64,000 nt of DNA from Paludibacteraceae bacterium (GTDB lineage: Bacteria; Bacteroidota; Bacteroidia; Bacteroidales; Paludibacteraceae). Below the pieces are notes generated by a model. It was given only the letters and a program-made list of their open reading frames with translations, searched no databases and was not told where the DNA came from. The stretch lies in the NCBI GenBank assembly GCA_905234685.1, contig CAJOIR010000002.1, positions 105,993 to 169,992 of the forward strand. Reading direction: 5' to 3'. The translations under genes were made by a program, and so were the position numbers. Of the stretch, positions 1 through 64,000 are shown in pieces. Each line of letters begins with the position of its first letter. The stretch's first letter is position 1.

Positions 1-21
1 GTAACGTAAACCAGAAACATC

Positions 22-1098
22 ATGAACAATATTCAAAACATAATATCACATTTCGCCCTGAAGAACGAAGTGGCGGAGCCGAGACCACTTAAAGTAGGTT
101 TAATCAACGACAGTTATATACTTCCTGCAGCTCAAGCAGACGGAGAAGCATATTTTCTGCAACGCATAAACCACCATATCTTCACAAACGTGGAAGGGTT
201 GCAGCGCAACATACAGATTGTCACCGACCATATACGCAAGAAACTGATCAAAGAAGGCATTGCTGATGTTGACAACCGCGTTCTGCGCCTCATTCCCACC
301 AAAGACGGAGCACTATATCACAAGACCGATGAAGGTGACTACTGGCGTGTGTACAGATACATACAAGGCACAAGCGTTGACAGAGTGACAGCAGAGTCGG
401 CATATCTTGCAGGAAAAGCATTCGGACAATTTCAAAACCAACTCTCCGACCTACCACACGATGCGCTATGCGAGTCAATACCCAACTTCCACAACATAGA
501 GTTTCGTCTGCAGCAACTGAAAGATGCAGTAGAAGCCGATGCCGCAGGAAGACTGCATGCATGCAAGGATATACTTGGCGAACTGATGCGCCGCGCAGAT
601 GACATGTGTCTTGCCGAGCGTCTATTCCGCGAAGGCAAACTGCCCAAACGCATAAACCATTGTGACACCAAAGTTAACAACATGCTCTTCGACAACGCAG
701 GCAAGCCTATGTGTATTGTTGATCTCGACACAGTGATGCCAGGCTTCGTATTTTCTGACTTCGGCGACTTCATGCGCTCAGCTGCCAACACAGGTGCAGA
801 GGATGACAAGGACCTCGGCAACATACATGTTGACCTCACTGTATTCAGCGCTTACACTGAAGGCTATCTTGAAGAGGCGCGCTTCCTTACGCCGCTTGAG
901 AAAGAGTTGCTGTCTTACGGTTGCAGACTGCTCAGTTATATGCAGACAGTGCGTTTCTTCACAGACTGGCTAAACGGAGACGTGTATTACAAGATACAAT
1001 ATCCAGAACACAACCTCGTCCGCACATACGCACAACTACGCCTGCTTGAGGAGCAGGAGAAGTGCGCAACAGAGATGGAGAAAGTGATTAAAGGTTAG
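22..1098 (+). CDS. APH-family phosphotransferase, probable N-acetylhexosamine 1-kinase-like sugar kinase
   Basis: This is a 358-residue cytoplasmic kinase of the aminoglycoside phosphotransferase/choline kinase fold. The catalytic loop reads HCDTKVNN, with H213, D215 and N220 matching the HxDxxxxN signature, and the metal-binding DLD follows at 234-236. A nucleotide-loop-like stretch with G26 and N29 lies near the start. Members of this branch in Bacteroidetes and bifidobacteria (NahK type) phosphorylate N-acetylhexosamines at C1 during mucin or host-glycan salvage. The substrate here is an inference. The gene converges on the DUF4832 gene, with only 3 bases between the stop codons. Its upstream neighbour lies outside the window, so operon membership is unknown. 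Confidence 0.8.
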   Translation: MNNIQNIISHFALKNEVAEPRPLKVGLINDSYILPAAQADGEAYFLQRINHHIFTNVEGLQRNIQIVTDHIRKKLIKEGIADVDNRVLRLIPTKDGALYHKTDEGDYWRVYRYIQGTSVDRVTAESAYLAGKAFGQFQNQLSDLPHDALCESIPNFHNIEFRLQQLKDAVEADAAGRLHACKDILGELMRRADDMCLAERLFREGKLPKRINHCDTKVNNMLFDNAGKPMCIVDLDTVMPGFVFSDFGDFMRSAANTGAEDDKDLGNIHVDLTVFSAYTEGYLEEARFLTPLEKELLSYGCRLLSYMQTVRFFTDWLNGDVYYKIQYPEHNLVRTYAQLRLLEEQEKCATEMEKVIKG

Positions 1099-1101
1099 AG
1101 G

Positions 1102-2643
1102 TTATCTCACAACCATATACTTTTTGCCATTGGAGATAATGATGCCCTGATAGTCAGTACTGACACGTCTGCCAAGGAGGTCATACCATTCAGCGTCAGT
1201 AGTGTCGAAGGTGATGTCATCCAATGCAGTGCCGGGTATTTCAGGCAGGTCACCGGGATCTTTCGGTGCATCAGACGATACAGTGACAGTGGTCTTCAGG
1301 TCATTCATGCCTGTGGTTTCAGACCACACATCCTCGTTTGCAAAACGTATAGCATACCGCGGGTTGGATGCCAACTCCTCATGTCTATCAGGCATATACA
1401 AGTAGAGATTGTAAGTGCCTGCAGGTATGTCGGCGGGTATGTCAACCTTCTCGTTTATCACAGACACAACTCCGTTAGGCAACCAGCGACGCGGGTCAGA
1501 CTGCAGTTGTATGGAATAGGTCTTGCTGCTGTTCTTGAGAACGAGATATGCATGACGCTCATGATAGAGAGGTGCGCAACCGACGTTGCATATACTGATT
1601 GTAACATTGCACTTGCCTGCGGGTGCCACATTGTCGGTGATATCAGACTCGCGCAACTGGTATCTGTAACCCAAGCGACGATACATCTCGTCAAGCGTGC
1701 CATCGTTGCGCCACTTCTGAATGGTGGCTGGCGGATATGCAAGACCGCAGAATGACCAGTGGTATTTGCCAAGCGCGTCCATTGTCTTATCGTATGTGGC
1801 TCGCTGGGCAGCGACATTTGACTCCTCAATGTTACTTTCGCCGCCGTTGGGTAGATAGAACGTCTCATCAGCAATAAACTGCCGCATCTTAGGGTCGTCA
1901 TTCTTATCGTCGCTTGCGTATGTACCCATGTCTCCGTAGGTATTAAGGAAAGCATCGTTATGGTGTCCCATACGTGCACGGTAGGTGCCCGTGAATGCCT
2001 CTTCAGCAGTGAGAGGATTGCTATCGCCGAGATATTCATGTTTGAGCATAGGATAGCGGAAGAGCACAAACATATCTTCAGGTGTATTGGCAAGCAAAGC
2101 ATCCACCACGCGGCGACGATTGGTGTTCATGTGCTGACTCTCGTTGCCGTAGTTCTTGGTGTAATACCATTCTCCCCATACACCAACGAAACCCGCCTCA
2201 AGCACATATATGACATCAGAGTTCTTTTTCAGGTAGGGACTCAACTGCTTTATGTGTTTCTCAACCCAGTCAGGCGTGGCATCCACAATGTCGCTCTCTG
2301 TTTCAGTGTAAGCAAAGCGAAGAACGCACTTGTAGCCGTTGTTGCGCAACTCCTGCATGTCTTCATCGAAACCGTTAAGCACCTCCGAAGGCAATTCTTT
2401 GTTCTTGAAGTAGTAGAGGTTATAGAGTACCACCGCCAGTGTCCATTTGCTGCCGTGCCAACTGTCGTCACCTTTCAGAATGTTTGGTCTGCTCTCTTTC
2501 ACCTTGCGGCTGTACTCGTTGGTAAAGCCACGCTCGGGGTTGGTAAAGATAGTGGTATTGTCAGCCGTGTAGGTGACTACCTTTGCCTGCATGCCAGCGA
2601 CTGCCGCAAACATGAGCAACAACGATAGAAGTCTTGCTTTCAT
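1102..2643 (-). CDS. Secreted DUF4874/DUF4832 protein, short paralogue
   Basis: The 513-residue protein starts with a signal peptide (cleavage likely after MQAK). A DUF4874-type N-terminal region follows, opening with the signature TNPERGF, and then a DUF4832-type region. The last 25 or so residues (LLGRRVSTDYQGIIISNGKK) form the short tail common on Bacteroidales secreted proteins and resemble a T9SS-type C-terminus. It is the third and last gene of a tandem family with 2748-4739 and 4758-6770. Unlike them it lacks a beta-rich module of about 110 residues before the tail. DUF4832 proteins look like TIM-barrel glycoside-hydrolase relatives, but the activity is not established. A 104-base gap separates it from the previous gene, so it may be transcribed less. 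Confidence 0.85.
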   Translation of the reverse strand: MKARLLSLLLMFAAVAGMQAKVVTYTADNTTIFTNPERGFTNEYSRKVKESRPNILKGDDSWHGSKWTLAVVLYNLYYFKNKELPSEVLNGFDEDMQELRNNGYKCVLRFAYTETESDIVDATPDWVEKHIKQLSPYLKKNSDVIYVLEAGFVGVWGEWYYTKNYGNESQHMNTNRRRVVDALLANTPEDMFVLFRYPMLKHEYLGDSNPLTAEEAFTGTYRARMGHHNDAFLNTYGDMGTYASDDKNDDPKMRQFIADETFYLPNGGESNIEESNVAAQRATYDKTMDALGKYHWSFCGLAYPPATIQKWRNDGTLDEMYRRLGYRYQLRESDITDNVAPAGKCNVTISICNVGCAPLYHERHAYLVLKNSSKTYSIQLQSDPRRWLPNGVVSVINEKVDIPADIPAGTYNLYLYMPDRHEELASNPRYAIRFANEDVWSETTGMNDLKTTVTVSSDAPKDPGDLPEIPGTALDDITFDTTDAEWYDLLGRRVSTDYQGIIISNGKKYMVVR

Positions 2644-2747
2644 ATTGAACTATACATTATCAAAAGCACACCGCATCAATGTAAGACCTATAGTGAGTAT
2701 ACATTGAGCATATATTCAGCATATATTGAAACAAGGTCTAAACCTTA
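2644..2747. other. AT-rich spacer between DUF4832 paralogues
   Basis: This 104-base spacer contains the near-repeats ATATTCAGCATATATTGA and TATACATTGAGCATATATT around 2697-2728, and the short inverted pair AGACCT/AGGTCT. I see no TAnnTTTG promoter on the minus strand. The arms are too short and too far apart for a convincing terminator, so transcription may continue from the upstream paralogue. Confidence 0.4.
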
Positions 2748-4739
2748 TCATTTCAACACATATTTATGACCATCCTGTATGACTATGCCATGGTAGTTGC
2801 CGCTTACAGGTCTGCCAAGCAAGTCAAACATGGGAGCATCAGTATTGAGAGGCTTCAACTGCCCGAGTGCAGCAGAAATATCGCCATCATACTGGAGACT
2901 AAGACTCTTGAGTTTGGGTTGTCCCCACTCCATGTCATTCATCACGCGGAGAGTGTATGTACCCGTAGCCACCTCGTTCAAATCCCACTTGTCATCATAG
3001 CTCAGAGCACCCTCGTCCCATGAATCCGCTGTCAAATATTCAGAGATGACGTCGCCACCCTGATTCAGCAGTTGCAACTTCCATTTGTGCCCAAGCACCC
3101 CATCACCGTTAGGCACGGACTTCATCACCTCTGACACAATGTAGTTGCCCTGATACTTCAGTTCTACCGTCCAATCGGCAAAACGATTCAGGTTCTCGCC
3201 GTCTTCCGGTCCGAAGTCGAAGTAATCGGACTCATACCAAGTCATGTCGTCGCTATATGCAGTTACATTCTGCTTGTCAAGGACTGCGGGGAGAACCACT
3301 GCGGCAACAGGAGGAACAACGACATCAGATGAAATCACGACCTGCGCATTGAGGTTGTTCATGCCAGTGGATTCGACCCAAACATCTTTATTTGCAAAAC
3401 GTATTGAATAGCGCGAATCAGCGGCTATTGAGGAGTATGCGTCCGGAAGATGGAGATACATGTCATAAGTGCCTTCAGGCATGTCGGCAGGCAAAGTTAT
3501 CTGCTCGTTGACCGTACTCTCCACTCCGTTAGGCAGCCAACGGCGCGGATCAGCCTGCAGTTTCACAGAATAGGTCCGACTACCACTCTTGAACACAATG
3601 TATGCGTAGCGCTCATTGTAGAGAGGCGCATAACCTGTGTTACGAATCTTGAGCATTATGTTAGCCTTGCCTCCTGCCGCCGCTGTTTCGGGTAATGTGG
3701 CTGTGACAAGTTGGTAGCGATAACCCATCTTGCGGTCAAGTTCGTCGTATGTGCCTTCAGCGCGCCACTTGTCGGTGACAGTCCTTGAATAGCCCGCCTT
3801 GCAGAAAGTCCAGTGAAGACGACTGAACTCCTTTGTGGTGTTAGCAAAAGTGGCACTCTTGGCAGCCTCCTTGCTATCGGTGATACATGACTCGCCACCT
3901 ATAGGCACATAAAGCGTCTCCTGAGCAATATATGGTTTGAGCGTTGTAGTATCCTCAGTGTATTCGCCATTGCGTTTGATTTCGTATGTACCCATGTCGT
4001 AGCCATAACTGCAGAGGACTGCGTCGTTATGATGAGCAAGGCGCGCACGGTCGCTACCACTGAATGCCTGTGAAGCAGTTAGAGGCTTCTCGTCACCCAC
4101 AAAGCCAATTTTGTGAGCTGGTGTTCGCATCTGAATATACCTGTCTTTAGGCAGTGCATCAAGCAGAGTCTTAACGAGTTCGATGCGGTCAGCATTCATG
4201 CCACCCTCCATATTGCCGAAGTTTTTGGTGTAATACCACTCACCCCAAGCGCCTACGAAACCAGCCTGTAAACAATAAATAACATCGGCATTCTGCTGCC
4301 AATGAGACTTGAGTTGGTCAATATGACTCTTGACCGTACTGAGCGGCGCGTCAACACCTGTGTCATTGCTGTTGGAGTTGGTATAGGCATAACGAAGTAT
4401 GCACTTGAAACCATTCTGGCGGAGCACCTTCATATCCTCGTCAAAGGCATTGAGCACTTCGTCAGGCAAAGTAGTCTTGCTCTTGAAGTTGTCGAGGTAA
4501 TAGAGCACAAGCACAAGCCTCTGACTTGCCCTTTCGCCTGACTGCTCGAAGTAGGACTCATTGCCCTTTATCACGTAAGGGCTTGACTTGGATATACGAC
4601 TCTCAAGTTGGTCGATGAATCCTCGCTCGGGGTTGGGAAAGATGGTGGTGTCATCAGCGGTGTAGGTCACAACCTTTGCCTGCACACATGTCAGTGCAAG
4701 AAATGATAAGAGAATAAAGGTAACAAACCTGGTATTCAT
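2748..4739 (-). CDS. Secreted DUF4874/DUF4832 protein with extra C-terminal beta module
   Basis: The 663-residue protein has a signal peptide (cleavage near TCVQAK), then a DUF4874 region beginning with PNPERGF and a DUF4832 region. Beyond residue about 490 comes an extra module of roughly 110 residues (around YESDYFDFGPEDGENLNRFADW, split here as YESDYFDFG and NRFADW). It looks like a carbohydrate-binding-type beta sandwich. The protein ends in a T9SS-like tail (FDLLGRPVSGNYHGIVIQ). It starts 18 bases after the stop of 4758-6770, so the two are almost certainly one operon. It is much more like the 670-residue neighbour than the 513-residue one in length and layout. Enzymatic function is unknown; a role in surface glycan handling is an inference. 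Confidence 0.85.
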   Translation of the reverse strand: MNTRFVTFILLSFLALTCVQAKVVTYTADDTTIFPNPERGFIDQLESRISKSSPYVIKGNESYFEQSGERASQRLVLVLYYLDNFKSKTTLPDEVLNAFDEDMKVLRQNGFKCILRYAYTNSNSNDTGVDAPLSTVKSHIDQLKSHWQQNADVIYCLQAGFVGAWGEWYYTKNFGNMEGGMNADRIELVKTLLDALPKDRYIQMRTPAHKIGFVGDEKPLTASQAFSGSDRARLAHHNDAVLCSYGYDMGTYEIKRNGEYTEDTTTLKPYIAQETLYVPIGGESCITDSKEAAKSATFANTTKEFSRLHWTFCKAGYSRTVTDKWRAEGTYDELDRKMGYRYQLVTATLPETAAAGGKANIMLKIRNTGYAPLYNERYAYIVFKSGSRTYSVKLQADPRRWLPNGVESTVNEQITLPADMPEGTYDMYLHLPDAYSSIAADSRYSIRFANKDVWVESTGMNNLNAQVVISSDVVVPPVAAVVLPAVLDKQNVTAYSDDMTWYESDYFDFGPEDGENLNRFADWTVELKYQGNYIVSEVMKSVPNGDGVLGHKWKLQLLNQGGDVISEYLTADSWDEGALSYDDKWDLNEVATGTYTLRVMNDMEWGQPKLKSLSLQYDGDISAALGQLKPLNTDAPMFDLLGRPVSGNYHGIVIQDGHKYVLK

Positions 4740-4757
4740 AGGCGAAAATAAATATTG

Positions 4758-6770
4758 TCAATTATCAAATAATATAAACTTTCTGTTGTTTTGTATCACG
4801 ATGCCCCGGTATGAAGGACGAACCTGTCTGCCGAGCAGGTCATACATAGGCAAAGTGCGGTCAATGATAGTTATCTGCTCCGTGCCTGTAGGCAGTTCAC
4901 CGTCGTAGGTGAGAGTAAGACTTTTGATTTTGGGCTGGGCCCAAGAATTAATATTCATCAGGCGTAGAGTATATGTGCCTTGAGCAACATCACTCAAGTT
5001 CCAACTTGAAGATGAATAATTTATTACACCAGAAGTGGACGACTTGGGCAAACTAAATATTGAAATAATATCATCATCTTCATTCTGCAGTGTAAGTTGC
5101 CATTGGTGAGTAAGATACGCTGTATTATCTTTATTTCTTGGTGATATCATCACTTCGGAAAGGATATATTTGCCAGGGTAACGGAGATATACAGTCCAAT
5201 CTGCCCAGCGACTTGTGTTGGCGGCATCTGTCGGACCGAAGTCAAAATAGTCGGCATCAGACGCATACCATGTCATGTCGGCGCTTTTGGCAGTAACGTT
5301 TGTCTTGTTGAGTGTGGCAGGCAGAGCAATGCCTATAGGAGCAGGTGCGGGAATATCGGAATATACCGTTACCTCAGCATTCAGGCGGTTCATGCCGGTT
5401 GACTCCACCCACATGTTAGAGTTGGCAAAGCGAATAGCATAACGCGAGTCAGAGGCTATGGTTGCCGAAGCATCAGGCATGTAAAGATACATCTTGTAAG
5501 TGCCTGCCGGTATATCGGAAGGCATGGTGATTTCTTCATTTATGATGGTGACTGCCCCGTTAGGCGACCAACGGCGCGGGTTAGACTGCAGTTGCACCAT
5601 ATATGTTCCTATACTGCTATTCTTGAAGACGATGTAAGCATGACGCTCGTTGTATAGAGGAGCATAACCTGTGTTGCGTATCTGAAGTGTTATATGTGCG
5701 TTTTCACCATTCTCTGCTTCATCAGGCAACGAAGCACTGACAAGTTGGAAACGGTAACCAAGTTTGCGGTCGAGTTCATCGTAAGTTCCCTCTGCTTTCC
5801 ATTTGTTTACTACAGCCTCAGGCCAACCACCTTTGCAAAATGACCAGTGGAGACGGCTGAACTCAGCAGTGGTCTTTTCGTATGTGGCATTGGTTGCCGC
5901 TGCCTCTTCATTTGTCACATTGGACTCGCCTCCTATAGGTACAAACATCGTCTCGGAAGCAACATATGGTTTGAGGGTGGTAGTATCGGTGTGACTTGAA
6001 GACTCACCGTTTCTCTTGATGGAATATGTGCCTGCATCACCCGGAAAGTTGAGCACTGCATCGTTGTAATGGCCAAGGCGTGCACGTGTGCTGCCAGTGA
6101 ACGCCTCGGCAGAAGTGAGTGTGTTCTCATCGCCCATATAACCTATTTTATGAGCGGGAGTACGCAGCAACAGGAAACGGTTGTCAGGCATAGCCTTGAG
6201 CACCGTGTCAAGCAAAGCAATACGGGCAGCATTCATGCCGCCCTCCTTGTTGCCGAAGTTCTTTGTGTAATACCATTCGCCATAGGTACCAACAAAGCCT
6301 GCCTGCATGACATATATCACATCGGCATTAGCCTCCCAGTGAGACTTGAGTTGGGCTATATGACTCTCTATCACACTGAGAGGAGCATCATCGCCCGTAT
6401 CGCCGTAACCATCGTTGTTGTCAGCATGCGTGTCTGAATAGGCAAAGCGGAGTATGCACTTGAAGCCGTTGCTGCGCAATGCCTGCATGTCAGCATCGAA
6501 AGCATTCAGTATCTCTGTAGGCAAAGTGGGGTTATCCTTGAAATTGTTGAGATAGTAAAGCACAAGTATCAGACGCTTGTCTGATGTAAGATATGACTCG
6601 CGACCATAGACTACATAAGGGTCTGCGGCAGTGACAACCTTCGACAACTGCGAGATGAACCCGCGTTCGGGGTTGGGGAAGATGGTTGTATTGTCAGCGG
6701 TATAGACCACCTCTGAGGCCTGAAGAGTGAGTGCTGCAAGTAAAAATATCAATGTGAATTTTATTTTCAT
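4758..6770 (-). CDS. Secreted DUF4874/DUF4832 protein with extra C-terminal beta module
   Basis: This 670-residue protein is the promoter-proximal member of the three-gene tandem family. It has a signal peptide (MKIKFTLIFLLAALTLQAS), a DUF4874 region with PNPERGF, a DUF4832 region and the same extra module (YFDFGPTDAANTSRWADW) as the 663-residue paralogue. It ends in a short sorting-type tail (YDLLGRQVRPSYRGIVIQ). The three copies keep the same order of landmarks (YTADNTTIF, GEWYYTKN, NPRRW or DPRRW, RFAN), so they arose by duplication. A good TAnnTTTG promoter lies 30-60 bases upstream. Confidence 0.85.
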   Translation of the reverse strand: MKIKFTLIFLLAALTLQASEVVYTADNTTIFPNPERGFISQLSKVVTAADPYVVYGRESYLTSDKRLILVLYYLNNFKDNPTLPTEILNAFDADMQALRSNGFKCILRFAYSDTHADNNDGYGDTGDDAPLSVIESHIAQLKSHWEANADVIYVMQAGFVGTYGEWYYTKNFGNKEGGMNAARIALLDTVLKAMPDNRFLLLRTPAHKIGYMGDENTLTSAEAFTGSTRARLGHYNDAVLNFPGDAGTYSIKRNGESSSHTDTTTLKPYVASETMFVPIGGESNVTNEEAAATNATYEKTTAEFSRLHWSFCKGGWPEAVVNKWKAEGTYDELDRKLGYRFQLVSASLPDEAENGENAHITLQIRNTGYAPLYNERHAYIVFKNSSIGTYMVQLQSNPRRWSPNGAVTIINEEITMPSDIPAGTYKMYLYMPDASATIASDSRYAIRFANSNMWVESTGMNRLNAEVTVYSDIPAPAPIGIALPATLNKTNVTAKSADMTWYASDADYFDFGPTDAANTSRWADWTVYLRYPGKYILSEVMISPRNKDNTAYLTHQWQLTLQNEDDDIISIFSLPKSSTSGVINYSSSSWNLSDVAQGTYTLRLMNINSWAQPKIKSLTLTYDGELPTGTEQITIIDRTLPMYDLLGRQVRPSYRGIVIQNNRKFILFDN

Positions 6771-6799
6771 AATACTACAACTATAAGTTATATAACGTG

Positions 6800-6830
6800 C
6801 AAAAGTATAACAATTAGTTTGATATACAAA
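6800..6830 (-). promoter_or_regulatory. Bacteroidetes-type promoter for the DUF4832 operon
   Basis: On the minus strand the -33 element TTTG (6827-6830) is separated by 19 bases from the -7 element TACTTTTG (6800-6807). Transcription should start near 6794, leaving a short leader of about 24 bases before the ATG at 6770. Confidence 0.75.
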
Positions 6831-6858
6831 CTATATGACAGGGATTTTTCCAATATAA

Positions 6859-6892
6859 GAGACGACTATCGCACAACATGCGACAAACGTCT
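6859..6892 (-). terminator. Possible hairpin downstream of sprA
   Basis: An imperfect inverted repeat (AGACG...TCGCA, loop CAACA, TGCGA...CGTCT) follows the sprA stop by about 70 bases. It has no clear U tract on the minus strand, so a terminator role is only possible. Confidence 0.3.
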
Positions 6893-6959
6893 ATACTACT
6901 GCCAATTATCTTGACATAGCACAATACATATTCGAAACCCTCCGAAATAAGAGTGTGCC

Positions 6960-9900
6960 TTATCTTGTCAGCATCAGTTTGATATTGATGCCGGCATTGT
7001 CGGAGCGTATGGGGTAGGAACTGGAGATAAGCGGAGTAGTTCCCTGGTGGTCGTAGAAGAACTGAAGGTTGATCTTCTGCGAGAGCACGTAGTCGGCACT
7101 GATTTTTATTCCGAAGACCTTGTTACCAGAACTTGCCTGTGTAATATTCTCTTCCACTTTGCGGAGCAGAGTCTTAACGTCCTTGTAACTAACATCAACC
7201 GCCAGTTTCAAGTCGTTGGTCACCTTCTTCTGCCTGCCGTCTTTGTTTTTAGTAGAGAAGTTAAGGTCTTTAATGGTGTAGCCAAATCCTGCCACAAACT
7301 CGTCGGTAGCACCCTCCATCAGTTGTGCCGATGTCACGTTGAGTGTCAGGTTGCGCTGCTTGCGGTATTCCACCTTGGCCGTCATTGAGTTCTTCATAGC
7401 CACATTCACACCGATAAGCGGTGAGAACTGCTCGGTCAGACTGACGCTTGCTATGTCGTATGCAGACGATGGTATAGGCATATCAGTCTCAACGTCACGC
7501 ACGAAACCTATCTGACGGTTGGTGCCGTCACCTGTGCCTACCCATGTTGAATAAGTACCATAACTGCCTATTGCATACTTACAAGTATAGGCATGTGTCA
7601 GGTTCACGCTGCGGAAATGATCACGCATCCAGGGCAACTTGCCAAGACCATCGTATGTCACACTCCAGTTAGGCAGTATGTTGAGTATGCCAAGGAACGG
7701 ATTGGTAGTAGCCTTGTTCACATCACGACCGGTATATGCGGCAAGGAATGCAGGCACTAGCACGTCTGCCGAGTTCTTGCTGATCTGCCCCTTGCTCTTG
7801 TCATAAGGTTTACCTGCCAACGGACTGCCACGCATGAAGCCAACAGAAGGATATACAGCATCCTCATACTGCTGCTGAATGCGCGCCTGCATCACATCTC
7901 TGTACTGAAGGAAGCGGTCGAACGATGCAGCCTTGTAGTTCTCATCCGCCTTACCTATCTTGTCGAAAGCAGTACCAATAGCCACCTGAGTGATATTGAA
8001 CGAACCGGTAGTAGTCTCCTGCAGGTGGTCATAGGTGTATATTATCGATGATGACGACGATGTATAACGTTTGCCATTGACCTGTATCTTGAAGCCGGGG
8101 AACGGTTCAAGGGTTATCTTTATGTCGAAGTCGGTGGTGTTGGAACGCACGGCAGGCTGCACCACAGTTGTGTCTCTTGAAAGCCATTGCTGCTCTTTAG
8201 CCTTCTCAAGGAAGTTTTTGGGCACAAAGCCGAATGCGAAGTCAAAGCCAGGAGCATAGATGTTGCCTGTCTTGTTTTGACCCATGAAGCCTGCCTGCGG
8301 ATAGAAGCCCGGCACTACGAGCGAGTTGGTCTCACGATATGTCACCTGTGCCTTGCGTATCAACATCAGGAAACGCAGACTCAGGTCACCGAATGTTTGT
8401 GCCGGTGTTCTGCCGTTGGGGTCTTGAGAAGTGATACTTACGGTCACATTATCGTAGTTGCCTTTAGCTGTCAACTGCACTTTGTTGGCATCTATCGCCT
8501 TAGTCTTGACCGACACTTTCTTGCCGTTGGCATCGGTAGTAACCACTACCAGCCTCTCAGAGCCGAGACGATGGGTAACCTCTATTGCTGAGTCCTTCCG
8601 CAGACTTATTGTCTGGGTATAAGTCTTCGGGCGGAAACGAGAGCGTTGAGGTCGTCCGTTGAAACGCTGATTGATTTCTTTCAAGTATTTCGACTTATTG
8701 TAGAGTGTCTCGAAGTTGAGTGCGCCATCGACCTGCCATGACTGCATAGAACTGATTGTGTTGCCGAGTTCGGTTGTCTCCTCTCCGCTGTTAGTCTTGC
8801 GTGTGGCGGTTCGATTCCAGTTGTATGTGGCATTGTAGGAACCATTGGCGGTTATCCAGTCAAGCGATTTGAAGCGGTTGAAAGGCACACTATAGGAAGC
8901 GGTGAACACCTGTTGGTACTGATACGGGATACCCATCGTCTTCATCGACCGCAACACCGTGTCACGCCATGCCTCATAGTAGTCATGTGTGAATGCATAG
9001 TCGCGAATTATCTCAGGAGTGAATTGACCTTCATCAACAGTGCTGTTCATTGCCGTTGAGAAAGAAAACTTCATCGTCTTCGTCAGGTCATACTTAAAGT
9101 CGAAGTTGCGGTTCCACATCCAGTCTTTCGAGAAAGTAAGATCCTGGTTGGCAATGCCAGACATCTCGCCTGAGAAGTCACGCATACGCATGTGGGTGTA
9201 CTGACGGCGCATGTCGGTGGAGAATGCCCACGACTGAGGGAGATAATATATATTCAGTTCACTTATCCACTTCAGTTTCTGCACCTTCTGTATCTTCTTG
9301 AACGGTTCCCAAGGCTTGGGGTTGAAGTTAAAACTGTAGTTAAACGACCCCTTATCCTCTTTCTGGAAATCACGCTCGAGTTCAGGAGTATGCTTGTTCT
9401 GCTCCATACGCGAGTAGGATATAGTGAAGTTGGCAGGGTCATAGAACATGTCTTTCTTCTTCGACTTTATGTTAACCTTAGCATTGGTCACAGAGAAGTT
9501 GGTACTTGTCTGCACGGTGTTCGACATTGACCTTACCGAGTCTTTCTCCTCTTTGGTTTCGAAGGTCTCAAGGTTGTCCGCCAACTTAATATCTGTGTCA
9601 AGCGGGTCATATTTGGGAGACAGAGTCTGGTTTGTGTATGTCACATACAGAGGTATCTGCAGTTTTGCCTGTTCGGGGAACAGACGACCTGCCTCAAGAG
9701 CAGCACTAACCGAGAACTGATACGAGTTATCCATATTCCTGTCAAGCACGTTGCTCTCAATACTTCCGTAGCCTGCAGTCTCCAGACGACCGGCGACATT
9801 CACCTGAGCTATGTCGGATATGCCCAGTGCCACATTTCCTGTTGCTGCCACACCACCCTCTTCATTGAACTGCGACATGCGAAGTTCATTAACCCAAATT

Positions 9901-12900
9901 TCTCCCGAGTGTACCTCTCCAGACTTGTTGCGGATACCTATCATGATGTTGCCCACCTCTCCCAGTGTAGGATTACCCATCACCGTGATACGGTTCTCCG
10001 GATGACCATTGGCATCGTCATATACGACATAAGGCAATGTGTTGCTTACTCCCGCAGTACCGCTGCGTTTCGCCTTGTTACGAGCAAGTTTTGCCTCTGT
10101 CAGTGCTTCGAATGTAAAATCAAACTGGTTCTCCTCAAGCCATACTTTCCAACGGTCTTGCTCATTACTATTATTATACAGCCCCTCAGGAGTAAGCGTA
10201 AGAGGAATCTCATACTCATAATAGTTCTGGCGCATGTCGCTACCGAGACGAATGAACACACTAAGGTCACCGTCCTGCAATGTCTGGTCCTCAGGCATCT
10301 GTTCTGCATGTACAAACATCTGCAGACGCTTGTATTGCCTCATATCGTAACCTGTCTTTTTATATACTGCACGCGCATCAGCAGGAGCAAGATTATGTAC
10401 GCGCAGCACCATAGCCTGCTCGTTCTGTTCTATAAGTTGCGGTTGACCTGGGTCTGTAATACGGGTTATACCAGGAGGCAACACATAGTTCACCGGAGTC
10501 TTTGATGAGTTCTCCTCGATGTTTACTGCCAGCACATCCATCTGACCGTTGGTAATAGGAGGTTGTGCAATAGGATAAAGGTCTTTGGTGTAACTGCGCC
10601 ATTCGCCCCGGACAAGGTCAAGCGATGCCAGACGCAGGTGTGTCTCCTGCTTGAAACCTGTCATATAAAGACGTACAAAACGTATCGACTTGAAGTTCCT
10701 AACTCCACCCACCTTGGTATATACGTTAGGGTCACGAATAGGAATTTTGAACTGATACCATTTCACTTCCGAAGTCTCACCGTTTTGCAACCGCACCTTC
10801 GTCACATACTCCTGTGTGATGTATTGTTTGCCTGCACCCAGCATACCGGGACGGAGAGATATATGATACTCATAGTACTTCTCATATTCCGACAGAGTGT
10901 TGTCACCGTTGATGTCTTCTATATCAGGCGTAAGAGTTGCTGCAGTACCATAGTTCTCCCTGCTGTCTTCTGTGGCGGGAGAGTTGCCTTCTGTACCGTT
11001 GTAATACTTGTAACGATCCAGAATAGACACTTCATTTGCGTCATAGTCCGAACCGCGGTAATAGTGGTAGTTGTCACCCGCAGGGTCGTTAAGCGGAGAG
11101 AACGGGTCATCCTGCCAACGTGCAATGACATCAGCACTTACCTTGCTCCTAAGTGCAGCCACATAGTCGGCATAAGGACGAACTCCGGCATACTCGTATT
11201 GGAACTCCTCATCCGTACTAAGACCGTTAATACCTACGTCCTGACGCAGACGCGCTCCAGCTTCGTTGGAGAAGGCGGTGATGGTACTCGTGGTCTTCGG
11301 AACACGGCCCCATGCGGTGTATTCAACATTAGCCTGCTCAGCATCATTAACCGGCAAACCATGCTCGAACGCTTTCTTGCCGTCTTTCAGAATATCTTCT
11401 GATACATCGCCAAGGTCTATATACAAATCACCACCCTCATATGTAGGGTCAGGGTTGGTCAGCATCGGGTCCATCATCCAGAATTCTATATATTCTATGT
11501 TGGCTGTCTCGAAATCGGTGTTGTCAAGTTTGCGCATAATACCACCCCAGCGCTTCTCAGGGCTGGTGAGACGTCCGTCAGAACCTATCTCGTCGGCGGA
11601 AATGTTGTACGAACCACGCTCAGAAGGGTAGTAACTCAGGTTAAGCACCGAGAGACGAGTGTCTTCCTGCACATTGCTCTGGCGGTTAGGATAAACCTCC
11701 TGCTCAGGTACAAGACGCGTCCTGTGGTCTGACATCAAATCAGGATTGTCACGCACATGCTGCGGCGTATTGGGAGAAATAACTCCGAAAATCTTGTCAA
11801 CCACGTACCAACTCAGGTGTGCACGGTTCTTGCCATATTCGGTGTTGTTACTTAGTTTCGACTCTGCATAGCGACTTGGTGTTGAGGCAAGATGCCAGTA
11901 ATGGGGATAGTGTATGTCTATGTTCGTCTTGGTTGCCTCGAAGTCATCTATGTAAGCGGTACCAGCCTTGCCTACTTCGCTTGTGTGACCGGGTATCAGA
12001 TGAGCAAACTCGGCATTCAGCTGTATGGTCGACGGTTGTGTCGCGTTTATCCACGGGATAGCGTTCAAGGCGTTGCTCAACCACATGAACTCTTTCTTCC
12101 AACTGCCGTTAACGCCCCATATCGTGTTGCTCAAAGGCTCGTTACCCGTGTTCACCTTCACTGTCAAAGGACGCTCTGACATATACATTATAGTTCCGCC
12201 TATCACTAGGTCTTTCGTGAACGCATATTCCAGATGAGCACCCATCAGCGACTTGCGTTTCATCGAGAACATGCTCTGGTTCTCAAGTTGCACATCCACT
12301 TTTGTTCCCGACTCCAAGATAGACTGGTTAAGAATCGTCACCGTACCCATAGTGTAGTCAACGGTGTAGTCAACGTTCTCAGTCAACTTGGCGCCACCAG
12401 CAGTCACCGTAACCGACCCACGAGGGATATTCATCGCATTCAGGCGTATCTCGCTACCTGACGAGCCTTTGTATTTACCAGTCATGCGGAATTTGTTCTT
12501 CTCCGACAACTCCTGTGCCACCACAAGCGTTGAGTCATACAGTTCCTGGAAGACGTATTTGTCCGCTATCTTGTTGTCGCCTATTGCCTTCCTGAGGTAA
12601 CTGCCGAAAGGTTCCAAAACGGGGAAAATTATTCTGCCACTGCTTGATATCGCAGTGTAACCCTCCACATAGTCGAATTTACCGTCAGGTGACTGGTTGT
12701 TCTTCGAGTCAAGTCTGTCGAGGTTCAGCACTCTAAGCAACTGCTTACCCTTTATATCACCCTCCTGAAGATACTGCAAGTCGGTTCCAACCGAGTCGTT
12801 ATGGTAGTTTACATAAAGTTCGAACTTGTCGCTTGATATCTGCATTGCACCGAGCGAATAGACGTTCTTCATCATCAGGTCCCAAGTACCCTTACCTTTG

Positions 12901-14474
12901 GCTATAGGTGAGTTGGTCGTACTCTTTAGCATCTTCAGTACCAATGCATTCGGGGCACGGAGATTCTCCGAAGCGTCTGTGGAGAATTCACCTACCTGAT
13001 ACACCTGACCACCATAGGTATATTCGTATGCCACACAAAGCACCTCATCCTGGTTCAATGCCGAACGGAGAGATATGTAGCCAAGAGCGGAATTCAAGGT
13101 GTATTCCGATGATGACAGCAGACGAGCTGACTCTATCTTCTCGTAGTCCACACCACCGACTATGTCATAGGCAGCAAGAGTGGCAAGCACTGCATTGCTC
13201 TGCTGAATGTTGCGTACATCCGGCATACCCGTTATCTCTTCATACAGAGTGTTAGCCTTGTTGTACGGCTGAAGCAGTGTACCCTGTTCAGCCCAGTGCA
13301 TGTTGCTTATATGAGCTGACTGTGCCTCACCGAGGTCTGCAAAGGCTATTATGTTGCGTGCTTCATCGTATCTGCCGCGCTTGTTGGTAACCCATACTTC
13401 AATACGGTTGATCGTTACACCTGAGGAGATATACGGCAACTGCTGCATTGACTTCTCGTAGTTGTCGCGGAACCAGTGGGAGAGGAAGAAGTGGCGGTTC
13501 TCATCGTAAGCATCGGCGGCTATCTCGAACTGAGTCATCTGTGCGCCGCCCTGAGAACTTACAGACTGACTCTGAGAGTTCTGTTGCGAAAGAAGCGCTT
13601 GAATGGTCAGTTTGCCGAACTTCAAACTGGTCTTCAAACCGAATAGTGCCTGACTACCGCGTATGAGGCTTGAATTGAGGTTCATCGACACATTACCGGC
13701 CTCTATCGACTGAATGATGTCATCTTCTTTGCCCTTGTAATTCAGTTTTATGTTCTGGCGGTCGAAGTCGAACGAAGACTCAGTGTTGTAACTCATGTTG
13801 AAGTTCAGTTTGTCACCGACCTTGCCGTTGACACTCAACTGTATCTTCTCATCGAAGTCAAACACGTTGTTGTTACGGTTGTGGACTGTCAGCGCGGGGT
13901 TGTCGATATACTGGTGCTTGAAGCCAAACAAGAGTTCTGCACTACCCTGCATCTTCAGCTGAACACCACCAGGCCCAAACACCTTGTCTGCAGGACCGAT
14001 GTTAAACTTCATGTCGGTGATATCGAACTTGCGCTCGTTGTTGTGCTCCACCTCACCAATTTTCTTCTGCCAGTACTGCTTCATCGCCTGGTCTGCAGAC
14101 CACTCCCTATACTCCTTTTCTGTCATCAGATACGGTGTCGCAATATCAACATCACCTATCTTCGTATGCATTATGTAGTAACCCGTCTCTGGCTGATACT
14201 CAACCTCCTTCTTTATGTTATCAGGGTCTTTCAGGTCCATCGATGACTTCGGTGCTGTCAACTCTTCATAGTTGCCCTGCTCATAGCGAGTCACCATCAC
14301 CGGAGCCATTGTCACACTATCTGATGCCGTGCTGACACTGTCCGAAGCAGATGGCGCACCCTCCTGACCAGACACAAAAGCATCACTCCGCTCCGGAGGC
14401 GGAGTGACCCCTGTCGTCTGTGCCATCAGTCCCAATGGCAGCAGCAGAATCAGAAGTACACGTATTTTACTCAT
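6960..14474 (-). CDS. sprA: SprA/Sov outer-membrane translocon of the type IX secretion system
   Basis: At 2504 residues this has the size of SprA (Sov in Porphyromonas), the giant beta barrel through which T9SS cargo crosses the outer membrane. It has an N-terminal signal peptide ending near LGLMAQ, a periplasmic region with SprA N-terminal repeats (for example SIEAGNVSMNLNSSLI, about 260-275), and a long, beta-strand-rich remainder ending in FDHQ-type strands and a final IKLMLTR. It sits directly downstream of ruvA, an order often seen in Bacteroidetes. No TAnnTTTG box is visible in the 115-base ruvA-sprA gap, so co-transcription is likely. Several proteins in this window carry tails that such a translocon could export. 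Confidence 0.95.
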   Translation of the reverse strand: MSKIRVLLILLLPLGLMAQTTGVTPPPERSDAFVSGQEGAPSASDSVSTASDSVTMAPVMVTRYEQGNYEELTAPKSSMDLKDPDNIKKEVEYQPETGYYIMHTKIGDVDIATPYLMTEKEYREWSADQAMKQYWQKKIGEVEHNNERKFDITDMKFNIGPADKVFGPGGVQLKMQGSAELLFGFKHQYIDNPALTVHNRNNNVFDFDEKIQLSVNGKVGDKLNFNMSYNTESSFDFDRQNIKLNYKGKEDDIIQSIEAGNVSMNLNSSLIRGSQALFGLKTSLKFGKLTIQALLSQQNSQSQSVSSQGGAQMTQFEIAADAYDENRHFFLSHWFRDNYEKSMQQLPYISSGVTINRIEVWVTNKRGRYDEARNIIAFADLGEAQSAHISNMHWAEQGTLLQPYNKANTLYEEITGMPDVRNIQQSNAVLATLAAYDIVGGVDYEKIESARLLSSSEYTLNSALGYISLRSALNQDEVLCVAYEYTYGGQVYQVGEFSTDASENLRAPNALVLKMLKSTTNSPIAKGKGTWDLMMKNVYSLGAMQISSDKFELYVNYHNDSVGTDLQYLQEGDIKGKQLLRVLNLDRLDSKNNQSPDGKFDYVEGYTAISSSGRIIFPVLEPFGSYLRKAIGDNKIADKYVFQELYDSTLVVAQELSEKNKFRMTGKYKGSSGSEIRLNAMNIPRGSVTVTAGGAKLTENVDYTVDYTMGTVTILNQSILESGTKVDVQLENQSMFSMKRKSLMGAHLEYAFTKDLVIGGTIMYMSERPLTVKVNTGNEPLSNTIWGVNGSWKKEFMWLSNALNAIPWINATQPSTIQLNAEFAHLIPGHTSEVGKAGTAYIDDFEATKTNIDIHYPHYWHLASTPSRYAESKLSNNTEYGKNRAHLSWYVVDKIFGVISPNTPQHVRDNPDLMSDHRTRLVPEQEVYPNRQSNVQEDTRLSVLNLSYYPSERGSYNISADEIGSDGRLTSPEKRWGGIMRKLDNTDFETANIEYIEFWMMDPMLTNPDPTYEGGDLYIDLGDVSEDILKDGKKAFEHGLPVNDAEQANVEYTAWGRVPKTTSTITAFSNEAGARLRQDVGINGLSTDEEFQYEYAGVRPYADYVAALRSKVSADVIARWQDDPFSPLNDPAGDNYHYYRGSDYDANEVSILDRYKYYNGTEGNSPATEDSRENYGTAATLTPDIEDINGDNTLSEYEKYYEYHISLRPGMLGAGKQYITQEYVTKVRLQNGETSEVKWYQFKIPIRDPNVYTKVGGVRNFKSIRFVRLYMTGFKQETHLRLASLDLVRGEWRSYTKDLYPIAQPPITNGQMDVLAVNIEENSSKTPVNYVLPPGITRITDPGQPQLIEQNEQAMVLRVHNLAPADARAVYKKTGYDMRQYKRLQMFVHAEQMPEDQTLQDGDLSVFIRLGSDMRQNYYEYEIPLTLTPEGLYNNSNEQDRWKVWLEENQFDFTFEALTEAKLARNKAKRSGTAGVSNTLPYVVYDDANGHPENRITVMGNPTLGEVGNIMIGIRNKSGEVHSGEIWVNELRMSQFNEEGGVAATGNVALGISDIAQVNVAGRLETAGYGSIESNVLDRNMDNSYQFSVSAALEAGRLFPEQAKLQIPLYVTYTNQTLSPKYDPLDTDIKLADNLETFETKEEKDSVRSMSNTVQTSTNFSVTNAKVNIKSKKKDMFYDPANFTISYSRMEQNKHTPELERDFQKEDKGSFNYSFNFNPKPWEPFKKIQKVQKLKWISELNIYYLPQSWAFSTDMRRQYTHMRMRDFSGEMSGIANQDLTFSKDWMWNRNFDFKYDLTKTMKFSFSTAMNSTVDEGQFTPEIIRDYAFTHDYYEAWRDTVLRSMKTMGIPYQYQQVFTASYSVPFNRFKSLDWITANGSYNATYNWNRTATRKTNSGEETTELGNTISSMQSWQVDGALNFETLYNKSKYLKEINQRFNGRPQRSRFRPKTYTQTISLRKDSAIEVTHRLGSERLVVVTTDANGKKVSVKTKAIDANKVQLTAKGNYDNVTVSITSQDPNGRTPAQTFGDLSLRFLMLIRKAQVTYRETNSLVVPGFYPQAGFMGQNKTGNIYAPGFDFAFGFVPKNFLEKAKEQQWLSRDTTVVQPAVRSNTTDFDIKITLEPFPGFKIQVNGKRYTSSSSSIIYTYDHLQETTTGSFNITQVAIGTAFDKIGKADENYKAASFDRFLQYRDVMQARIQQQYEDAVYPSVGFMRGSPLAGKPYDKSKGQISKNSADVLVPAFLAAYTGRDVNKATTNPFLGILNILPNWSVTYDGLGKLPWMRDHFRSVNLTHAYTCKYAIGSYGTYSTWVGTGDGTNRQIGFVRDVETDMPIPSSAYDIASVSLTEQFSPLIGVNVAMKNSMTAKVEYRKQRNLTLNVTSAQLMEGATDEFVAGFGYTIKDLNFSTKNKDGRQKKVTNDLKLAVDVSYKDVKTLLRKVEENITQASSGNKVFGIKISADYVLSQKINLQFFYDHQGTTPLISSSYPIRSDNAGINIKLMLTR

Positions 14475-14589
14475 GCTCTATCAGTGTCAACAAGAGTAGT
14501 TTTTTTCAATAGGCAATCGTGTTTTTATTGGTTATTTGGTTTCGGTTATTTTATGAACTGTCAATTATGCAATCAACAATTCAATGGTT

Positions 14590-15201
14590 TTACAACATCT
14601 TCAGTGCAGTCCTTATCACCTGCTCCACACTCATTTCCGGACTGTCGCGCAATATCTTGTCCACCGCTTTGCTGCTCGCTGCTGCAGCGAAGCCCAACAT
14701 CGTCAGTGCACTCACAGCCTCCTGCTTTGTTTCGTTGTCTATCACGCTTGTCATTACTCCGGACTCATTATCAACAGTTGTGGTGCCTTGCCCCAGGTCA
14801 ATCTTTAGTACCTTGTCTTTCAGATCAACAACAATACGCTGTGCAGTCTTTGCACCGAGACCCTTTATGCTACTCAGTGCATGGATGTTACCTGTCGCTA
14901 TAATCTGCCTCACCTCACCTGCGGAATAGCCTGACATGATCATACGCGCGGTATTGGCACCGATGCCGCTTACACTTGTCAGCATACGGAACAGTTCTCG
15001 CTCACCTTTGCTGAGGAAACCGAACAGCTCATGAGTATCCTCACGGATTATCTCCTCCACATACAATTTGGCGGTCTTCTGCTCAACAAGCGCCGTATAT
15101 ACAGGCAAAGCGATGTTGATGAAGTAGCCCACACCACCAGTCTCTATCACTGCATTCGTCGGAAGCAGTTCTGCGAGTTCGCCTTTTATATAGTCTATCA
15201 T
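14590..15201 (-). CDS. ruvA: Holliday junction branch migration protein RuvA
   Basis: RuvA is the DNA-binding subunit that holds the Holliday junction for the RuvB motor. The 203-residue product begins MIDYIKGELAEL, the usual RuvA start. An in-frame ATG 27 bases upstream at 15228 would add MPPKVGKTI but lies almost on the promoter, so I chose 15201. The OB-fold domain covers about residues 1-63, followed by two helix-hairpin-helix motifs (SVSGIGANTARMI and SIKGLGAKTAQRI) and the C-terminal RuvB-binding helical domain. The length is normal. The gene leads into sprA. Confidence 0.95.
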   Translation of the reverse strand: MIDYIKGELAELLPTNAVIETGGVGYFINIALPVYTALVEQKTAKLYVEEIIREDTHELFGFLSKGERELFRMLTSVSGIGANTARMIMSGYSAGEVRQIIATGNIHALSSIKGLGAKTAQRIVVDLKDKVLKIDLGQGTTTVDNESGVMTSVIDNETKQEAVSALTMLGFAAAASSKAVDKILRDSPEMSVEQVIRTALKML

Positions 15202-15225
15202 AATAGTTTTTCCAACTTTGGGCGG

Positions 15226-15233
15226 CAAAGGTA
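15226..15233 (-). promoter_or_regulatory. -7 element of the ruvA promoter
   Basis: The minus strand reads TACCTTTG about 25 bases upstream of the chosen ruvA start. A weak -33 match (CTTTCA) lies about 20 bases further upstream. This box supports the downstream ATG at 15201. Confidence 0.65.
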
Positions 15234-15738
15234 CAAAGAAAAGTTGAAAGTTGAAAGAGATGAGCGGTTTTTATGGCTTGAAAGTGTTAAATTGAGAAAA
15301 ACAGACTCCATAATTAAGTTATAACGCAAATGGTTGTTAATTATCTTTCGCTGACAGAAACGGAAGAGACAAATATTATCATTCACGAATCACGGTGCAA
15401 AGATACGATGGCGGGGATTTGCGTTGTCCCATTTTGGCACTATCTGGCACCATCAGGCATCATTCGGTACACATTGGCACTATATTCCCAAGCGAAAGGT
15501 ACGCTATGGTATATCAAACGCGGGCATAAGAATCCTGCGAGGGAGACGAATAATAGGAACACAAACATCGGCATAAAAAGCAGACGAAGTGAATGAAAAG
15601 AAAGCGTATTACTTCGGTAAGGGTTTGACAAGGGTTCGAAGGGGAAAGGACAAAAACAGATTTCATGTTACAATATTAAAGTTTAAGACTCTGATTAGCT
15701 TGAATGATGAAGGTGTTTGTCAGAAGGAGGGCAAGGGT
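15234..15738. other. Long intergenic region between ruvA and the GT9 gene
   Basis: About 500 bases without a convincing gene separate two divergent genes. Contents: a second minus-strand TATCTTTG box at 15398-15405; the twice-occurring TTGGCACTAT within the related stretch 15431-15483; and short purine-rich runs. Small open frames are present (for example minus 15386-15198, 62 residues, and plus 15589-15843, 84 residues), but none has a recognisable sequence. A small RNA or leader cannot be excluded. Confidence 0.4.
15398..15405 (-). promoter_or_regulatory. Possible second minus-strand -7 element upstream of ruvA
   Basis: The minus strand reads TATCTTTG, a full match to TAnnTTTG, about 165 bases upstream of the proximal ruvA promoter. 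I find no clear TTTG at the right distance. If used, it would produce a leader of about 190 bases that includes a 62-codon frame starting at 15386. Confidence 0.35.
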
Positions 15739-15770
15739 ATTGCAGTTGTAATTTATTATTTGTACCTTTG
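15739..15770 (+). promoter_or_regulatory. Promoter of the GT9 gene
   Basis: A -7 element TACCTTTG (15763-15770) follows an ATTG (15739-15742) at a distance of 20 bases. The start of transcription would fall at about 15776-15778, only a few bases before the likely ATG at 15780. Confidence 0.6.
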
Positions 15771-15779
15771 CCTGCCATT

Positions 15780-16808
15780 ATGTGCAAGGCGACTGAAACA
15801 TATTTGGTGCTGCGTTTCCGCAGCGTGGGCAACGTGGCGATGACGGTGCCCGTGGTGGCATCGGCAGCGGCGCTCAGTCCTCACGCACAGTTCGTTGTAG
15901 TAGCGGACAAACGTCTCGGCGACATGTTCCTGCAGTTGGACAATGTGCACTTTCATTGTGCCGACACGGAGAACGGAAACAGGAAGAGCGTCGTGCGTCT
16001 CTTCCGAGAACTAAGGCGCAACTACAACATTACTGGTGTGATAGACCTACAGAACAACCACCGAAGCAGGATGCTTGACTTCCTGTATCTGTGTTCAAGA
16101 GTCAGGATAACCCGCCTTGGAACAAACTACAATGCACAGCGGCGCCTGTGCAGAAAAGGGTATGCGGAGTCCGAACCTATGCCAGACGAGTTCAGCCGTT
16201 ATGCCTCTGTCTTCGCGAAAGCGGGACTCACAACTGACAACAGTTTCAGCGCACTGCCTCTTAACACAGACGCAGACAAGGCTGTGACAGAGCGTTTCGG
16301 CAAGAAGATGGGGCGATGGATAGGCATAGCTCCTTTTGCCAAGAGCAAGACGAACATGCTGCCGTACCGCACAACCAAAGAAGTGATTACGCACTTCGCA
16401 GCACAGGAGGACACGCGCGTCTTCCTCTTCGGGGCAGGACGTGTGGAGTGCGAGATGCTAAAGCAATGGGCAGCACTCTCAGACCGAATTGACAGCGTAG
16501 CGGGAGTGCTGGAACTAGCAGAAGAACTTGAACTGATGCGCCGTCTGGACTTCATGCTCTGCATGGACTCCGCCAACCAGCACTTAGCATCACTCGTAGG
16601 GCTGAGATGTGTGTCTGTATGGTGCGGCACACACCCTTATGCCGGGTTCTACGGATGGAAACAGCGGGCAGGCGACATCATCCAACAACCGCTCTCATGC
16701 CGACCATGCACTATTCACGGAAGAAGCAAATGCAAGTACCGCAACTTTCTATGCCGCCAGTTCAGTCCGGTGGAGATAATAGAGGGGTTAGAGGTCAGGG
16801 GGAAGTAA
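15780..16808 (+). CDS. Glycosyltransferase family 9 (heptosyltransferase-like)
   Basis: The product (342 residues from the chosen start) is a GT-B enzyme of the ADP-heptose:LPS heptosyltransferase family. It transfers an activated sugar to lipid A core or a related acceptor at the inner face of the inner membrane. The N-terminus YLVLRFRSVGNVAMTVPVV is the family signature (LRxxxxGDxxxxxP). The C-terminal nucleotide-binding half contains CMDSANQHLASLVG, matching the conserved DSGxxHLA region. A longer frame starts at 15717, but its extra residues overlap the promoter, so I chose 15780. The exact donor is not shown; ADP-heptose genes are not visible here, whereas GDP-heptose genes are at 30-33 kb. 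Confidence 0.85.
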   Translation: MCKATETYLVLRFRSVGNVAMTVPVVASAAALSPHAQFVVVADKRLGDMFLQLDNVHFHCADTENGNRKSVVRLFRELRRNYNITGVIDLQNNHRSRMLDFLYLCSRVRITRLGTNYNAQRRLCRKGYAESEPMPDEFSRYASVFAKAGLTTDNSFSALPLNTDADKAVTERFGKKMGRWIGIAPFAKSKTNMLPYRTTKEVITHFAAQEDTRVFLFGAGRVECEMLKQWAALSDRIDSVAGVLELAEELELMRRLDFMLCMDSANQHLASLVGLRCVSVWCGTHPYAGFYGWKQRAGDIIQQPLSCRPCTIHGRSKCKYRNFLCRQFSPVEIIEGLEVRGK

Positions 16809-16886
16809 AAAGTAAAAAGTAAAAAGTGTAAAGTAAAAAGCAAAAAGTGTAAAGTAAAAAGTAAAAAGCGAAAAGTAAAAAGTGAA
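16803..16886. repeat. AAAAAGT-type tandem repeat upstream of parA
   Basis: About 84 bases consist of roughly twelve copies of a 7-base unit AAAAAGT with variants (AAAGTGT, AAAAAGC). The repeat begins inside the last codons of the GT9 gene and ends about 16 bases before the parA ATG. It is low in complexity and lies where the parA leader must be. Confidence 0.85.
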
Positions 16887-16901
16887 ACAACACATTACAT
16901 C

Positions 16902-17663
16902 ATGTCAAAGATAATATCAATAGCCAATCAGAAAGGAGGAGTAGGCAAGACCACCACCTCCATCAACCTCTCTGCAGCCCTTGCTGCAGAAGGCAAGCGT
17001 GTGCTGCTTATCGATGCCGACCCACAGGCTAACGCCTCATCAGGTCTCGGAGTGAACATACGCCAGCTTGAAACTACCATATACGAATGTATGGTCAGCG
17101 GAGAACCCGCTGTCAAAGCGATACTGCCTACTGCGCAGGAGAACCTATATGTGCTACCGTCACACATTGACCTCATAGGAGCAGAGATAGAGATGATAAA
17201 CATTCCAGACCGCGAACTTCTGCTTCGCAACCTGCTGAAGCCAGTGCGCGATGACTACGACTACATCATCATCGACTGTTCTCCATCGCTCGGTATCATC
17301 ACGGTAAACTGCCTGACAGCATCCAACACCGTCATCATACCTGTGCAGTGCGAGTACTTCGCATTAGAGGGCATAAGCAAACTGCTCAACACAATCAAGA
17401 TTATCAAGTCAAAACTTAATCCCTCGCTCAACATAGAAGGGTTTCTGCTCACCATGTATGACAACCGTCTGAGACTTGCCAATCAGGTTTATGATGAAGT
17501 ACGCCGTCATTTCGGGCAGTTAGTATTCAAGACCGTCATCGCCCGCAACGTGCGCCTCTCGGAAGCACCGTCACACGGCATGTCGGTACTCACATACGAC
17601 CCCTCATCCAAAGGAGCACAGAACTACAAAGAACTCGCCAAAGAGTTGATAGAAAGGCAGTGA
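16902..17663 (+). CDS. parA: Chromosome partitioning ATPase ParA (Soj)
   Basis: ParA is a deviant Walker-type ATPase that, with ParB, moves newly replicated origins apart on the nucleoid. The 253-residue protein has the deviant Walker A motif KGGVGKTT (residues 11-18), Walker A' at about 39-43 (DADPQ) and Walker B near IIIDCSPSLG. It has no N-terminal HTH, as in chromosomal ParA proteins. parB follows after about 100 bases of low-complexity spacer. The ParA-ParB pair suggests the segment may not be far from the replication origin, which the window does not show. Confidence 0.95.
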   Translation: MSKIISIANQKGGVGKTTTSINLSAALAAEGKRVLLIDADPQANASSGLGVNIRQLETTIYECMVSGEPAVKAILPTAQENLYVLPSHIDLIGAEIEMINIPDRELLLRNLLKPVRDDYDYIIIDCSPSLGIITVNCLTASNTVIIPVQCEYFALEGISKLLNTIKIIKSKLNPSLNIEGFLLTMYDNRLRLANQVYDEVRRHFGQLVFKTVIARNVRLSEAPSHGMSVLTYDPSSKGAQNYKELAKELIERQ

Positions 17664-17762
17664 TTGAAGTGTGGAACTGTGGAACTGTGTAATTGTGGAA
17701 GTGTCCAATTACCAGTTCACCTATTCAACTTATAACCTATTATAACCTAATTAACATCTATA
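17664..17762. other. Low-complexity parA-parB spacer
   Basis: The spacer contains repeated GTGGAACTGT and GTGGAAGTG motifs (17673-17703) and then TATAACCTA repeated with a one-base shift (17731-17751). I see no hairpin terminator. parB is probably co-transcribed with parA. Confidence 0.5.
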
Positions 17763-18620
17763 ATGAAACCACGTACAGGACTTGGAAGAGGACTCGACGC
17801 CCTCATTGACACATCAAGTGTTACCACAAGCGGCTCATCATCCATATCGGAAGTGGAGCTCTCGCTCATATACCCCAACCCCAACCAGCCACGGCGCAAC
17901 TTCTCTGAGGAGGGTCTGGAAGAACTCGCTGCCTCTATCCGCGAACTGGGTGTCATCTCGCCAATAACACTGCGCAAGAACGATGACGGTACCTACCTCA
18001 TCATTGCAGGTGAACGCCGTTTCCGTGCAGCACACAGAGCGGGACTCACATCCATACCAGCATACATACGTACTGCCAAAGACGAGCAGGTGATGGAGAT
18101 GGCACTCATAGAGAACATACAGCGAGAGGACTTGGACGCCATAGAGATAGCACTAGCCTATCAGCGACTGATTGACGAATACCACCTCACGCAGGAGCGT
18201 ATGTCGGAGCGCGTAGGCAAGAAGCGTGCTACCATAGCCAACTACCTGCGTCTACTCAAACTGCCTGCAGAGATTCAGGTAGGACTCAAAGACAAGCATA
18301 TAGACATGGGTCATGCACGCGCACTCCTCTCGCTCAAGACACCTCAGGAGCAACTTATGCTCTACAAGCGCATCCTCAAGGAGGACCTCAGCGTCAGACG
18401 CGTGGAAGAACTGGCAAGTACAGGTGAAGTGCTGCCTGTTCAAAAGGCTGAGCCAAAGCCACAGCAAAAGAAGGAATACAAGGCAGAACAGAAAGACCTT
18501 GCAAGACGCTTCGCAACCAAAGTGAAGATAACATGCAATGCCGATGGTAAAGGAAAGATAGTATTCCCATTCAAAAACGAAGACGAACTTAAGAACCTCC
18601 TTACCCTCCTAAACAAGTAG
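17763..18620 (+). CDS. parB: Chromosome partitioning protein ParB
   Basis: ParB is the CTP-dependent clamp that loads at parS sites and works with ParA. The 285-residue protein shows the typical order: a short N-terminus (LGRGLDALI) that stimulates ParA; the ParB/sulfiredoxin CTP-binding domain, with GERRFRA at about 87-93; a helix-turn-helix region (LTQERMSERVGKKRATIANYL); a charged linker of about 40 residues rich in K, E and Q; and a C-terminal dimerisation segment. The length is normal. No full parS palindrome was found nearby. The DUF5683 gene starts directly after its stop. Confidence 0.95.
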   Translation: MKPRTGLGRGLDALIDTSSVTTSGSSSISEVELSLIYPNPNQPRRNFSEEGLEELAASIRELGVISPITLRKNDDGTYLIIAGERRFRAAHRAGLTSIPAYIRTAKDEQVMEMALIENIQREDLDAIEIALAYQRLIDEYHLTQERMSERVGKKRATIANYLRLLKLPAEIQVGLKDKHIDMGHARALLSLKTPQEQLMLYKRILKEDLSVRRVEELASTGEVLPVQKAEPKPQQKKEYKAEQKDLARRFATKVKITCNADGKGKIVFPFKNEDELKNLLTLLNK

Positions 18621-18621
18621 T

Positions 18622-19338
18622 TTGAAACAGAGACTTGTCATATTGCTATTCACACTCCTGCAACTGACTTGCCTTCAGGCGCAACATCACAAGGGAACAG
18701 AGACAACAGACGAAGGCAACTGGGTGTCTGCCTCGGAGTTGCATGCTCATGACACGACTCAGGTGGTTGTTCTTGAAGCTGACACCTTACTGCCTGAACC
18801 CAAGAACACATGGAAACCCAACCCTATGAGAGCGGTGTGGATGGGTGCCATCATACCTGGCTACGGGCAGATATACAACCGTTCATACTGGAAACTGCCC
18901 ATAGTATATGGTGCTTTTATGGGTTGCGCATACGCTATCACGTGGACCAACGGCTTGTACAACGACTACAAGACCGCCTATCGCGACATTGTCACAGACC
19001 CGGACTACAATCCCACAGACCCTAACAAGTCATACGTTGCCATACTGCCCAAAGGCTATTCAATAGAATCAACAGGCACAGGCGGTTCAATGGGAGGCAA
19101 GAGCAAATACACAACGCACTTGCAGAACAACATGAACTCTTACCGCCGCTACAGAGACATCTCTATCGTGGCGACAGTAATAGCATACGCCCTGTCACTG
19201 ATAGACGCATATGTGGATGCACAGTTGTACGACTTCGACATCTCACCTGACCTCTCGCTCAACATAGAACCGCAGATCAACCGCGACCCGCTCAACCAGC
19301 GTAGCACGGAGGTCAGACTGGCATTCACCCTCAAATAG
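18622..19338 (+). CDS. DUF5683 domain membrane protein
   Basis: The 238-residue protein starts with TTG one base after the parB stop. It has a signal-peptide-like N-terminus ending near CLQAQ and a DUF5683-type region with PGYGQIYNRSYWKLPIVYG (about 80-98). Two or three hydrophobic segments follow, including one at about 185-200 before VDAQLYDFD. The family is common in Bacteroidetes and its function is unknown. Position between parB and a cell-wall lytic enzyme is a familiar arrangement in the phylum and suggests an envelope role. Confidence 0.8.
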   Translation: MKQRLVILLFTLLQLTCLQAQHHKGTETTDEGNWVSASELHAHDTTQVVVLEADTLLPEPKNTWKPNPMRAVWMGAIIPGYGQIYNRSYWKLPIVYGAFMGCAYAITWTNGLYNDYKTAYRDIVTDPDYNPTDPNKSYVAILPKGYSIESTGTGGSMGGKSKYTTHLQNNMNSYRRYRDISIVATVIAYALSLIDAYVDAQLYDFDISPDLSLNIEPQINRDPLNQRSTEVRLAFTLK

Positions 19339-19340
19339 AC

Positions 19341-20591
19341 ATGCACGGAAGACTGTACATATTGTTTTTCATTGTCCTGTTGTGCGGAGCATATCTCTAC
19401 GCTCAGGACAACGACACTATTGTTACAACCGCCACCGATTCCACAGTTAGGAAATACACTCAGGACGAACTTGACATGAGGCTAATGGACTTCGCACTTT
19501 CGTGGCTTGACACCACGGAATGTACAGCCACAGCCGACACCGCAGGTATGCCTGACTCGGTATATATAGCACGTCTATCTTCGCTGCCTTATATCATCGA
19601 AATGCCATACAACACCGTAGTAAGAAACTTCATTGACATGTATGTGCAGCGTCGTCCGCGTCAAGTGGCACGGCTGCTGACGCTCTCAGGCTTCTATTTC
19701 CCAATATTCGAGGAGAAACTGCACCAGTATGGTCTGCCGGAAGAACTCAAGTTCCTGCCAATAATAGAATCGGGACTCAATCCTACTGCATATTCACCTG
19801 TAGGTGCGGCAGGTCTATGGCAGTTCATGCCGCGCACTGCCAAGAACTGCGGACTTGAAGTCAACTCGCTGGTAGACGAGCGTCTCGACCCTCTGAAAGC
19901 CACAGATGCAGCATGCCGTTTCCTGCGCTCATTATATGCCATCTACGAAGACTGGAATCTAGTAATAGCAGCCTATAACTGCGGACCGGGCAATATCAAC
20001 AAAGCCATACATCGTGCTAACGGGAAACGTGACTTCTGGGATATCTGGCCTTACTTGCCTCAGGAGACACGCTCGTATGTACCTATCTTCGTTGCGGCCA
20101 ACTACGCCCTCAACTTCGCAGACGAGCACAACATTTGTATGGCAAGACTCCCTTACACACTTGCAGCAGACACTATACTCACCAACCGGCGTCTTCACCT
20201 CATGCAGGTAAGCGAGATAACCGATATACCGCTGACAGAACTCCGTCGCCTAAACCCACAATACAGAATGGATGTGCTGCCCGGAGGCAAACCGTATGCT
20301 CTGTGTCTGCCTGCGGACATGACAGGTGCCTTCATCATGCATGAAGATACCATTTACCGACATCGTGCAGACTCTCTGCTGCACAGCCGCCGTGAGGTGA
20401 TAGACCTTGCACAGAAGACCGATGCCGACGGGCTGCCTCTCGCGGGGTCATATACATACACCGTAAAGAAAGGTGATACTCTCGGCGGCATAGCCAAGAA
20501 GCAGAAGACCACGGTACAGAAGATAAAGAAGTGGAATCACCTGAAATCAGACATGATAAGTATTGGACAAAAACTAAAGATGTTCAGGTGA
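19341..20591 (+). CDS. Membrane-bound lytic murein transglycosylase (MltD-like) with LysM
   Basis: This 416-residue periplasmic enzyme cleaves the glycan strands of peptidoglycan. A signal peptide is followed by a transglycosylase SLT domain at about 125-260. The catalytic glutamate lies in LPIIESGLNP, and the downstream landmarks GAAGLWQFMPRTA and AAYNCGPGNINKA are intact. A LysM domain closes the protein (about 370-415: YTVKKGDTLGGIAKK). The gene starts 2 bases after the DUF5683 stop, so the two are translationally close. Confidence 0.9.
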   Translation: MHGRLYILFFIVLLCGAYLYAQDNDTIVTTATDSTVRKYTQDELDMRLMDFALSWLDTTECTATADTAGMPDSVYIARLSSLPYIIEMPYNTVVRNFIDMYVQRRPRQVARLLTLSGFYFPIFEEKLHQYGLPEELKFLPIIESGLNPTAYSPVGAAGLWQFMPRTAKNCGLEVNSLVDERLDPLKATDAACRFLRSLYAIYEDWNLVIAAYNCGPGNINKAIHRANGKRDFWDIWPYLPQETRSYVPIFVAANYALNFADEHNICMARLPYTLAADTILTNRRLHLMQVSEITDIPLTELRRLNPQYRMDVLPGGKPYALCLPADMTGAFIMHEDTIYRHRADSLLHSRREVIDLAQKTDADGLPLAGSYTYTVKKGDTLGGIAKKQKTTVQKIKKWNHLKSDMISIGQKLKMFR

Positions 20592-20634
20592 AGAAGGGTA
20601 AATAGGTTAATAGGTTAATAGGCTAATAATTAAT
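20592..20634. repeat. Short GGTTAATA repeat
   Basis: The 43-base spacer holds three near-copies of ATAGGTTA/ATAGGCTA followed by ATAATTAATATGG. It is a minor low-complexity stretch; no terminator or promoter is seen. Confidence 0.5.
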
Positions 20635-20952
20635 ATGGAAAAGATATACTACAAGATAAGTGAAGTAAGCGAGATGCTCTCAGTACCTGCATCCACTCTG
20701 CGGTTCTGGGAGAAGACAATACCTCAACTTCAGCCTTACAAACACAAAGGCAAGACACGACGCTTTTATACTCCTGAAGACATCGAACTGATAAAAAGAA
20801 TTCAGTTCCTCAGAGAGGAGCAGCAACTGCCTATTGACAGAGTGATAGCCACGCTGAAAAGCGAGTCCTCGTCATTGGGTACACGCATGGAGGCAGTAAA
20901 GACATTGGAACAACTGAAAGCAGAACTTACAGAAATACGCAATAAAATATGA
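20635..20952 (+). CDS. MerR-family transcriptional regulator
   Basis: The 105-residue protein is a MerR-type DNA-binding domain with a short coiled-coil extension. The winged helix occupies residues 5-75 (YYKISEVSEMLSVPASTLRFWE, broken by the usual YTPEDIELI wing region). The C-terminal 30 residues are helical and charged. There is no sensor domain and there are no paired cysteines for metal binding. It overlaps the start of the YfhO gene by 4 bases (ATGA), so the two are translationally coupled. Its target is unknown. Confidence 0.85.
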   Translation: MEKIYYKISEVSEMLSVPASTLRFWEKTIPQLQPYKHKGKTRRFYTPEDIELIKRIQFLREEQQLPIDRVIATLKSESSSLGTRMEAVKTLEQLKAELTEIRNKI

Positions 20953-23360
20953 AAACATTCAATTGGAAAGGACTTGTGCCCTACATTGTGGCAATAATTG
21001 CTTTCATAGCAATTGCTCTGGTATACTGCTCACCTATACTCTCAGGCAAAGTGATGCGCGCCGGTGACGTGAACAACTGGAAGGGGGCCGCTCAAGAGGC
21101 AAGAGAATACAAGGCACAGACAGGTGAAACCACATGGTGGACCAACTCCATGTTCGGCGGCATGCCCACATACCAGATAACAGGCGCCACACCCTCAGGT
21201 GCATTCAGAAAGCACCTTGAGAACATCATACACTTCGGCTTTGACAATGCCATAGGCTTCATCATTGCCTATCTGTGCGGTTTCTTCCTTATGCTGCTTT
21301 GTTTCGGAGTGAGTCCGTGGATAGCATTGGCAGGTGCAATAGCAATGGCTTTCTCATCATATTTCCTGATTATCATTCCCGCAGGACACCTCACCAAGGC
21401 ATCGGCAATAGGCTGTCTGGCTCCGGTAATAGGAGGTTTCTATGCTGTGTTCAGAAAAAGATACTGGTTGGGAGCGCCACTCCTTGCCATCTACAGCATC
21501 ATCGGAATAACACTGCACCCACAGATGTCGTACTATGTAGGACTGCTGTTGGGAGTAATGTTTATAGCAGAATTGTACATTCACATCAGGGAGCGCAGAT
21601 ACAAGGACCTCGCCATAGGCGTAGGAGTGCTGGCTTTGGTTGTAGTTGTGGTAGGTCTCACGAAGCTAAGCTGGTCGGATATGAACACCTCATATTTGAA
21701 AGAGACAATGCGCGGAGGTCATTCTGAATTGACACAGGCAAAAGATGCTGATGCCGAGCTGAAGAAAGGCCTTGACATAGACTATGCCACTGCATGGAGT
21801 TACGACATTGACGAGACTCTCACTCTGCTTGTGCCAAACGTGAAAGGCGGAGCTTCAGGTTATGCTCTTGACGAGAAGAGTGAGACATGCCGCACGCTCA
21901 TGCAAAACGGCTACCCTAAACGGCAGGCTGCACAGGTATGTCAGCAACTGCCTATGTATTGGGGTACACAACCATTCACTTCAGGACCTGTATATGTAGG
22001 CGCAATCATCTGTTTCCTGTTCATACTCGGTCTGATACTCGTGAAAGGTCCTTACAAGTGGGCATTGCTTGTAGCAACACTGTTCTCTATAACACTTGCA
22101 TGGGGCAAAAACTTCATGCCGCTAACGGAGCTATTTTTCAACTGGTTCCCTATGTACAACAAGTTCCGTGCAGTAAGCTCCATTCTTATAGTGGCAGAGA
22201 TTACCATGCCTCTTCTTGGCATCATGGCACTGCAGAAGGTTGTGGAACTGCGCAAGAATGCTGATGATAACAGACGACTCTTTGTTGCTTTGTATGTAAG
22301 TGCAGGCATCACTGCAGGCATCTGTCTGCTGCTTGCTCTGTTCGGCAGTATGATGTGGGATTTCCGCGGACACAGCGACCCACAGTGGCTGCAAGACGCC
22401 TTGGTAGCAGACCGCATACACATGCTCAAGGTTGATGCGTGGAGAAGTTTCGCCTTCATAGCCGCCGCCGCAGTTATTCTTGTAATCTTTATGAAGAAAA
22501 AGTTGAAAGACATCTGGCTTTATGTATTTTTCGCTATCATGTTTGCAGCAGACATGGTGCCCGTAAACAGACGCTACTTCGGCAGCAGGGACTTTGTCTC
22601 CGCAAAAGAGGACAACAACTGGTTTGCCATGCAGCAATGGGAAAAAGACATATTACAGGACAAGAGTCTTGACTACCGTGTACTCAACGTGGCTGCCAAC
22701 ACATTCAATGATGCCCGCACCAGTTACCGCTTGAAATCCATCGGAGGTTATCATGCTGCAAAACTGCGCCGTTATCAAGACCTGATAGATGCACACATCA
22801 GCAAGAACAACATGGCTGTGGTGAATATGCTCAACACCAAGTACTTCGTCACGCAGAACGGAGTGATACGTAACCCGAATGCCATGGGCAATGCATGGTT
22901 TGTGGACAGAGTGCAGTTTGTAGAGACAGCCGATGACGAAAGTCAGGCACTGTGGAACACCGACCTGAAGCATGATGCTGTGGCAGACAAACAGTTTGCG
23001 GACGTGCTGATTGAGAGTTCGGAAGGTGAAGGTCAGATACAACTAATTAACTATGCTCCCAACCGGCTTGAATACAAAGCACTGACATCAGTTGACAAGG
23101 TAGCCGTTTTCTCGGAGATATATTACCCGCATGACTGGCACTTGTATATTGACGGCAATAAGACTGAAATAGGAAGAGTGAACTATGTCCTGCGTGCCGC
23201 GACAATACCTGCAGGCCAACACAATATCGTTATGGAGTTTGTGCCTGCCGCACTGAAGACCGACAAGTGGTGTCTGGCAATTCTGATTATGGCACTTATG
23301 TTGAGCCTGACAAGTTTGTCCTACCCGCTATGGCGAACAAAACTAAGATCAAAGGCGTAA
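20949..23360 (+). CDS. YfhO-family polytopic membrane protein
   Basis: The 803-residue protein has about a dozen hydrophobic segments between residues 10 and 540 and ends with one more (LAILIMALMLSLTSL). A soluble C-terminal domain lies in between (about 560-770). The motif DVNNWKGAAQEAREY and the long periplasmic loops with SMFGGMPTYQ are typical of the YfhO family. YfhO of Bacillus is a GT-C-like enzyme or partner that glycosylates lipoteichoic acid; a related use of lipid-linked sugars here is only an inference. The gene converges on the glycosyltransferase operon, with 87 bases between stops. Confidence 0.85.
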   Translation: MKTFNWKGLVPYIVAIIAFIAIALVYCSPILSGKVMRAGDVNNWKGAAQEAREYKAQTGETTWWTNSMFGGMPTYQITGATPSGAFRKHLENIIHFGFDNAIGFIIAYLCGFFLMLLCFGVSPWIALAGAIAMAFSSYFLIIIPAGHLTKASAIGCLAPVIGGFYAVFRKRYWLGAPLLAIYSIIGITLHPQMSYYVGLLLGVMFIAELYIHIRERRYKDLAIGVGVLALVVVVVGLTKLSWSDMNTSYLKETMRGGHSELTQAKDADAELKKGLDIDYATAWSYDIDETLTLLVPNVKGGASGYALDEKSETCRTLMQNGYPKRQAAQVCQQLPMYWGTQPFTSGPVYVGAIICFLFILGLILVKGPYKWALLVATLFSITLAWGKNFMPLTELFFNWFPMYNKFRAVSSILIVAEITMPLLGIMALQKVVELRKNADDNRRLFVALYVSAGITAGICLLLALFGSMMWDFRGHSDPQWLQDALVADRIHMLKVDAWRSFAFIAAAAVILVIFMKKKLKDIWLYVFFAIMFAADMVPVNRRYFGSRDFVSAKEDNNWFAMQQWEKDILQDKSLDYRVLNVAANTFNDARTSYRLKSIGGYHAAKLRRYQDLIDAHISKNNMAVVNMLNTKYFVTQNGVIRNPNAMGNAWFVDRVQFVETADDESQALWNTDLKHDAVADKQFADVLIESSEGEGQIQLINYAPNRLEYKALTSVDKVAVFSEIYYPHDWHLYIDGNKTEIGRVNYVLRAATIPAGQHNIVMEFVPAALKTDKWCLAILIMALMLSLTSLSYPLWRTKLRSKA

Positions 23361-23381
23361 AATAGTCTGTGACTGACGCTC

Positions 23382-23430
23382 TATCCTAAGGTCATCCTAA
23401 CCTCATCCCAAGCTCACTGATACATCAGGG
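23382..23430. repeat. Dispersed intergenic repeat, copy 1
   Basis: This copy reads TATCCTAAGGTCATCCTAAC and then CTCATCCCAAGCTCACTGAT, followed by ACATCAGGG. It is the same unit as at 38589-38637, with a few substitutions. It is built from an approximately 10-base motif (CTCATCCTAA) repeated three times. It lies between two convergent genes. Confidence 0.7.
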
Positions 23431-23447
23431 AGCCTGAACTATGCATA

Positions 23448-24353
23448 CTACGCCTTTCCAAGTAGTCCCTTTGTTACATTTGCACGGAAAAGAATGAGTT
23501 TCCAGCCTTTCTGCGGTGTGAGGCTGAGGGTGTAGAGGCACATGAGAACAAGAGTGCCCGCCCACTTGACTCCTTCTGAACAAAGACGCTTGAAGTATTT
23601 CCACTTGGATATGGCAAGAGTACGTTTCTGTTCACTCTTGCCTATCTGCAGTGTAAGACGGTCAAAATAGTCCTTCTCAAGTTTCTTCTGTGGTATTATA
23701 TGATGCAACACGGCCTCTGGTAGATAATAGAACTGCATTCCGAGCGTCTGCATCTTGTCGAAGATATCCTTTTCTTCAGCACCCATCAAACTGTCTCCCT
23801 TTCTGCCGAGTTCAGTATTAAAAAGACCCGTTTTCTGAAACACCTCGGCACGATACGCAGCATTGCCTCCACCAGGATACCTGCCGCGAGGATACTGACG
23901 TTCTTTGTCTCCGAAATACATATATCCTGTCAGCAAAGCTTTTGTATATGGAGTCATCCACTCAGGCTCCTTTGTCTCATAAAGGGGGATTATCGGACCT
24001 CCAGCGGCATACTTGTCAGGGTTAAGACTGAAAAAGTCTGCAAAAGTCTGCAGATAGGTATTGTCAACAAGAGCGTCATCGTCAACATAGACCAGTATAT
24101 CGCCTTTCGCCTCTTTTATACCTTTGTTGCGTGCTGCGGAAAGCCCTTGCTCCGACTCTTGCAAATAGCGGAAATTGATGTCTTGATGCCTGTTAGCGAA
24201 CTCCATGCAAACAGTCTTGGTATTGTCGGTGCAGTTGTTGTCAACAAGCAACAACTCATATTCCTGTTTTGCAAGAGTATTCGCGGCTATGCTCTCAAGC
24301 AGGTTGCCTATATACTTCTCGCGGTTGTATGTGCAGATAATGACTGACAGCAT
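23448..24353 (-). CDS. Family 2 glycosyltransferase
   Basis: The 301-residue enzyme is a GT-A fold transferase (GT2). The N-terminus MLSVIICTYNREKYI is the family start, and DDD at 91-93 is the metal-binding DxD region. KGDSLMGAEEKDIF (about 185-198) holds the acceptor-side ED motif. A hydrophobic segment near residue 265 suggests membrane association. It is the last gene of the six-gene minus-strand operon and begins 2 bases after the previous stop. It probably extends the glycan to which the CMP-activated sugar is added; the sugar it transfers cannot be read from the sequence. Confidence 0.85.
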   Translation of the reverse strand: MLSVIICTYNREKYIGNLLESIAANTLAKQEYELLLVDNNCTDNTKTVCMEFANRHQDINFRYLQESEQGLSAARNKGIKEAKGDILVYVDDDALVDNTYLQTFADFFSLNPDKYAAGGPIIPLYETKEPEWMTPYTKALLTGYMYFGDKERQYPRGRYPGGGNAAYRAEVFQKTGLFNTELGRKGDSLMGAEEKDIFDKMQTLGMQFYYLPEAVLHHIIPQKKLEKDYFDRLTLQIGKSEQKRTLAISKWKYFKRLCSEGVKWAGTLVLMCLYTLSLTPQKGWKLILFRANVTKGLLGKA

Positions 24354-24355
24354 GA

Positions 24356-25186
24356 TTATTGTTTCAAATATTCAGTTAATATACTCCTTATCATATTCCC
24401 TTTCCCCTCAGCCTCTTCATGCCAGCATGAGCCGTTAATGGTATGAAGCCATGTCTTGTTATCAAAGTATTCCAACATGTCGGAATGACGTGCTCCACCC
24501 TCTCTGAAAGGCTCCGTCAGCTCATCAGGGAATAAGATATCTTTCTTATTCAATGTGCTATATATCGCCCAATTACCTCCACCTGTGTCAAGATATTGGT
24601 CAAAAGGTTTAACGGGCATGAAATCAACCTTCTTGTCTGCCATGAAGTCATATCGGAAAAACGACATGATGGCTGACATATACCAGCATTCTCCTCTTTC
24701 ACGCAGCGGACCATACACAGGCTGATTCTTCAGTTTGTCAGCTATAGAAACTTCCTTGATTGGAAACAAGTCATGATCTATGAAGCCGAAGATACGTGGT
24801 TTACATTTTTTGATGACATGTTTGTAAACATAGTTCAAACACATTGCATGCGAATAACTACCGCCTACATGATTTAGAAGATTATGCGGTAGTGAGAGAT
24901 AGGATATATTCTCATCACTACAATAAGACTCTATCTGTTTGCGAATGTTTATGTCTGATGAGTTGTCCGCGACCAAATATACAAAATCGTCATTTATATT
25001 CTTTCTCAAAAACACATTCTGATAACGGATGAGTGTCACATTATTGAATGCAACTGTGAAAATCAACGTTTTATCTTTACATTGATTTATGGTAGGAGTA
25101 TTAAGTTCACATACCTCAGGTTTGATTATGGTAAGTCTTTCTAATAATCTCACCCAGAAACGAAATATGCAACGTTTTAATGTCAT
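24356..25186 (-). CDS. GT-A-type glycosyltransferase
   Basis: The 276-residue protein shows a GT-A-like N-terminal half: a beta strand LIFTVAFNNV at 41-50, LVADNSSD at 71-78, and the DxD-type motif D137-H138-D139 in FGFIDHDLFP. I recognise the fold by these landmarks rather than by a close family match. It overlaps the preceding CMP-sugar synthetase gene by 4 bases and is followed 2 bases later by the GT2 gene, so it belongs to the same operon. The donor and acceptor are unknown. Confidence 0.65.
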   Translation of the reverse strand: MTLKRCIFRFWVRLLERLTIIKPEVCELNTPTINQCKDKTLIFTVAFNNVTLIRYQNVFLRKNINDDFVYLVADNSSDINIRKQIESYCSDENISYLSLPHNLLNHVGGSYSHAMCLNYVYKHVIKKCKPRIFGFIDHDLFPIKEVSIADKLKNQPVYGPLRERGECWYMSAIMSFFRYDFMADKKVDFMPVKPFDQYLDTGGGNWAIYSTLNKKDILFPDELTEPFREGGARHSDMLEYFDNKTWLHTINGSCWHEEAEGKGNMIRSILTEYLKQ

Positions 25187-25884
25187 TCAACCGCTTTTGT
25201 TTTGTCAAAATAGTTCTTATATATCATCTCTGCGTAATCGAAATCTTCCGGCCAATCTATATCAATGGATTCAAGTTTGCTTGTCTCATATAGCTGCACA
25301 TGTTCTCCTATTCTGTCATGCCTTTGTCTGTATGTTGCTATGTCAGCGATAAATGCACCGCTGTTAACCTCATACCATATCGGGAGTGTCTGTGTACGTG
25401 GCCACTTTTCAACGGTTCTGTCATAATTCAGAGGGTTCTCATTATTCCACAAGAAAGTTCTCAAAGAATTCACTGACATAAGTGAGTCATACTCTCCGAA
25501 TTTCTCATAGTAGAGATGGATCATTTCTGAATAAGTTCTGGAAGACAGGAACGGCGAGGTGACATGAGTCCATATTATGGTTGCATCATCATTTATTATA
25601 GTTGGAACATAATCTATTAATTCATCGGTCGTCGTTGAAGAAAGGCATAGATGTACCGGACGTGGCAGTAACTTGATTTTCCTGCTATTCATAGAAGCGC
25701 CTATTTCCAACACTGTTTCATCGTCAGACGACAGGAATATCTCGTCAACCTCTGCTGTCTGTATAAGTTGTTGAAGTTTTATATGCAGCAGACCTCCCTT
25801 TATGCCGGCGAACACGCGTGCGTTTTTATTTGGTATTCTCTGACTGCCTTTTCGGCAGGGGAGAAAGACAATGTTCTTTTTCAT
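25183..25884 (-). CDS. CMP-sugar synthetase (acylneuraminate cytidylyltransferase family)
   Basis: The 233-residue protein resembles NeuA/KdsB-type enzymes, which couple CTP to a 3-deoxy-2-keto sugar acid and release pyrophosphate. The nucleotide-binding motif PCRKGSQRIPNKN (residues 9-21) matches the family ARxGSxRxPxKN pattern. SSDDETVLEIG (about 52-62) and the C-terminal metal-site motif SIDIDWPEDFDYAEM are also typical. The substrate may be a sialic, KDN, legionaminic, Kdo-like or unusual acid. It overlaps the aldolase by 4 bases and the next glycosyltransferase by 4 bases. The tight coupling supports one pathway. Confidence 0.85.
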   Translation of the reverse strand: MKKNIVFLPCRKGSQRIPNKNARVFAGIKGGLLHIKLQQLIQTAEVDEIFLSSDDETVLEIGASMNSRKIKLLPRPVHLCLSSTTTDELIDYVPTIINDDATIIWTHVTSPFLSSRTYSEMIHLYYEKFGEYDSLMSVNSLRTFLWNNENPLNYDRTVEKWPRTQTLPIWYEVNSGAFIADIATYRQRHDRIGEHVQLYETSKLESIDIDWPEDFDYAEMIYKNYFDKTKAVE

Positions 25885-27452
25885 TTTGTCAATAAAAAAT
25901 AAACAGACAATTCTTTCAAATTATGATATTTGGTAGGCAATAAGGACAACATCCTAATTTGTGGCGCAAAGAAACTTACAACAGACTGATTCTCCTCCAT
26001 CATATCAAACTTGTCAGATTTAGCATCAGTACCATAACCATCATATCCCGCAAGCAGTATTTCCTCTGCTTTCAGGTACATTGCTATTTTAATTGACACG
26101 TATAGAGGAGAGTCTGCCATATTTTTCTCCATTTCTGTAGAATAATTCAATGGCAAAACATAAACCTGTTTATCCAAATTTAAAGGAATGTAGGTACTCA
26201 TGTTTGGACTCTGCGGTGTTATTACAAATCTGTCACTCTTTCTTACAGAAGATATGTGTTTTTCAAGACGCTTGCCCTCTATACCAACCAGATAAATGTA
26301 TCTGTCAACATCTTCGGGTAATGAATCAAACAGATAAAGGTGCTTACTGGAAGAAAATATCAGATTTACATTTTTTGTCTGTCTTCTTATGAATTCAATA
26401 ATGGCATCTATGTGTGCAATTACAGATTCTCCACCACCGATTAGAATAGTCACTGTCTCACTGTCGGCAGTCTCGCACAATACAGGACAAACAAATTCTG
26501 ACTCGGTTTGTTTTATATGTGCTTGTAGTCTTCTAACTATACTTTCTGCCGAATAACGTTTTTTAGTTATCCACTCCATTATGTCCTTTTGAGGAAGTGA
26601 ATTACAGCCGGAAATCATATATGGCAAATTTGTTCCCCAACCATAATTATGTCTGAGAGTTTCAAAATCCTCCAATGTTTCCATCATGGTATTCAATGAC
26701 AAGGAAGAATCAAATCTCGTACAATAAGTCATCATGAGTTCCATACGTAGATTTCCCGCACCACGCCCCATACCTGAGATAGTAGCATCAACAATATCAA
26801 TACCGGCTTCTATTGCAGCACGCGTATTAGCAAATGCCAACTCCAGATTATTATGTCCATGAAATCCAATTTTACCTTTATAGTGCATACGCAATTTCTT
26901 CACGCAGTCAGCTATCTGCTCAGGATATACACTACCATAAGAGTCTACCATCATGACACAGTCAACATATTTGTCTGCATTTCCTAACAATTCTGCAAAA
27001 CTGGGATTCTCAACCCATGTTGACATATACATAATATTTACAGCCGTCTCTAATCCTTGATTTTTTGCTATTCTGGCTATTGCTATTGCTTTTTCAATAT
27101 CATTGGGTCTGGTGGCAAAGCGAATCATATCAACATATTCCGATATATCTCCTAACAAAACTGACACATTGTCCTGATTAACTTCCTTAAGGTTAACCAT
27201 AACTGCTCTCTTTTTGTCTGGACACAACTGTTGACATTGTTTCAGCACAAAATCTGGCAAATAATCATACTGACCATGATAGGAATCTGTTTCAGCGCTG
27301 CGATAACCCAATTCCACATAATCAATAGGCAATGAGTTTACAGCCTTGAGATACTTCTCCACCAAAGAATATGGAAAATCCCAATTGGTATAGTACCCTC
27401 CGTCCCTGAGGGTGCAATCAAGAATACTGATATTTTTTCCGTTAATTATCAT
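25881..27452 (-). CDS. HMGL-like (DRE-TIM) aldolase fused to a DUF115-like Rossmann domain
   Basis: The 523-residue protein begins with a TIM-barrel aldolase of the HMGL/DmpG superfamily. LDCTLRDGG (residues 11-19) supplies the catalytic Arg-Asp pair, H198 and H200 with N202 in HGHNN match the metal-binding motif, and GMGRGAGN is at 228-235. Family enzymes form or break C-C bonds with pyruvate or acyl-CoA enolates. Residues 334-523 form a second domain starting TILIGGGESVIAHID, a Rossmann-like glycine-rich loop similar to DUF115 proteins. The gene sits 8 bases after the sialyltransferase-like gene and overlaps the CMP-sugar synthetase. My inference is that it makes the 2-keto-3-deoxy sugar acid used by that enzyme. 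No PEP-dependent synthase is seen nearby. Confidence 0.8.
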   Translation of the reverse strand: MIINGKNISILDCTLRDGGYYTNWDFPYSLVEKYLKAVNSLPIDYVELGYRSAETDSYHGQYDYLPDFVLKQCQQLCPDKKRAVMVNLKEVNQDNVSVLLGDISEYVDMIRFATRPNDIEKAIAIARIAKNQGLETAVNIMYMSTWVENPSFAELLGNADKYVDCVMMVDSYGSVYPEQIADCVKKLRMHYKGKIGFHGHNNLELAFANTRAAIEAGIDIVDATISGMGRGAGNLRMELMMTYCTRFDSSLSLNTMMETLEDFETLRHNYGWGTNLPYMISGCNSLPQKDIMEWITKKRYSAESIVRRLQAHIKQTESEFVCPVLCETADSETVTILIGGGESVIAHIDAIIEFIRRQTKNVNLIFSSSKHLYLFDSLPEDVDRYIYLVGIEGKRLEKHISSVRKSDRFVITPQSPNMSTYIPLNLDKQVYVLPLNYSTEMEKNMADSPLYVSIKIAMYLKAEEILLAGYDGYGTDAKSDKFDMMEENQSVVSFFAPQIRMLSLLPTKYHNLKELSVYFLLTK

Positions 27453-27460
27453 ATATGTTA

Positions 27461-28489
27461 TTATAATGATATTTGTTCTGATATGTTTGTCATTATGTCT
27501 GTAGGATGATATGCGGGCGTACCTTTAAGCAATGGCATCATACTATAGCATCTAACACCCTCTTGTGAGACATATAAAGCCACCGAGGAATCGCAGGAAT
27601 AAAAATCAGCCTTGCACCATGCAAGCAAATTTTCCAACACAAGATCCTGTGGCAATTCATGTATATTAGGAAACAACTCTTTCAACAATCTGCAATAATA
27701 CTCCTTATATACTTTGTTGTTTATAGAGTTGAAACGCGGATGAAGTTTGAAAGCAATGAGTTTGTATTGTTTTTCCGCCATGAATTCAGCAAGAGACTTA
27801 AATATTTGAGCCACTCTTTCATTATCAACTCTGCTATTGAAAAGAGGATCAACAGATATGACGGCATCTGGATAAATAGCATATTCCTGGGGTTCAAAAG
27901 GAGAGCCAATCACTTTCAAATATTGCTGGTGCAATGGGAAACATAATTGCGAAGTGGCAATACACCCTTTGAATTTTGGATGACAAGTGGTAATAAAATT
28001 ATTTTTTAGAGTGAATATTCTCGGGTATAATAGCACAAGTAGAAACTTGTATATGACATATCTCCACCCAACAAATGCCTGAGGGTTGCTTCTTTCGTAT
28101 GAAACCAATCCGTCTTCCATGACATAATACCCTGCACATTTGTCATTTGTTACCATCATACTGCATATATCATTATAACATACTGATGTGTACCACATGA
28201 ACATACCCTCTCCTATAAAACCATCTATCAAGGCATCAAATTCGCGCATATTTTTTGCAGTCTTGAATATATTCAATCCTGCAAAAATTCTTCCGTGTTT
28301 AATGTCTGTATTATAAGATGTTGCTAGTCTGTTATGGTATATGTCATTATACTCAGGTGGAATTTCATAGTTTCTCAACAAAAGGAAATAACAATCATCC
28401 GGCTGAATATTGTCAGCAAGAATTATCTTTCGTGCAACATTAAATGTCAAATGGCTTGCTATACCGAAAAGATGTTTCATGTCAGTCAA
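27461..28489 (-). CDS. Sialyltransferase-like (GT52/GT38/polysialyltransferase-type) glycosyltransferase
   Basis: The 342-residue protein has no signal peptide. It shows, in order, E125-D126-G127 (MEDGLVSYER), H250-P251 (FKLHPRF) and S301-S302 (SCDSSVALY). These match the D/E-D/E-G, H-P and S-S/T motifs described for bacterial GT-B sialyltransferases and polysialyltransferases, which use CMP-sugars. A hydrophobic stretch at about 145-157 may anchor it to the membrane. It overlaps the KdsC-like gene by 8 bases and is followed by the aldolase and CMP-sugar synthetase genes. Transfer of a CMP-activated acid is therefore a consistent reading. Overall similarity to known families appears low, so the assignment rests on motifs and neighbours. 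Confidence 0.6.
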   Translation of the reverse strand: MTDMKHLFGIASHLTFNVARKIILADNIQPDDCYFLLLRNYEIPPEYNDIYHNRLATSYNTDIKHGRIFAGLNIFKTAKNMREFDALIDGFIGEGMFMWYTSVCYNDICSMMVTNDKCAGYYVMEDGLVSYERSNPQAFVGWRYVIYKFLLVLLYPRIFTLKNNFITTCHPKFKGCIATSQLCFPLHQQYLKVIGSPFEPQEYAIYPDAVISVDPLFNSRVDNERVAQIFKSLAEFMAEKQYKLIAFKLHPRFNSINNKVYKEYYCRLLKELFPNIHELPQDLVLENLLAWCKADFYSCDSSVALYVSQEGVRCYSMMPLLKGTPAYHPTDIMTNISEQISL

Positions 28490-28976
28490 GTTGTTGCCGA
28501 TAGTGTCTTATCATATCCGTCAGTTCTCTCACTGCGCCATAACCACCGGAATGGTGCATTACACGAATGTGCGGTATGTCAAGAACTTCTTCGCAGGCAT
28601 CATGAGGGCAGGCGGCAAGGCCAACTGCCTGAAGAAGTGCGATATCGTTTACGTCGTCACCGATGAAAGCGACTTCATCCATACTGACACCTGTTTCAGC
28701 ACAAATCTTTCTCACAGCTTCAACTTTGCCATCGAAACGCACTCCCATGCACAGGTAGTCAACACCAAGTTTTTTTGCACGAGCCTCCACTATGCCTGTT
28801 GTTTCAGATGTTATTATGCCCACTTTCACGCCTACCTGCTGCAACAGTTTCATACCCATGCCGTCACGCACATAAAAACGCTTCATGCAGTCGCCGTCAG
28901 AAGTGTAATACATACCGCCGTCAGTCAGTGTGCCGTCAACATCAGTAAAGAAAAGTTTTATCTTGACTTCTTTCAT
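28482..28976 (-). CDS. KdsC-like HAD phosphatase (3-deoxy-2-keto sugar-acid phosphatase type)
   Basis: The 164-residue protein is a cap-less HAD phosphatase of the KdsC/KDN-9-phosphatase class, which acts as a tetramer. Motif I is D12-V-D14-G-T, motif II is T56-S57 (IITSETTG), and motif III/IV is GDDVNDIALL. The C-terminal GGYGAVREL loop, which completes the neighbour's active site, is also present. E58, R66 and K69 align with residues I recall as marking the 9-carbon (KDN-9-phosphate) branch rather than KDO-8-phosphate. It is the first gene of the six-gene operon, with a matching divergent promoter upstream. Confidence 0.85.
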   Translation of the reverse strand: MKEVKIKLFFTDVDGTLTDGGMYYTSDGDCMKRFYVRDGMGMKLLQQVGVKVGIITSETTGIVEARAKKLGVDYLCMGVRFDGKVEAVRKICAETGVSMDEVAFIGDDVNDIALLQAVGLAACPHDACEEVLDIPHIRVMHHSGGYGAVRELTDMIRHYRQQLD

Positions 28977-29000
28977 ATATATCTTTGTCGTTTATGACGG

Positions 29001-29031
29001 CAAAGTTATAGTATTTTTGCGAATACACAAA
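29001..29031 (-). promoter_or_regulatory. Promoter of the CMP-sugar operon
   Basis: On the minus strand TTTG (29028-29031) and TAACTTTG (29001-29008) are 19 bases apart, which suits the Bacteroidetes sigma factor. It is the only promoter-like element seen for the six-gene operon and overlaps the plus-strand promoter. Confidence 0.7.
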
Positions 29032-29047
29032 ATTATTATTATCTTTG
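29016..29047 (+). promoter_or_regulatory. Promoter of the GT4-heptose operon
   Basis: TTTG (29016-29019) is followed after 20 bases by TATCTTTG (29040-29047). The ATG of the first gene is at 29082, leaving a leader of about 28 bases. The -33 element lies between the two elements of the minus-strand promoter, so the two polymerase sites interlock. Confidence 0.75.
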
Positions 29048-29081
29048 CAGGCTGTTAATTGATAACAAATACGGGAAAAAC

Positions 29082-30215
29082 ATGAAAATAGTCATTCTTG
29101 GCACAGCATATCCCTACAGAGGCGGTCTGTCTGCTTTCAATGAACGGTTGGCATCGGAATTTATCAAGGAAGGGCATGATGTGGAGATATTAACCTTCAC
29201 ATTACAGTATCCATCGTTCCTTTTCCCTGGCAAAACCCAGTATTCTGAAGAGCCTGCGCCTTCAAACCTGAAGATAACAAGGGTGATGAACTCTGTCAAC
29301 CCGTTCTCTTGGCTGCATGTGGGACGCATGATACGCCGGATGAATCCCGACTTGCTGGTTATCAAATTCTGGATACCTCTCATGTCTCCCTGTCTGGGCA
29401 CTATAGCCCGTATAGCAAAACGCAACAACAAAACAAAAGTTGTCAGCGTACTCGACAACGTAATTCCTCACGAGAAGAGGCCTTTGGACAAATTGTTAGT
29501 GAGGTATTTTGTAAATAGTATCGACCGCTTCGTAGCAATGTCAGACAGCGTGCTCAGCGACCTACGGTTTTTTGTCAAACACAAATCGGCCGCATTGTGC
29601 CCGCATCCTCTGTATGACAACTTCGGTGCTGCCTTGCCTAAGGCAGAAGCTAGAAAGAAACTGAATATACCTAACAAGCAGACAATGTTGCTTTTCTTCG
29701 GATTTATCAGAGACTATAAAGGTCTCGACCTTTTGATGGAAGCGTATGCCGATAATCGGATTGACAAAAGTAAGGTGAGACTTGTGATTGCAGGCGAGTA
29801 CTACAACAATAAAGACAAATACATTGAACTGGAGACAGCACTTGGTTTGAAAGGGCTCATTGACTGGCGTACAGAGTTCATACCTGACAGCGAAGTAGCA
29901 ATCTATTTTTCTGCAGCCGACCTCATTGTTCAACCATACAAAAGCGCCACACAGAGCGGTGTGACACAGATTGCTTATCACTTTGAGAAGCCGATGCTGG
30001 TAACTAACGTAGGTGGTTTGGCAGAAATAGTACCAAATGGCAAAGTCGGTTATGTGACTGAAGTCGATGCCACAAGCATAGCAGATGCACTGATTGACTT
30101 CTGCAGTAACCCTAACAGCAACCGCTTCAAAGAAGGCATACAGAAAGAAAAGAAAAAATATGCATGGAGCAGAATGACTGCAGCCATCATCGCGCAAGAG
30201 AATACGCAACAATAA
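29082..30215 (+). CDS. Family 4 glycosyltransferase
   Basis: The 377-residue GT-B enzyme has the GT4 layout. The N-terminal half begins MKIVILGTAYPYRGGLSAFN, with the glycine-rich acceptor loop. The C-terminal half carries the donor-binding region VQPYKSATQSGVTQIAYHF and NVGGLAEIV, the family E-x7-E-like segment. It is the first gene of an operon with hddA, gmhA and hddC-gmhB, so it may transfer the heptose that they activate. That link comes from gene order; the donor is not visible in the sequence. Confidence 0.85.
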   Translation: MKIVILGTAYPYRGGLSAFNERLASEFIKEGHDVEILTFTLQYPSFLFPGKTQYSEEPAPSNLKITRVMNSVNPFSWLHVGRMIRRMNPDLLVIKFWIPLMSPCLGTIARIAKRNNKTKVVSVLDNVIPHEKRPLDKLLVRYFVNSIDRFVAMSDSVLSDLRFFVKHKSAALCPHPLYDNFGAALPKAEARKKLNIPNKQTMLLFFGFIRDYKGLDLLMEAYADNRIDKSKVRLVIAGEYYNNKDKYIELETALGLKGLIDWRTEFIPDSEVAIYFSAADLIVQPYKSATQSGVTQIAYHFEKPMLVTNVGGLAEIVPNGKVGYVTEVDATSIADALIDFCSNPNSNRFKEGIQKEKKKYAWSRMTAAIIAQENTQQ

Positions 30216-30235
30216 AGACAAACAACACCAGCAAC

Positions 30236-31264
30236 ATGACTATACGAAGCAAAGCACCACTGAGATTGGGTCTCGCAGGAGGAGGCACCGATGTGTCACC
30301 ATATTCCGATTTGTACGGAGGAGCAATATTGAATGCGACGATATCACTTTATGCCTACACCACAATAGAACCCATCGACAACGGCAAGGTAATATTCTCA
30401 TCGCCTGATGCAGGAAAGGAAGAGATATACGACAGCGCAATGCAACTGCCCACAGACGGATATTTCATTCTCGCCAAAGGAGTTTACAACCGCGTAGTGA
30501 AAGATTTCATACAACAAGGTTTATCTGTCCGCATTACCAGTCACGTAGATTCTCCTGCCGGCAGTGGGCTGGGCACAAGCAGTACACTGACGGTAAGCAT
30601 ACTCGGTGCTTTTGCCGAATTGCTCAAACTGCCGTTGGGAGAGTATGACTTAGCAAGACTCGCATATGAGATAGAGCGCAAAGACCTCGGACTCTCAGGA
30701 GGCAAGCAAGACCAATATGCTGCCACTTTCGGAGGATTCAATTATATGGAGTTTCTGCCTGATGACAAGGTTATAGTCAATCCGCTCCGCATCAGACAAC
30801 GTTTTCAGGACGAACTGGCACATAACCTCCTGCTCTATTATACCGAGACTAGTCACGTCAGCGCACAGATAATAGAAGGACAGATAAGAAATGTTAATGC
30901 CGGCAAACAGAGCTCGATAGAGGCAATGCACTGCCTTAAGGCTCAAGCGGCACAGATGAAGGAAAGTCTGCTGCGTGGTGACATTGACGGCATAGGCAGC
31001 ATTCTTCACTTCGGCTGGGAAGAGAAAAAGAAGATGACTAATGGCATAAGCAACCGACTGCTTGACGACATATACCAGACGGCCATCAACGCAGGCGCTA
31101 CTGGAGGAAAAGTGAGCGGTGCAGGAGGAGGAGGTTTTATGTTCTTCTATTGCCCCGGCACAAGCAGGTATGCCGTAGAGAAGGCTCTCACCGAGCGATT
31201 CTCTGGACAAGTTAAACGTTATGAATTCACTTCTGAAGGTCTAAAGACATGGACAATGCAATAA
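30236..31264 (+). CDS. hddA: D-glycero-D-manno-heptose 7-phosphate kinase (HddA)
   Basis: This 342-residue GHMP-family kinase phosphorylates D-glycero-D-manno-heptose 7-phosphate at C1. It begins MTIRSKAPLRLGLAGGGTDV, the usual HddA start. A longer frame opens at 30164 inside the preceding gene, so I chose 30236, 20 bases after the GT4 stop. The GHMP glycine/serine loop SPAGSGLGTSSTL (about 104-116 from this start) and the C-terminal GAGGGGFMFFY motif are present. It overlaps gmhA by 16 bases and works between GmhA and the GmhB domain of the downstream fusion. Confidence 0.9.
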   Translation: MTIRSKAPLRLGLAGGGTDVSPYSDLYGGAILNATISLYAYTTIEPIDNGKVIFSSPDAGKEEIYDSAMQLPTDGYFILAKGVYNRVVKDFIQQGLSVRITSHVDSPAGSGLGTSSTLTVSILGAFAELLKLPLGEYDLARLAYEIERKDLGLSGGKQDQYAATFGGFNYMEFLPDDKVIVNPLRIRQRFQDELAHNLLLYYTETSHVSAQIIEGQIRNVNAGKQSSIEAMHCLKAQAAQMKESLLRGDIDGIGSILHFGWEEKKKMTNGISNRLLDDIYQTAINAGATGGKVSGAGGGGFMFFYCPGTSRYAVEKALTERFSGQVKRYEFTSEGLKTWTMQ

Positions 31265-31830
31265 CCAAGGCGATAGCTTCGAGTATCGCAGCCAAACAAC
31301 TCATTCTGGACGACAAGTCTTTTCTGCTGCGTATACAAAAAGCAGCTGATATAATTATTGATGCCCTCAAAAGCGGACATCGTGTCTTATGGTGCGGCAA
31401 CGGAGGCAGTGCGGCAGATGCACAGCATCTGGCTGCCGAACTCTCAGGACGTTTCTATTTCGACCGTCCCCCTCTCAACTCAGAGGCGTTACACTGCAAT
31501 ACTTCTTACCTGACTGCTGTAGCAAACGACTATGGCTACGACCTCATATATTCACGTATGATTGACGGAGCTTGCCGACCGGGCGATGTACTGGTTGGTA
31601 TCTCAACTTCAGGCAACTCGAAGAACATACTCTTTGCCTTTGACAAGGCACGCGAATTAGGAGTTACCACTATTGCCTTAACAGGCAGCACAGGAGGCAG
31701 TATGGCACACAAGTCTGATGTGCTGCTCAACGTGCCGAGCAACGACACTCCGCGCATACAGGAATGCCATATCATGATTGGACACATCATCTGCGAACTC
31801 GTGGAAAAGAACCTCTTCCCTAATCACTGA
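31249..31830 (+). CDS. gmhA: Phosphoheptose isomerase GmhA
   Basis: The 193-residue SIS-domain enzyme converts sedoheptulose 7-phosphate to D-glycero-D-manno-heptose 7-phosphate. GNGGSAADAQHLAAELSGRF (about 51-70) holds the phosphate loop and the catalytic Glu. RIQECHIMIGHIICE near the C-terminus provides the catalytic His region. The length is normal. The start ATG lies inside the last codons of hddA, pointing to coupled translation. The next gene begins 10 bases after its stop. Confidence 0.93.
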   Translation: MDNAITKAIASSIAAKQLILDDKSFLLRIQKAADIIIDALKSGHRVLWCGNGGSAADAQHLAAELSGRFYFDRPPLNSEALHCNTSYLTAVANDYGYDLIYSRMIDGACRPGDVLVGISTSGNSKNILFAFDKARELGVTTIALTGSTGGSMAHKSDVLLNVPSNDTPRIQECHIMIGHIICELVEKNLFPNH

Positions 31831-31840
31831 TTCATACCTG

Positions 31841-33073
31841 ATGATACATGAAGCCGTTATACTCGCAGGAGGCTTTGGCACTCGCCTGAGTCATGTCATT
31901 GGTGATATTCCAAAGCCAATGGCACCTGTTGCAGGCAAACCATTTCTCACCTACGTGTTGGATGGCTTGTGCAAGGCAGGCATAACCAAGGTTATACTTG
32001 CCACAGGCTACAAACATGAAATAATAGCACGGTATTTCGGCAGTGAATACAATGGCATGAGTGTTGATTACTCTCAGGAGAAAGAACCGTTGTTTACAGG
32101 AGGAGCAATTGCGCAGGCATCAGCAATGACTGAAGGTAGCGATTTTCTTGTGCTCAACGGCGACACATTGTTCGACATTGACTACAGCGCGTTCTGCCGC
32201 AATCATGAGCGACACAATAATGTTCTAACCATCGCCCTGCGCCAAGTGGAAAACACAGAGAGATACGGAGCGGTTGAAGTAACCGGCAATATCATTTCCA
32301 CATTTCGGGAGAAAGACTCCTCAGCAGGAGCAGGTCTCATAAATGGCGGAATATATGTTGTGAACAAAGAGTGGCTTTCAGGGCAGAATATGCCCCGCAA
32401 GTTCTCTTTTGAGAAAGACTTGTTGCAGGCGAAGGCACACGAGAAATCGTTTAGTGGTGTTGCATGTTCACAATACTTTATTGATATCGGTGTTGCAGAT
32501 GACTATTACCGCGCGCAATATGATTTCAGGCAACGAATCACGCAAGACCGGTATTTGTTTCTCGACAGAGACGGAGTGCTGAACAGACAGATCATAGGCG
32601 ACTATGTACGCAACATATCGCAATGGGAGTGGTTGCCAAATGTCCTAAGCACAATGAAACATCTGTCAGAGAGATATTCAAGAGTATTCATCGTAAGTAA
32701 CCAGCAAGGCATAGGCAAAGGGTTGTTAACTAGCGAAGACTTGGAGAGAATTCACAAGTCAATGCTTTCCGACATAGAGTTGGCAGGAGGCAGAATAGAC
32801 GGAGTTTATGTGTGTCCTGATCTGGCAGACAGTGACTCAGGTATGCGCAAACCCGCCATTGGAATGGCATTAACTGCAAAAAAGGATTTCCCTGAAGTAG
32901 ATTTCACACGCTCTGTCATGGCTGGCGACTCACTGACAGACATGCAGTTTGGATATAACGCCGGCATGCGTTGCGTGTATATAACGAAAGGTCAGGCTAT
33001 ACCACCACAAATACAAGACTATACCGACTTGTGGATAGAAAGTTTAGAATGCCTGCCATCCTTGTGCCTTTAG
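31841..33073 (+). CDS. hddC-gmhB: HddC-GmhB fusion: heptose-1-phosphate guanylyltransferase and heptose-1,7-bisphosphate phosphatase
   Basis: The product (410 residues from the chosen start) joins two steps of GDP-D-glycero-alpha-D-manno-heptose synthesis. Residues 1 to about 225 form a nucleotidyltransferase starting MIHEAVILAGGFGTRLS, with KPMAPVAGKPF and NGDTLFDIDY. About 230-410 form a HAD-IIIA phosphatase with LDRDGVLN, VSNQQGIGKG and GDSLTDMQFG. The GmhB domain lacks the Cys-rich zinc loop usually present in E. coli-type GmhB: only one cysteine (YVCPDLAD) is seen there. A longer frame begins at 31778 inside gmhA, but MIHEAV is the usual start. The 3' end overlaps thiL on the opposite strand by 30 bases. 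Confidence 0.87.
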   Translation: MIHEAVILAGGFGTRLSHVIGDIPKPMAPVAGKPFLTYVLDGLCKAGITKVILATGYKHEIIARYFGSEYNGMSVDYSQEKEPLFTGGAIAQASAMTEGSDFLVLNGDTLFDIDYSAFCRNHERHNNVLTIALRQVENTERYGAVEVTGNIISTFREKDSSAGAGLINGGIYVVNKEWLSGQNMPRKFSFEKDLLQAKAHEKSFSGVACSQYFIDIGVADDYYRAQYDFRQRITQDRYLFLDRDGVLNRQIIGDYVRNISQWEWLPNVLSTMKHLSERYSRVFIVSNQQGIGKGLLTSEDLERIHKSMLSDIELAGGRIDGVYVCPDLADSDSGMRKPAIGMALTAKKDFPEVDFTRSVMAGDSLTDMQFGYNAGMRCVYITKGQAIPPQIQDYTDLWIESLECLPSLCL

Positions 33074-34060
33074 TGCTATTTCTTCTCCGTTTCTGCCAAT
33101 TAGGTTGCAGCCGTATTCTGGTTTCGTGATATGACCTATCATATACACATCCTCCAACGGTATCAGTTTCTCATAGTCTGACAACGAACATGTAAACAAA
33201 AGTTCGTAGTCCTCGCCTCCATTCAAAGCACATGTCACTATGTTCAGATTCATTTCTTCAGCCAGCACAGCAGCCTGATAGTCAATAGGTATCTTGTCTT
33301 CATATATGGCACATCCGCAATTCGACTGAGTACATATATGCAGGAGCTCAGAACTGAGTCCGTCACTTATATCCATCATAGCTGTTGGGTGAATGCCAGT
33401 CTCACGCAGTTTCTTCACTATGTCAAGGCGTGCCTCCGGTTTCAGTTGTCTTTCAAGCAGGTATTCCTTTCCCTCGAAAGCAGGAGTGCCTTCGGGGTTT
33501 GCTTGCATCACTATACGTTCTCTTTCAAGGAGCTGCAACCCGAGGAAAGCGCTACCGAGATTGCCGGTGCAGCAGATAAGGTCGTTCTCCTTAGCGCCAT
33601 TACGATACACTATTTCGTCTTTCTTCGCCTCACCAATGCAGGTGATGCTGATGGTAAGACCTGTCATCGAAGAGCATGTGTCACCACCTACCAAGTCCAC
33701 ACTATAACGCTCGCATGCAAGGCGTATGCCTTTGTATAACTCTTCGATATTCTCCACAGAAAAACGCTTTGATATGCCAAGCGACACCACAATCTGAGTA
33801 GGTGTGGCATTCATGGCACATATATCGGAGAAATTCACTATCGCCGCTTTGTAGCCCAGATGCTTGAGAGGCACATATTCAAGATTGAAATGAATGCCTT
33901 CAAGCAGCAGATCGGTTGTCACCAATGTGCGTTTGTTATGGAAATTCAACACCGCAGCATCATCGCCAACACCTTTCTCTGTAGATTTTTGAGTGTAGTG
34001 CAGTTTGTCAGTCAGGTGCCTAATCAACCCGAACTCTCCTAATTCCTTTATCTCTGCCAT
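33044..34060 (-). CDS. thiL: Thiamine-monophosphate kinase ThiL
   Basis: The 338-residue ATP-dependent kinase makes thiamine diphosphate from thiamine monophosphate. It has the PurM/ThiL fold with GEFGLIRHL, GVGDDAAVL (about 32-40), the metal motif VGGDTCSS (about 123-130), MDISDGLSSEL and GGEDYELLF. Length and landmarks are normal. Other thiamine genes are absent from the window, and no TPP riboswitch is seen in the short leader. It is monocistronic and converges on hddC-gmhB with overlapping ends. Confidence 0.95.
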   Translation of the reverse strand: MAEIKELGEFGLIRHLTDKLHYTQKSTEKGVGDDAAVLNFHNKRTLVTTDLLLEGIHFNLEYVPLKHLGYKAAIVNFSDICAMNATPTQIVVSLGISKRFSVENIEELYKGIRLACERYSVDLVGGDTCSSMTGLTISITCIGEAKKDEIVYRNGAKENDLICCTGNLGSAFLGLQLLERERIVMQANPEGTPAFEGKEYLLERQLKPEARLDIVKKLRETGIHPTAMMDISDGLSSELLHICTQSNCGCAIYEDKIPIDYQAAVLAEEMNLNIVTCALNGGEDYELLFTCSLSDYEKLIPLEDVYMIGHITKPEYGCNLIGRNGEEIALKAQGWQAF

Positions 34061-34090
34061 AATGAATATCTAAAACTATTTATTTGCGCA

Positions 34091-34122
34091 CAAAGATACA
34101 ACAATTCCTGACAACATGCAAA
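34091..34122 (-). promoter_or_regulatory. thiL promoter
   Basis: On the minus strand TTTG (34119-34122), 20 bases and TATCTTTG (34091-34098) form a near-perfect match. Transcription would begin near 34085, giving a leader of about 25 bases. Confidence 0.75.
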
Positions 34123-34165
34123 CTGCCTGCAGGAATAACAAAAATAAAAAAAGTACAAAGAAGTG

Positions 34166-34196
34166 TTGTGCATGTGAAAAGTTTGTTGTACCTTTG
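34166..34196 (+). promoter_or_regulatory. tRNA-Phe promoter
   Basis: TTG (34166-34168), 20 bases and TACCTTTG (34189-34196) precede the tRNA by about 70 bases. Confidence 0.65.
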
Positions 34197-34266
34197 CAGC
34201 CGCTTTCGAAAAAACGCAAGTTACATTTGGAAGTTAGAATCACAACTCGCTTGTGATTTTGATAAA

Positions 34267-34339
34267 GGTGCCATAGCTCAGATGGTAGAGCAAAGGACTG
34301 AAAATCCTTGTGTCCCCGGTTCGATTCCTGGTGGCACCA
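34267..34339 (+). tRNA. tRNA-Phe (GAA)
   Basis: The 73-base gene folds as a cloverleaf. The acceptor stem is GGTGCCA with TGGCACC, the anticodon loop reads CTGAAAA with anticodon GAA, and the T loop contains GGTTCGATTCC. The CCA end is not encoded. A strong terminator follows directly. Confidence 0.95.
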
Positions 34340-34343
34340 CACA

Positions 34344-34378
34344 AGCAAAGAGATGACCGGTTTGGTCATCTCTTTGCT
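34344..34378 (+). terminator. Terminator of tRNA-Phe
   Basis: A perfect 15-base stem (AGCAAAGAGATGACC and its complement) with loop GGTTT is followed by CTTATTTATT. It ends the tRNA-Phe transcript. The 150 bases beyond it, up to the NadR-type gene, hold nothing I can identify. Confidence 0.85.
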
Positions 34379-34536
34379 CTTATTTATTCAATAATATATT
34401 TCTCGAATAGTCAATAGTTGTTTGTAAGATGAGTGGTGATAGGAGATTACTCACAATGTCCAATCAGGTTATTAAGTTAGGTAAAAAACACAAAAAATAA
34501 CATGAGACAATTGAGATTTTGATACAATTGAAACAA

Positions 34537-35082
34537 TCAACGCAGTTTCATTACGGCTTCAATGGCGGAGCGGAGTCGGTCAGAGCCGCTGCCGGAGACA
34601 GTGGCATAAGGTATACAATAATACTCAAGTTCTCTGCGATACATGTCGGTCAACTCTTCTCTTAAGTTTGGGTTTTCTCGCACAGGGTCAGCCACAAAAG
34701 GCAAGTCAGGCAGGCAAAGCAGACAGAAATCGGGTTTGACATTGTTCATTGTCTCCAATAACCACTCGGGCACTTTGCCATATTTAACCATAAACCAGAC
34801 CTTTGTCACTATGAGTTCGGTGTCAAAGAACGTGAATTGTGCAATTAGCAAATCGGAGAGTTGCTTTATCTGTCTGCGGGCAATATTCTCCACGTCAATG
34901 AAAGTGTAAACTTCTCCAACTCTCTCAGAACCCTGTGGCGGTGAGACAAGCCGGAGTTTCGCCTCTACATACTCACGCGCATACTCAGGTATGCACACTC
35001 CGCCGAAATAGTCAGCAAGTTGTAGGGCAAGAGTACTCTTGCCGGTAGATTCTGCACCCAATATGCCAATTTTCATTTTCAT
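34537..35082 (-). CDS. NadR-type nucleoside kinase-like ATPase
   Basis: The 181-residue P-loop protein corresponds to the kinase domain of NadR, which phosphorylates nicotinamide riboside. GAESTGKS at 9-16 is the Walker A. YAREYVEAKL (about 39-48) and FFDTELIVTKVW (about 85-96) match the conserved substrate region. There is no nucleotidyltransferase or HTH domain, so it is a stand-alone kinase. The substrate is inferred from the family. It is monocistronic and divergent from the 35155 gene. Confidence 0.8.
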   Translation of the reverse strand: MKMKIGILGAESTGKSTLALQLADYFGGVCIPEYAREYVEAKLRLVSPPQGSERVGEVYTFIDVENIARRQIKQLSDLLIAQFTFFDTELIVTKVWFMVKYGKVPEWLLETMNNVKPDFCLLCLPDLPFVADPVRENPNLREELTDMYRRELEYYCIPYATVSGSGSDRLRSAIEAVMKLR

Positions 35083-35086
35083 GGTG

Positions 35087-35118
35087 CAAATATAAGATTT
35101 TTATATTATCTTTGCAAG
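35087..35118 (-). promoter_or_regulatory. Promoter of the NadR-type gene
   Basis: On the minus strand CTTG (35115-35118), 20 bases and TATATTTG (35087-35094) fit the consensus. The -7 element ends only 4 bases before the ATG at 35082, so the transcript would be leaderless or nearly so, or the start is the internal ATG two codons on. Confidence 0.6.
35107..35114 (+). promoter_or_regulatory. -7 element for the fucose-isomerase-like gene
   Basis: TATCTTTG on the plus strand lies 40 bases before the ATG at 35155. No good TTTG is seen at the -33 position. It lies within the opposite-strand promoter of the NadR-type gene. Confidence 0.6.
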
Positions 35119-35154
35119 CAGAAAAAACAACACCTTATATTTGATACAATCAGT

Positions 35155-36360
35155 ATGACTGTCAACATTTACACACTCACTTCTCCCATTCACAACAAAG
35201 TCGAGACCGAAAAGGCGACAGCCGAATGGATTGGCAGCATAGAGCAAGCAACAGGCAAAGATGTTCTCCGGCTTCGCGGCGAGGACTTCTCAGAATACGG
35301 CAACGGCGACCTTGAACTCTTATATGTGCGCACAGGAGGCACAGAAGGCTTGTTCAAAGCACTGTATGAAAACGAGCCGAGATTAAGAGAAGGCAGACTG
35401 TTGTTGCTCACCTCCGGCAAAAGCAACTCTCTCGCCGCCTCAATGGAGATTCTATCATGGCTAAGAGCACAAGGCAGAGAAGGTGAGATACTGCACGGTG
35501 ATGCAAAGTATGTAGCACAACGGATAATACTACTCGGCAAAGTGAGTATCGCAAAAAAATCGCTCAAAGGCAAGAAGATAGGTGTGATAGGTGAGCCATC
35601 AGACTGGCTCATAGCATCAAGTTTTGACACTGAGGCTATTCAGCGCAAGATTGGTGTGGAGGTTGAGAAAATCAGCATGGAGGAGTTGTTGAAAGAGATA
35701 CGCAAGCGTGACTACCCTATTGCCGCCAGAAAACGCATAGAGACATGCCCGAGCGACTATTTCATAGGAGCACTGGAAATATATGGTGCATTAAAACGCA
35801 TAGTAGAAAAACATGGCATTAGCGCTCTTACACTGCGCTGCTTCGACCTGCTTAGCACAGTTAAAAACACAGGTTGTCTCGCACTCGCACTGCTTAACGA
35901 AGAAGGCATACCTTCAAGTTGTGAAGGCGATGTGCCGGCACTGCTCACCATGATGATAAGTTATGAACTTACAGGCGAGACAGGCTTTCAGGCTAACCCG
36001 TCACGCATCAACCCCGAGACAGATGAGATGGTGCTCGCGCACTGCACCATACCGCTGAACATGATAACACACTACGAATACGACACGCACTACGAGTCAG
36101 GTATTGGTGTGGCTATCAGAGGCAAGATGCAGACTGGACTGGTGACTCTCTGCAAACTCAACGGAGACCTAAGCAGACACTATGCTGCAGAAGGCATACT
36201 GCAAGAAAACCTGACTGAGCAGAACCTCTGTCGTACACAAGTAAAAGTCAGCATACCAGGTGCTGCAAAGTACCTGCTTAACAACCCGATAGGCAATCAC
36301 CATATTATACTGCGCGGTCAGCAGAAAGCACTGATAGACACTTTCATGAACTCATTATGA
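35155..36360 (+). CDS. L-fucose/L-arabinose isomerase-family protein
   Basis: The 401-residue cytoplasmic protein has the layout of the short FucI/AraA-like superfamily proteins: an N-terminal Rossmann-like region (IGVIGEPSDWLIAS, about 141-154) and a C-terminal half with CEGDVPALLTMM (about 261-272). True sugar isomerases are longer and use Glu/Asp metal ligands; I cannot assign these residues here. It may act on an aldose or ketose, or on a related substrate. Its stop overlaps the ATG of the secreted nuclease gene by 4 bases, an odd pairing for an intracellular sugar enzyme. Confidence 0.7.
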   Translation: MTVNIYTLTSPIHNKVETEKATAEWIGSIEQATGKDVLRLRGEDFSEYGNGDLELLYVRTGGTEGLFKALYENEPRLREGRLLLLTSGKSNSLAASMEILSWLRAQGREGEILHGDAKYVAQRIILLGKVSIAKKSLKGKKIGVIGEPSDWLIASSFDTEAIQRKIGVEVEKISMEELLKEIRKRDYPIAARKRIETCPSDYFIGALEIYGALKRIVEKHGISALTLRCFDLLSTVKNTGCLALALLNEEGIPSSCEGDVPALLTMMISYELTGETGFQANPSRINPETDEMVLAHCTIPLNMITHYEYDTHYESGIGVAIRGKMQTGLVTLCKLNGDLSRHYAAEGILQENLTEQNLCRTQVKVSIPGAAKYLLNNPIGNHHIILRGQQKALIDTFMNSL

Positions 36361-38579
36361 AACGAATAACAAACATTATATTTTTGATTGGTATCTGTCT
36401 TAATTGTTTTGCAGATACATATACCGTGATATTCAAAGACGGAGGCACGGCAAATGACAAAACCACAAAACTCTCCGGCACTGCGCCAGAAGACTACATC
36501 ATTCAGGGCGTTGATATGGTGGCAAGCGTTGATGCCGCCTACTGTTACCCAGCAAAAATAGGATATGGCATCAAGTTAGGTACGGGTAGCGCCATAGGTA
36601 TCATCAGTCTTACCATGAAAGATGTTTACAAGCCAACAAAGGTTATAGTAACGGTGGCTGCGTATGATAATTCCACTGATGCCGGTAGTAACAGACGCTT
36701 CATATTTAACGGCACAGAGCAGGCTTTCACCGGTGGAATAGCGCTGACAGACTATGAGTTTGACTTCGACGGAGAAACAGATGTTCAAACCGTCAATATA
36801 TCAGCAAAGATACAGACAAGCAACCGTTTCTATGTATCCCGGATAACAATCGTAGCACCAGACCCTCACCCATACAGAGGCGAGATTCAAGGTCCAAATT
36901 CAATAGACCTTGGATATGAACACTTGTCAGGAGGCATTGCCGAGACAATGACAGAACTGGAGTTTACTGCAAAGAAACTGGCAGGCGACATTAGCATATC
37001 AATAACCGACACTGCCAATCTTTTCAACACAGACGTCAATGCACTGCCGTCAGAAGGAGGCACATTGCAACTCAGCTTCAGTTCAAGCAGGAAAGCACAA
37101 TACTCGGCATTACTCACTCTTTCAGCCACAGGTCTTGACAACCAGCCTGTCAACAAAGAAGTACCTGTAAACATTACCGTCTGCAGTGAGATTTACCATT
37201 CAGGCGAAGCAGACGACCCATATACAATAAAAGACGCGCTAAGCCGAATGGAGGAAATTGCTGAATATAAGACAAGCAATGACTGGTATCATATACGCGG
37301 CTATGTAGCATCAGATGTGTCCACAAGTTTCACAACCGGTGGTCTCAGTTTTTACCTCGCTTGGGAAAATGACACCATATATGTATATGAACTGTATGGC
37401 GAAAGCAGAACCACTATCAAGGCTTCAGACATACAGAGAGACGACACACTGCTCATCAGAAGCCGCCTCAGAAACAACACCAATAGCAACAGGAAAGAGG
37501 TATATCAAGGCGAACTCCTCTCACTGTCTGTTACAACAACCGACTGGAGTCAGCTTCAGCCGGGATACTATGACGCTGTTCAGAATTCCTCAGACACCAT
37601 TCTGAAACGCAAACTTGGAGAGACAATTAGTGGTGGAATTCGCTACAGCTATGGCTCGGGGAATCATCATTCATGGGATGCTTTTTATCATACAGACCGC
37701 GCAGAAGGAAGCATGCTTGTGCTTGATATGTATTCCGACTCACTCCGTTACTTCTCTGCTGACAACCCCACAGCCTCTGTGAAAAACATGGATATTGAAC
37801 ACATGTTTCCGAAGTCATGGTGGGGAGGCACAGTGAACAACGCCTATAAAGACTTACATCATCTGGTGCCAGCGGACTATAGTGCAAACCGCAGCAAGAG
37901 TAATGAAGGTCCTGGAGAAGTGGTAACTGCCACCTTTGACAATGGTTCTTTCAAGACTGGTAAACCGTCAGCAGAATGTCCTGCTACTAAAGTCTTTGAA
38001 CCTGCTGACGAGTATAAAGGAGACTTCGCTCGTGCTTATTTCTATATTCTCACTGCTTATGCAGACTTGAGTTGGGATATGTCAACACCGGCCTTCTATT
38101 TCCTTGACCCGTCATCAAAACTGCTTTTGCAGACTTGGGTGCAAAATCTGTTACTACAGTGGCACAGGCAAGACCCTGTGTCGCCAAAAGAGATACGCCG
38201 TATGGCGGAGGTAAGCAGAATACAGCACAACCGAAACCCTTATATCGACTACCCATGTCTTGTTGAGTATATATGGGGAGACAAACAGAATGAGGCTGTG
38301 GACCTTGGCAAACTGCTGCTTACCACAACTGCAGAATATGACACTACTGACGACAAGAGCGGTTGCACCTGTGAGTGCAAAGAAAACGGTAGTGCCACAA
38401 GTATAGAAGATACATGGCTGAATATCTGTGTCATTGGCAACACTGTTTGGGGCTTGACCGAGGAGGCACAGATATGGTCAACCACAGGTGTGAACATGAC
38501 TATGCTTAACGGCAAATTGCCTGAGGGTCTGTATATCATCACCTCAGGCAATATGAATAAGAAAATAACTGTACGGTAA
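36357..38579 (+). CDS. Secreted endonuclease I-family nuclease with OB-fold-like and sorting domains
   Basis: The 740-residue protein has a signal peptide (MKRITNIIFLIGICLNCFA). A beta-sandwich region follows to about 280, then an OB-fold-like domain (about 285-400: YTIKDALSRMEEIAEY, YHIRGYVASDV). The endonuclease I domain (about 415-640) has DIEHMFPKSWWGG, DLHHLVPAD and NRSKSN as the catalytic His-metal region of NucM/EndA. The end (LPEGLYIITSGNMNKKITVR) is a T9SS-type sorting tail. It would cut extracellular nucleic acids, for nutrient use or matrix turnover. It is translationally coupled to the upstream isomerase-like gene. Confidence 0.85.
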   Translation: MKRITNIIFLIGICLNCFADTYTVIFKDGGTANDKTTKLSGTAPEDYIIQGVDMVASVDAAYCYPAKIGYGIKLGTGSAIGIISLTMKDVYKPTKVIVTVAAYDNSTDAGSNRRFIFNGTEQAFTGGIALTDYEFDFDGETDVQTVNISAKIQTSNRFYVSRITIVAPDPHPYRGEIQGPNSIDLGYEHLSGGIAETMTELEFTAKKLAGDISISITDTANLFNTDVNALPSEGGTLQLSFSSSRKAQYSALLTLSATGLDNQPVNKEVPVNITVCSEIYHSGEADDPYTIKDALSRMEEIAEYKTSNDWYHIRGYVASDVSTSFTTGGLSFYLAWENDTIYVYELYGESRTTIKASDIQRDDTLLIRSRLRNNTNSNRKEVYQGELLSLSVTTTDWSQLQPGYYDAVQNSSDTILKRKLGETISGGIRYSYGSGNHHSWDAFYHTDRAEGSMLVLDMYSDSLRYFSADNPTASVKNMDIEHMFPKSWWGGTVNNAYKDLHHLVPADYSANRSKSNEGPGEVVTATFDNGSFKTGKPSAECPATKVFEPADEYKGDFARAYFYILTAYADLSWDMSTPAFYFLDPSSKLLLQTWVQNLLLQWHRQDPVSPKEIRRMAEVSRIQHNRNPYIDYPCLVEYIWGDKQNEAVDLGKLLLTTTAEYDTTDDKSGCTCECKENGSATSIEDTWLNICVIGNTVWGLTEEAQIWSTTGVNMTMLNGKLPEGLYIITSGNMNKKITVR

Positions 38580-38588
38580 ATTATCTTT

Positions 38589-38637
38589 TATCCTAAGTTC
38601 ATCCTAAGCTCATCCTAACCTAACTGATACTTCACTC
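38589..38637. repeat. Dispersed intergenic repeat, copy 2
   Basis: This copy reads TATCCTAAGTTCATCCTAAG and then CTCATCCTAACCTAACTGAT, followed by ACTTCACTCAG. It matches 23382-23430 over about 45 bases with few changes and also lies between the ends of two convergent genes. Confidence 0.7.
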
Positions 38638-38654
38638 AGTGAATGATGTAGGAG

Positions 38655-39272
38655 TCAGTTATTAACAGGCTTCTTCTTGCGGCGTTTGCGCTTGTTGTTT
38701 TGTTGTGGCACATTGTTTTTCACAACAGTATGCGCGAGTGCCTCATGAAGTTCAGGGAAGTCGCAGTTCAGTTCGCCTGCAGAGAGTACGGCAATGTCTT
38801 CTTTAATATGCGACTCATCAACGTTGTCTTTATTCCATAGCAGGAAGTTCTGTTTCATACGCATGGCAATACGCACTATCAGTTGCTTCTTACGTTCTGC
38901 ATCATTCTCTGCCACAGCTTCACGAATCATACTCTCTAACATGCGACCGTAATGACGGAAACGCAGAGGTATGGTGGTGTTGTATGGCAACACGTCAGGG
39001 TGATAGCGTAGCTCTTCGGGCGTTGGGCGGTTGTATGGAGAGTCTATGTCAAGGCGAAAACCTGACATTAGCGCCAGATGATCGAACATCTTGTGTCTCG
39101 ATTCTTCTGTCTTCAGGTATGGAAACAGGTTTTCCATGGTGCGCATAATAGCCTGCACGCACTTGGTACGCTCTTCTTTGTCCTCTATGGTGAGCGCATA
39201 CTCCACCATGCGCTGCACGTTACGCCCGTATTCAGGCATTATCAGTTGCCCGTTTTGTGTCGAATAATCCAT
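38655..39272 (-). CDS. DUF4290 domain protein
   Basis: The 205-residue protein (from the chosen start MDYSTQNGQLIMPEYGRNVQ) matches DUF4290, a Bacteroidetes-restricted cytoplasmic family of unknown function. It is largely helical, with EDKEERTKCVQAIMRTM and FDHLALMSGF as landmarks. The C-terminus is strongly basic (NKRKRRKKKP), which suggests nucleic-acid or ribosome binding. A longer frame starts at 39332, but 39272 overlaps the stop of the preceding gene in TAATG form and is the more natural start. Translation is therefore coupled. Confidence 0.8.
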   Translation of the reverse strand: MDYSTQNGQLIMPEYGRNVQRMVEYALTIEDKEERTKCVQAIMRTMENLFPYLKTEESRHKMFDHLALMSGFRLDIDSPYNRPTPEELRYHPDVLPYNTTIPLRFRHYGRMLESMIREAVAENDAERKKQLIVRIAMRMKQNFLLWNKDNVDESHIKEDIAVLSAGELNCDFPELHEALAHTVVKNNVPQQNNKRKRRKKKPVNN

Positions 39273-40345
39273 TATTTCTGTTTGATGAGGTAAATCATTG
39301 TCGGATAGTGGTCTCCATATCCGTCCTGCCATACTCCACCCTTGTGGGTACGGAGCGGAGCACCTTTATCCTTACCCTCCTGAACAGTCAGGAAAGGTTT
39401 GTTGAAAATCTGGGCTTTCCAGTAGCTCCACTCCTTCTTGGGGTCTGCGTTCATCAAAGGTTCAGAGATGATAATCTGGTCGAAGAGATTCCATGAACCG
39501 TTGTATGCTAAAGAGCCTATACCGCGGTCAAGCATCTGCCACATAGTGTTGAAATAACCCTGTTTCTCCACATCCTTGCGGTCTTTTCTTGCACCAAGCA
39601 CATCTTTACATGAGTGATTGAAGGGATCATCGTTCAAGTCACCCATAATAATTATCTTTGCTTTGGGCTCTTTCTGGTATATACTATCACATATACTCTT
39701 CGTCAGCATGGCAGCAGTGTCACGAGTAGCACGCGAAGAGAGTTCGCCGCCATAGCGCGAAGGCCAGTGATTGACTATGACATGTATCTTCTCGCCTTGC
39801 AGATAACCTGATACAAGCAGTTGCAGACGCGACTTTACCTCACCACCATCAGCATAATGTGCTTTCAACTCATGACCTTTTACGTGCACTGGTTTGAACA
39901 TGACTGAATCATAGAGGAAACCTACATCCACACCACGACGGTCTGGACCCTCAAGCAGCAGAGGCACATATTTGCGCTGATATTGAGTGTTCAGCTCTTT
40001 TGCAAGGTCTTGCATACACCGTATGTTCTCCACTTCGGCCACACCTACGCAGGCTGCACCTTGGGGAGTTACATCTGTGCCAAACTTTGAGATGGCATAA
40101 GCCATGTTGTGTATTTTGTGAGTGTATTTGAGCCCGTCCCAACGCATACCGCCTTCTGGGAGATACTCATAGTCGTTTTTACCCTCATCATGAATTGTGT
40201 CAAACAGATTTTCAAGGTTATAGAAAGCCACACAAGAGACGCGATAAGGTGTCTTCTCGTTTGTTTTTTCTTTCTTGGGTTTCTTGGCATAAGTGCTGCT
40301 CAGTGCAACTACCAGTGCAAGTGAGAATAGGAATAATCTTTTCAT
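39272..40345 (-). CDS. Secreted endonuclease/exonuclease/phosphatase-family protein
   Basis: The 357-residue protein has a signal peptide ending near STYAKK and a single EEP domain. FYNLENLFDTIHDE (about 41-54) contains the N and E of the metal site. VNHWPSRYGGE and GDLNDDPFNH (about 240-249) hold catalytic H and D residues. A final His region (DHYPTMI) also matches. EEP proteins cut phosphodiesters in nucleic acids or phosphoesters in lipids; the substrate is not clear. It has its own promoter, divergent from ssb. Confidence 0.85.
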   Translation of the reverse strand: MKRLFLFSLALVVALSSTYAKKPKKEKTNEKTPYRVSCVAFYNLENLFDTIHDEGKNDYEYLPEGGMRWDGLKYTHKIHNMAYAISKFGTDVTPQGAACVGVAEVENIRCMQDLAKELNTQYQRKYVPLLLEGPDRRGVDVGFLYDSVMFKPVHVKGHELKAHYADGGEVKSRLQLLVSGYLQGEKIHVIVNHWPSRYGGELSSRATRDTAAMLTKSICDSIYQKEPKAKIIIMGDLNDDPFNHSCKDVLGARKDRKDVEKQGYFNTMWQMLDRGIGSLAYNGSWNLFDQIIISEPLMNADPKKEWSYWKAQIFNKPFLTVQEGKDKGAPLRTHKGGVWQDGYGDHYPTMIYLIKQK

Positions 40346-40379
40346 GGCGTATGTGGTTTTATGTGTTTCTAGTTGTCTG

Positions 40380-40411
40380 CAAAAATACTACATTCTTTTT
40401 GTATCTGCAAA
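40380..40411 (-). promoter_or_regulatory. Promoter of the exonuclease/phosphatase gene
   Basis: On the minus strand TTTG (40408-40411), 20 bases and TATTTTTG (40380-40387) agree with the consensus. It interlocks with the ssb promoter. Confidence 0.7.
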
Positions 40412-40427
40412 TAATTTTGTATCTTTG
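40398..40427 (+). promoter_or_regulatory. ssb promoter
   Basis: TTTG (40398-40401), 18 bases and TATCTTTG (40420-40427) precede ssb. The leader before the ATG at 40495 is about 60 bases long. Confidence 0.7.
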
Positions 40428-40494
40428 CACACCAATTCAAACAAAACATTTGTCTATAATCATTAAAAGTTAAACACATTAAACATTAACAATC

Positions 40495-40920
40495 ATGTCA
40501 TCAGTAAACAAAGTGATTCTTATTGGTAACGTTGGCAATGATCCCGAAGTACGTTACCTTGACCGTGGAGTGGCAATAGCTAATTTCAACCTTGCTACAA
40601 CAGAGCGTGGCTACATCATGCAGAATGGTACACAGGTGCCGGATCGTACAGAGTGGCACAACATCGTGCTATTCCGCAACCTTGCCGAATGGAGTGAGCG
40701 TTACCTGAGAAAAGGTATGAAGATATATGTTGAGGGCAAACTTCAGACCCGTCGTTGGGAGAAAGACGGTCAGCAGCGTCAGCGTACTGAGATCGTGGCT
40801 GAAAACATACAGGTTCTGTATCGCCCCCAACAGACACAGCAGCAACCGCAGGTTGCAGAGGAAGAACCGGCTGCAGAAGTTCTTGAGCCACAAAACCCGG
40901 ATAGTGACTTTATTTTTTAA
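40495..40920 (+). CDS. ssb: Single-stranded DNA-binding protein
   Basis: The 141-residue protein binds single-stranded DNA in replication, repair and recombination. The OB-fold starts SSVNKVILIGNVGNDPEVRY and includes EWHNIVLFRNLAEW and YVEGKLQTRRW. A glutamine- and glutamate-rich linker (about 110-130) leads to the acidic tip PDSDFIF, a slight variant of the usual DDDIPF that docks partner proteins. It is monocistronic, with a strong terminator after it. Confidence 0.95.
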   Translation: MSSVNKVILIGNVGNDPEVRYLDRGVAIANFNLATTERGYIMQNGTQVPDRTEWHNIVLFRNLAEWSERYLRKGMKIYVEGKLQTRRWEKDGQQRQRTEIVAENIQVLYRPQQTQQQPQVAEEEPAAEVLEPQNPDSDFIF

Positions 40921-40961
40921 TACGAGTCGATTGAACTGACACTTCCCTATATAAAACACAT

Positions 40962-40990
40962 CAGAGCCGCTTTTTCAAGCGGCTCTGTTT
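40962..40990 (+). terminator. ssb terminator
   Basis: A 9-base stem (CAGAGCCGC with GCGGCTCTG) with loop TTTTTCAA is followed by TTTTGTT. It is a typical intrinsic terminator on the plus strand. Confidence 0.85.
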
Positions 40991-41082
40991 TGTTATGATT
41001 AAGCAACCCTCGCGCTACTCCTCAATCATATATAAAGAGCATGGTCTAAGTAGAATGAGTTTCTTCCAAGCGAACAAAAAGA

Positions 41083-41862
41083 CTATTTGAGGATTGGTTT
41101 CAGCATCGACTTGTCAAGAACTATCTCTGTTTCGCCAAAGACATAAGGTGCTATTTCGTATGGATTGAACACATAAGTGACAGCGTCTTCTGTAAGTGCA
41201 AAATTGCCGTTAGGGTGTATACTGTCAAACTCGAAACCAGCCTCTATAAAGTCCTCACGACTGGTATATTCGTCCGACTGTTCTATCAGTGCATTCTGAA
41301 GCAATTGAGCCAGTTCTGCCTCTGAACCTTTGATAAAGACATCTTTCTCTGTGAGGCGCGCACCGGTATCAGTGGAATAGTTGTAGAAGAGACGGTTATT
41401 CACTCCGTGTGCACCACCCATATATACATACTGCTCCAACTCGTATGAGAGTACACCGTCAGCAAGCGAGTAGACTCTTCCTCTGAGCACCTGCTCCTCA
41501 GAGAGGTTGGCTGCGAATTCGTCTTCATACTCTTCAAGCCTGCTTGCGTAGGCACGGTTGTTTGCAAGGTACTCTTCCTTGGAAAAAGCCACATAAGCAT
41601 CCATAGCCTCAGCAAGAGTCATGTCTGCATAATCCTTGCCGAAACAGTGTGTCAACAAGTCACGCTGAATGATACGCAACGCGTCAGCGTTGTCGAGTTT
41701 GGTGGGGTACTCCAGTTCAAAACTAAGTGACAGACTGTCGTTACATGCCGGAGTAAGGCAGAAACTCTTCGACAACGATGTCTGCTCTGTTTCTATGGTC
41801 TGCTTGGGTGAACATGATGCAAGCAAAACCATGAAAAGAATAAATAAAGAAAGATGTCTCAT
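41083..41862 (-). CDS. DUF3298/DUF4163 lipoprotein
   Basis: From the chosen start (MRHLSLFILFMVLLASCSPK) this is a 259-residue lipoprotein with a lipobox ending in Cys17. The DUF4163-like region is at about 40-140 and the DUF3298 region at about 160-250, closing with VFNPYEIAPYVFGETEIVL. The family is found in Gram-positive RsiV sigma-factor regulators and many Bacteroidetes lipoproteins. Its role here is unknown, and a lysozyme-sensing role cannot be assumed. A longer frame from 41901 would start inside the promoter, so I reject it. Confidence 0.8.
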   Translation of the reverse strand: MRHLSLFILFMVLLASCSPKQTIETEQTSLSKSFCLTPACNDSLSLSFELEYPTKLDNADALRIIQRDLLTHCFGKDYADMTLAEAMDAYVAFSKEEYLANNRAYASRLEEYEDEFAANLSEEQVLRGRVYSLADGVLSYELEQYVYMGGAHGVNNRLFYNYSTDTGARLTEKDVFIKGSEAELAQLLQNALIEQSDEYTSREDFIEAGFEFDSIHPNGNFALTEDAVTYVFNPYEIAPYVFGETEIVLDKSMLKPILK

Positions 41863-41887
41863 AGAACAATAGTTATATTGGTATGTG

Positions 41888-41895
41888 CAAAGATA
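41888..41895 (-). promoter_or_regulatory. -7 element of the DUF3298 lipoprotein gene
   Basis: The minus strand reads TATCTTTG about 26 bases upstream of the start codon at 41862. Only a weak TTTC is found near -33, and it lies in the stem of the rpoC terminator. Confidence 0.6.
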
Positions 41896-41915
41896 AAGCA
41901 ATTATTTGATATACG

Positions 41916-41953
41916 AAAGAGAGGAATGCTGTTTTTTAGGCATTCCTCTCTTT
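41916..41953 (-). terminator. rpoC terminator
   Basis: A perfect 14-base stem (AAAGAGAGGAATGC and its complement) with loop TGTTTTTTAG lies 30 bases after the rpoC stop. On the minus strand it is followed by TCGTATATC rather than a long U tract. It separates rpoC from the lipoprotein gene. Confidence 0.8.
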
Positions 41954-41983
41954 CTACTAATTAGAAGTCTTGGTCACGATTTG

Positions 41984-44900
41984 TCATGCGTCCTCTTCCT
42001 CGGTATCTTCAGTCTCGTGAGCAGCACGTGCAGCGAGAAGACGTTCATAGTCCTCCTTGTTGTGAACAACAATCTGCTTAAACTCGCGCAGTCCGGTACC
42101 GGCAGGAATAAGGTGACCGCAGATAACGTTCTCCTTCATACCTTCGAGGTAGTCAACTTTGCCATTGATAGCAGCTTCGTTGAGCACCTTATTGGTCTCC
42201 TGGAACGAAGCAGCCGACATGAATGACTTGGTTCCGAGAGCAGCTCGTGTGATACCCTGCAGAACCTGTGCTGATGTAGCGGGCATGGCATCGCGCACCT
42301 CTACAAGTCTCTTGTCACGACGTTTGAGACTGGAGTTCTCATCATGGAGTTTGCGCGGAGCTACTATCTGACCTGCATGCAGGTTTTCGGAATCTCCTGC
42401 ATCAACAACCACTTTCTTGCCCCAGATGCGGTCGTTCTCCTCAAGGAAGTCATTCTTGTCAACGAGTTGTTTCTCAAGGAAGCGTGTGTCACCCGGGTCG
42501 AGAATTTCTACTTTGCGCATCATTTGACGCACAATAATTTCAAAATGCTTGTCATTAATTTTCACACCCTGCAGACGGTAAACGTCCTGTACTTCGTTCA
42601 CGATATAGTCCTGTACAGCGGTGGGGCCTTTGATAGCAAGAATGTCATCTGGAGTCACAGCACCGTCAGACAACGGAGTACCAGCACGAACGAAGTCGTT
42701 TTCTTGTACAAGAATCTGCTTTGAGAGAGGAATGAGATATTTTTTCTCTTCGCCGAGACGTGAAGTCACAGTCAATTCTCTGTTACCACGCTTGATCTTA
42801 CCGAATGTAACTTCACCGTCAATCTCGCTCACAATAGCCGGATTGCTCGAGTTTCGTGCTTCAAAGAGTTCTGTAACACGCGGCAAACCACCGGTAATAT
42901 CACCAGCTTTACCTACAGTACGTGGAATCTTTATAAGCAAGTCACCAACTTTCACAGCATCACCGTCTTTAACCTGCAAGTGGGCATTGAGAGGCAAGTT
43001 GTATGTACGAAGTATATTACCTTCTTTGTCAACGATGTGAGCTGCAGGCATTTTGGTCTTGTCCTTAGAGTCGATGATGATAGTCTCTTTCAAACCTGTG
43101 GTCTCATCGGTCTCAGTCTTGGCAGTCACATTCTCCAGCACGTCTTCATAGCGTACCTTACCCGCATTCTCAATAACGATAGTGGCATTGAATGGGTCCC
43201 ATTCGCAGATGAGAGTACCCTTTTCATATTTCTTACCACTCTCGACAAAAAGTTTGGCAGCATAAGGTATGTTGAATGTAGTCAGAATAACTCCAGTATG
43301 TTCATCACGAAGACGAAGTTCAGTCTGACGGCTTACTACTATAGTGTCAGTATCAGTCTTTACAGTACGGAGTTCCTCGAGTTCGACTATACCATCGTAT
43401 TTGAGAGTATAACTAGACTCGGTAGCCACGTTACCTGCAACACCACCAACGTGGAAAGTACGCAGTGTCAACTGAGTACCAGGCTCACCGATAGACTGAG
43501 CTGCAATCACACCTACAGCTTCGCCCTTCTCTACGAGGCGACCCGTAGCAAGATTTCTACCATAGCATTTGGCACAGACACCATGTTTGGCTTCGCAAGT
43601 GAGTACCGAACGGATTTCGACAGATTCGATAGGAGATTTCTCTATCTTCTCTGCTGCATCCTCACGTATCTCTTCGCCAGCGCTGACATATAGTTCACCA
43701 GTAATTGGGTCATAGACATCGTGTACGCTAACACGACCGAGAATACGGTCATACAATGAAGCGACAACGTTCTCGTTCTTCTTGATTTCTGTTGCAGTAA
43801 GACCACGCAAAGTACCGCAGTCTTCTTCTGTGATGATGACATCGTGACTTACGTCAACCAGACGACGAGTCAGATAACCAGCATCAGCAGTCTTCAATGC
43901 AGTATCAGCAAGACCTTTACGTGCACCGTGAGTAGAGATGAAGTACTCAAGCACTGACAGACCTTCTTTGAAGTTCGACAGAATCGGGTTTTCAATGGTC
44001 TGGCCACCTTCGGCACCAGCTTTTTGAGGTTTAGCCATAAGACCACGCATACCACTTAGCTGTTTAATCTGTTGTTTAGAACCACGGGCACCGGAATCCA
44101 TCATCATGAATACGGCGTTGAAGCCTTGATCAGCAGCTGCCATCTCTTTCATGAGGACTTGAGTAAGGTTAGAGTCTACGTGTGTCCAAGTGTCAATAAC
44201 TTGATTATAGCGCTCGTTATTGGTGATAAGACCCATATTATAGTTCATGGTGATTTCCTCAATCTCCTGGTTGCCTTCAGCTACGAGGTTCTGCTTTTCC
44301 TCAGGAATAATAATATCGTTGAGGTTGAATGACAGACCGCCCTTGAATGCCATCTGATAACCAAGGTTCTTGATATCGTCGAGGAACTGAGCAGTACGAG
44401 CTACACCACAAGTCTTAATCACATTACCGATGATGTCACGTAGAGTGTTCTTTTTAAGCACAACATTTACGTAACCCACTTCTTCGGGCACATAACGGTT
44501 GACGAGGATACGACCAGGAGTAGTTTCAACAATATGAACTACCGGTTGACCATCCACAACATCATGAGTACGAACTTTAACCTTGGCATGCATATCTACC
44601 TTCTTTTCATTAAGAGCAATCTCAACCTCTTCAGGAGAATAGAATACCAAGCCTTCACCCTTTGCACCTGCACGCTCTTTTGTAATATAATACAAGCCAA
44701 GCACCATATCCTGCGAAGGAACAGTAATAGGAGCGCCATTGGCAGGGTTAAGAATATTATGAGAACCCAACATAAGCAGTTGCGCCTCCAAAATTGCTTC
44801 GTTGCTCAAAGGCAAGTGAACTGCCATCTGGTCACCATCGAAGTCAGCGTTGAAACCCGTACATGCCAGTGGGTGCAACTGAATAGCCTTACCAGAGATC

Positions 44901-46276
44901 ATACGAGGCTGGAATGCCAGAATACCTAAACGGTGCAACGTAGGAGCACGGTTAAGAAGAACAGGGTGACCTTCCATTACATGTTCAAGGATTTCCCATA
45001 TTACAGGGTCTTTGCGGTCAATGATTTTCTTAGCAGACTTAACGGTCTTCACAATACCGCGCTCGATAAGTTTGCGAATGATAAACGGTTTATACAATTC
45101 TGCTGCCATATCTTGTGGAAGACCGCACTCGTGCATCTTGAGTTCCGGACCAACCACAATAACTGAACGTGCAGAATAGTCAACACGCTTACCCAACAAG
45201 TTCTGACGGAAACGTCCCTGTTTACCTTTCAGTGAGTCTGAAAGAGATTTCAAAGGACGATTTGCATCACTCTTAATAGCTGTTGACTTGCGCGAGTTGT
45301 CAAGAAGTGAATCTACCGCCTCTTGCAACATACGCTTCTCATTGCGGAGAATAACTTCAGGAGCCTTTATCTCGATGAGACGCTTCAAACGGTTGTTACG
45401 TATAATGACACGACGATAGAGGTCATTGAGGTCGCTTGTTGCAAATCGGCCACCATCAAGAGGCACCAAAGGACGCAACTCAGGAGGAGTTACGGGGATA
45501 ATCTTTAGAATCATCCACTCGGGTCTATTGCGGTTTTTTGAAGCACGGAACGACTCTACCACCTGCAAACGCTTAAGAGCCTCAGTCTTGCGCTGCTGCG
45601 ACGAGTCTTTAGAAGCGCGGTCACGCAACTCGTAAGACAAAGCATCAAGATCTAGACGACATAGTAAATCATATACCGCCTCTGCACCCATCTTGGCGAT
45701 GAATTTCTGTGGATCAGAATCTTCGAGCGACTGATTTCCTTGAGGCAACATGTCAAGCAACTCCAAATATTCATCTTCTGTGAGCAACATATTGTTCTCT
45801 ACAGTAAGACCCTCGCCAAACTCTTGTCCTTCGAGAACACCACTTTGGATAACGACATATTTCTCATAGTAAATAATGCTGTCCAATTTTTTTGTAGGCA
45901 TACCCAAAAGATAACCCATTTTGTTAGGTAATGAGCGGAAATACCATATATGGGCAACAGGAACAACAAGTTGTATGTGTCCCATACGCTCACGACGCAC
46001 TTTCTTTTCAGTTACCTCAACACCACAACGGTCGCAAACAATACCTTTGTAGCGAATACGTTTGTATTTTCCACAATGGCACTCGTAATCACGTGTAGGG
46101 CCAAAGATGCGTTCACAGAACAAACCGTCACGCTCTGGTTTGTATGTACGGTAGTTGATAGTTTCAGGTTTCAGCACCTCACCACAGGAAAGGCGGAGAA
46201 TCTCCTCTGGAGAAGCAAGTCCGATCGTAATCTTATTAAATCCCTTGCTTGTTTTATTATCTTGTTTAAAAGCCAT
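41984..46276 (-). CDS. rpoC: RNA polymerase subunit beta'
   Basis: The 1430-residue protein is the beta' subunit of RNA polymerase. Zinc-binding cysteines (CHCGKYKR and CDRCGVEV) are near residue 70-90. The active-site NADFDGDQM is present, as are a trigger-loop region and a second zinc site ([13 protein letters not shown]). The acidic C-terminus is typical of Bacteroidetes. It follows rpoB by 18 bases. The gene is intact, with no sign of inserted domains beyond the usual size for the phylum. Confidence 0.97.
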
Positions 46277-46294
46277 AATCTTTTGATATTAGAG

Positions 46295-49200
46295 TTAATC
46301 CATATTGATGCTGAGAGCCAAACCTTGTAACTCATGCAGTAACACATTGAGCGACTCCGGAAGTCCGGGAGTAGGCATAGGCTCACCTTTAACTATTGCT
46401 TCATAAGTACGGGCACGACCGTTAACATCGTCAGACTTAACAGTAAGTATTTCCTGAAGTACGTGAGCTGCGCCATGTGCCTCAAGAGCCCATACCTCCA
46501 TTTCACCGAAACGCTGACCGCCGAACTGAGCCTTACCTCCCAAAGGTTGCTGGGTAATCAAACTATAAGGACCTATTGAGCGAGCGTGCATCTTGTCGTC
46601 AACCATGTGACCCAACTTCATAAAGTATGTAACACCGACCGTAGCAGGCTGGTCAAACATTTCACCTGTACCACCATCATACAGATAAGTCTTACCTGCA
46701 CGTGGCAGACCCGCTTTGTCAGTCCATTCATTGAGGTCATCAATAGTACAACCGTCAAAGATTGGAGTAGCGAATTTCACACCGAGTTCACGTCCTGCCC
46801 AACCAAGTACAGCTTCGAATATCTGACCCAGGTTCATACGTGAAGGCACGCCAAGCGGGTTGAGAACGATATCAACAGGAGTACCGTCTGCGAGGAACGG
46901 CATATCCTCTACGCGTACTATCTTACTTACAATACCCTTGTTACCATGACGACCAGCCATCTTGTCACCTACACGTATCTTGCGTTTCTTTGCAATATAT
47001 ACCTTAGCCATCTGCATGATGCCATTGGGAAGTTCGTCACCGATAGTCAAATCAAAGTTACGACGTTTCAACTGCGCATCATACTCTTTGTATTTTTTTA
47101 AATAGTTGAGTATGCATTGGCGAATAAGGATATTCTTATCTTCGTCAAATGTCCAGCGTGCAAGCATTACTGAGTTGTAGTCAAGCATTTCCAGACGTTC
47201 ACGAGTGAAGCGGCTATTGCGAGAGATAACATCAGTACCCATGAAGTCTTTCACGCCTGCTGATGGTTTACCATCAGTGAGCACAAGTAGTTTCTCAACA
47301 AGTTTTTCCTTGAGATCTGCGACTTGTGCTTCAAACTGGGTTTGCATCTCCATCAAACGCAACTTGTCGTCTTGTTTTTCTTTACGGTCTTTGATAGCCT
47401 TTTGATACAAGCGTTTACCAATAACCACACCTGAGAGTGAAGGTGATGCTTTCAGTGATGCATCTTTCACATCACCAGCCTTATCGCCGAATATAGCTTT
47501 CAATAGTTTCTCTTCTGGTGAAGGATCGCTCTCACCTTTAGGAGTAATCTTACCGATGATAATATCACCTGGTTCAATGCGGGCACCTATACGTACTATA
47601 CCATTCTCGTCAAGGTCACGTGTTGCATCCTCACTTACATTAGGAATATCAGATGTAAACTCTTCAAGTCCGCGCTTTGTCTCACGAACCTCAAGCAGTT
47701 GCTCAACAACATGTACAGAGGTAAACATATCCTCACGGACAATACGCTCCGAAAGTACAATAGCATCCTCATAGTTATAACCTTTCCATGGAATATATGC
47801 CACCTTAAGGTTTTTACCAAGAGAAAGCTCACCATTTTGAGTTGCAAAGCCTTCGGTTAATATCTGACCTGCAGCAACCTTATCTCCCTTGCGAACAATA
47901 GGATGTAAGTCAATAGTGGTGTTCTGATTGGTACGTTGGAACTTCGGAATTTCATACTCCTTAACAGCAGATTCAAAACTGATAAAGTCTTCATCTTCCG
48001 TGCGGTCATATTTGATACGTATAATGTCTGCATCAACATAAAGTACCTCACCATTGCCTTCTGCCACTATTTGTGTACGTGAATCCTGAATAAGTTGTCC
48101 TTCTATACCTGTTCCTACAATAGGAGCCTCTGATGTGATAAGAGGCACGGCCTGACGCATCATGTTCGATCCCATCAATGCACGGTTAGCATCATCATGC
48201 TCGAGGAACGGAATAAGAGCTGCAGCAATTGATGCAATCTGCGAAGGAGCAACATCCATCAAAGTTATTTTATCAGGCTCAACAACGGGGAAATCTGCCT
48301 CATAACGAGCCTTTACCTTTTCACGGACAAAATGACCATTTTTATCAAGTGGAGCATTACCTTGTGCTACTATATGCTTCTCTTCATCCTCTGCAGTCAT
48401 ATAGACTACGCCTTCGTCTGACAAGTCTACCACAGAGTTATCAACTTTGCGATAAGGTGTCTCAATGAAACCAAGGTCATTTATTTTCGCATATATACAC
48501 AACGATGATATAAGACCAATATTCGGACCTTCAGGAGTTTCTATAGGACATAGACGACCATAGTGAGTATAGTGTACGTCACGGACTTCGAAGCCTGCAC
48601 GGTCACGACTTAGACCACCAGGACCAAGAGCAGACATACGGCGCTTGTGAGTGATTTCGGCCAATGGATTCTGCTGATCCATAAATTGTGAAAGAGCATT
48701 AGTACCAAAATAACTGTTAATAACCGATGATATACTCTTTGCATTTATCAAATCTGTTGGCGTAAACACCTCATTGTCTCTAACATTCATACGCTCACGT
48801 ATTGTACGTGACATGCGCGCAAGACCTATACCAAACTGATTGTACAATTGTTCACCTACTGTACGGACACGACGATTGGAAAGGTGATCAATATCGTCAA
48901 CTTCAGCGTTGGAGTTAATAAGTTCAATGAGATATTTAATAATCTCAATAATATCCTCTTTTGTCAGGACACGTGTCTCGTCAGGGATATTAAGATTCAG
49001 TTTGCGATTAATTCTATAGCGACCTACATCGCCAAGGTCATAACGTTTCTCGGAAAAGAACAGGCCATTGATAACTTCACGAGCAGTATTGTCATCAGCA
49101 GGTTCAGCATTACGTAACTGGCGATAAATATAGAGCACTGCCTCTTTCTCAGAATTAGTAGGATCTTTCTGCAGAGTATTGAAGATAATACTATTATCAT

Positions 49201-50107
49201 TCTTATCTTCAATCTCAGGATGCAACAGAATGGTCTTTGCACCTGAATCAATTATATCCTGAATATTCTCTTTAGTAAGTTCAGCCTCACGCTCAATTAT
49301 TACCTCATTACGTTCAATGGTAACGACTTCGCCTGTATCTTCATCTACAAAGTCTTCAGTCCAAGCCTTGAGAACACGTGCGGCAAGACGACGCCCCATC
49401 AGTTTAGCAAGGGCGGCCTTGCTTACCTTTACTTCCTCAGCCAGACCAAAACACTCAAGAATATCCTTGTCACTCTCAAAACCTATAGCACGAAGAAGAG
49501 TTGTAACAGGCAACTTCTTTTTGCGGTCAATGTAAGCATACATAACATTGTTGATGTCTGTAGCAAACTCTATCCAAGATCCGCGGAAAGGAATAATACG
49601 TGCAGAATAAAGTTGAGTTCCATTAGTGTGACGGCTAGTACCGAAGAAAACACCAGGAGAACGATGAAGTTGGCTTACTATAACACGCTCAGCACCATTA
49701 ATGACAAAAGTACCTTTAGGAGTCATATAAGGGATTGTTCCCAAATATACATCCTGTACTTCAGTAGCGAAATCCTCATGATCCGGATCAGTACATGACA
49801 ACTTAAGTTTAGCCTTCAAAGGCACACTATAGGTCAAACCTCGCTGAAGACACTCCTCTATCGTGTAACGAGGAGGATCAACAAAATAATCAAGGAATTC
49901 CAAAATAAAATTGTTCCGAGTATCAGTAATTGGGAAGTTCTCGGAAAACACCTTGTAGAGTCCCTCATGCCTACGCTGCTCAGGAGAAGAATCCATTTGG
50001 AAGAAATCCTTAAAGGACTTCAACTGTATATCCAGAAAATCAGGATAAGGCATCTGCTTCTGAATAGAGGCAAAATTGACTCGTTCTGTTTTGTTTTTTG
50101 AAGCCAT
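46295..50107 (-). CDS. rpoB: RNA polymerase subunit beta
   Basis: The 1270-residue beta subunit carries the rifampicin-binding region ([20 protein letters not shown], with FGTNALSQF before it), [10 protein letters not shown], and the C-terminal [20 protein letters not shown] block. The rif-region residues (Q-F-M-D-Q, H, R-R-S) look like the susceptible type at the positions I can judge. The gene has its own -7 element after a terminator behind rplL, and rpoC follows 18 bases later. Confidence 0.97.
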
Positions 50108-50235
50108 ACAAAATGGTTTTATATAATTGTTAAATATAGTATATTCTGCGTTTAAAAAGCAACATATTATAATTGTGAAAGTTATGCAGAATTATCACCA
50201 CATACTTACCATCAATTATATTTAACAAATTCTTG

Positions 50236-50243
50236 CAAATATA
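50236..50243 (-). promoter_or_regulatory. Possible internal promoter of rpoBC
   Basis: The minus strand reads TATATTTG about 130 bases upstream of rpoB, just after the hairpin at 50288-50320. The -33 element is poor, so this is a likely but not certain start. Confidence 0.5.
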
Positions 50244-50287
50244 TTGAATTTTAACAGTTTTTAATATTCATATATATTTTAGACGAA

Positions 50288-50320
50288 AAGGTATAGAACC
50301 CATTTCGGGTTCTATACCTT
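50288..50320 (-). terminator. Hairpin between rplL and rpoB
   Basis: A perfect 14-base stem (AAGGTATAGAACCC and its complement) with a 5-base loop lies about 30 bases after the rplL stop. On the minus strand it is followed by TTCGTCTAAAATATAT. It may end or attenuate transcription of the ribosomal protein genes before rpoB. Confidence 0.75.
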
Positions 50321-50348
50321 GTACCATAAGGTACATTGAGGATTGATA

Positions 50349-50723
50349 TTACTTGAGTTCAACCTCTGCACCAGCCTCTTCAAGAGCCTTCTTGAGAGCC
50401 TCAGCAGCTGCCTTATCAAGACCTTCCTTAATTGTAGAAGGAGCACCGTCAACCAAGTCCTTAGCCTCTTTCAGGCCAAGACCAGTTTGCTCTTTTACAG
50501 CCTTAACTACCTGAAGTTTGGCAGCACCCGGAGATTTAAGAACTACATCGAAAGATGTTTTCTCTTCCTCTGCGGGAGCAGCGGCAGCTGCAGGACCTGC
50601 AACAGCAACAGCTGCAGCAGCGGGTTCAATACCATACTCGTCTTTCAAAATTTGAGCGAGTTCGTTAACTTCCTTAACTGTAAGGTTTACCAATTGTTCA
50701 GCAAAAGCTTTAAGATCTGCCAT
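50349..50723 (-). CDS. rplL: 50S ribosomal protein L7/L12
   Basis: The 124-residue stalk protein recruits translation factors. An N-terminal dimerisation segment ([15 protein letters not shown]) and an alanine-rich hinge (about 38-55) lead to the C-terminal domain with [20 protein letters not shown] and [12 protein letters not shown]. The size is normal. It is followed by a strong hairpin before rpoB. Confidence 0.97.
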
Positions 50724-50799
50724 TGTTGTATTTATTTAAATAATGTTATATTAATGTTAATTAGTTGATGCTATGCGGCATCACGCGCATAAAAATGAG

Positions 50800-51333
50800 T
50801 TATGCTTCTCTCTCGCCAAGTGTCTGAAGGACACCGTGTATTGTGTTGCCACCAGATTGGAGGGCAGACACAACATTCTTTGCCGGGCTTTGGAGCAAAG
50901 CAACCAAATCGGCAATGAGTTCGTTCTTCGACTTGATAGTAGCCAGAAAATCCAACTGCTCACGACCAACATATACTGTCTCTTCAACGTACGCAGCTTT
51001 CAGGATAGGCTTAGCCTCTTTGTTCTTCTTATCCTTCTCAGTAAACTCCTTTATCAGTTTTGCAGGTGCATTACCAGTATTGCAAAGCATCAAAGCAGTA
51101 TTACCTTTGAGGTAATCGAACAATTGAGCATCTCTGTCAAGTTCCTTAAGAGCTTTTTCAAGCAGAGTGTTCTTAACAACCATCAACTTGATGTCCTTCT
51201 TGAAACATGCACGACGAAGGTCGCTTGTTTTTTGGGCATTCAAGCCTTCAATGTTGGTAAGGTAGAAGTGTTGATATTGCTCCAATTCTGCCTTGATTTG
51301 CTCTATAATAGCACTTTTATCTTCCTTTTTCAT
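50800..51333 (-). CDS. rplJ: 50S ribosomal protein L10
   Basis: The 177-residue protein anchors the L7/L12 stalk to 23S rRNA. It starts MKKEDKSAIIEQIKAELEQY, includes the rRNA-binding region DLRRACFKKDIKLMVVKNTLL, and has a C-terminal helix that binds L12. It lies between rplA and rplL, with about 76 bases before rplL. No obvious L10 leader structure is visible in front of it, in a gap of only 17 bases. Confidence 0.96.
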   Translation of the reverse strand: MKKEDKSAIIEQIKAELEQYQHFYLTNIEGLNAQKTSDLRRACFKKDIKLMVVKNTLLEKALKELDRDAQLFDYLKGNTALMLCNTGNAPAKLIKEFTEKDKKNKEAKPILKAAYVEETVYVGREQLDFLATIKSKNELIADLVALLQSPAKNVVSALQSGGNTIHGVLQTLGEREA

Positions 51334-51350
51334 AATCCTTCAATCTTTAA

Positions 51351-52043
51351 TTATTCAACAGATTTGGGGTCGATTTTCAGGCCCTTGCTCATGGTGCTGG
51401 AAAGATAAATGCTCTTGATATAAGTTCCCTTCGACACAGCAGGTTTCAACTTGATAAGAGTAAGAATAAACTCTTTTGCATTCTCAGCAATTTTCTCAGG
51501 TGCAAATGAAACCTTACCAATAGAAGTATGTACTATACCGAATTTATCAACCTTAAAGTCGATTTTACCCTGTTTAACCTCTTTCACTGCCTTAGCAACA
51601 TCAGGAGTAACAGTTCCACTTTTGGGGTTAGGCATCAAACCACGAGGACCAAGAATACGACCAAGAGCACCGATTTTACCCATTATCTGGGGCATGGTGA
51701 TAATAACATCAATATCAGTCCAACCGCCTTTGATTTTTTCGATATATTCATCCAGACCTACATAATCAGCACCAGCCTCTTTAGCTGCCGCTTCCTGGTC
51801 GGGAGTGCACAATGCAAGAACACGTACTTGTTTTCCCGTTCCGTTAGGCAGAGAAACCACGCCGCGAACCATCTGGTTAGCCTTACGCGGATCAACTCCC
51901 AAACGAACATCGATATCAACAGAAGCATCAAACTTTGTTGTGGTAATCTCTTTAAGAAGAGCTGCAGCCTCGTCGAGTGTATAGATCTTACCTGCTTCTA
52001 TTTTCTCTGCAGCCAACTTTTGATTTTTTGTCAGTTTTGCCAT
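51351..52043 (-). CDS. rplA: 50S ribosomal protein L1
   Basis: The 230-residue two-domain protein binds the L1 stalk of 23S r[42 protein letters not shown] and the C-terminal [15 protein letters not shown] are standard. It lies 18 bases after rplK. L1 often represses its own operon by binding the mRNA, but I see no clear target here. Confidence 0.97.
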
Positions 52044-52061
52044 AATGAATAGAAGTTTTAG

Positions 52062-52487
52062 TTATTTAACAACGGTAATACCCATACTGCGAGCTGTACC
52101 AGCTACCATACGCATAGCAGCCTCCACCTCAAAGCAGTTCAAGTCAGCCATCTTGTCTGTTGCAATCTGACGGCATTGCTCCTCTGTAATCTGGGCCACC
52201 TTTTTACGGTTAGGTTCTGCAGAACCACCCTTAATCTTGGCAGCCTCGATAAGCTGAATAGCAACAGGAGGAGTCTTGACTACAAAGTCAAATGACTTGT
52301 CTGTGTAATACGTAATGACAACCGGCAAAACCTTGCCTGCCTTGTCCTGTGTTCTGGCATTGAACTGTTTGCAAAACTCCATAATATTGATACCCTTGGA
52401 GCCCAAAGCAGGTCCTACAGGTGGTGACGGATTTGCTGCGCCACCTTTAATCTGCAATTTAATAAAGCCAGCAATTTCTTTAGCCAT
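52062..52487 (-). CDS. rplK: 50S ribosomal protein L11
   Basis: The 141-residue protein binds the GTPase centre of 23S rRNA. The proline-rich [20 protein letters not shown] and the C-terminal ARSMGITV are conserved. It follows nusG by 71 bases. The short N-terminus is complete, beginning [20 protein letters not shown]. Confidence 0.97.
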
Positions 52488-52558
52488 AATTTTGTTTGTT
52501 TAGTTGTTAATAGTTGTTAGTAACTATCGAGTAGTAAAGCGACCCGTAACACAGTCTC

Positions 52559-53107
52559 CTACTCTTTGTCTACCTGATTGAAGCTCAACTCCAAAGGAGT
52601 CTTTCTTCCAAACACCGTAACGATAACCTTCAATTTGTGCTTATCCTGCATTATTTCCGCGATCTCACCGTTGAAACCATTAAAAGGACCATCAGTCACT
52701 TTTACTGTTTCACCAACAAGGAACGGAATTTCTGCAACGAAATTCTCCTCCTGCTCATCAATGTTACCCAAAATACGGTTAATCTCAGACTGCCTAACTG
52801 GTGACGGGACAACGGATCTGCCCTCACTGAGGAAGCCAAGCACATTGGGAACATTGCGCAAACGAGGATAGCACTCATCGACCAAGTTCGCCTCTACCAA
52901 GACATAACCCGGGAGAAAATTGCGTTCTTTAATCACGCGTTTTCCACCACGCAACTGTACCACCTTTTCAGTAGGAATCAACACTTGAGAAACGAATTCA
53001 TCCCAACCAGCGGTTCTCATCGCTGTCTCAATGTATTCTTTCACCTTGGCCTCCTTTCCGCTGATTGCTTTAAGGACATACCACTTGAAATCCTTTTTCT
53101 CTGCCAT
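52559..53107 (-). CDS. nusG: Transcription antitermination protein NusG
   Basis: The 182-residue factor has the NGN domain (KWYVLKAISGKEAKVKEYIE), with the polymerase-facing FLPGYVLVEANL, and a C-terminal KOW domain (VTDGPFNGFNGEIAEI). It links RNA polymerase to elongation and to the ribosome or Rho. It follows secE by 11 bases. Confidence 0.96.
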   Translation of the reverse strand: MAEKKDFKWYVLKAISGKEAKVKEYIETAMRTAGWDEFVSQVLIPTEKVVQLRGGKRVIKERNFLPGYVLVEANLVDECYPRLRNVPNVLGFLSEGRSVVPSPVRQSEINRILGNIDEQEENFVAEIPFLVGETVKVTDGPFNGFNGEIAEIMQDKHKLKVIVTVFGRKTPLELSFNQVDKE

Positions 53108-53118
53108 AGTTTCCTAAA

Positions 53119-53307
53119 TTAGAAAAGACCGTAGATAAATGTCATTAGGTGTTCAAAACAGAAGTCCATAAGCCATACGACCAATGCCAGAATGAGGGAA
53201 GCAACCATTACAAGCACTGCGCTGTTTGCCAACTCCTTGCGAGTAGGCCAACTAACCTTATGCACCAACTCTGTGTAAGACGCTTTGATGTTGTCAACTA
53301 TCTTCAT
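53119..53307 (-). CDS. secE: Preprotein translocase subunit SecE
   Basis: The 62-residue protein stabilises SecY in the inner membrane. The amphipathic VSWPTRKELANS motif comes before a single transmembrane helix (VLVMVASLILALVVWLMDF). A longer frame begins at 53370, but its first 21 residues run back toward tRNA-Trp and do not resemble SecE, so I chose 53307. Confidence 0.93.
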   Translation of the reverse strand: MKIVDNIKASYTELVHKVSWPTRKELANSAVLVMVASLILALVVWLMDFCFEHLMTFIYGLF

Positions 53308-53462
53308 ATCAATGTAGATTTTAATATTTCTTACGTTATCTATTTCCCGCCAAACAATTGGCCTCAGCATAAGTCTGCATTCACCTTTTCATGCAGTGCC
53401 AAAGTCAATCGGAAGCTATTTTTGTAACATTCGGAACTGAATAATCATTCAATATCCCTTTG

Positions 53463-53533
53463 CACAGAAGGCAGGAATCGAACCCACATTGACGGTTTTG
53501 GAGACCGCTCTCCTACCATTGGAGGACTTCTGT
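53463..53533 (-). tRNA. tRNA-Trp (CCA)
   Basis: The cloverleaf has acceptor ACAGAAG with CTTCTGT, an anticodon loop CTCCAAA with anticodon CCA, and the T loop GGTTCGATTCC. The terminal CCA is not encoded. It lies between tuf and secE, a common bacterial order. Confidence 0.93.
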
Positions 53534-53535
53534 AT

Positions 53536-53568
53536 AAGACTGCCAGGGCCAAAGCCCTGACAAGTCTT
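53536..53568 (-). other. Hairpin between tuf and tRNA-Trp
   Basis: The element AAGACTGCCAGGGC, loop CAAA, GCCCTGACAAGTCTT folds into a long stem with a small internal bulge. It touches the tRNA-Trp 5' end and has no U tract. It could be a processing signal or a partial terminator. Confidence 0.55.
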
Positions 53569-53583
53569 TAGAAAAACTGATTA

Positions 53584-54771
53584 TTAGTCAATCAGTTTGG
53601 TAATCTGACCCGAACCTACGGTGCGGCCACCTTCGCGGATAGCGAAACGAAGACCTTCAGAGCAAGCCACAGGATAGATGAGCTTAACCTGAATTTCAAG
53701 GTTGTCGCCCGGCATTACCATCTCAGTTCCTTCGGGGAGAGTGATCTCGCCTGTAACGTCCATTGTACGGATGTAGAACTGAGGACGATAGTGATTGTGG
53801 AACGGAGTATGACGGCCACCTTCTTCTTTCTTCAAGATATAAACAGAAGCCTTGAACTCGCTGTAAGGTTTAACCACATTCGGGTGGGTGATAACCATAC
53901 CACGACGAACTTCGTCCTTGTCAATACCGCGAAGCAACAGACCTACATTGTCGCCAGCCTCACCTTGATCAAGCAGTTTGCGGAACATTTCAACACCGGT
54001 AACAACCGACTTCTTGCCTTCAGCACCAAGACCGATGATTTGTACTTCATCACCAACCTTTACGACACCAGTCTCAATACGGCCGGTAGCAACTGTACCA
54101 CGACCTGTGATTGAGAAGACGTCCTCAACAGGCATAAGGAAGGGCTTGTCAATAGCGCGAGGAGGAAGTTGAATCCAATTGTCAACTGCATCCATAAGTT
54201 CCATAACTTTCTCTTCCCACTCAGGAACACCGTTCAAAGCACCAAGTGCAGAGCCACGGATAACAGGAGTGTTGTCGCCATCGAACTCGTAGAAGCTGAG
54301 GAGCTCACGCATTTCCATTTCAACGAGGTCAAGCATTTCAGGGTCATCAACCATGTCGCACTTGTTCATGAATACAACCAAGCGAGGCACGTTCACCTGA
54401 CGAGCGAGCAAGATGTGCTCACGAGTCTGAGGCATAGGACCATCAGTAGCTGCAACAACGATGATAGCACCGTCCATCTGGGCAGCACCAGTAACCATGT
54501 TCTTTACATAGTCGGCGTGACCCGGGCAGTCTACGTGTGCGTAGTGGCGGTTAGCTGTTTGATACTCTACGTGAGCGGTGTTGATGGTGATACCACGCTC
54601 TTTCTCCTCAGGAGCGTTGTCGATAGAATCGAACGAGCGAACCTCAGAGAGACCTTTGCGGCTGAGCACGAGGGTGATAGCTGCAGTAAGAGTGGTCTTA
54701 CCATGATCTACGTGACCGATAGTACCGATGTTAACGTGCGGTTTCGAACGGTCAAATTTTTCTTTTGCCAT
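53584..54771 (-). CDS. tuf: Elongation factor Tu
   Basis: The 395-residue GTPase delivers aminoacyl-tRNA to the ribosome. The G-domain motifs are GHVDHGKTT (18-26), DCPGHADY and NKCD, followed by two beta-barrel domains. The effector region [12 protein letters not shown] is intact. It is the first protein gene of the block, downstream of four tRNA genes; no separate promoter is obvious in the 70-base AT-rich spacer. Only one tuf is visible in the window. Confidence 0.98.
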
Positions 54772-54841
54772 AGTTTTCTAAATTAATTTAGTTATTTGTT
54801 AAATTTAACGTGATGTTTCTTGTTTTCATCTTAAAAAAAAG

Positions 54842-54913
<72 letters not shown>

Positions 54914-54948
54914 ATTCCGTCGTTTTTAGAAGAGTCAACGCCTCTTTG

Positions 54949-55021
54949 AGCGGAAAACGGGACTCAAACCCGCGACCCCCAGCTTGGAAGGCTAGTGCTC
55001 TATCGACTGAGCTATTTCCGC
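54949..55021 (-). tRNA. tRNA-Gly (TCC)
   Basis: The 73-base gene has acceptor GCGGAAA with TTTCCGC and anticodon TCC in loop CTTCCAA. CCA is not encoded. It is the third tRNA of the four-gene cluster. Confidence 0.93.
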
Positions 55022-55037
55022 ATTCCGCCATGCGAAA

Positions 55038-55123
55038 TGGTGGGCGCGGATGGATTCGAACCACCGAAGCGATTACGCAGCAGATTTACAGTCTGCCCCA
55101 TTTGGCCACTCTGGAACACGCCC
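55038..55123 (-). tRNA. tRNA-Tyr (GTA)
   Basis: The class II tRNA has a long variable arm, anticodon GTA (loop around TGTAAAT) and acceptor GGGCGTG with CGCGCCC. Unlike its neighbours it encodes its 3' CCA (55038-55040). Confidence 0.93.
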
Positions 55124-55157
55124 AAGATGAATAAACTATCAAATAACCACCACTTTG

Positions 55158-55231
55158 AGCCTCTTGTCGGATTCGAACCAACGACCCCGAGATTACAAAT
55201 CACGTGCTCTGGCCAACTGAGCTAAAGAGGC
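55158..55231 (-). tRNA. tRNA-Thr (TGT)
   Basis: The 74-base gene has acceptor GCCTCTT with AAGAGGC and anticodon TGT in loop TTTGTAA. The anticodon stem has one T-T mismatch. CCA is not encoded. It is the first gene of the cluster, about 55 bases after the promoter. Confidence 0.92.
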
Positions 55232-55284
55232 GTTGTCTTTCGTCAAAAATTGCTGTACTCAGCAACCATGCCGAAAAAGCGGTG

Positions 55285-55315
55285 CAAAAGTACAGCAAAT
55301 TTTTCATATGACAAA
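55285..55315 (-). promoter_or_regulatory. Promoter of the tRNA-tuf-secE-nusG block
   Basis: On the minus strand TTTG (55312-55315), 19 bases and TACTTTTG (55285-55292) fit the consensus. It probably drives the four tRNAs and, by read-through, tuf and the following genes. Confidence 0.75.
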
Positions 55316-55343
55316 ATATTTCTCGAAAAAAAGTATTATTTGA

Positions 55344-55634
55344 CTACTTTTTTTCTTTAACCTTCTCCAATTGGCTGTTAATTGCCTCAAGGCATTTGTC
55401 GATTCCCTGCTCAAATGTATCATATACGCCTGACGCGAACAACTCGGGTCCCATACCCAATACACGCACCTTTGTTTCCTTATTCATTGCCGTTTCAGGT
55501 TTAACCACACTCAGACGAATCTCCATTTCAGCATTCTCATAGAGCATCTTGCCATATCGTTTGGTTTTCTTGTCAATGTACTTCTCAAGTTTCTCTGCCA
55601 TGTCGAAATTGACAGCTTTAACAGTAAGTTTCAT
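55344..55634 (-). CDS. hpf: Ribosome hibernation-promoting factor (HPF/RaiA family)
   Basis: The 96-residue protein is a short HPF that binds the decoding region of idle ribosomes. KLTVKAVNFDMAEKLEKYIDKK is the typical beginning, and the length fits the short class without the dimerising C-terminal domain. It follows the recombinase gene by about 50 bases on the same strand. An ATG close to the SD-like GGAGG supports the start. Confidence 0.88.
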   Translation of the reverse strand: MKLTVKAVNFDMAEKLEKYIDKKTKRYGKMLYENAEMEIRLSVVKPETAMNKETKVRVLGMGPELFASGVYDTFEQGIDKCLEAINSQLEKVKEKK

Positions 55635-55684
55635 ATTTACCTCCTTTTTTATAAAGTTTATATCATGGTATTTTTGTTTGCGAA

Positions 55685-56578
55685 TCAGGAATTCTTTCCT
55701 CTTGCACGAGGGTGAGCCTTCTTATACTCCTTTTTAATCTGCTCGAAAGTGGTATGAGTATATACCTGCGTAGCTGCAAGGCTGGCGTGACCAAGCAAGG
55801 TCTTGATGGTGTTTATGTCTGCTCCGTGGTCAAGCATGGTAGTAGCAAAGGTATGACGAAGCACGTGAGGAGACTGCTTTTTAAGCGTTGACACCTTGCT
55901 CATGTGATTGTGAACTACTGAGTATATATTACCCTTAGTCATAGGTCTACCCTTGTCGCCAAGTAGCAGTTCTCCATTATCGTCCTGCGCCTCCTTATTA
56001 CGAAGCGGCAGATAACGCGTTATGAGAGACAGCAACCAGTCGCCGACAGGAATGATTCTCTCCTTGTTGCGCTTACCTATAACACGTATCTGCTTCATCC
56101 CGAAGTCTACATCAGTACATTTCAATGCCAAAGCCTCTGCCTGTCTGATACCCGTTTGGTAAAGGAGTTCTATTACCAACATATCGCGTACTGAAACGAA
56201 GTCACTGACATTATCAACGTCTGCAGTTGCTCTTTCCATTTCGCTCTCCTTGTAAAACATAGGCAAAGGCAGTTTAAACTTAGGCGGTATGATACGAGCA
56301 GTAATATCTGTCTTAACATACCCTATTCTAAGAAGGTATTTCCAGAAAGAGTGACATGCAGATAACTTACGCCGCACGCTACGTGGAGAAATTCCCCTAT
56401 CAAGCTCTGCTATCATGAAAGCTTTAATATCGTCCTCAGTAGCGAGTTCGGGCTTGAATCTATCAGGCTTGACAGACAAGAACTCACACAAGGCATACAA
56501 GTCTGTCCGATATGAGGCAGCAGTAAGGGAGGAGTATCTTCGTTCTATGGTTATATATTCCAAGAACTTGTCGATCAT
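55685..56578 (-). CDS. Tyrosine recombinase, XerC/XerD family
   Basis: The product (297 residues from the chosen start) has the SAM-like core-binding domain (about 1-90) and the catalytic domain. All catalytic landmarks are visible: Arg in YQTGIRQAEAL, HVLRH (H-x-x-R), LLGHASLAATQ, and Tyr in VYTHT. Length and layout fit a Xer chromosome-dimer recombinase; no mobile-element genes are next to it. I chose 56578 (MIDKFLEYIT) over 56602 because GGAG lies at a proper distance upstream. I cannot tell XerC from XerD. Confidence 0.85.
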   Translation of the reverse strand: MIDKFLEYITIERRYSSLTAASYRTDLYALCEFLSVKPDRFKPELATEDDIKAFMIAELDRGISPRSVRRKLSACHSFWKYLLRIGYVKTDITARIIPPKFKLPLPMFYKESEMERATADVDNVSDFVSVRDMLVIELLYQTGIRQAEALALKCTDVDFGMKQIRVIGKRNKERIIPVGDWLLSLITRYLPLRNKEAQDDNGELLLGDKGRPMTKGNIYSVVHNHMSKVSTLKKQSPHVLRHTFATTMLDHGADINTIKTLLGHASLAATQVYTHTTFEQIKKEYKKAHPRARGKNS

Positions 56579-56628
56579 ACATATTTCTCCTGATTTTTTC
56601 ATATAGTATCTTCACCTCAAATACAAAA

Positions 56629-57276
56629 CTACACCTCTTTGCCGACTCCGTTCTCCCCTTCAAACGGGAACAAGCCAAACAATTCAGCATCAATTCTGTC
56701 GGTCACACTGCGAAAATCCTCAGGGTTGTCAGCAAACTTCACATGGTCACCATCAATAATGAGCAATCGACCTTTATAGTCGGAAATCCATTTTTCATAC
56801 TTGTCGTTAAGACCCTGCAAGTAGTCAATTCTCATTGATGATTCATACTCTCTTCCACGCTTCTGAATCTGTGCCACAAGATTAGGAATACTTGACCTTA
56901 TATATATAAGCAAGTCCGGCATCTTCACCAAAGACATCATCAGGTCGAAGAGATCGCAATAGTTCTTGAAGTCACGCTCCGACATATTACCCTGCTCATA
57001 CAAGTTAGGAGCGAAGATGCGAGCATCTTCGTAGATAGTCCTATCCTGAATGATAGTCTCTTTTGTCTTGCTGATATCAACGACATCCTGAAACCTCTTG
57101 TTCAGGAAATATATCTGTAGGTTGAAAGACCAGCGTGACATGTCAGCGTAGAAGTCCTCAAGATAGGGATTAAACTCCACGGACTCAAAACGCGGAGTCC
57201 AACCATAATGTTTGGCAAGCATATTGGTGAGTGTTGTCTTGCCGCATCCGATGTTTCCTGCAATTGCTATATGCAT
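56629..57276 (-). CDS. Deoxynucleoside kinase, paralogue 2
   Basis: The 215-residue P-loop kinase phosphorylates deoxynucleosides (dGK/dAK type) for nucleotide salvage. GNIGCGKTT (residues 7-15), DRTIYEDARIF (the ERS-like region, about 78-88) and QKRGREYE (the lid arginines, about 138-145) are present. It is clearly a paralogue of the next gene (57310-57927), with the same start MHIAIAGNIG. Two such kinases are often found in Bacteroidetes and may differ in purine and pyrimidine preference. The recombinase gene follows 26-50 bases later. Confidence 0.88.
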   Translation of the reverse strand: MHIAIAGNIGCGKTTLTNMLAKHYGWTPRFESVEFNPYLEDFYADMSRWSFNLQIYFLNKRFQDVVDISKTKETIIQDRTIYEDARIFAPNLYEQGNMSERDFKNYCDLFDLMMSLVKMPDLLIYIRSSIPNLVAQIQKRGREYESSMRIDYLQGLNDKYEKWISDYKGRLLIIDGDHVKFADNPEDFRSVTDRIDAELFGLFPFEGENGVGKEV

Positions 57277-57309
57277 ATGATTAAAGATTTGAAGATTCGA
57301 AGATAAATA

Positions 57310-57927
57310 TTAACTGAACAACCCAAACAATTCCGCGTCAATCTTGTTGATTATCCCAGCAAAGTCCTGAGGATTGTGCTCGAAGTCAAGTTCATCGCTC
57401 TCTATTACAAGCACCTTACCCTTATACTTATTAAAGATGAAGTCGTCATACCTCTCGTTGAGACCTTTAAGGTAATCAAGTTGCATCTGCTGCTCATATT
57501 CCCTACCCCGCTTCTGAATCTGCGAGACGAGCACAGGCACTGACTTGCGAAGGTATATCATAAGATCAGGAGTGCGCGTCACACGCGTCATCAACTGAAA
57601 GAGTTCCATGTAGGTTTGAAAGTCGCGGTCAGAGAGATTTCCCTGACGATAGTTGTTTTCCACAAAGACATACACACCTTCAAAGATAGAGCGGTCTTGT
57701 ATAACAGTATGGTCAGCCTTGGCTATGTCAAGCACGTCTTTAAAGCGTTGCTTGAGGAAGAACACTTCGAGGCAGAAAGACCACCGACTAATGTCTGAAT
57801 AATAGTCTTCCAAATAGGGATTCTGTATGACAGGTTCATAGCGAGCCTCCCAATGGTAATGCTGCGCCAACATACGTGTCAGCGTAGTCTTACCTGCTCC
57901 AATATTTCCTGCAATGGCAATATGCAT
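57310..57927 (-). CDS. Deoxynucleoside kinase, paralogue 1
   Basis: The 205-residue protein has the same architecture: GNIGAGKTT (7-15), QDRSIFEGVYVF (about 76-87) and QKRGREYEQQM (about 137-147). It is shorter at the C-terminus (ends AELFGLFS) than its partner. The pair is separated by 33 bases and is probably co-transcribed. The change from DRTIYEDA to DRSIFEGV near the active site hints at different substrate choice; that is an inference. Confidence 0.88.
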   Translation of the reverse strand: MHIAIAGNIGAGKTTLTRMLAQHYHWEARYEPVIQNPYLEDYYSDISRWSFCLEVFFLKQRFKDVLDIAKADHTVIQDRSIFEGVYVFVENNYRQGNLSDRDFQTYMELFQLMTRVTRTPDLMIYLRKSVPVLVSQIQKRGREYEQQMQLDYLKGLNERYDDFIFNKYKGKVLVIESDELDFEHNPQDFAGIINKIDAELFGLFS

Positions 57928-57991
57928 AACTATATCCGGTCTTCCGCTTGCAAAGTTATAAAAACATTCAAAATCTTACAAGAGAGAAAAA

Positions 57992-60031
57992 CTATTCAGC
58001 ATCCTGAGCAAGACGGACTGCGGCTCCCCAAGCACGCGCAGTCAACTGTCCAGGAATGATATAGTAGTAATTCACATAACTATAGTCATCCTTATACTCC
58101 GCAAGAAAAACGCCCTTAGCCTCTGTTGCGTCAATATCACCACGGTCAGAAGCCCAGTAATAATTCTTGTCGGATCTCCATTGTTGCTCCACTCTGTAAC
58201 CTGCAAAAGGCATAAATACCGCGCCTGCCTGCTCATATATATTCCAGATAGAGCGTGACATGGCATTGCTCTCACATTTACCTATGCGCCATGTCACAGC
58301 GCCCTTTGCCAACTCACAAGAAACGAAGCCGAGGTCAGTAGATGGCTTGAAGTTGTCAGGTAAGATGATGAATCCGTTAATCTTGTTACCGTTGCCATCG
58401 TAGTTATTGATAGAGGCGAAGCCTATGAGTTTTTCCGACCTTGTATGAAGCAGATATGCCCACTCATCGGAAGTAAGTGTTCTCCATTTACCTGAGCCTT
58501 CTACGCCTGAAGTGGTAGCGTCAGTGGGTAACAAATCATTTTTTGTGAGATATACTCCCCAATCATCGTCACTACCTGCAATGGCAGAAGTGGCGTAGTC
58601 ATTATTATAATTGGACGAACAATTGTAGGGCATAAATTTCTTACCGCTTGTTCCATAACCAAAGAGGTCAATCCATCCATTGTATGACTGGTCTATCTTC
58701 TCGTTGTTTTTGCCTATAATGTCATACTGGTTAGATGCAAACCGCCATTCTTTGTTCTTGGCATTATATTGAAGGTTACCCTTAGCAAAATATACCTTCT
58801 TGTCTTTAGCGACAGAGAAATAAGGTGTCTCTGCTAAAGGTGTACCAGAGTCTTCCTTGCCAGCACGGCGTACGTTGATAACAGCTTTTTCGTTGCCGAA
58901 GTCGGTAGTAATAGTAATCTTAGCAAACGCCTCCTTGTCATCGGTAGCGGGTTTCACCTTTATTATCAGTGTGCCGTTCTTATCTCCTTTGGTGGTAGAC
59001 GGAGAGGCAATCCTGTTGGCATTGGACGATGCCGTCCAAGAGTAGTTGCACTGAATCTTCACTGCGAAGTTGCCTCCTTCAGCTTTAGCATTGAGTGTGA
59101 GGGGCTCAACACTGAGTGTCGCCTCTGCAAGTCCTCTGCGTGTGATAGACATCTGTGCCATAACAGGCGTGTAGTTGTCGGAGCGCACTTCGGTCACAGT
59201 GATAACGCCAGATACTTTGTTAGTAGATGTAGCAGGTTCAACTTGTATAGAGAAAGATCCGTTGCCTTCGCCTTCTGCATTGGTGATGGTGAGCCAATCC
59301 ATATCCCAGTCGGCAGTAGCACGCCACTTGCAATTGCTTTCCACGCCTATATCGGCATTTCCTCCTGATGGCGGCATACTCATTGTAAGTGCCTTGATAA
59401 TGAGCGAAGTGGCGTCAGTGCCTCCTCGTTTGATGATGACAGTCTGCTCACCTGCTTCTTTGCCTTCGCCGTAAGGCGCAATGGTGAGTGTGGCAGTAGT
59501 CTCATTCGGTGTAGTAGCCTCAGCGACAGTTACCGTGATGTTATCGTTGTTCTGACTGACGCCTTTGCTTACCTTAGCCCAACTGGCATTGCTGGATATA
59601 GACCACCTGATATTACTCTCCACTTTGATGGTGTATTCTCCTCCGTTCTTGGGAGTGAAAATCTCCTTGTCAGATACGACCTCGAGTGCAGGCGCTGCCT
59701 TTGGAGCACGCGTGATGCTTAATTCTGCAGTCTCTCCGGCAGAAGTGAAGACAAGTTTGGCATAGGATTCCGTGTTCTCCTTGTTAACAGCAATTCTGAC
59801 ACTGATTACAGCATTGCCATCTCCAGACTGTGGAGATACAGAAACCCAGGAAGCATCGGAAGTTACCGACCATGCAGCGTTAGCAGTAAGCGCAATCTCA
59901 TAGTCTCCACCCATGTCAGGGCACGTGATGACAGCCGGGTCAACGGATAATTTCTTGGTGTCGGGCTCTACCGGATTATTACAAGTAGCAAGTACAATTG
60001 CAGCAAAAGCGAAAAGAAGAATTTTTTTCAT
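57992..60031 (-). CDS. BACON-repeat lipoprotein with C-terminal FISUMP-like domain
   Basis: The 679-residue protein starts MKKILLFAFAAIVLATCNNP, a lipobox signal peptide with Cys17. Four BACON modules follow (about residues 25-110, 115-205, 212-305 and 308-395), each with the pattern W-x-S/A-x-S-x-x-A/W near its middle. The last 270 residues (from KKVYFAKGNLQY) resemble the paralogous domains of Bacteroidales and Fibrobacter surface proteins. BACON modules often accompany glycan-acting proteins, but no catalytic domain is seen. A promoter with a leader of about 33 bases supports the start; a longer frame to 60073 overlaps the promoter. Confidence 0.85.
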   Translation of the reverse strand: MKKILLFAFAAIVLATCNNPVEPDTKKLSVDPAVITCPDMGGDYEIALTANAAWSVTSDASWVSVSPQSGDGNAVISVRIAVNKENTESYAKLVFTSAGETAELSITRAPKAAPALEVVSDKEIFTPKNGGEYTIKVESNIRWSISSNASWAKVSKGVSQNNDNITVTVAEATTPNETTATLTIAPYGEGKEAGEQTVIIKRGGTDATSLIIKALTMSMPPSGGNADIGVESNCKWRATADWDMDWLTITNAEGEGNGSFSIQVEPATSTNKVSGVITVTEVRSDNYTPVMAQMSITRRGLAEATLSVEPLTLNAKAEGGNFAVKIQCNYSWTASSNANRIASPSTTKGDKNGTLIIKVKPATDDKEAFAKITITTDFGNEKAVINVRRAGKEDSGTPLAETPYFSVAKDKKVYFAKGNLQYNAKNKEWRFASNQYDIIGKNNEKIDQSYNGWIDLFGYGTSGKKFMPYNCSSNYNNDYATSAIAGSDDDWGVYLTKNDLLPTDATTSGVEGSGKWRTLTSDEWAYLLHTRSEKLIGFASINNYDGNGNKINGFIILPDNFKPSTDLGFVSCELAKGAVTWRIGKCESNAMSRSIWNIYEQAGAVFMPFAGYRVEQQWRSDKNYYWASDRGDIDATEAKGVFLAEYKDDYSYVNYYYIIPGQLTARAWGAAVRLAQDAE

Positions 60032-60070
60032 TTCAGTATAAGTTATGATTGAACATTCCATAATCAGCGG

Positions 60071-60100
60071 CAAATATACAACAAATAATCGGAATACAAA
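60071..60100 (-). promoter_or_regulatory. Promoter of the BACON lipoprotein gene
   Basis: On the minus strand TTTG (60097-60100), 18 bases and TATATTTG (60071-60078) precede the start codon by about 40 bases. Confidence 0.7.
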
Positions 60101-60126
60101 AGAGCAAGAAGAATTATCTTGCTCTT
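60100..60126 (-). terminator. Terminator of the serine-hydrolase operon
   Basis: A 10-base stem (AAGAGCAAGA with TCTTGCTCTT), 7-base loop, is followed on the minus strand by TTGTATTCC. It ends the transcript from the hydrolase and overlaps the -33 element of the next promoter. Confidence 0.75.
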
Positions 60127-60258
60127 AAGTTTATCGTCCGTGTATCGTTCGTATATCGTTCGTATATCGTTCGTGTATCGTTCGTGAAGGTATAGTTAGA
60201 GAATGGTTAAGGGGAGGAGGGGTTAGGGGTGAGAGATTAGGGGTGAGGGGTTAGGGGA
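60127..60258. repeat. Two tandem-repeat tracts downstream of the serine hydrolase
   Basis: The first tract (60134-60187) has four or five copies of an 11-base unit, GTATATCGTTC or GTGTATCGTTC. The second (about 60208-60258) is G-rich, with GGGGAGGAGG, then GGGGTTAGG and GGGTGAG units. It could form a G-quadruplex on the plus strand. No gene is seen in the region. Confidence 0.75.
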
Positions 60259-61407
60259 TTAGTGGCGGAAGACAGAAAACACCACATCGGCAAGTGCGCC
60301 ACGCAGAGGGTTAAGGTTGCCTTTGTCATAAGGGTGTACACGGTTGGTAAGGATGATAAGGCAAAGCTCCTCATCAGGATCAACAATCATAGAAGTACCC
60401 GTATAACCTGTATGACAATAGGTATCAGGTCCGAAGAGAGAACCTGTGTAAGAAGTGATGGAATCGTTGTGCCCCCATCCAAGCGTCCTTCCGGAGAAAG
60501 CCAGTGAATCGGGCATAGAAGTCATTTCGTGTACATAAGTATTATTCTTGTTCCTAAGCAAGAACTGCCCCAACCGCGCAAGGTCTTCAGCACAAGAAAA
60601 GACACCAGCATTGCCGGAGTTGCCATGATTCATGACACGTGCGAGGGGGTCGTGCACTACGCCATACAACAAGAGTGAATCGGCGTCAGGCACAGGTATA
60701 TACTCAGTAGGAGCAATGAGAGGCAGGAGGGTGGAATCAGGCATATAGGAGGTATGCGCCATTAAGAGCGGTTCAAAGACACGCTCACGTGCCACCTCGC
60801 AAAGAGGTTTGCCGCAGATATTCTGCACGACATGCTGAAGCAGGATGAAATTAAGGCAGGAATAACGACATTTCTCACCCGGCATAGACAGACGCGGGCA
60901 TTTGCTAATACTATCGAGCAATGCCTCGGGCGTAGGTTCGCCATAATGCTCACAGAGACGTTTGACATTAAGATAAGGAGGCAAACCAGAAGTGTGGGTA
61001 AGAAGATGTGTGATATTAAAGGAGTCTGTCAACTGAGGAATATACTTCGACGCAAGATCCTGCAAGCCAAGTCTGCCTTCGCTGACGAGAGAGAAGACAC
61101 ACATTGCAGTAGAGGTAGGTTTGCTGAGTGAAGCAAGGTCGAAGACGGTGTTGACAGACATCTGGAGAGTGTCAGGAAAGACCTGTCGATTGCCATAAGC
61201 ACGAAGGAAGAGAACAGTGTCAGCATCAGTAACGCAGACCACGCCACCAGGTATAAGGCGTTGAGCAACAGCATCGTTCATAAGGCTGTCGATGGAGGAC
61301 ACGTCAGCGAGAGGACGATGACATATACGTTGTCCACGAGCAGTGCATACCGAGAACAAGAGCAGAACAGCCACGCCGGTAAACAATATGAGTAGAGACC
61401 TTCTCAT
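60259..61407 (-). CDS. Beta-lactamase-fold serine hydrolase
   Basis: The 382-residue secreted protein has a signal peptide (MRRSLLILFTGVAVLLLFSVCTA) and a class C beta-lactamase/DD-peptidase fold. The S-x-x-K motif is SLSK in FDLASLSKPTSTAM, the second motif region is YSCLNFILL where the usual is YSN, and the third is HTGYTG in place of KTG. The Cys at the Asn position is a notable change; the enzyme may be an esterase or a divergent peptidase. It begins 4 bases after the stop of the large repeat protein, so the two are one operon. Confidence 0.85.
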   Translation of the reverse strand: MRRSLLILFTGVAVLLLFSVCTARGQRICHRPLADVSSIDSLMNDAVAQRLIPGGVVCVTDADTVLFLRAYGNRQVFPDTLQMSVNTVFDLASLSKPTSTAMCVFSLVSEGRLGLQDLASKYIPQLTDSFNITHLLTHTSGLPPYLNVKRLCEHYGEPTPEALLDSISKCPRLSMPGEKCRYSCLNFILLQHVVQNICGKPLCEVARERVFEPLLMAHTSYMPDSTLLPLIAPTEYIPVPDADSLLLYGVVHDPLARVMNHGNSGNAGVFSCAEDLARLGQFLLRNKNNTYVHEMTSMPDSLAFSGRTLGWGHNDSITSYTGSLFGPDTYCHTGYTGTSMIVDPDEELCLIILTNRVHPYDKGNLNPLRGALADVVFSVFRH

Positions 61408-61411
61408 TGAT

Positions 61412-64000
61412 TTACTTCACAATGAACTTGAGAGTCTTCTTGCGCTCCTCAGTAATGACACGCAAGAAATATATGCCTGCCGGCAGAGCCGGAGCATAGT
61501 CATAGAAGGTGGTGTTTGAGACCTGTGTCTCGAAATATGTATGCCCTGAAGCATCGAAGACAAGAATCTGTGCATTTTCGTCTGCATGCAGACCGAGGAG
61601 TGTGACAGTCTCCTTCTTACTGATGATGGCGGGAGCAATGACGAAGTCTTCGTATGCAGTGGCATCATAACGTACAGAGCGAGAGAAAAGTGTGCTTGAG
61701 CATACCGCCAACTCAGGTTGCGGGGGCAAGTTAATGCGAGCATAGTAAGCAGCAGAAGGCAAAGCCAACCGACACAGGCTAAGAGCGCTGCCAGAAGCAA
61801 CGAGTTTGTCAGTATCAGCATCTTGAGTCTCGGAGTCAACACCGCCAACGACCTGATACCAGTCAACATCAGAATCGCTGAATACATATCCGAGGTGATA
61901 CATGCGAGTGGTATCAACCATGAGCAGGCTACCATCCTCCTCCACATCAACATAGACGACAGAGAAGCAAGAGCCGTCAACATCAAGCCTGCCGTGAGAA
62001 ACAAGCACAGTCACAGGTTGGGAGACAGACAGAGCACAGTTGGTATGAATGACGAAACGGAGAGTTAGAGAATCGAGCTCAGGCACGACAGTGCCGAAGT
62101 AACGGTTGAACGTTTTGCTTCCGGTGTCATAAAACTCCCAGTAAGACTCAGAATAAGCGAGAGATGGGTTATCGGTATGCCACTGAGCAAGGGTCTGTTC
62201 AGTAGCCGTCTGAGCGTCAAGCGGCTTGCCAGTATGCGCCTTCGGCAAGACAGAGATCACAGGACTGAGCACCTCAGCAGACGGGTGCAAAGTAATGGTA
62301 AATATGCGTTTACACCAGACGTCGGGTTCATACTCGAAGTCAGTAGTATCGACATAAGCAGCAACATTGCCGGAATATTGCACCACCCTACCAGAAGGCA
62401 AAGTGTAGTCTTCACCCTCGCACATGACATCATCCTGCACGACATAGACTGTGAATGGCACAACACGGAATACCGCTGTCAGTGAGGAGTCAGATTCGAC
62501 GCGAAGGTCATATACAGAAGACGTTGTTCCATCAGACCACTGAACGAACTGATAGCCGTCAGCAGGTGTTGCCGTAAGATGAGCAATATCCTCATAGTTG
62601 TATGTGCCACCGCCAGTGACAGTGCCACGTTCGGCGTCACAATCGACCTGAATGACATACCGGTTGCGCTCATAGAAAGCAGTGAAGGAAGTGTCATCAC
62701 CGGCAACAGGTATGACCTGAGCAACAGTAGTCGCGTCTCCCCACTGAAGGAAATGCCAACCATAGACGTCAGGCGGGTTGATGGTGGCTGACTGTCCACA
62801 AGGCATATCAATATACATGTCTTCATGCGCCTGTTGCGGTACAAAGACGATGTGACACTTATAGTTATGACGAGTGAGAGAGGCTGTCAGGACAGAGTCG
62901 GAAGTGAGGTGAACGGTGCGAGAGGCAGAGGCTGGTGCGCCATCGCTCCACGCAGAGACCTCGAAGCAGTTGTCATCAGGGATGACAGAGACATTGACAT
63001 CAGTACCATTGGCATAGACACCAGCACCCGTGACAATAGCAGTGCCTCCATCAACATTGACTACCAAAGTATAGAGGTCTTCCTCAAACAAGGCTGTCAG
63101 AGTAGTATCGGAGGTGATGGTGAAAGTGAATGGATTGTCTGTGGAGTTGTTCTCCTGCCAGCATTTGAAGCGATAACCGTCGATAGCAGTAGCATTGCAA
63201 GTGACCTCAGTGCCACAATTAAAAGTGCCGCCACCAGTGACACTACCCTTGGCAGGGTCAGATGAAACGACTGTGACGGTATATTGGCGGACAGAGAACA
63301 GAGCACGGACAGTAGTATCGGAGTGAACCACAAAAGTTTTGGAAAGAGCAGTTGTGCCATCCTCCCAACTGATGAAGTCGTAACACGGGTCGGCAGTGAA
63401 AGTGACAGTAGCCGACTCTCCATCGACATACTTGGTTTTGTCTGTATTACCTACCGCCGCTCCTGCAGGGTCAGACTCGAAAGTGACCACATATAACGAC
63501 GAGAAGAGAGCCGTGAACTGATGCGGAGTATTTTCATCGAGGACAACAGTGCGCACCGAGTCGGCAGAACCATCGCTCCAGCCGAGGAATACACACCCCT
63601 CAGCAGCGACAGGAGTAAGCTCAAAGATACTGCCACAAGGCATATCAAGAAAAGCAGAAGTGTAATTGCTACCGAGATATTCACCCGAAACGCTACCACA
63701 TGCAGCGTCATCAGGTCCGAAAGTTATATGAAACAGTTTCTCCTTGAAATGACAAGTGAACACAGTGTCCTGAGTGACAGGTCCTACTTGTCCTGAAGGC
63801 CGCATCTTGTCCTGCAAAGAACCATACTGCCAATAGTCGTACTCATAGCAGGCATCGGGAGTGTTAAACAGGGTGATATAATCCCCGCACTCAACAAGTG
63901 TGTCGGTAACGCCACCAGTAGTGAAAGCCGTGCCGTGAGAAGGATTATCAGGCTGAAGAATGACATGAAACTTCTTCCGTTCGGTGAGCAGACGAATAGT
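61412..64000 (-). CDS. Large T9SS surface protein with Listeria-Bacteroides (InlB B) repeats, 5' end outside the window
   Basis: The reading frame is open to the right edge, with 862 residues visible; an internal ATG at 63817 is not the true start. Seven repeats of 70-85 residues carry the pattern W-x-D/E-G and end in TALF or similar (for example FLGWSDG, ISWEDGT, QWSDGT). This is the InlB B-repeat or Listeria-Bacteroides repeat fold. A lower-repeat region follows, and the last 80 residues (LLGLHADENAQILVFDASGH and LPAGIYFLRV) are a T9SS type A sorting domain ending in KFIVK. It is probably an adhesin or surface-layer protein; no catalytic domain is visible. Confidence 0.85.
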   Translation of the reverse strand, partial: TIRLLTERKKFHVILQPDNPSHGTAFTTGGVTDTLVECGDYITLFNTPDACYEYDYWQYGSLQDKMRPSGQVGPVTQDTVFTCHFKEKLFHITFGPDDAACGSVSGEYLGSNYTSAFLDMPCGSIFELTPVAAEGCVFLGWSDGSADSVRTVVLDENTPHQFTALFSSLYVVTFESDPAGAAVGNTDKTKYVDGESATVTFTADPCYDFISWEDGTTALSKTFVVHSDTTVRALFSVRQYTVTVVSSDPAKGSVTGGGTFNCGTEVTCNATAIDGYRFKCWQENNSTDNPFTFTITSDTTLTALFEEDLYTLVVNVDGGTAIVTGAGVYANGTDVNVSVIPDDNCFEVSAWSDGAPASASRTVHLTSDSVLTASLTRHNYKCHIVFVPQQAHEDMYIDMPCGQSATINPPDVYGWHFLQWGDATTVAQVIPVAGDDTSFTAFYERNRYVIQVDCDAERGTVTGGGTYNYEDIAHLTATPADGYQFVQWSDGTTSSVYDLRVESDSSLTAVFRVVPFTVYVVQDDVMCEGEDYTLPSGRVVQYSGNVAAYVDTTDFEYEPDVWCKRIFTITLHPSAEVLSPVISVLPKAHTGKPLDAQTATEQTLAQWHTDNPSLAYSESYWEFYDTGSKTFNRYFGTVVPELDSLTLRFVIHTNCALSVSQPVTVLVSHGRLDVDGSCFSVVYVDVEEDGSLLMVDTTRMYHLGYVFSDSDVDWYQVVGGVDSETQDADTDKLVASGSALSLCRLALPSAAYYARINLPPQPELAVCSSTLFSRSVRYDATAYEDFVIAPAIISKKETVTLLGLHADENAQILVFDASGHTYFETQVSNTTFYDYAPALPAGIYFLRVITEERKKTLKFIVK

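What the first reader, a model, noticed from the sequence alone, without database searches (positions are those of the whole stretch)
23448..28976. Six-gene operon that looks like a CMP-activated sugar-acid pathway using an aldolase instead of a PEP synthase
In transcription order the genes are KdsC-like phosphatase, sialyltransferase-like transferase, HMGL-like aldolase, CMP-sugar synthetase, a GT-A transferase and GT2. Overlaps or gaps between them are 2-8 bases. The chemistry fits: an aldolase makes a 3-deoxy-2-keto acid (possibly as a phosphate), the phosphatase removes phosphate, CMP is added and a GT-B enzyme transfers the product. The usual NeuB/KdsA gene is absent. Known families support each step; the aldolase step and product are inference.
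Basis: partly seen in the sequence, partly recalled or inferred. Interest (0 to 1): 0.85.

Follow-up and report, generated by a model that had tools for sequence, protein, structure and literature searches.

The report
Aldolase-made, CMP-activated sugar acid genes
A small gene set in a gut bacterium's surface-sugar region appears to make an acidic sugar by a route I found no record of, in which a pyruvate-type aldolase stands in for the usual sialic-acid-type synthase; related bacteria and viruses carry the same enzyme pairing.

Summary
The six genes are real, at the stated coordinates and tightly packed. In the 80 best of 203 database loci a CMP-synthetase lies within 3 genes of the aldolase in 79; 78 are within 2 genes on the same strand, 22 expected by chance. 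The partner alternates between KdsB-like and PseF/NeuA-like types, at least 18 changes on the aldolase tree. In 29 of 33 viral loci the aldolase is fused to a KdsB domain. In the 80 loci no KdsA and, in 63, no NeuB was found; the window's genome has no NeuB match. A HAD phosphatase lies nearby in 59 of 80, but in none of the viral loci.

The operon's KdsC is probably the housekeeping Kdo-8-phosphate phosphatase: it is the only match in the genome, and relatives have it without this aldolase. The aldolase's C-terminal third is an MptE-like domain. Substrate and product are inferred. Ten searches of an open-access library found no description.

The parts
28482..28976 (-). KdsC-type HAD phosphatase, 164 aa; probably the genome's housekeeping Kdo-8-phosphate phosphatase, possibly shared with this pathway
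   Evidence: TIGR01670 133.6 bits over cut-off; only match in the genome at E 1e-10, and 55 of 61 genomes searched (window's included) have one; present in stretches without this aldolase
27461..28489 (-). polysialyltransferase-like glycosyltransferase, probable CMP-sugar-acid transferase (342 aa from TTG, 339 from the ATG)
   Evidence: PF07388 30.7 bits over cut-off 23.3; a partial homologue, 45% identical over 214 aa, lies beside a pseudaminic acid pathway in G035/L040
25881..27452 (-). two-domain HMGL/DmpG-type pyruvate-aldolase-like protein, 523 aa; key enzyme of the proposed pathway
   Evidence: PF00682 87 bits; 3DXI putative aldolase 309.9 bits; residues aligned with the DmpG metal and pyruvate site conserved
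25884..26477 (-). C-terminal MptE-like (PF01973/DUF115-type) domain of the aldolase, residues 326-523
   Evidence: AlphaFold2 pLDDT 92.4; Foldseek best hit archaeal HPPK 8sd5, E 3e-4; PF01973 matched at E<=1 by 50 of 79 members, not by the window's own sequence
25183..25884 (-). CMP-sugar-acid synthetase (CTP_transf_3; PseF/NeuA-like), 233 aa
   Evidence: PF02348 54.7 bits; best solved relatives are CMP-Neu5Ac synthetases; the other such protein in the genome is a true KdsB
24356..25186 (-). GT-A-like glycosyltransferase, 276 aa, family uncertain
   Evidence: sub-threshold Glycos_transf_2; homologue found in 5 of 80 loci
23448..24353 (-). GT2 glycosyltransferase, 301 aa; recurring edge gene of the variable glycan slot, not specific to the pathway
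   Evidence: PF00535 109.4 bits; homologues of 66-72% identity in L026, L035, L041, L042 and L044

Best explanation
The operon is a cassette inside a variable surface-glycan locus. The aldolase domain, a metal-dependent pyruvate aldolase of the DmpG/HMGL superfamily, condenses pyruvate with an aldehyde (possibly a sugar-derived aldehyde phosphate) to give a 3-deoxy-2-ulosonic acid. A HAD phosphatase removes the phosphate where there is one: in most bacterial relatives the ~208-aa HAD, here perhaps KdsC or none. The adjacent CMP-synthetase activates the acid, and a polysialyltransferase-like enzyme transfers it from CMP to the glycan. The MptE-like C-terminal domain may handle the nucleotide-activated product or its transfer. 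So an aldolase replaces the PEP-dependent NeuB/KdsA step. Shown by sequence: gene order, families, pairing, fusion, absence of a linked synthase in most loci. Inferred: the reaction, its direction, the aldehyde, the product, and the roles of the phosphatase and the C-terminal domain.
For: (1) Pairing: nearest CMP-synthetase at +1 in 67, +2 in 10, +3 in 1, -1 in 1 and not found in 1 (contig end) of 80 loci; 78 of 80 within 2 genes on the same strand, against 22.2 expected within 2 genes on either strand, at most 39 in 200,000 draws. (2) Fusion: 29 of 33 viral loci encode aldolase + KdsB in one ORF, 14 clusters at 90% identity; 3 more have the two adjacent. In the three scanned the KdsB half passes NF009905 (287, 282, 269 bits; cut-off 255). 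(3) Exchange: 26 KdsB-type and 52 PseF-type partners of 78, at least 18 changes on the aldolase tree. Six of six cassette KdsB-type proteins scanned fall below the KdsB equivalog cut-off TIGR00466 (123-147 bits; cut-off 155.2) while the genome's own KdsB passes (201), as expected if their substrate is not Kdo. (4) No KdsA match in 80 of 80 loci, no NeuB in 63 of 80; no NeuB match in the window's genome nor in 11 of 50 other carriers, among them a complete Pedobacter chromosome (L090). (5) Active site: R16, D17, H198, H200, N234 the same in all rows sampled, residue 171 Ser or Thr; residue 20 is Tyr in every CMP-linked row, Leu in the chorismate-mutase-linked clade, His in the sampled DmpG (roles recalled from DmpG work). 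(6) A phosphatase recurs in bacteria: HAD in 59 of 80, a KdsC-type one in subfamily C. (7) In G035 a partial homologue of the window's polysialyltransferase-like enzyme lies beside a PseB-C-F-G/H-I set.
Against: No enzymology exists; 3DXI is a solved structure for which I found no paper. 35 of the 50 carriers searched have a NeuB above 100 bits somewhere in the genome, and 17 of 80 loci have one in the stretch fetched. In 11 of 80 loci a second pyruvate aldolase of the HpcH/HpaI type is present and could be the condensing enzyme there. The window lacks the ~208-aa HAD, and none of the 33 viral loci shows it, so a phosphorylated intermediate is not general. Two aldolases with Tyr20, on Mesorhizobium and Streptomyces plasmids, have no CMP-synthetase in the stretch fetched. 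DmpG's His is replaced by Tyr, so its mechanism cannot simply be carried over. The window's CMP-synthetase meets no equivalog cut-off (57.6 bits for PseF, cut-off 205.7).
Confidence: 0.66

Rival explanations
1. Chain-modifying or two-aldolase reading: the HMGL-type domain works with the CMP-synthetase but does not make the ulosonic acid backbone from pyruvate. Another enzyme (an HpaI-type aldolase where present, or a NeuB/KdsA product from elsewhere) makes the backbone, and the HMGL-type domain extends, cleaves or epimerises it.
For: HpcH/HpaI-type aldolase at +1 in 10 of 80 loci and further off in 1, between the pair in L181, L182 and L184; NeuB above 100 bits in 35 of 50 carrier genomes.
Against: 69 of 80 loci have no HpaI-type gene within six genes, 63 of 80 have neither NeuB nor KdsA, and the window's genome has no NeuB match. 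The viral fusions tie the aldolase to KdsB, with no HpaI-type or NeuB match in any of the 33 viral loci.
Confidence: 0.14
2. Non-aldol chemistry: the HMGL-type domain is a Claisen-type synthase using an acyl-CoA (like isopropylmalate or citramalate synthase), and CMP is attached to an unusual acid that is not a 3-deoxy-2-ulosonic acid.
For: The HMGL superfamily includes acyl-CoA synthases, which give weaker matches; the DmpG His is replaced by Tyr.
Against: The best family matches are the aldolases (PRK08195, 112.8 bits, against 75.2 for the best acyl-CoA synthase). A third of the partners (26 of 78) are KdsB-type, whose known members act on Kdo-like ulosonic acids (recalled specificity).
Confidence: 0.1
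3. Bystander reading: the operon simply activates and transfers Kdo or another ordinary ulosonic acid made by the housekeeping KdsA-KdsC, and the aldolase is catabolic or unrelated.
For: KdsA present on contig C4; the operon's KdsC is the only match in the genome.
Against: The genome has a separate true KdsB. Pairing in 79 of 80 loci, gene fusion and over-chance adjacency are not expected of a bystander.
Confidence: 0.06
4. KdsC is a true member of this pathway here (compatible with the best explanation, not exclusive of it): the operon's KdsC took over from the lost ~208-aa HAD and dephosphorylates both Kdo-8-phosphate and the new ulosonate phosphate.
For: KdsC is first in the operon and lies directly upstream of the set in L047; KdsC-type phosphatases are part of the subfamily C cassette in 3 of 3 loci, two of them scanned; the ~208-aa HAD was found in none of the five Paludibacteraceae loci L046-L050.
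Against: In nine relatives' stretches (L036-L044) kdsC occurs without this aldolase, in seven of the nine with thiL in the stretch as in the window's slot; in G031 it is three ORFs away from the set. So its position says little.
Confidence: 0.35

Closest known systems
NeuB/PseI/LegI or KdsA pathways to CMP-sialic acid, CMP-Pse, CMP-Leg, CMP-Kdo
   Same: CMP-synthetase of the same superfamily, often a HAD or KdsC-type phosphatase, CMP-dependent-type transferase, location in surface-glycan loci; a Pse set stands beside a homologous transferase in relative G035
   Different: No PEP-dependent synthase in the cassette; an HMGL/DmpG-type aldolase takes its place
DmpG / 4-hydroxy-2-oxovalerate aldolase (TIGR03217)
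   Same: HMGL fold family, aligned metal and pyruvate-site residues
   Different: 94.8 bits against a cut-off of 286; Tyr for His at position 20; no acetaldehyde dehydrogenase among the scanned neighbours; extra MptE-like domain; CMP-synthetase partner
PDB 3DXI, putative aldolase (source organism Bacteroides vulgatus is recalled)
   Same: 309.9 bits over residues 8-312, the DCTLRDGGYYTNWDF signature
   Different: The solved chain is 320 aa and matches only the aldolase domain; no paper found
MptE-like proteins (PF01973: archaeal HPPK; Maf flagellin transferases as recalled)
   Same: Fold of the C-terminal domain; a stand-alone PF01973 protein lies next to the CMP-synthetase in L027
   Different: Fused to an aldolase; sequence similarity weak (best E 7e-6 among 79 members); function untested
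HpcH/HpaI pyruvate aldolases (GarL, YfaU, HpaI)
   Same: Pyruvate aldolases making 2-keto-3-deoxy acids (recalled); a homologue is present in 11 of 80 cassettes
   Different: Unrelated family (PF03328); its known members are catabolic and not part of CMP-sugar routes (recalled)

Membership tests
NeuB/KdsA-dependent CMP-ulosonic acid pathway | PEP-dependent NeuB or KdsA family synthase in the cassette | tested here: not met
   NeuB 0 in the window's genome; KdsA on another contig; in 80 loci NeuB in 17, KdsA in 0
NeuB/KdsA-dependent CMP-ulosonic acid pathway | CMP-synthetase of the CTP_transf_3 superfamily | tested here: met
   54.7 bits, cut-off 22.6
NeuB/KdsA-dependent CMP-ulosonic acid pathway | CMP-synthetase activates a 3-deoxy-2-ulosonic acid | not testable with these tools
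   needs enzymology
DmpG 4-hydroxy-2-oxovalerate aldolase | curated equivalog score (TIGR03217, 286 bits) | tested here: not met
   94.8 bits
DmpG 4-hydroxy-2-oxovalerate aldolase | metal ligands and pyruvate-binding Arg conserved | tested here: met
   R16, D17, H198, H200 in all rows sampled including the Thermus DmpG; roles recalled
DmpG 4-hydroxy-2-oxovalerate aldolase | catalytic His (His21 of DmpG, recalled) | tested here: not met
   Tyr20 in the window and in all CMP-linked rows sampled
DmpG 4-hydroxy-2-oxovalerate aldolase | partner acetaldehyde dehydrogenase next to it | tested here: not met
   none among the ten proteins scanned from 23448 to 33073; present next to dmpG in L168 and L169
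KdsC phosphatase (YrbI family) | TIGR01670 subfamily score | tested here: met
   133.6 against 106.95; equivalogs NF007019 (126.2/208) and NF058599 (157.8/180) not met
PseF pseudaminic acid cytidylyltransferase | TIGR03584 equivalog score | tested here: not met
   57.6 against 205.7; true PseF of L040 scores 290.1
KdsB Kdo cytidylyltransferase | TIGR00466 equivalog score | tested here: not met
   window protein 22.3/155.2; six KdsB-type partners (L060, L126, L133, L136, L150, L183) 123-147, also below, though all six pass the broader NF009905
Polysialyltransferase family PF07388 | gathering score | tested here: met
   30.7 against 23.3
MptE-like PF01973 (C-terminal domain) | gathering score in the window's own sequence | tested here: not met
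   window domain shows no PF01973 hit at E 1; 50 of 79 members match at E<=1
MptE-like PF01973 (C-terminal domain) | fold | tested here: inconclusive
   only Foldseek hit at E<0.001 is the archaeal HPPK 8sd5, TM 0.51

The most novel reading that the evidence does not exclude
A previously undescribed class of CMP-activated sugar acids is made in bacteria of several phyla and in viruses by pyruvate aldolases of the HMGL/DmpG superfamily instead of PEP-dependent synthases. Bacteroidota use an aldolase-MptE-like fusion with an interchangeable CMP-synthetase; many environmental viruses carry the two enzymes as a single bifunctional aldolase-CMP-synthetase, to decorate host or virion surfaces with a sugar acid not yet seen chemically.
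Probability: 0.55. Interest if true: 0.82.

Novelty: new variant of a known kind. Interest (0 to 1): 0.72.

Why it matters
As far as I recall, the described routes to CMP-activated ulosonic acids (sialic acids, Pse, Leg, Kdn, Kdo) use a PEP-dependent synthase of the NeuB/KdsA superfamily, and genome surveys look for the nonulosonic ones through NeuB. A recurrent aldolase route would mean such surveys miss a class of acidic surface sugars in Bacteroidota and in viruses. It also suggests a function for a family with a solved structure for which I found no paper (3DXI), and offers one-step pyruvate chemistry to sugar acids already coupled to CMP activation. The viral bifunctional protein makes it directly testable with one purified polypeptide.

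Tried and rejected
Rejected: that the six genes form one conserved unit (only the pair, plus a HAD in most bacterial relatives, travels). Rejected: that kdsC marks the pathway. Rejected: that the CMP-synthetase might be the genome's only KdsB. Rejected: that every HMGL-type relative has a CMP partner: the clade L030-L034 has a chorismate mutase gene beside it in 5 of 5 and shows no CMP-synthetase within four genes. Led nowhere: a first structure job with 4 sequences gave a poor model. Literature searches gave no description; only listings and abstract starts were seen, except PMC10433991, of which I saw passages. Its reference list names a K3 antigen with a 4-deoxy-2-hexulosonic acid, a structural precedent I could not link to an aldolase. 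A Klebsiella pentulosonic acid precedent is recalled only (one search found nothing). PHROGs gave no match to the two viral fusions scanned. Dropped or limited: 123 of 203 loci were not returned by the tool. NeuB was searched in whole genomes for 50 of the 80 loci. L048 and L049 have the contig lengths of genomes G031 and G039 already in hand; they were left out of the tree but not out of the counts. Gene numbers in those counts come from mechanical longest-ORF calling, which can pick an antisense ORF: it missed the CMP-synthetase of GC-rich L126 (put right), the HAD of L129 (found) and one kdsC of L045 (found).


Full report
OBSERVATION. Pfam and NCBIfam confirm a KdsC-type phosphatase, a polysialyltransferase-family GT, an HMGL-like protein nearest to 4-hydroxy-2-oxovalerate aldolases, a CTP_transf_3 cytidylyltransferase and a GT2; the fifth gene has only a sub-threshold GT2 hit. 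The window's assembly is 92% complete; its nearest named relatives by the aldolase are Paludibacteraceae MAGs from ruminant guts.

LOCUS. Comparison with relatives shows a variable surface-glycan slot between a YfhO-family membrane gene (20949-23360; PF09586 30.2 bits, cut-off 28.5) and thiL (33044-34060; TIGR01379 324.5, cut-off 184). In G034/L044 the same two flanks enclose other glycan genes, with kdsC and the edge GT2 kept. In G031/L026 they enclose the other five window genes at 57-74% identity, with kdsC (53%) three ORFs away. In G035/L040, PseB, PseC, PseF, PseG/H and PseI genes (all over their cut-offs except the PseH part) lie beside a partial homologue, 45% over 214 aa, of the window's polysialyltransferase-like enzyme. 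There a standard CMP-nonulosonate pathway occupies the place that the aldolase set has here.

KDSC. At E 1e-10 the window's genome has one match to this KdsC, the operon's; 55 of the 61 genomes searched, the window's included, have at least one. Of 11 stretches fetched around kdsC in relatives (L035-L045), none holds the window's aldolase type; two (L035, L045) hold distant aldolases and nine none, and in seven of the nine thiL is in the stretch. KdsA and a true KdsB are on other contigs. The simplest reading is that this KdsC serves Kdo synthesis.

THE PAIR. Two peptide patterns from four aldolases found 203 relatives in named genomes; the best 80 came back with up to 10 kb on each side. They are mostly Bacteroidota, with a Desulfocapsa and a Calothrix. 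With profile searches, the nearest CMP-synthetase is the next gene in 67, two genes on in 10, three in 1, one upstream in 1, and not found in L109, whose contig ends just after the aldolase. Given the genes and CMP-synthetases per locus, 22.2 loci would have one within two genes by chance (either strand); 78 do on the same strand. In the 67 directly adjacent pairs a 4-base overlap is the commonest spacing (20 of 67). An even draw of 395 genomes of the phylum gave 9 positive genomes including the window's.

EXCHANGE AND FUSION. The CMP-synthetase is KdsB-type in 26 and PseF/NeuA-like in 52 of 78 aldolases on the tree, and the type changes at least 18 times (quick tree, this label not tested against shuffles). 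The six KdsB-type partners scanned pass the broad NF009905 but not the KdsB equivalog, which the genome's own KdsB passes. A Leisingera plasmid carries aldolase, a gene annotated 3-deoxy-manno-octulosonate cytidylyltransferase, and a HAD hydrolase in a row. In viral contigs 33 loci were confirmed. In 29 the aldolase and a KdsB domain form one ORF of 552-589 aa (one is 476 aa, cut by the contig end), in 14 clusters at 90% identity; three more have separate adjacent genes and one (L162) shows none. In these fusions KdsB stands where the MptE-like domain would be. None of the 33 viral loci has a match to the ~208-aa HAD, the HpaI-type aldolase or NeuB.

OTHER CASSETTE MEMBERS. A ~208-aa HAD_2-type phosphatase lies within six genes in 59 of 80 loci, at +2 in 47. 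An HpcH/HpaI-type aldolase is present in 11, at +1 in 10. Neither was found in the window's operon or in the other Paludibacteraceae loci L046-L050. Two further aldolase subfamilies are also CMP-linked: B (L035, L163/L171, L164/L170) and C (L045, L172, L173). In C the pair is followed by an acetolactate-synthase-like enzyme in two adjacent ORFs and a KdsC-type phosphatase in 3 of 3 loci.

ACTIVE SITE AND C-TERMINAL DOMAIN. Residues R16, D17, H198, H200 and N234, which align with DmpG's metal and pyruvate site (roles recalled), are the same in all rows sampled; residue 171 is Ser or Thr. Position 20 is Tyr in every CMP-linked row, Leu in the clade next to chorismate mutase and in one lone Priestia aldolase, and His in the Thermus DmpG (the Arcobacter DmpG row and two fusion rows, L141 and L145, were dropped because the motif search missed them). 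Tyr20 is also found in two plasmid aldolases without a CMP-synthetase in the stretch fetched (L128, L129). Residues 326-523 fold with pLDDT 92 into a domain whose only solved match at E below 0.001 is an archaeal HPPK, in line with weak PF01973 hits in 50 of 79 members. The same Pfam family includes, as recalled, the Maf transferases that attach nonulosonic acids to flagellin, and a stand-alone PF01973 protein follows the CMP-synthetase in L027. A transferase or nucleotide-handling role is therefore my guess.

NEUB. NeuB gives no match in the window's genome, which is 8% incomplete. Of 50 other carriers searched whole, 39 have a match at E 1e-3 and 37 pass the cut-off; counting only matches above 100 bits, 35 have one and 15 do not, including the complete chromosome of Pedobacter sp. 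PAMC26386. So NeuB often coexists but is not needed. Where NeuB lies in the stretch (17 of 80 loci, 19 genes), all but two of the 19 have another CMP-synthetase in the stretch besides the aldolase's, in most within four genes. No KdsA match is in any of the 80 loci.

JUDGEMENT. That the aldolase and the CMP-synthetase work in one pathway I regard as established as far as sequence can do it (about 0.9, my estimate). That the aldolase makes a 3-deoxy-2-ulosonic acid from pyruvate is the best chemistry consistent with both partners (0.66). Chain length, aldehyde, phosphate and stereochemistry are open. Ten literature searches in an open-access library gave no description; subscription journals are mostly not held.

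Noticed in passing
L131-L138, L140-L143, L145-L161 (viral contigs): Bifunctional aldolase-KdsB fusion proteins (552-589 aa, one cut at 476) in viral contigs; of the three loci read, two have genes that look like glycosyltransferases, an epimerase or a sugar dehydrogenase nearby (read from sequence). No PHROGs match in the two fusions scanned.
   Followed up: partly
L030-L034: A different HMGL-type aldolase clade (DCT[VI]RDGGLMN signature, Leu at position 20) sits directly beside a chorismate mutase gene (PF01817) in five of five Bacteroidales genomes; its reaction is unknown to me.
   Followed up: partly
L045, L172, L173: Cassette of CMP-synthetase, single-domain aldolase, an acetolactate-synthase-like ThDP enzyme in two adjacent ORFs, and a KdsC-type phosphatase, in 3 of 3 loci: possibly a branched or extended sugar acid.
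   Followed up: partly
L053, L061, L063, L074, L085, L100, L110, L122, L123, L124: HpcH/HpaI-type pyruvate aldolase inserted next to the HMGL-type aldolase: two unrelated pyruvate aldolases in one cassette.
   Followed up: partly
window 29082-33073: Divergent gene set resembling GT4, HddA, GmhA and a fused HddC/GmhB (GDP-D-glycero-D-manno-heptose type; below the NCBIfam equivalog cut-offs), also kept in L040, L043 and L045.
   Followed up: no
G516 contig C1, 3156610-3158139 and 3177220-3178764 (L182, L181): Two aldolase cassettes about 20 kb apart in one genome, each with an HpaI-type gene and a PseF-like gene; the tool reports two stops within one of the aldolase matches.
   Followed up: no
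L128, L129: Mesorhizobium and Streptomyces plasmid aldolases with Tyr20 but no CMP-synthetase in the stretch fetched; a HAD hydrolase follows in both.
   Followed up: no
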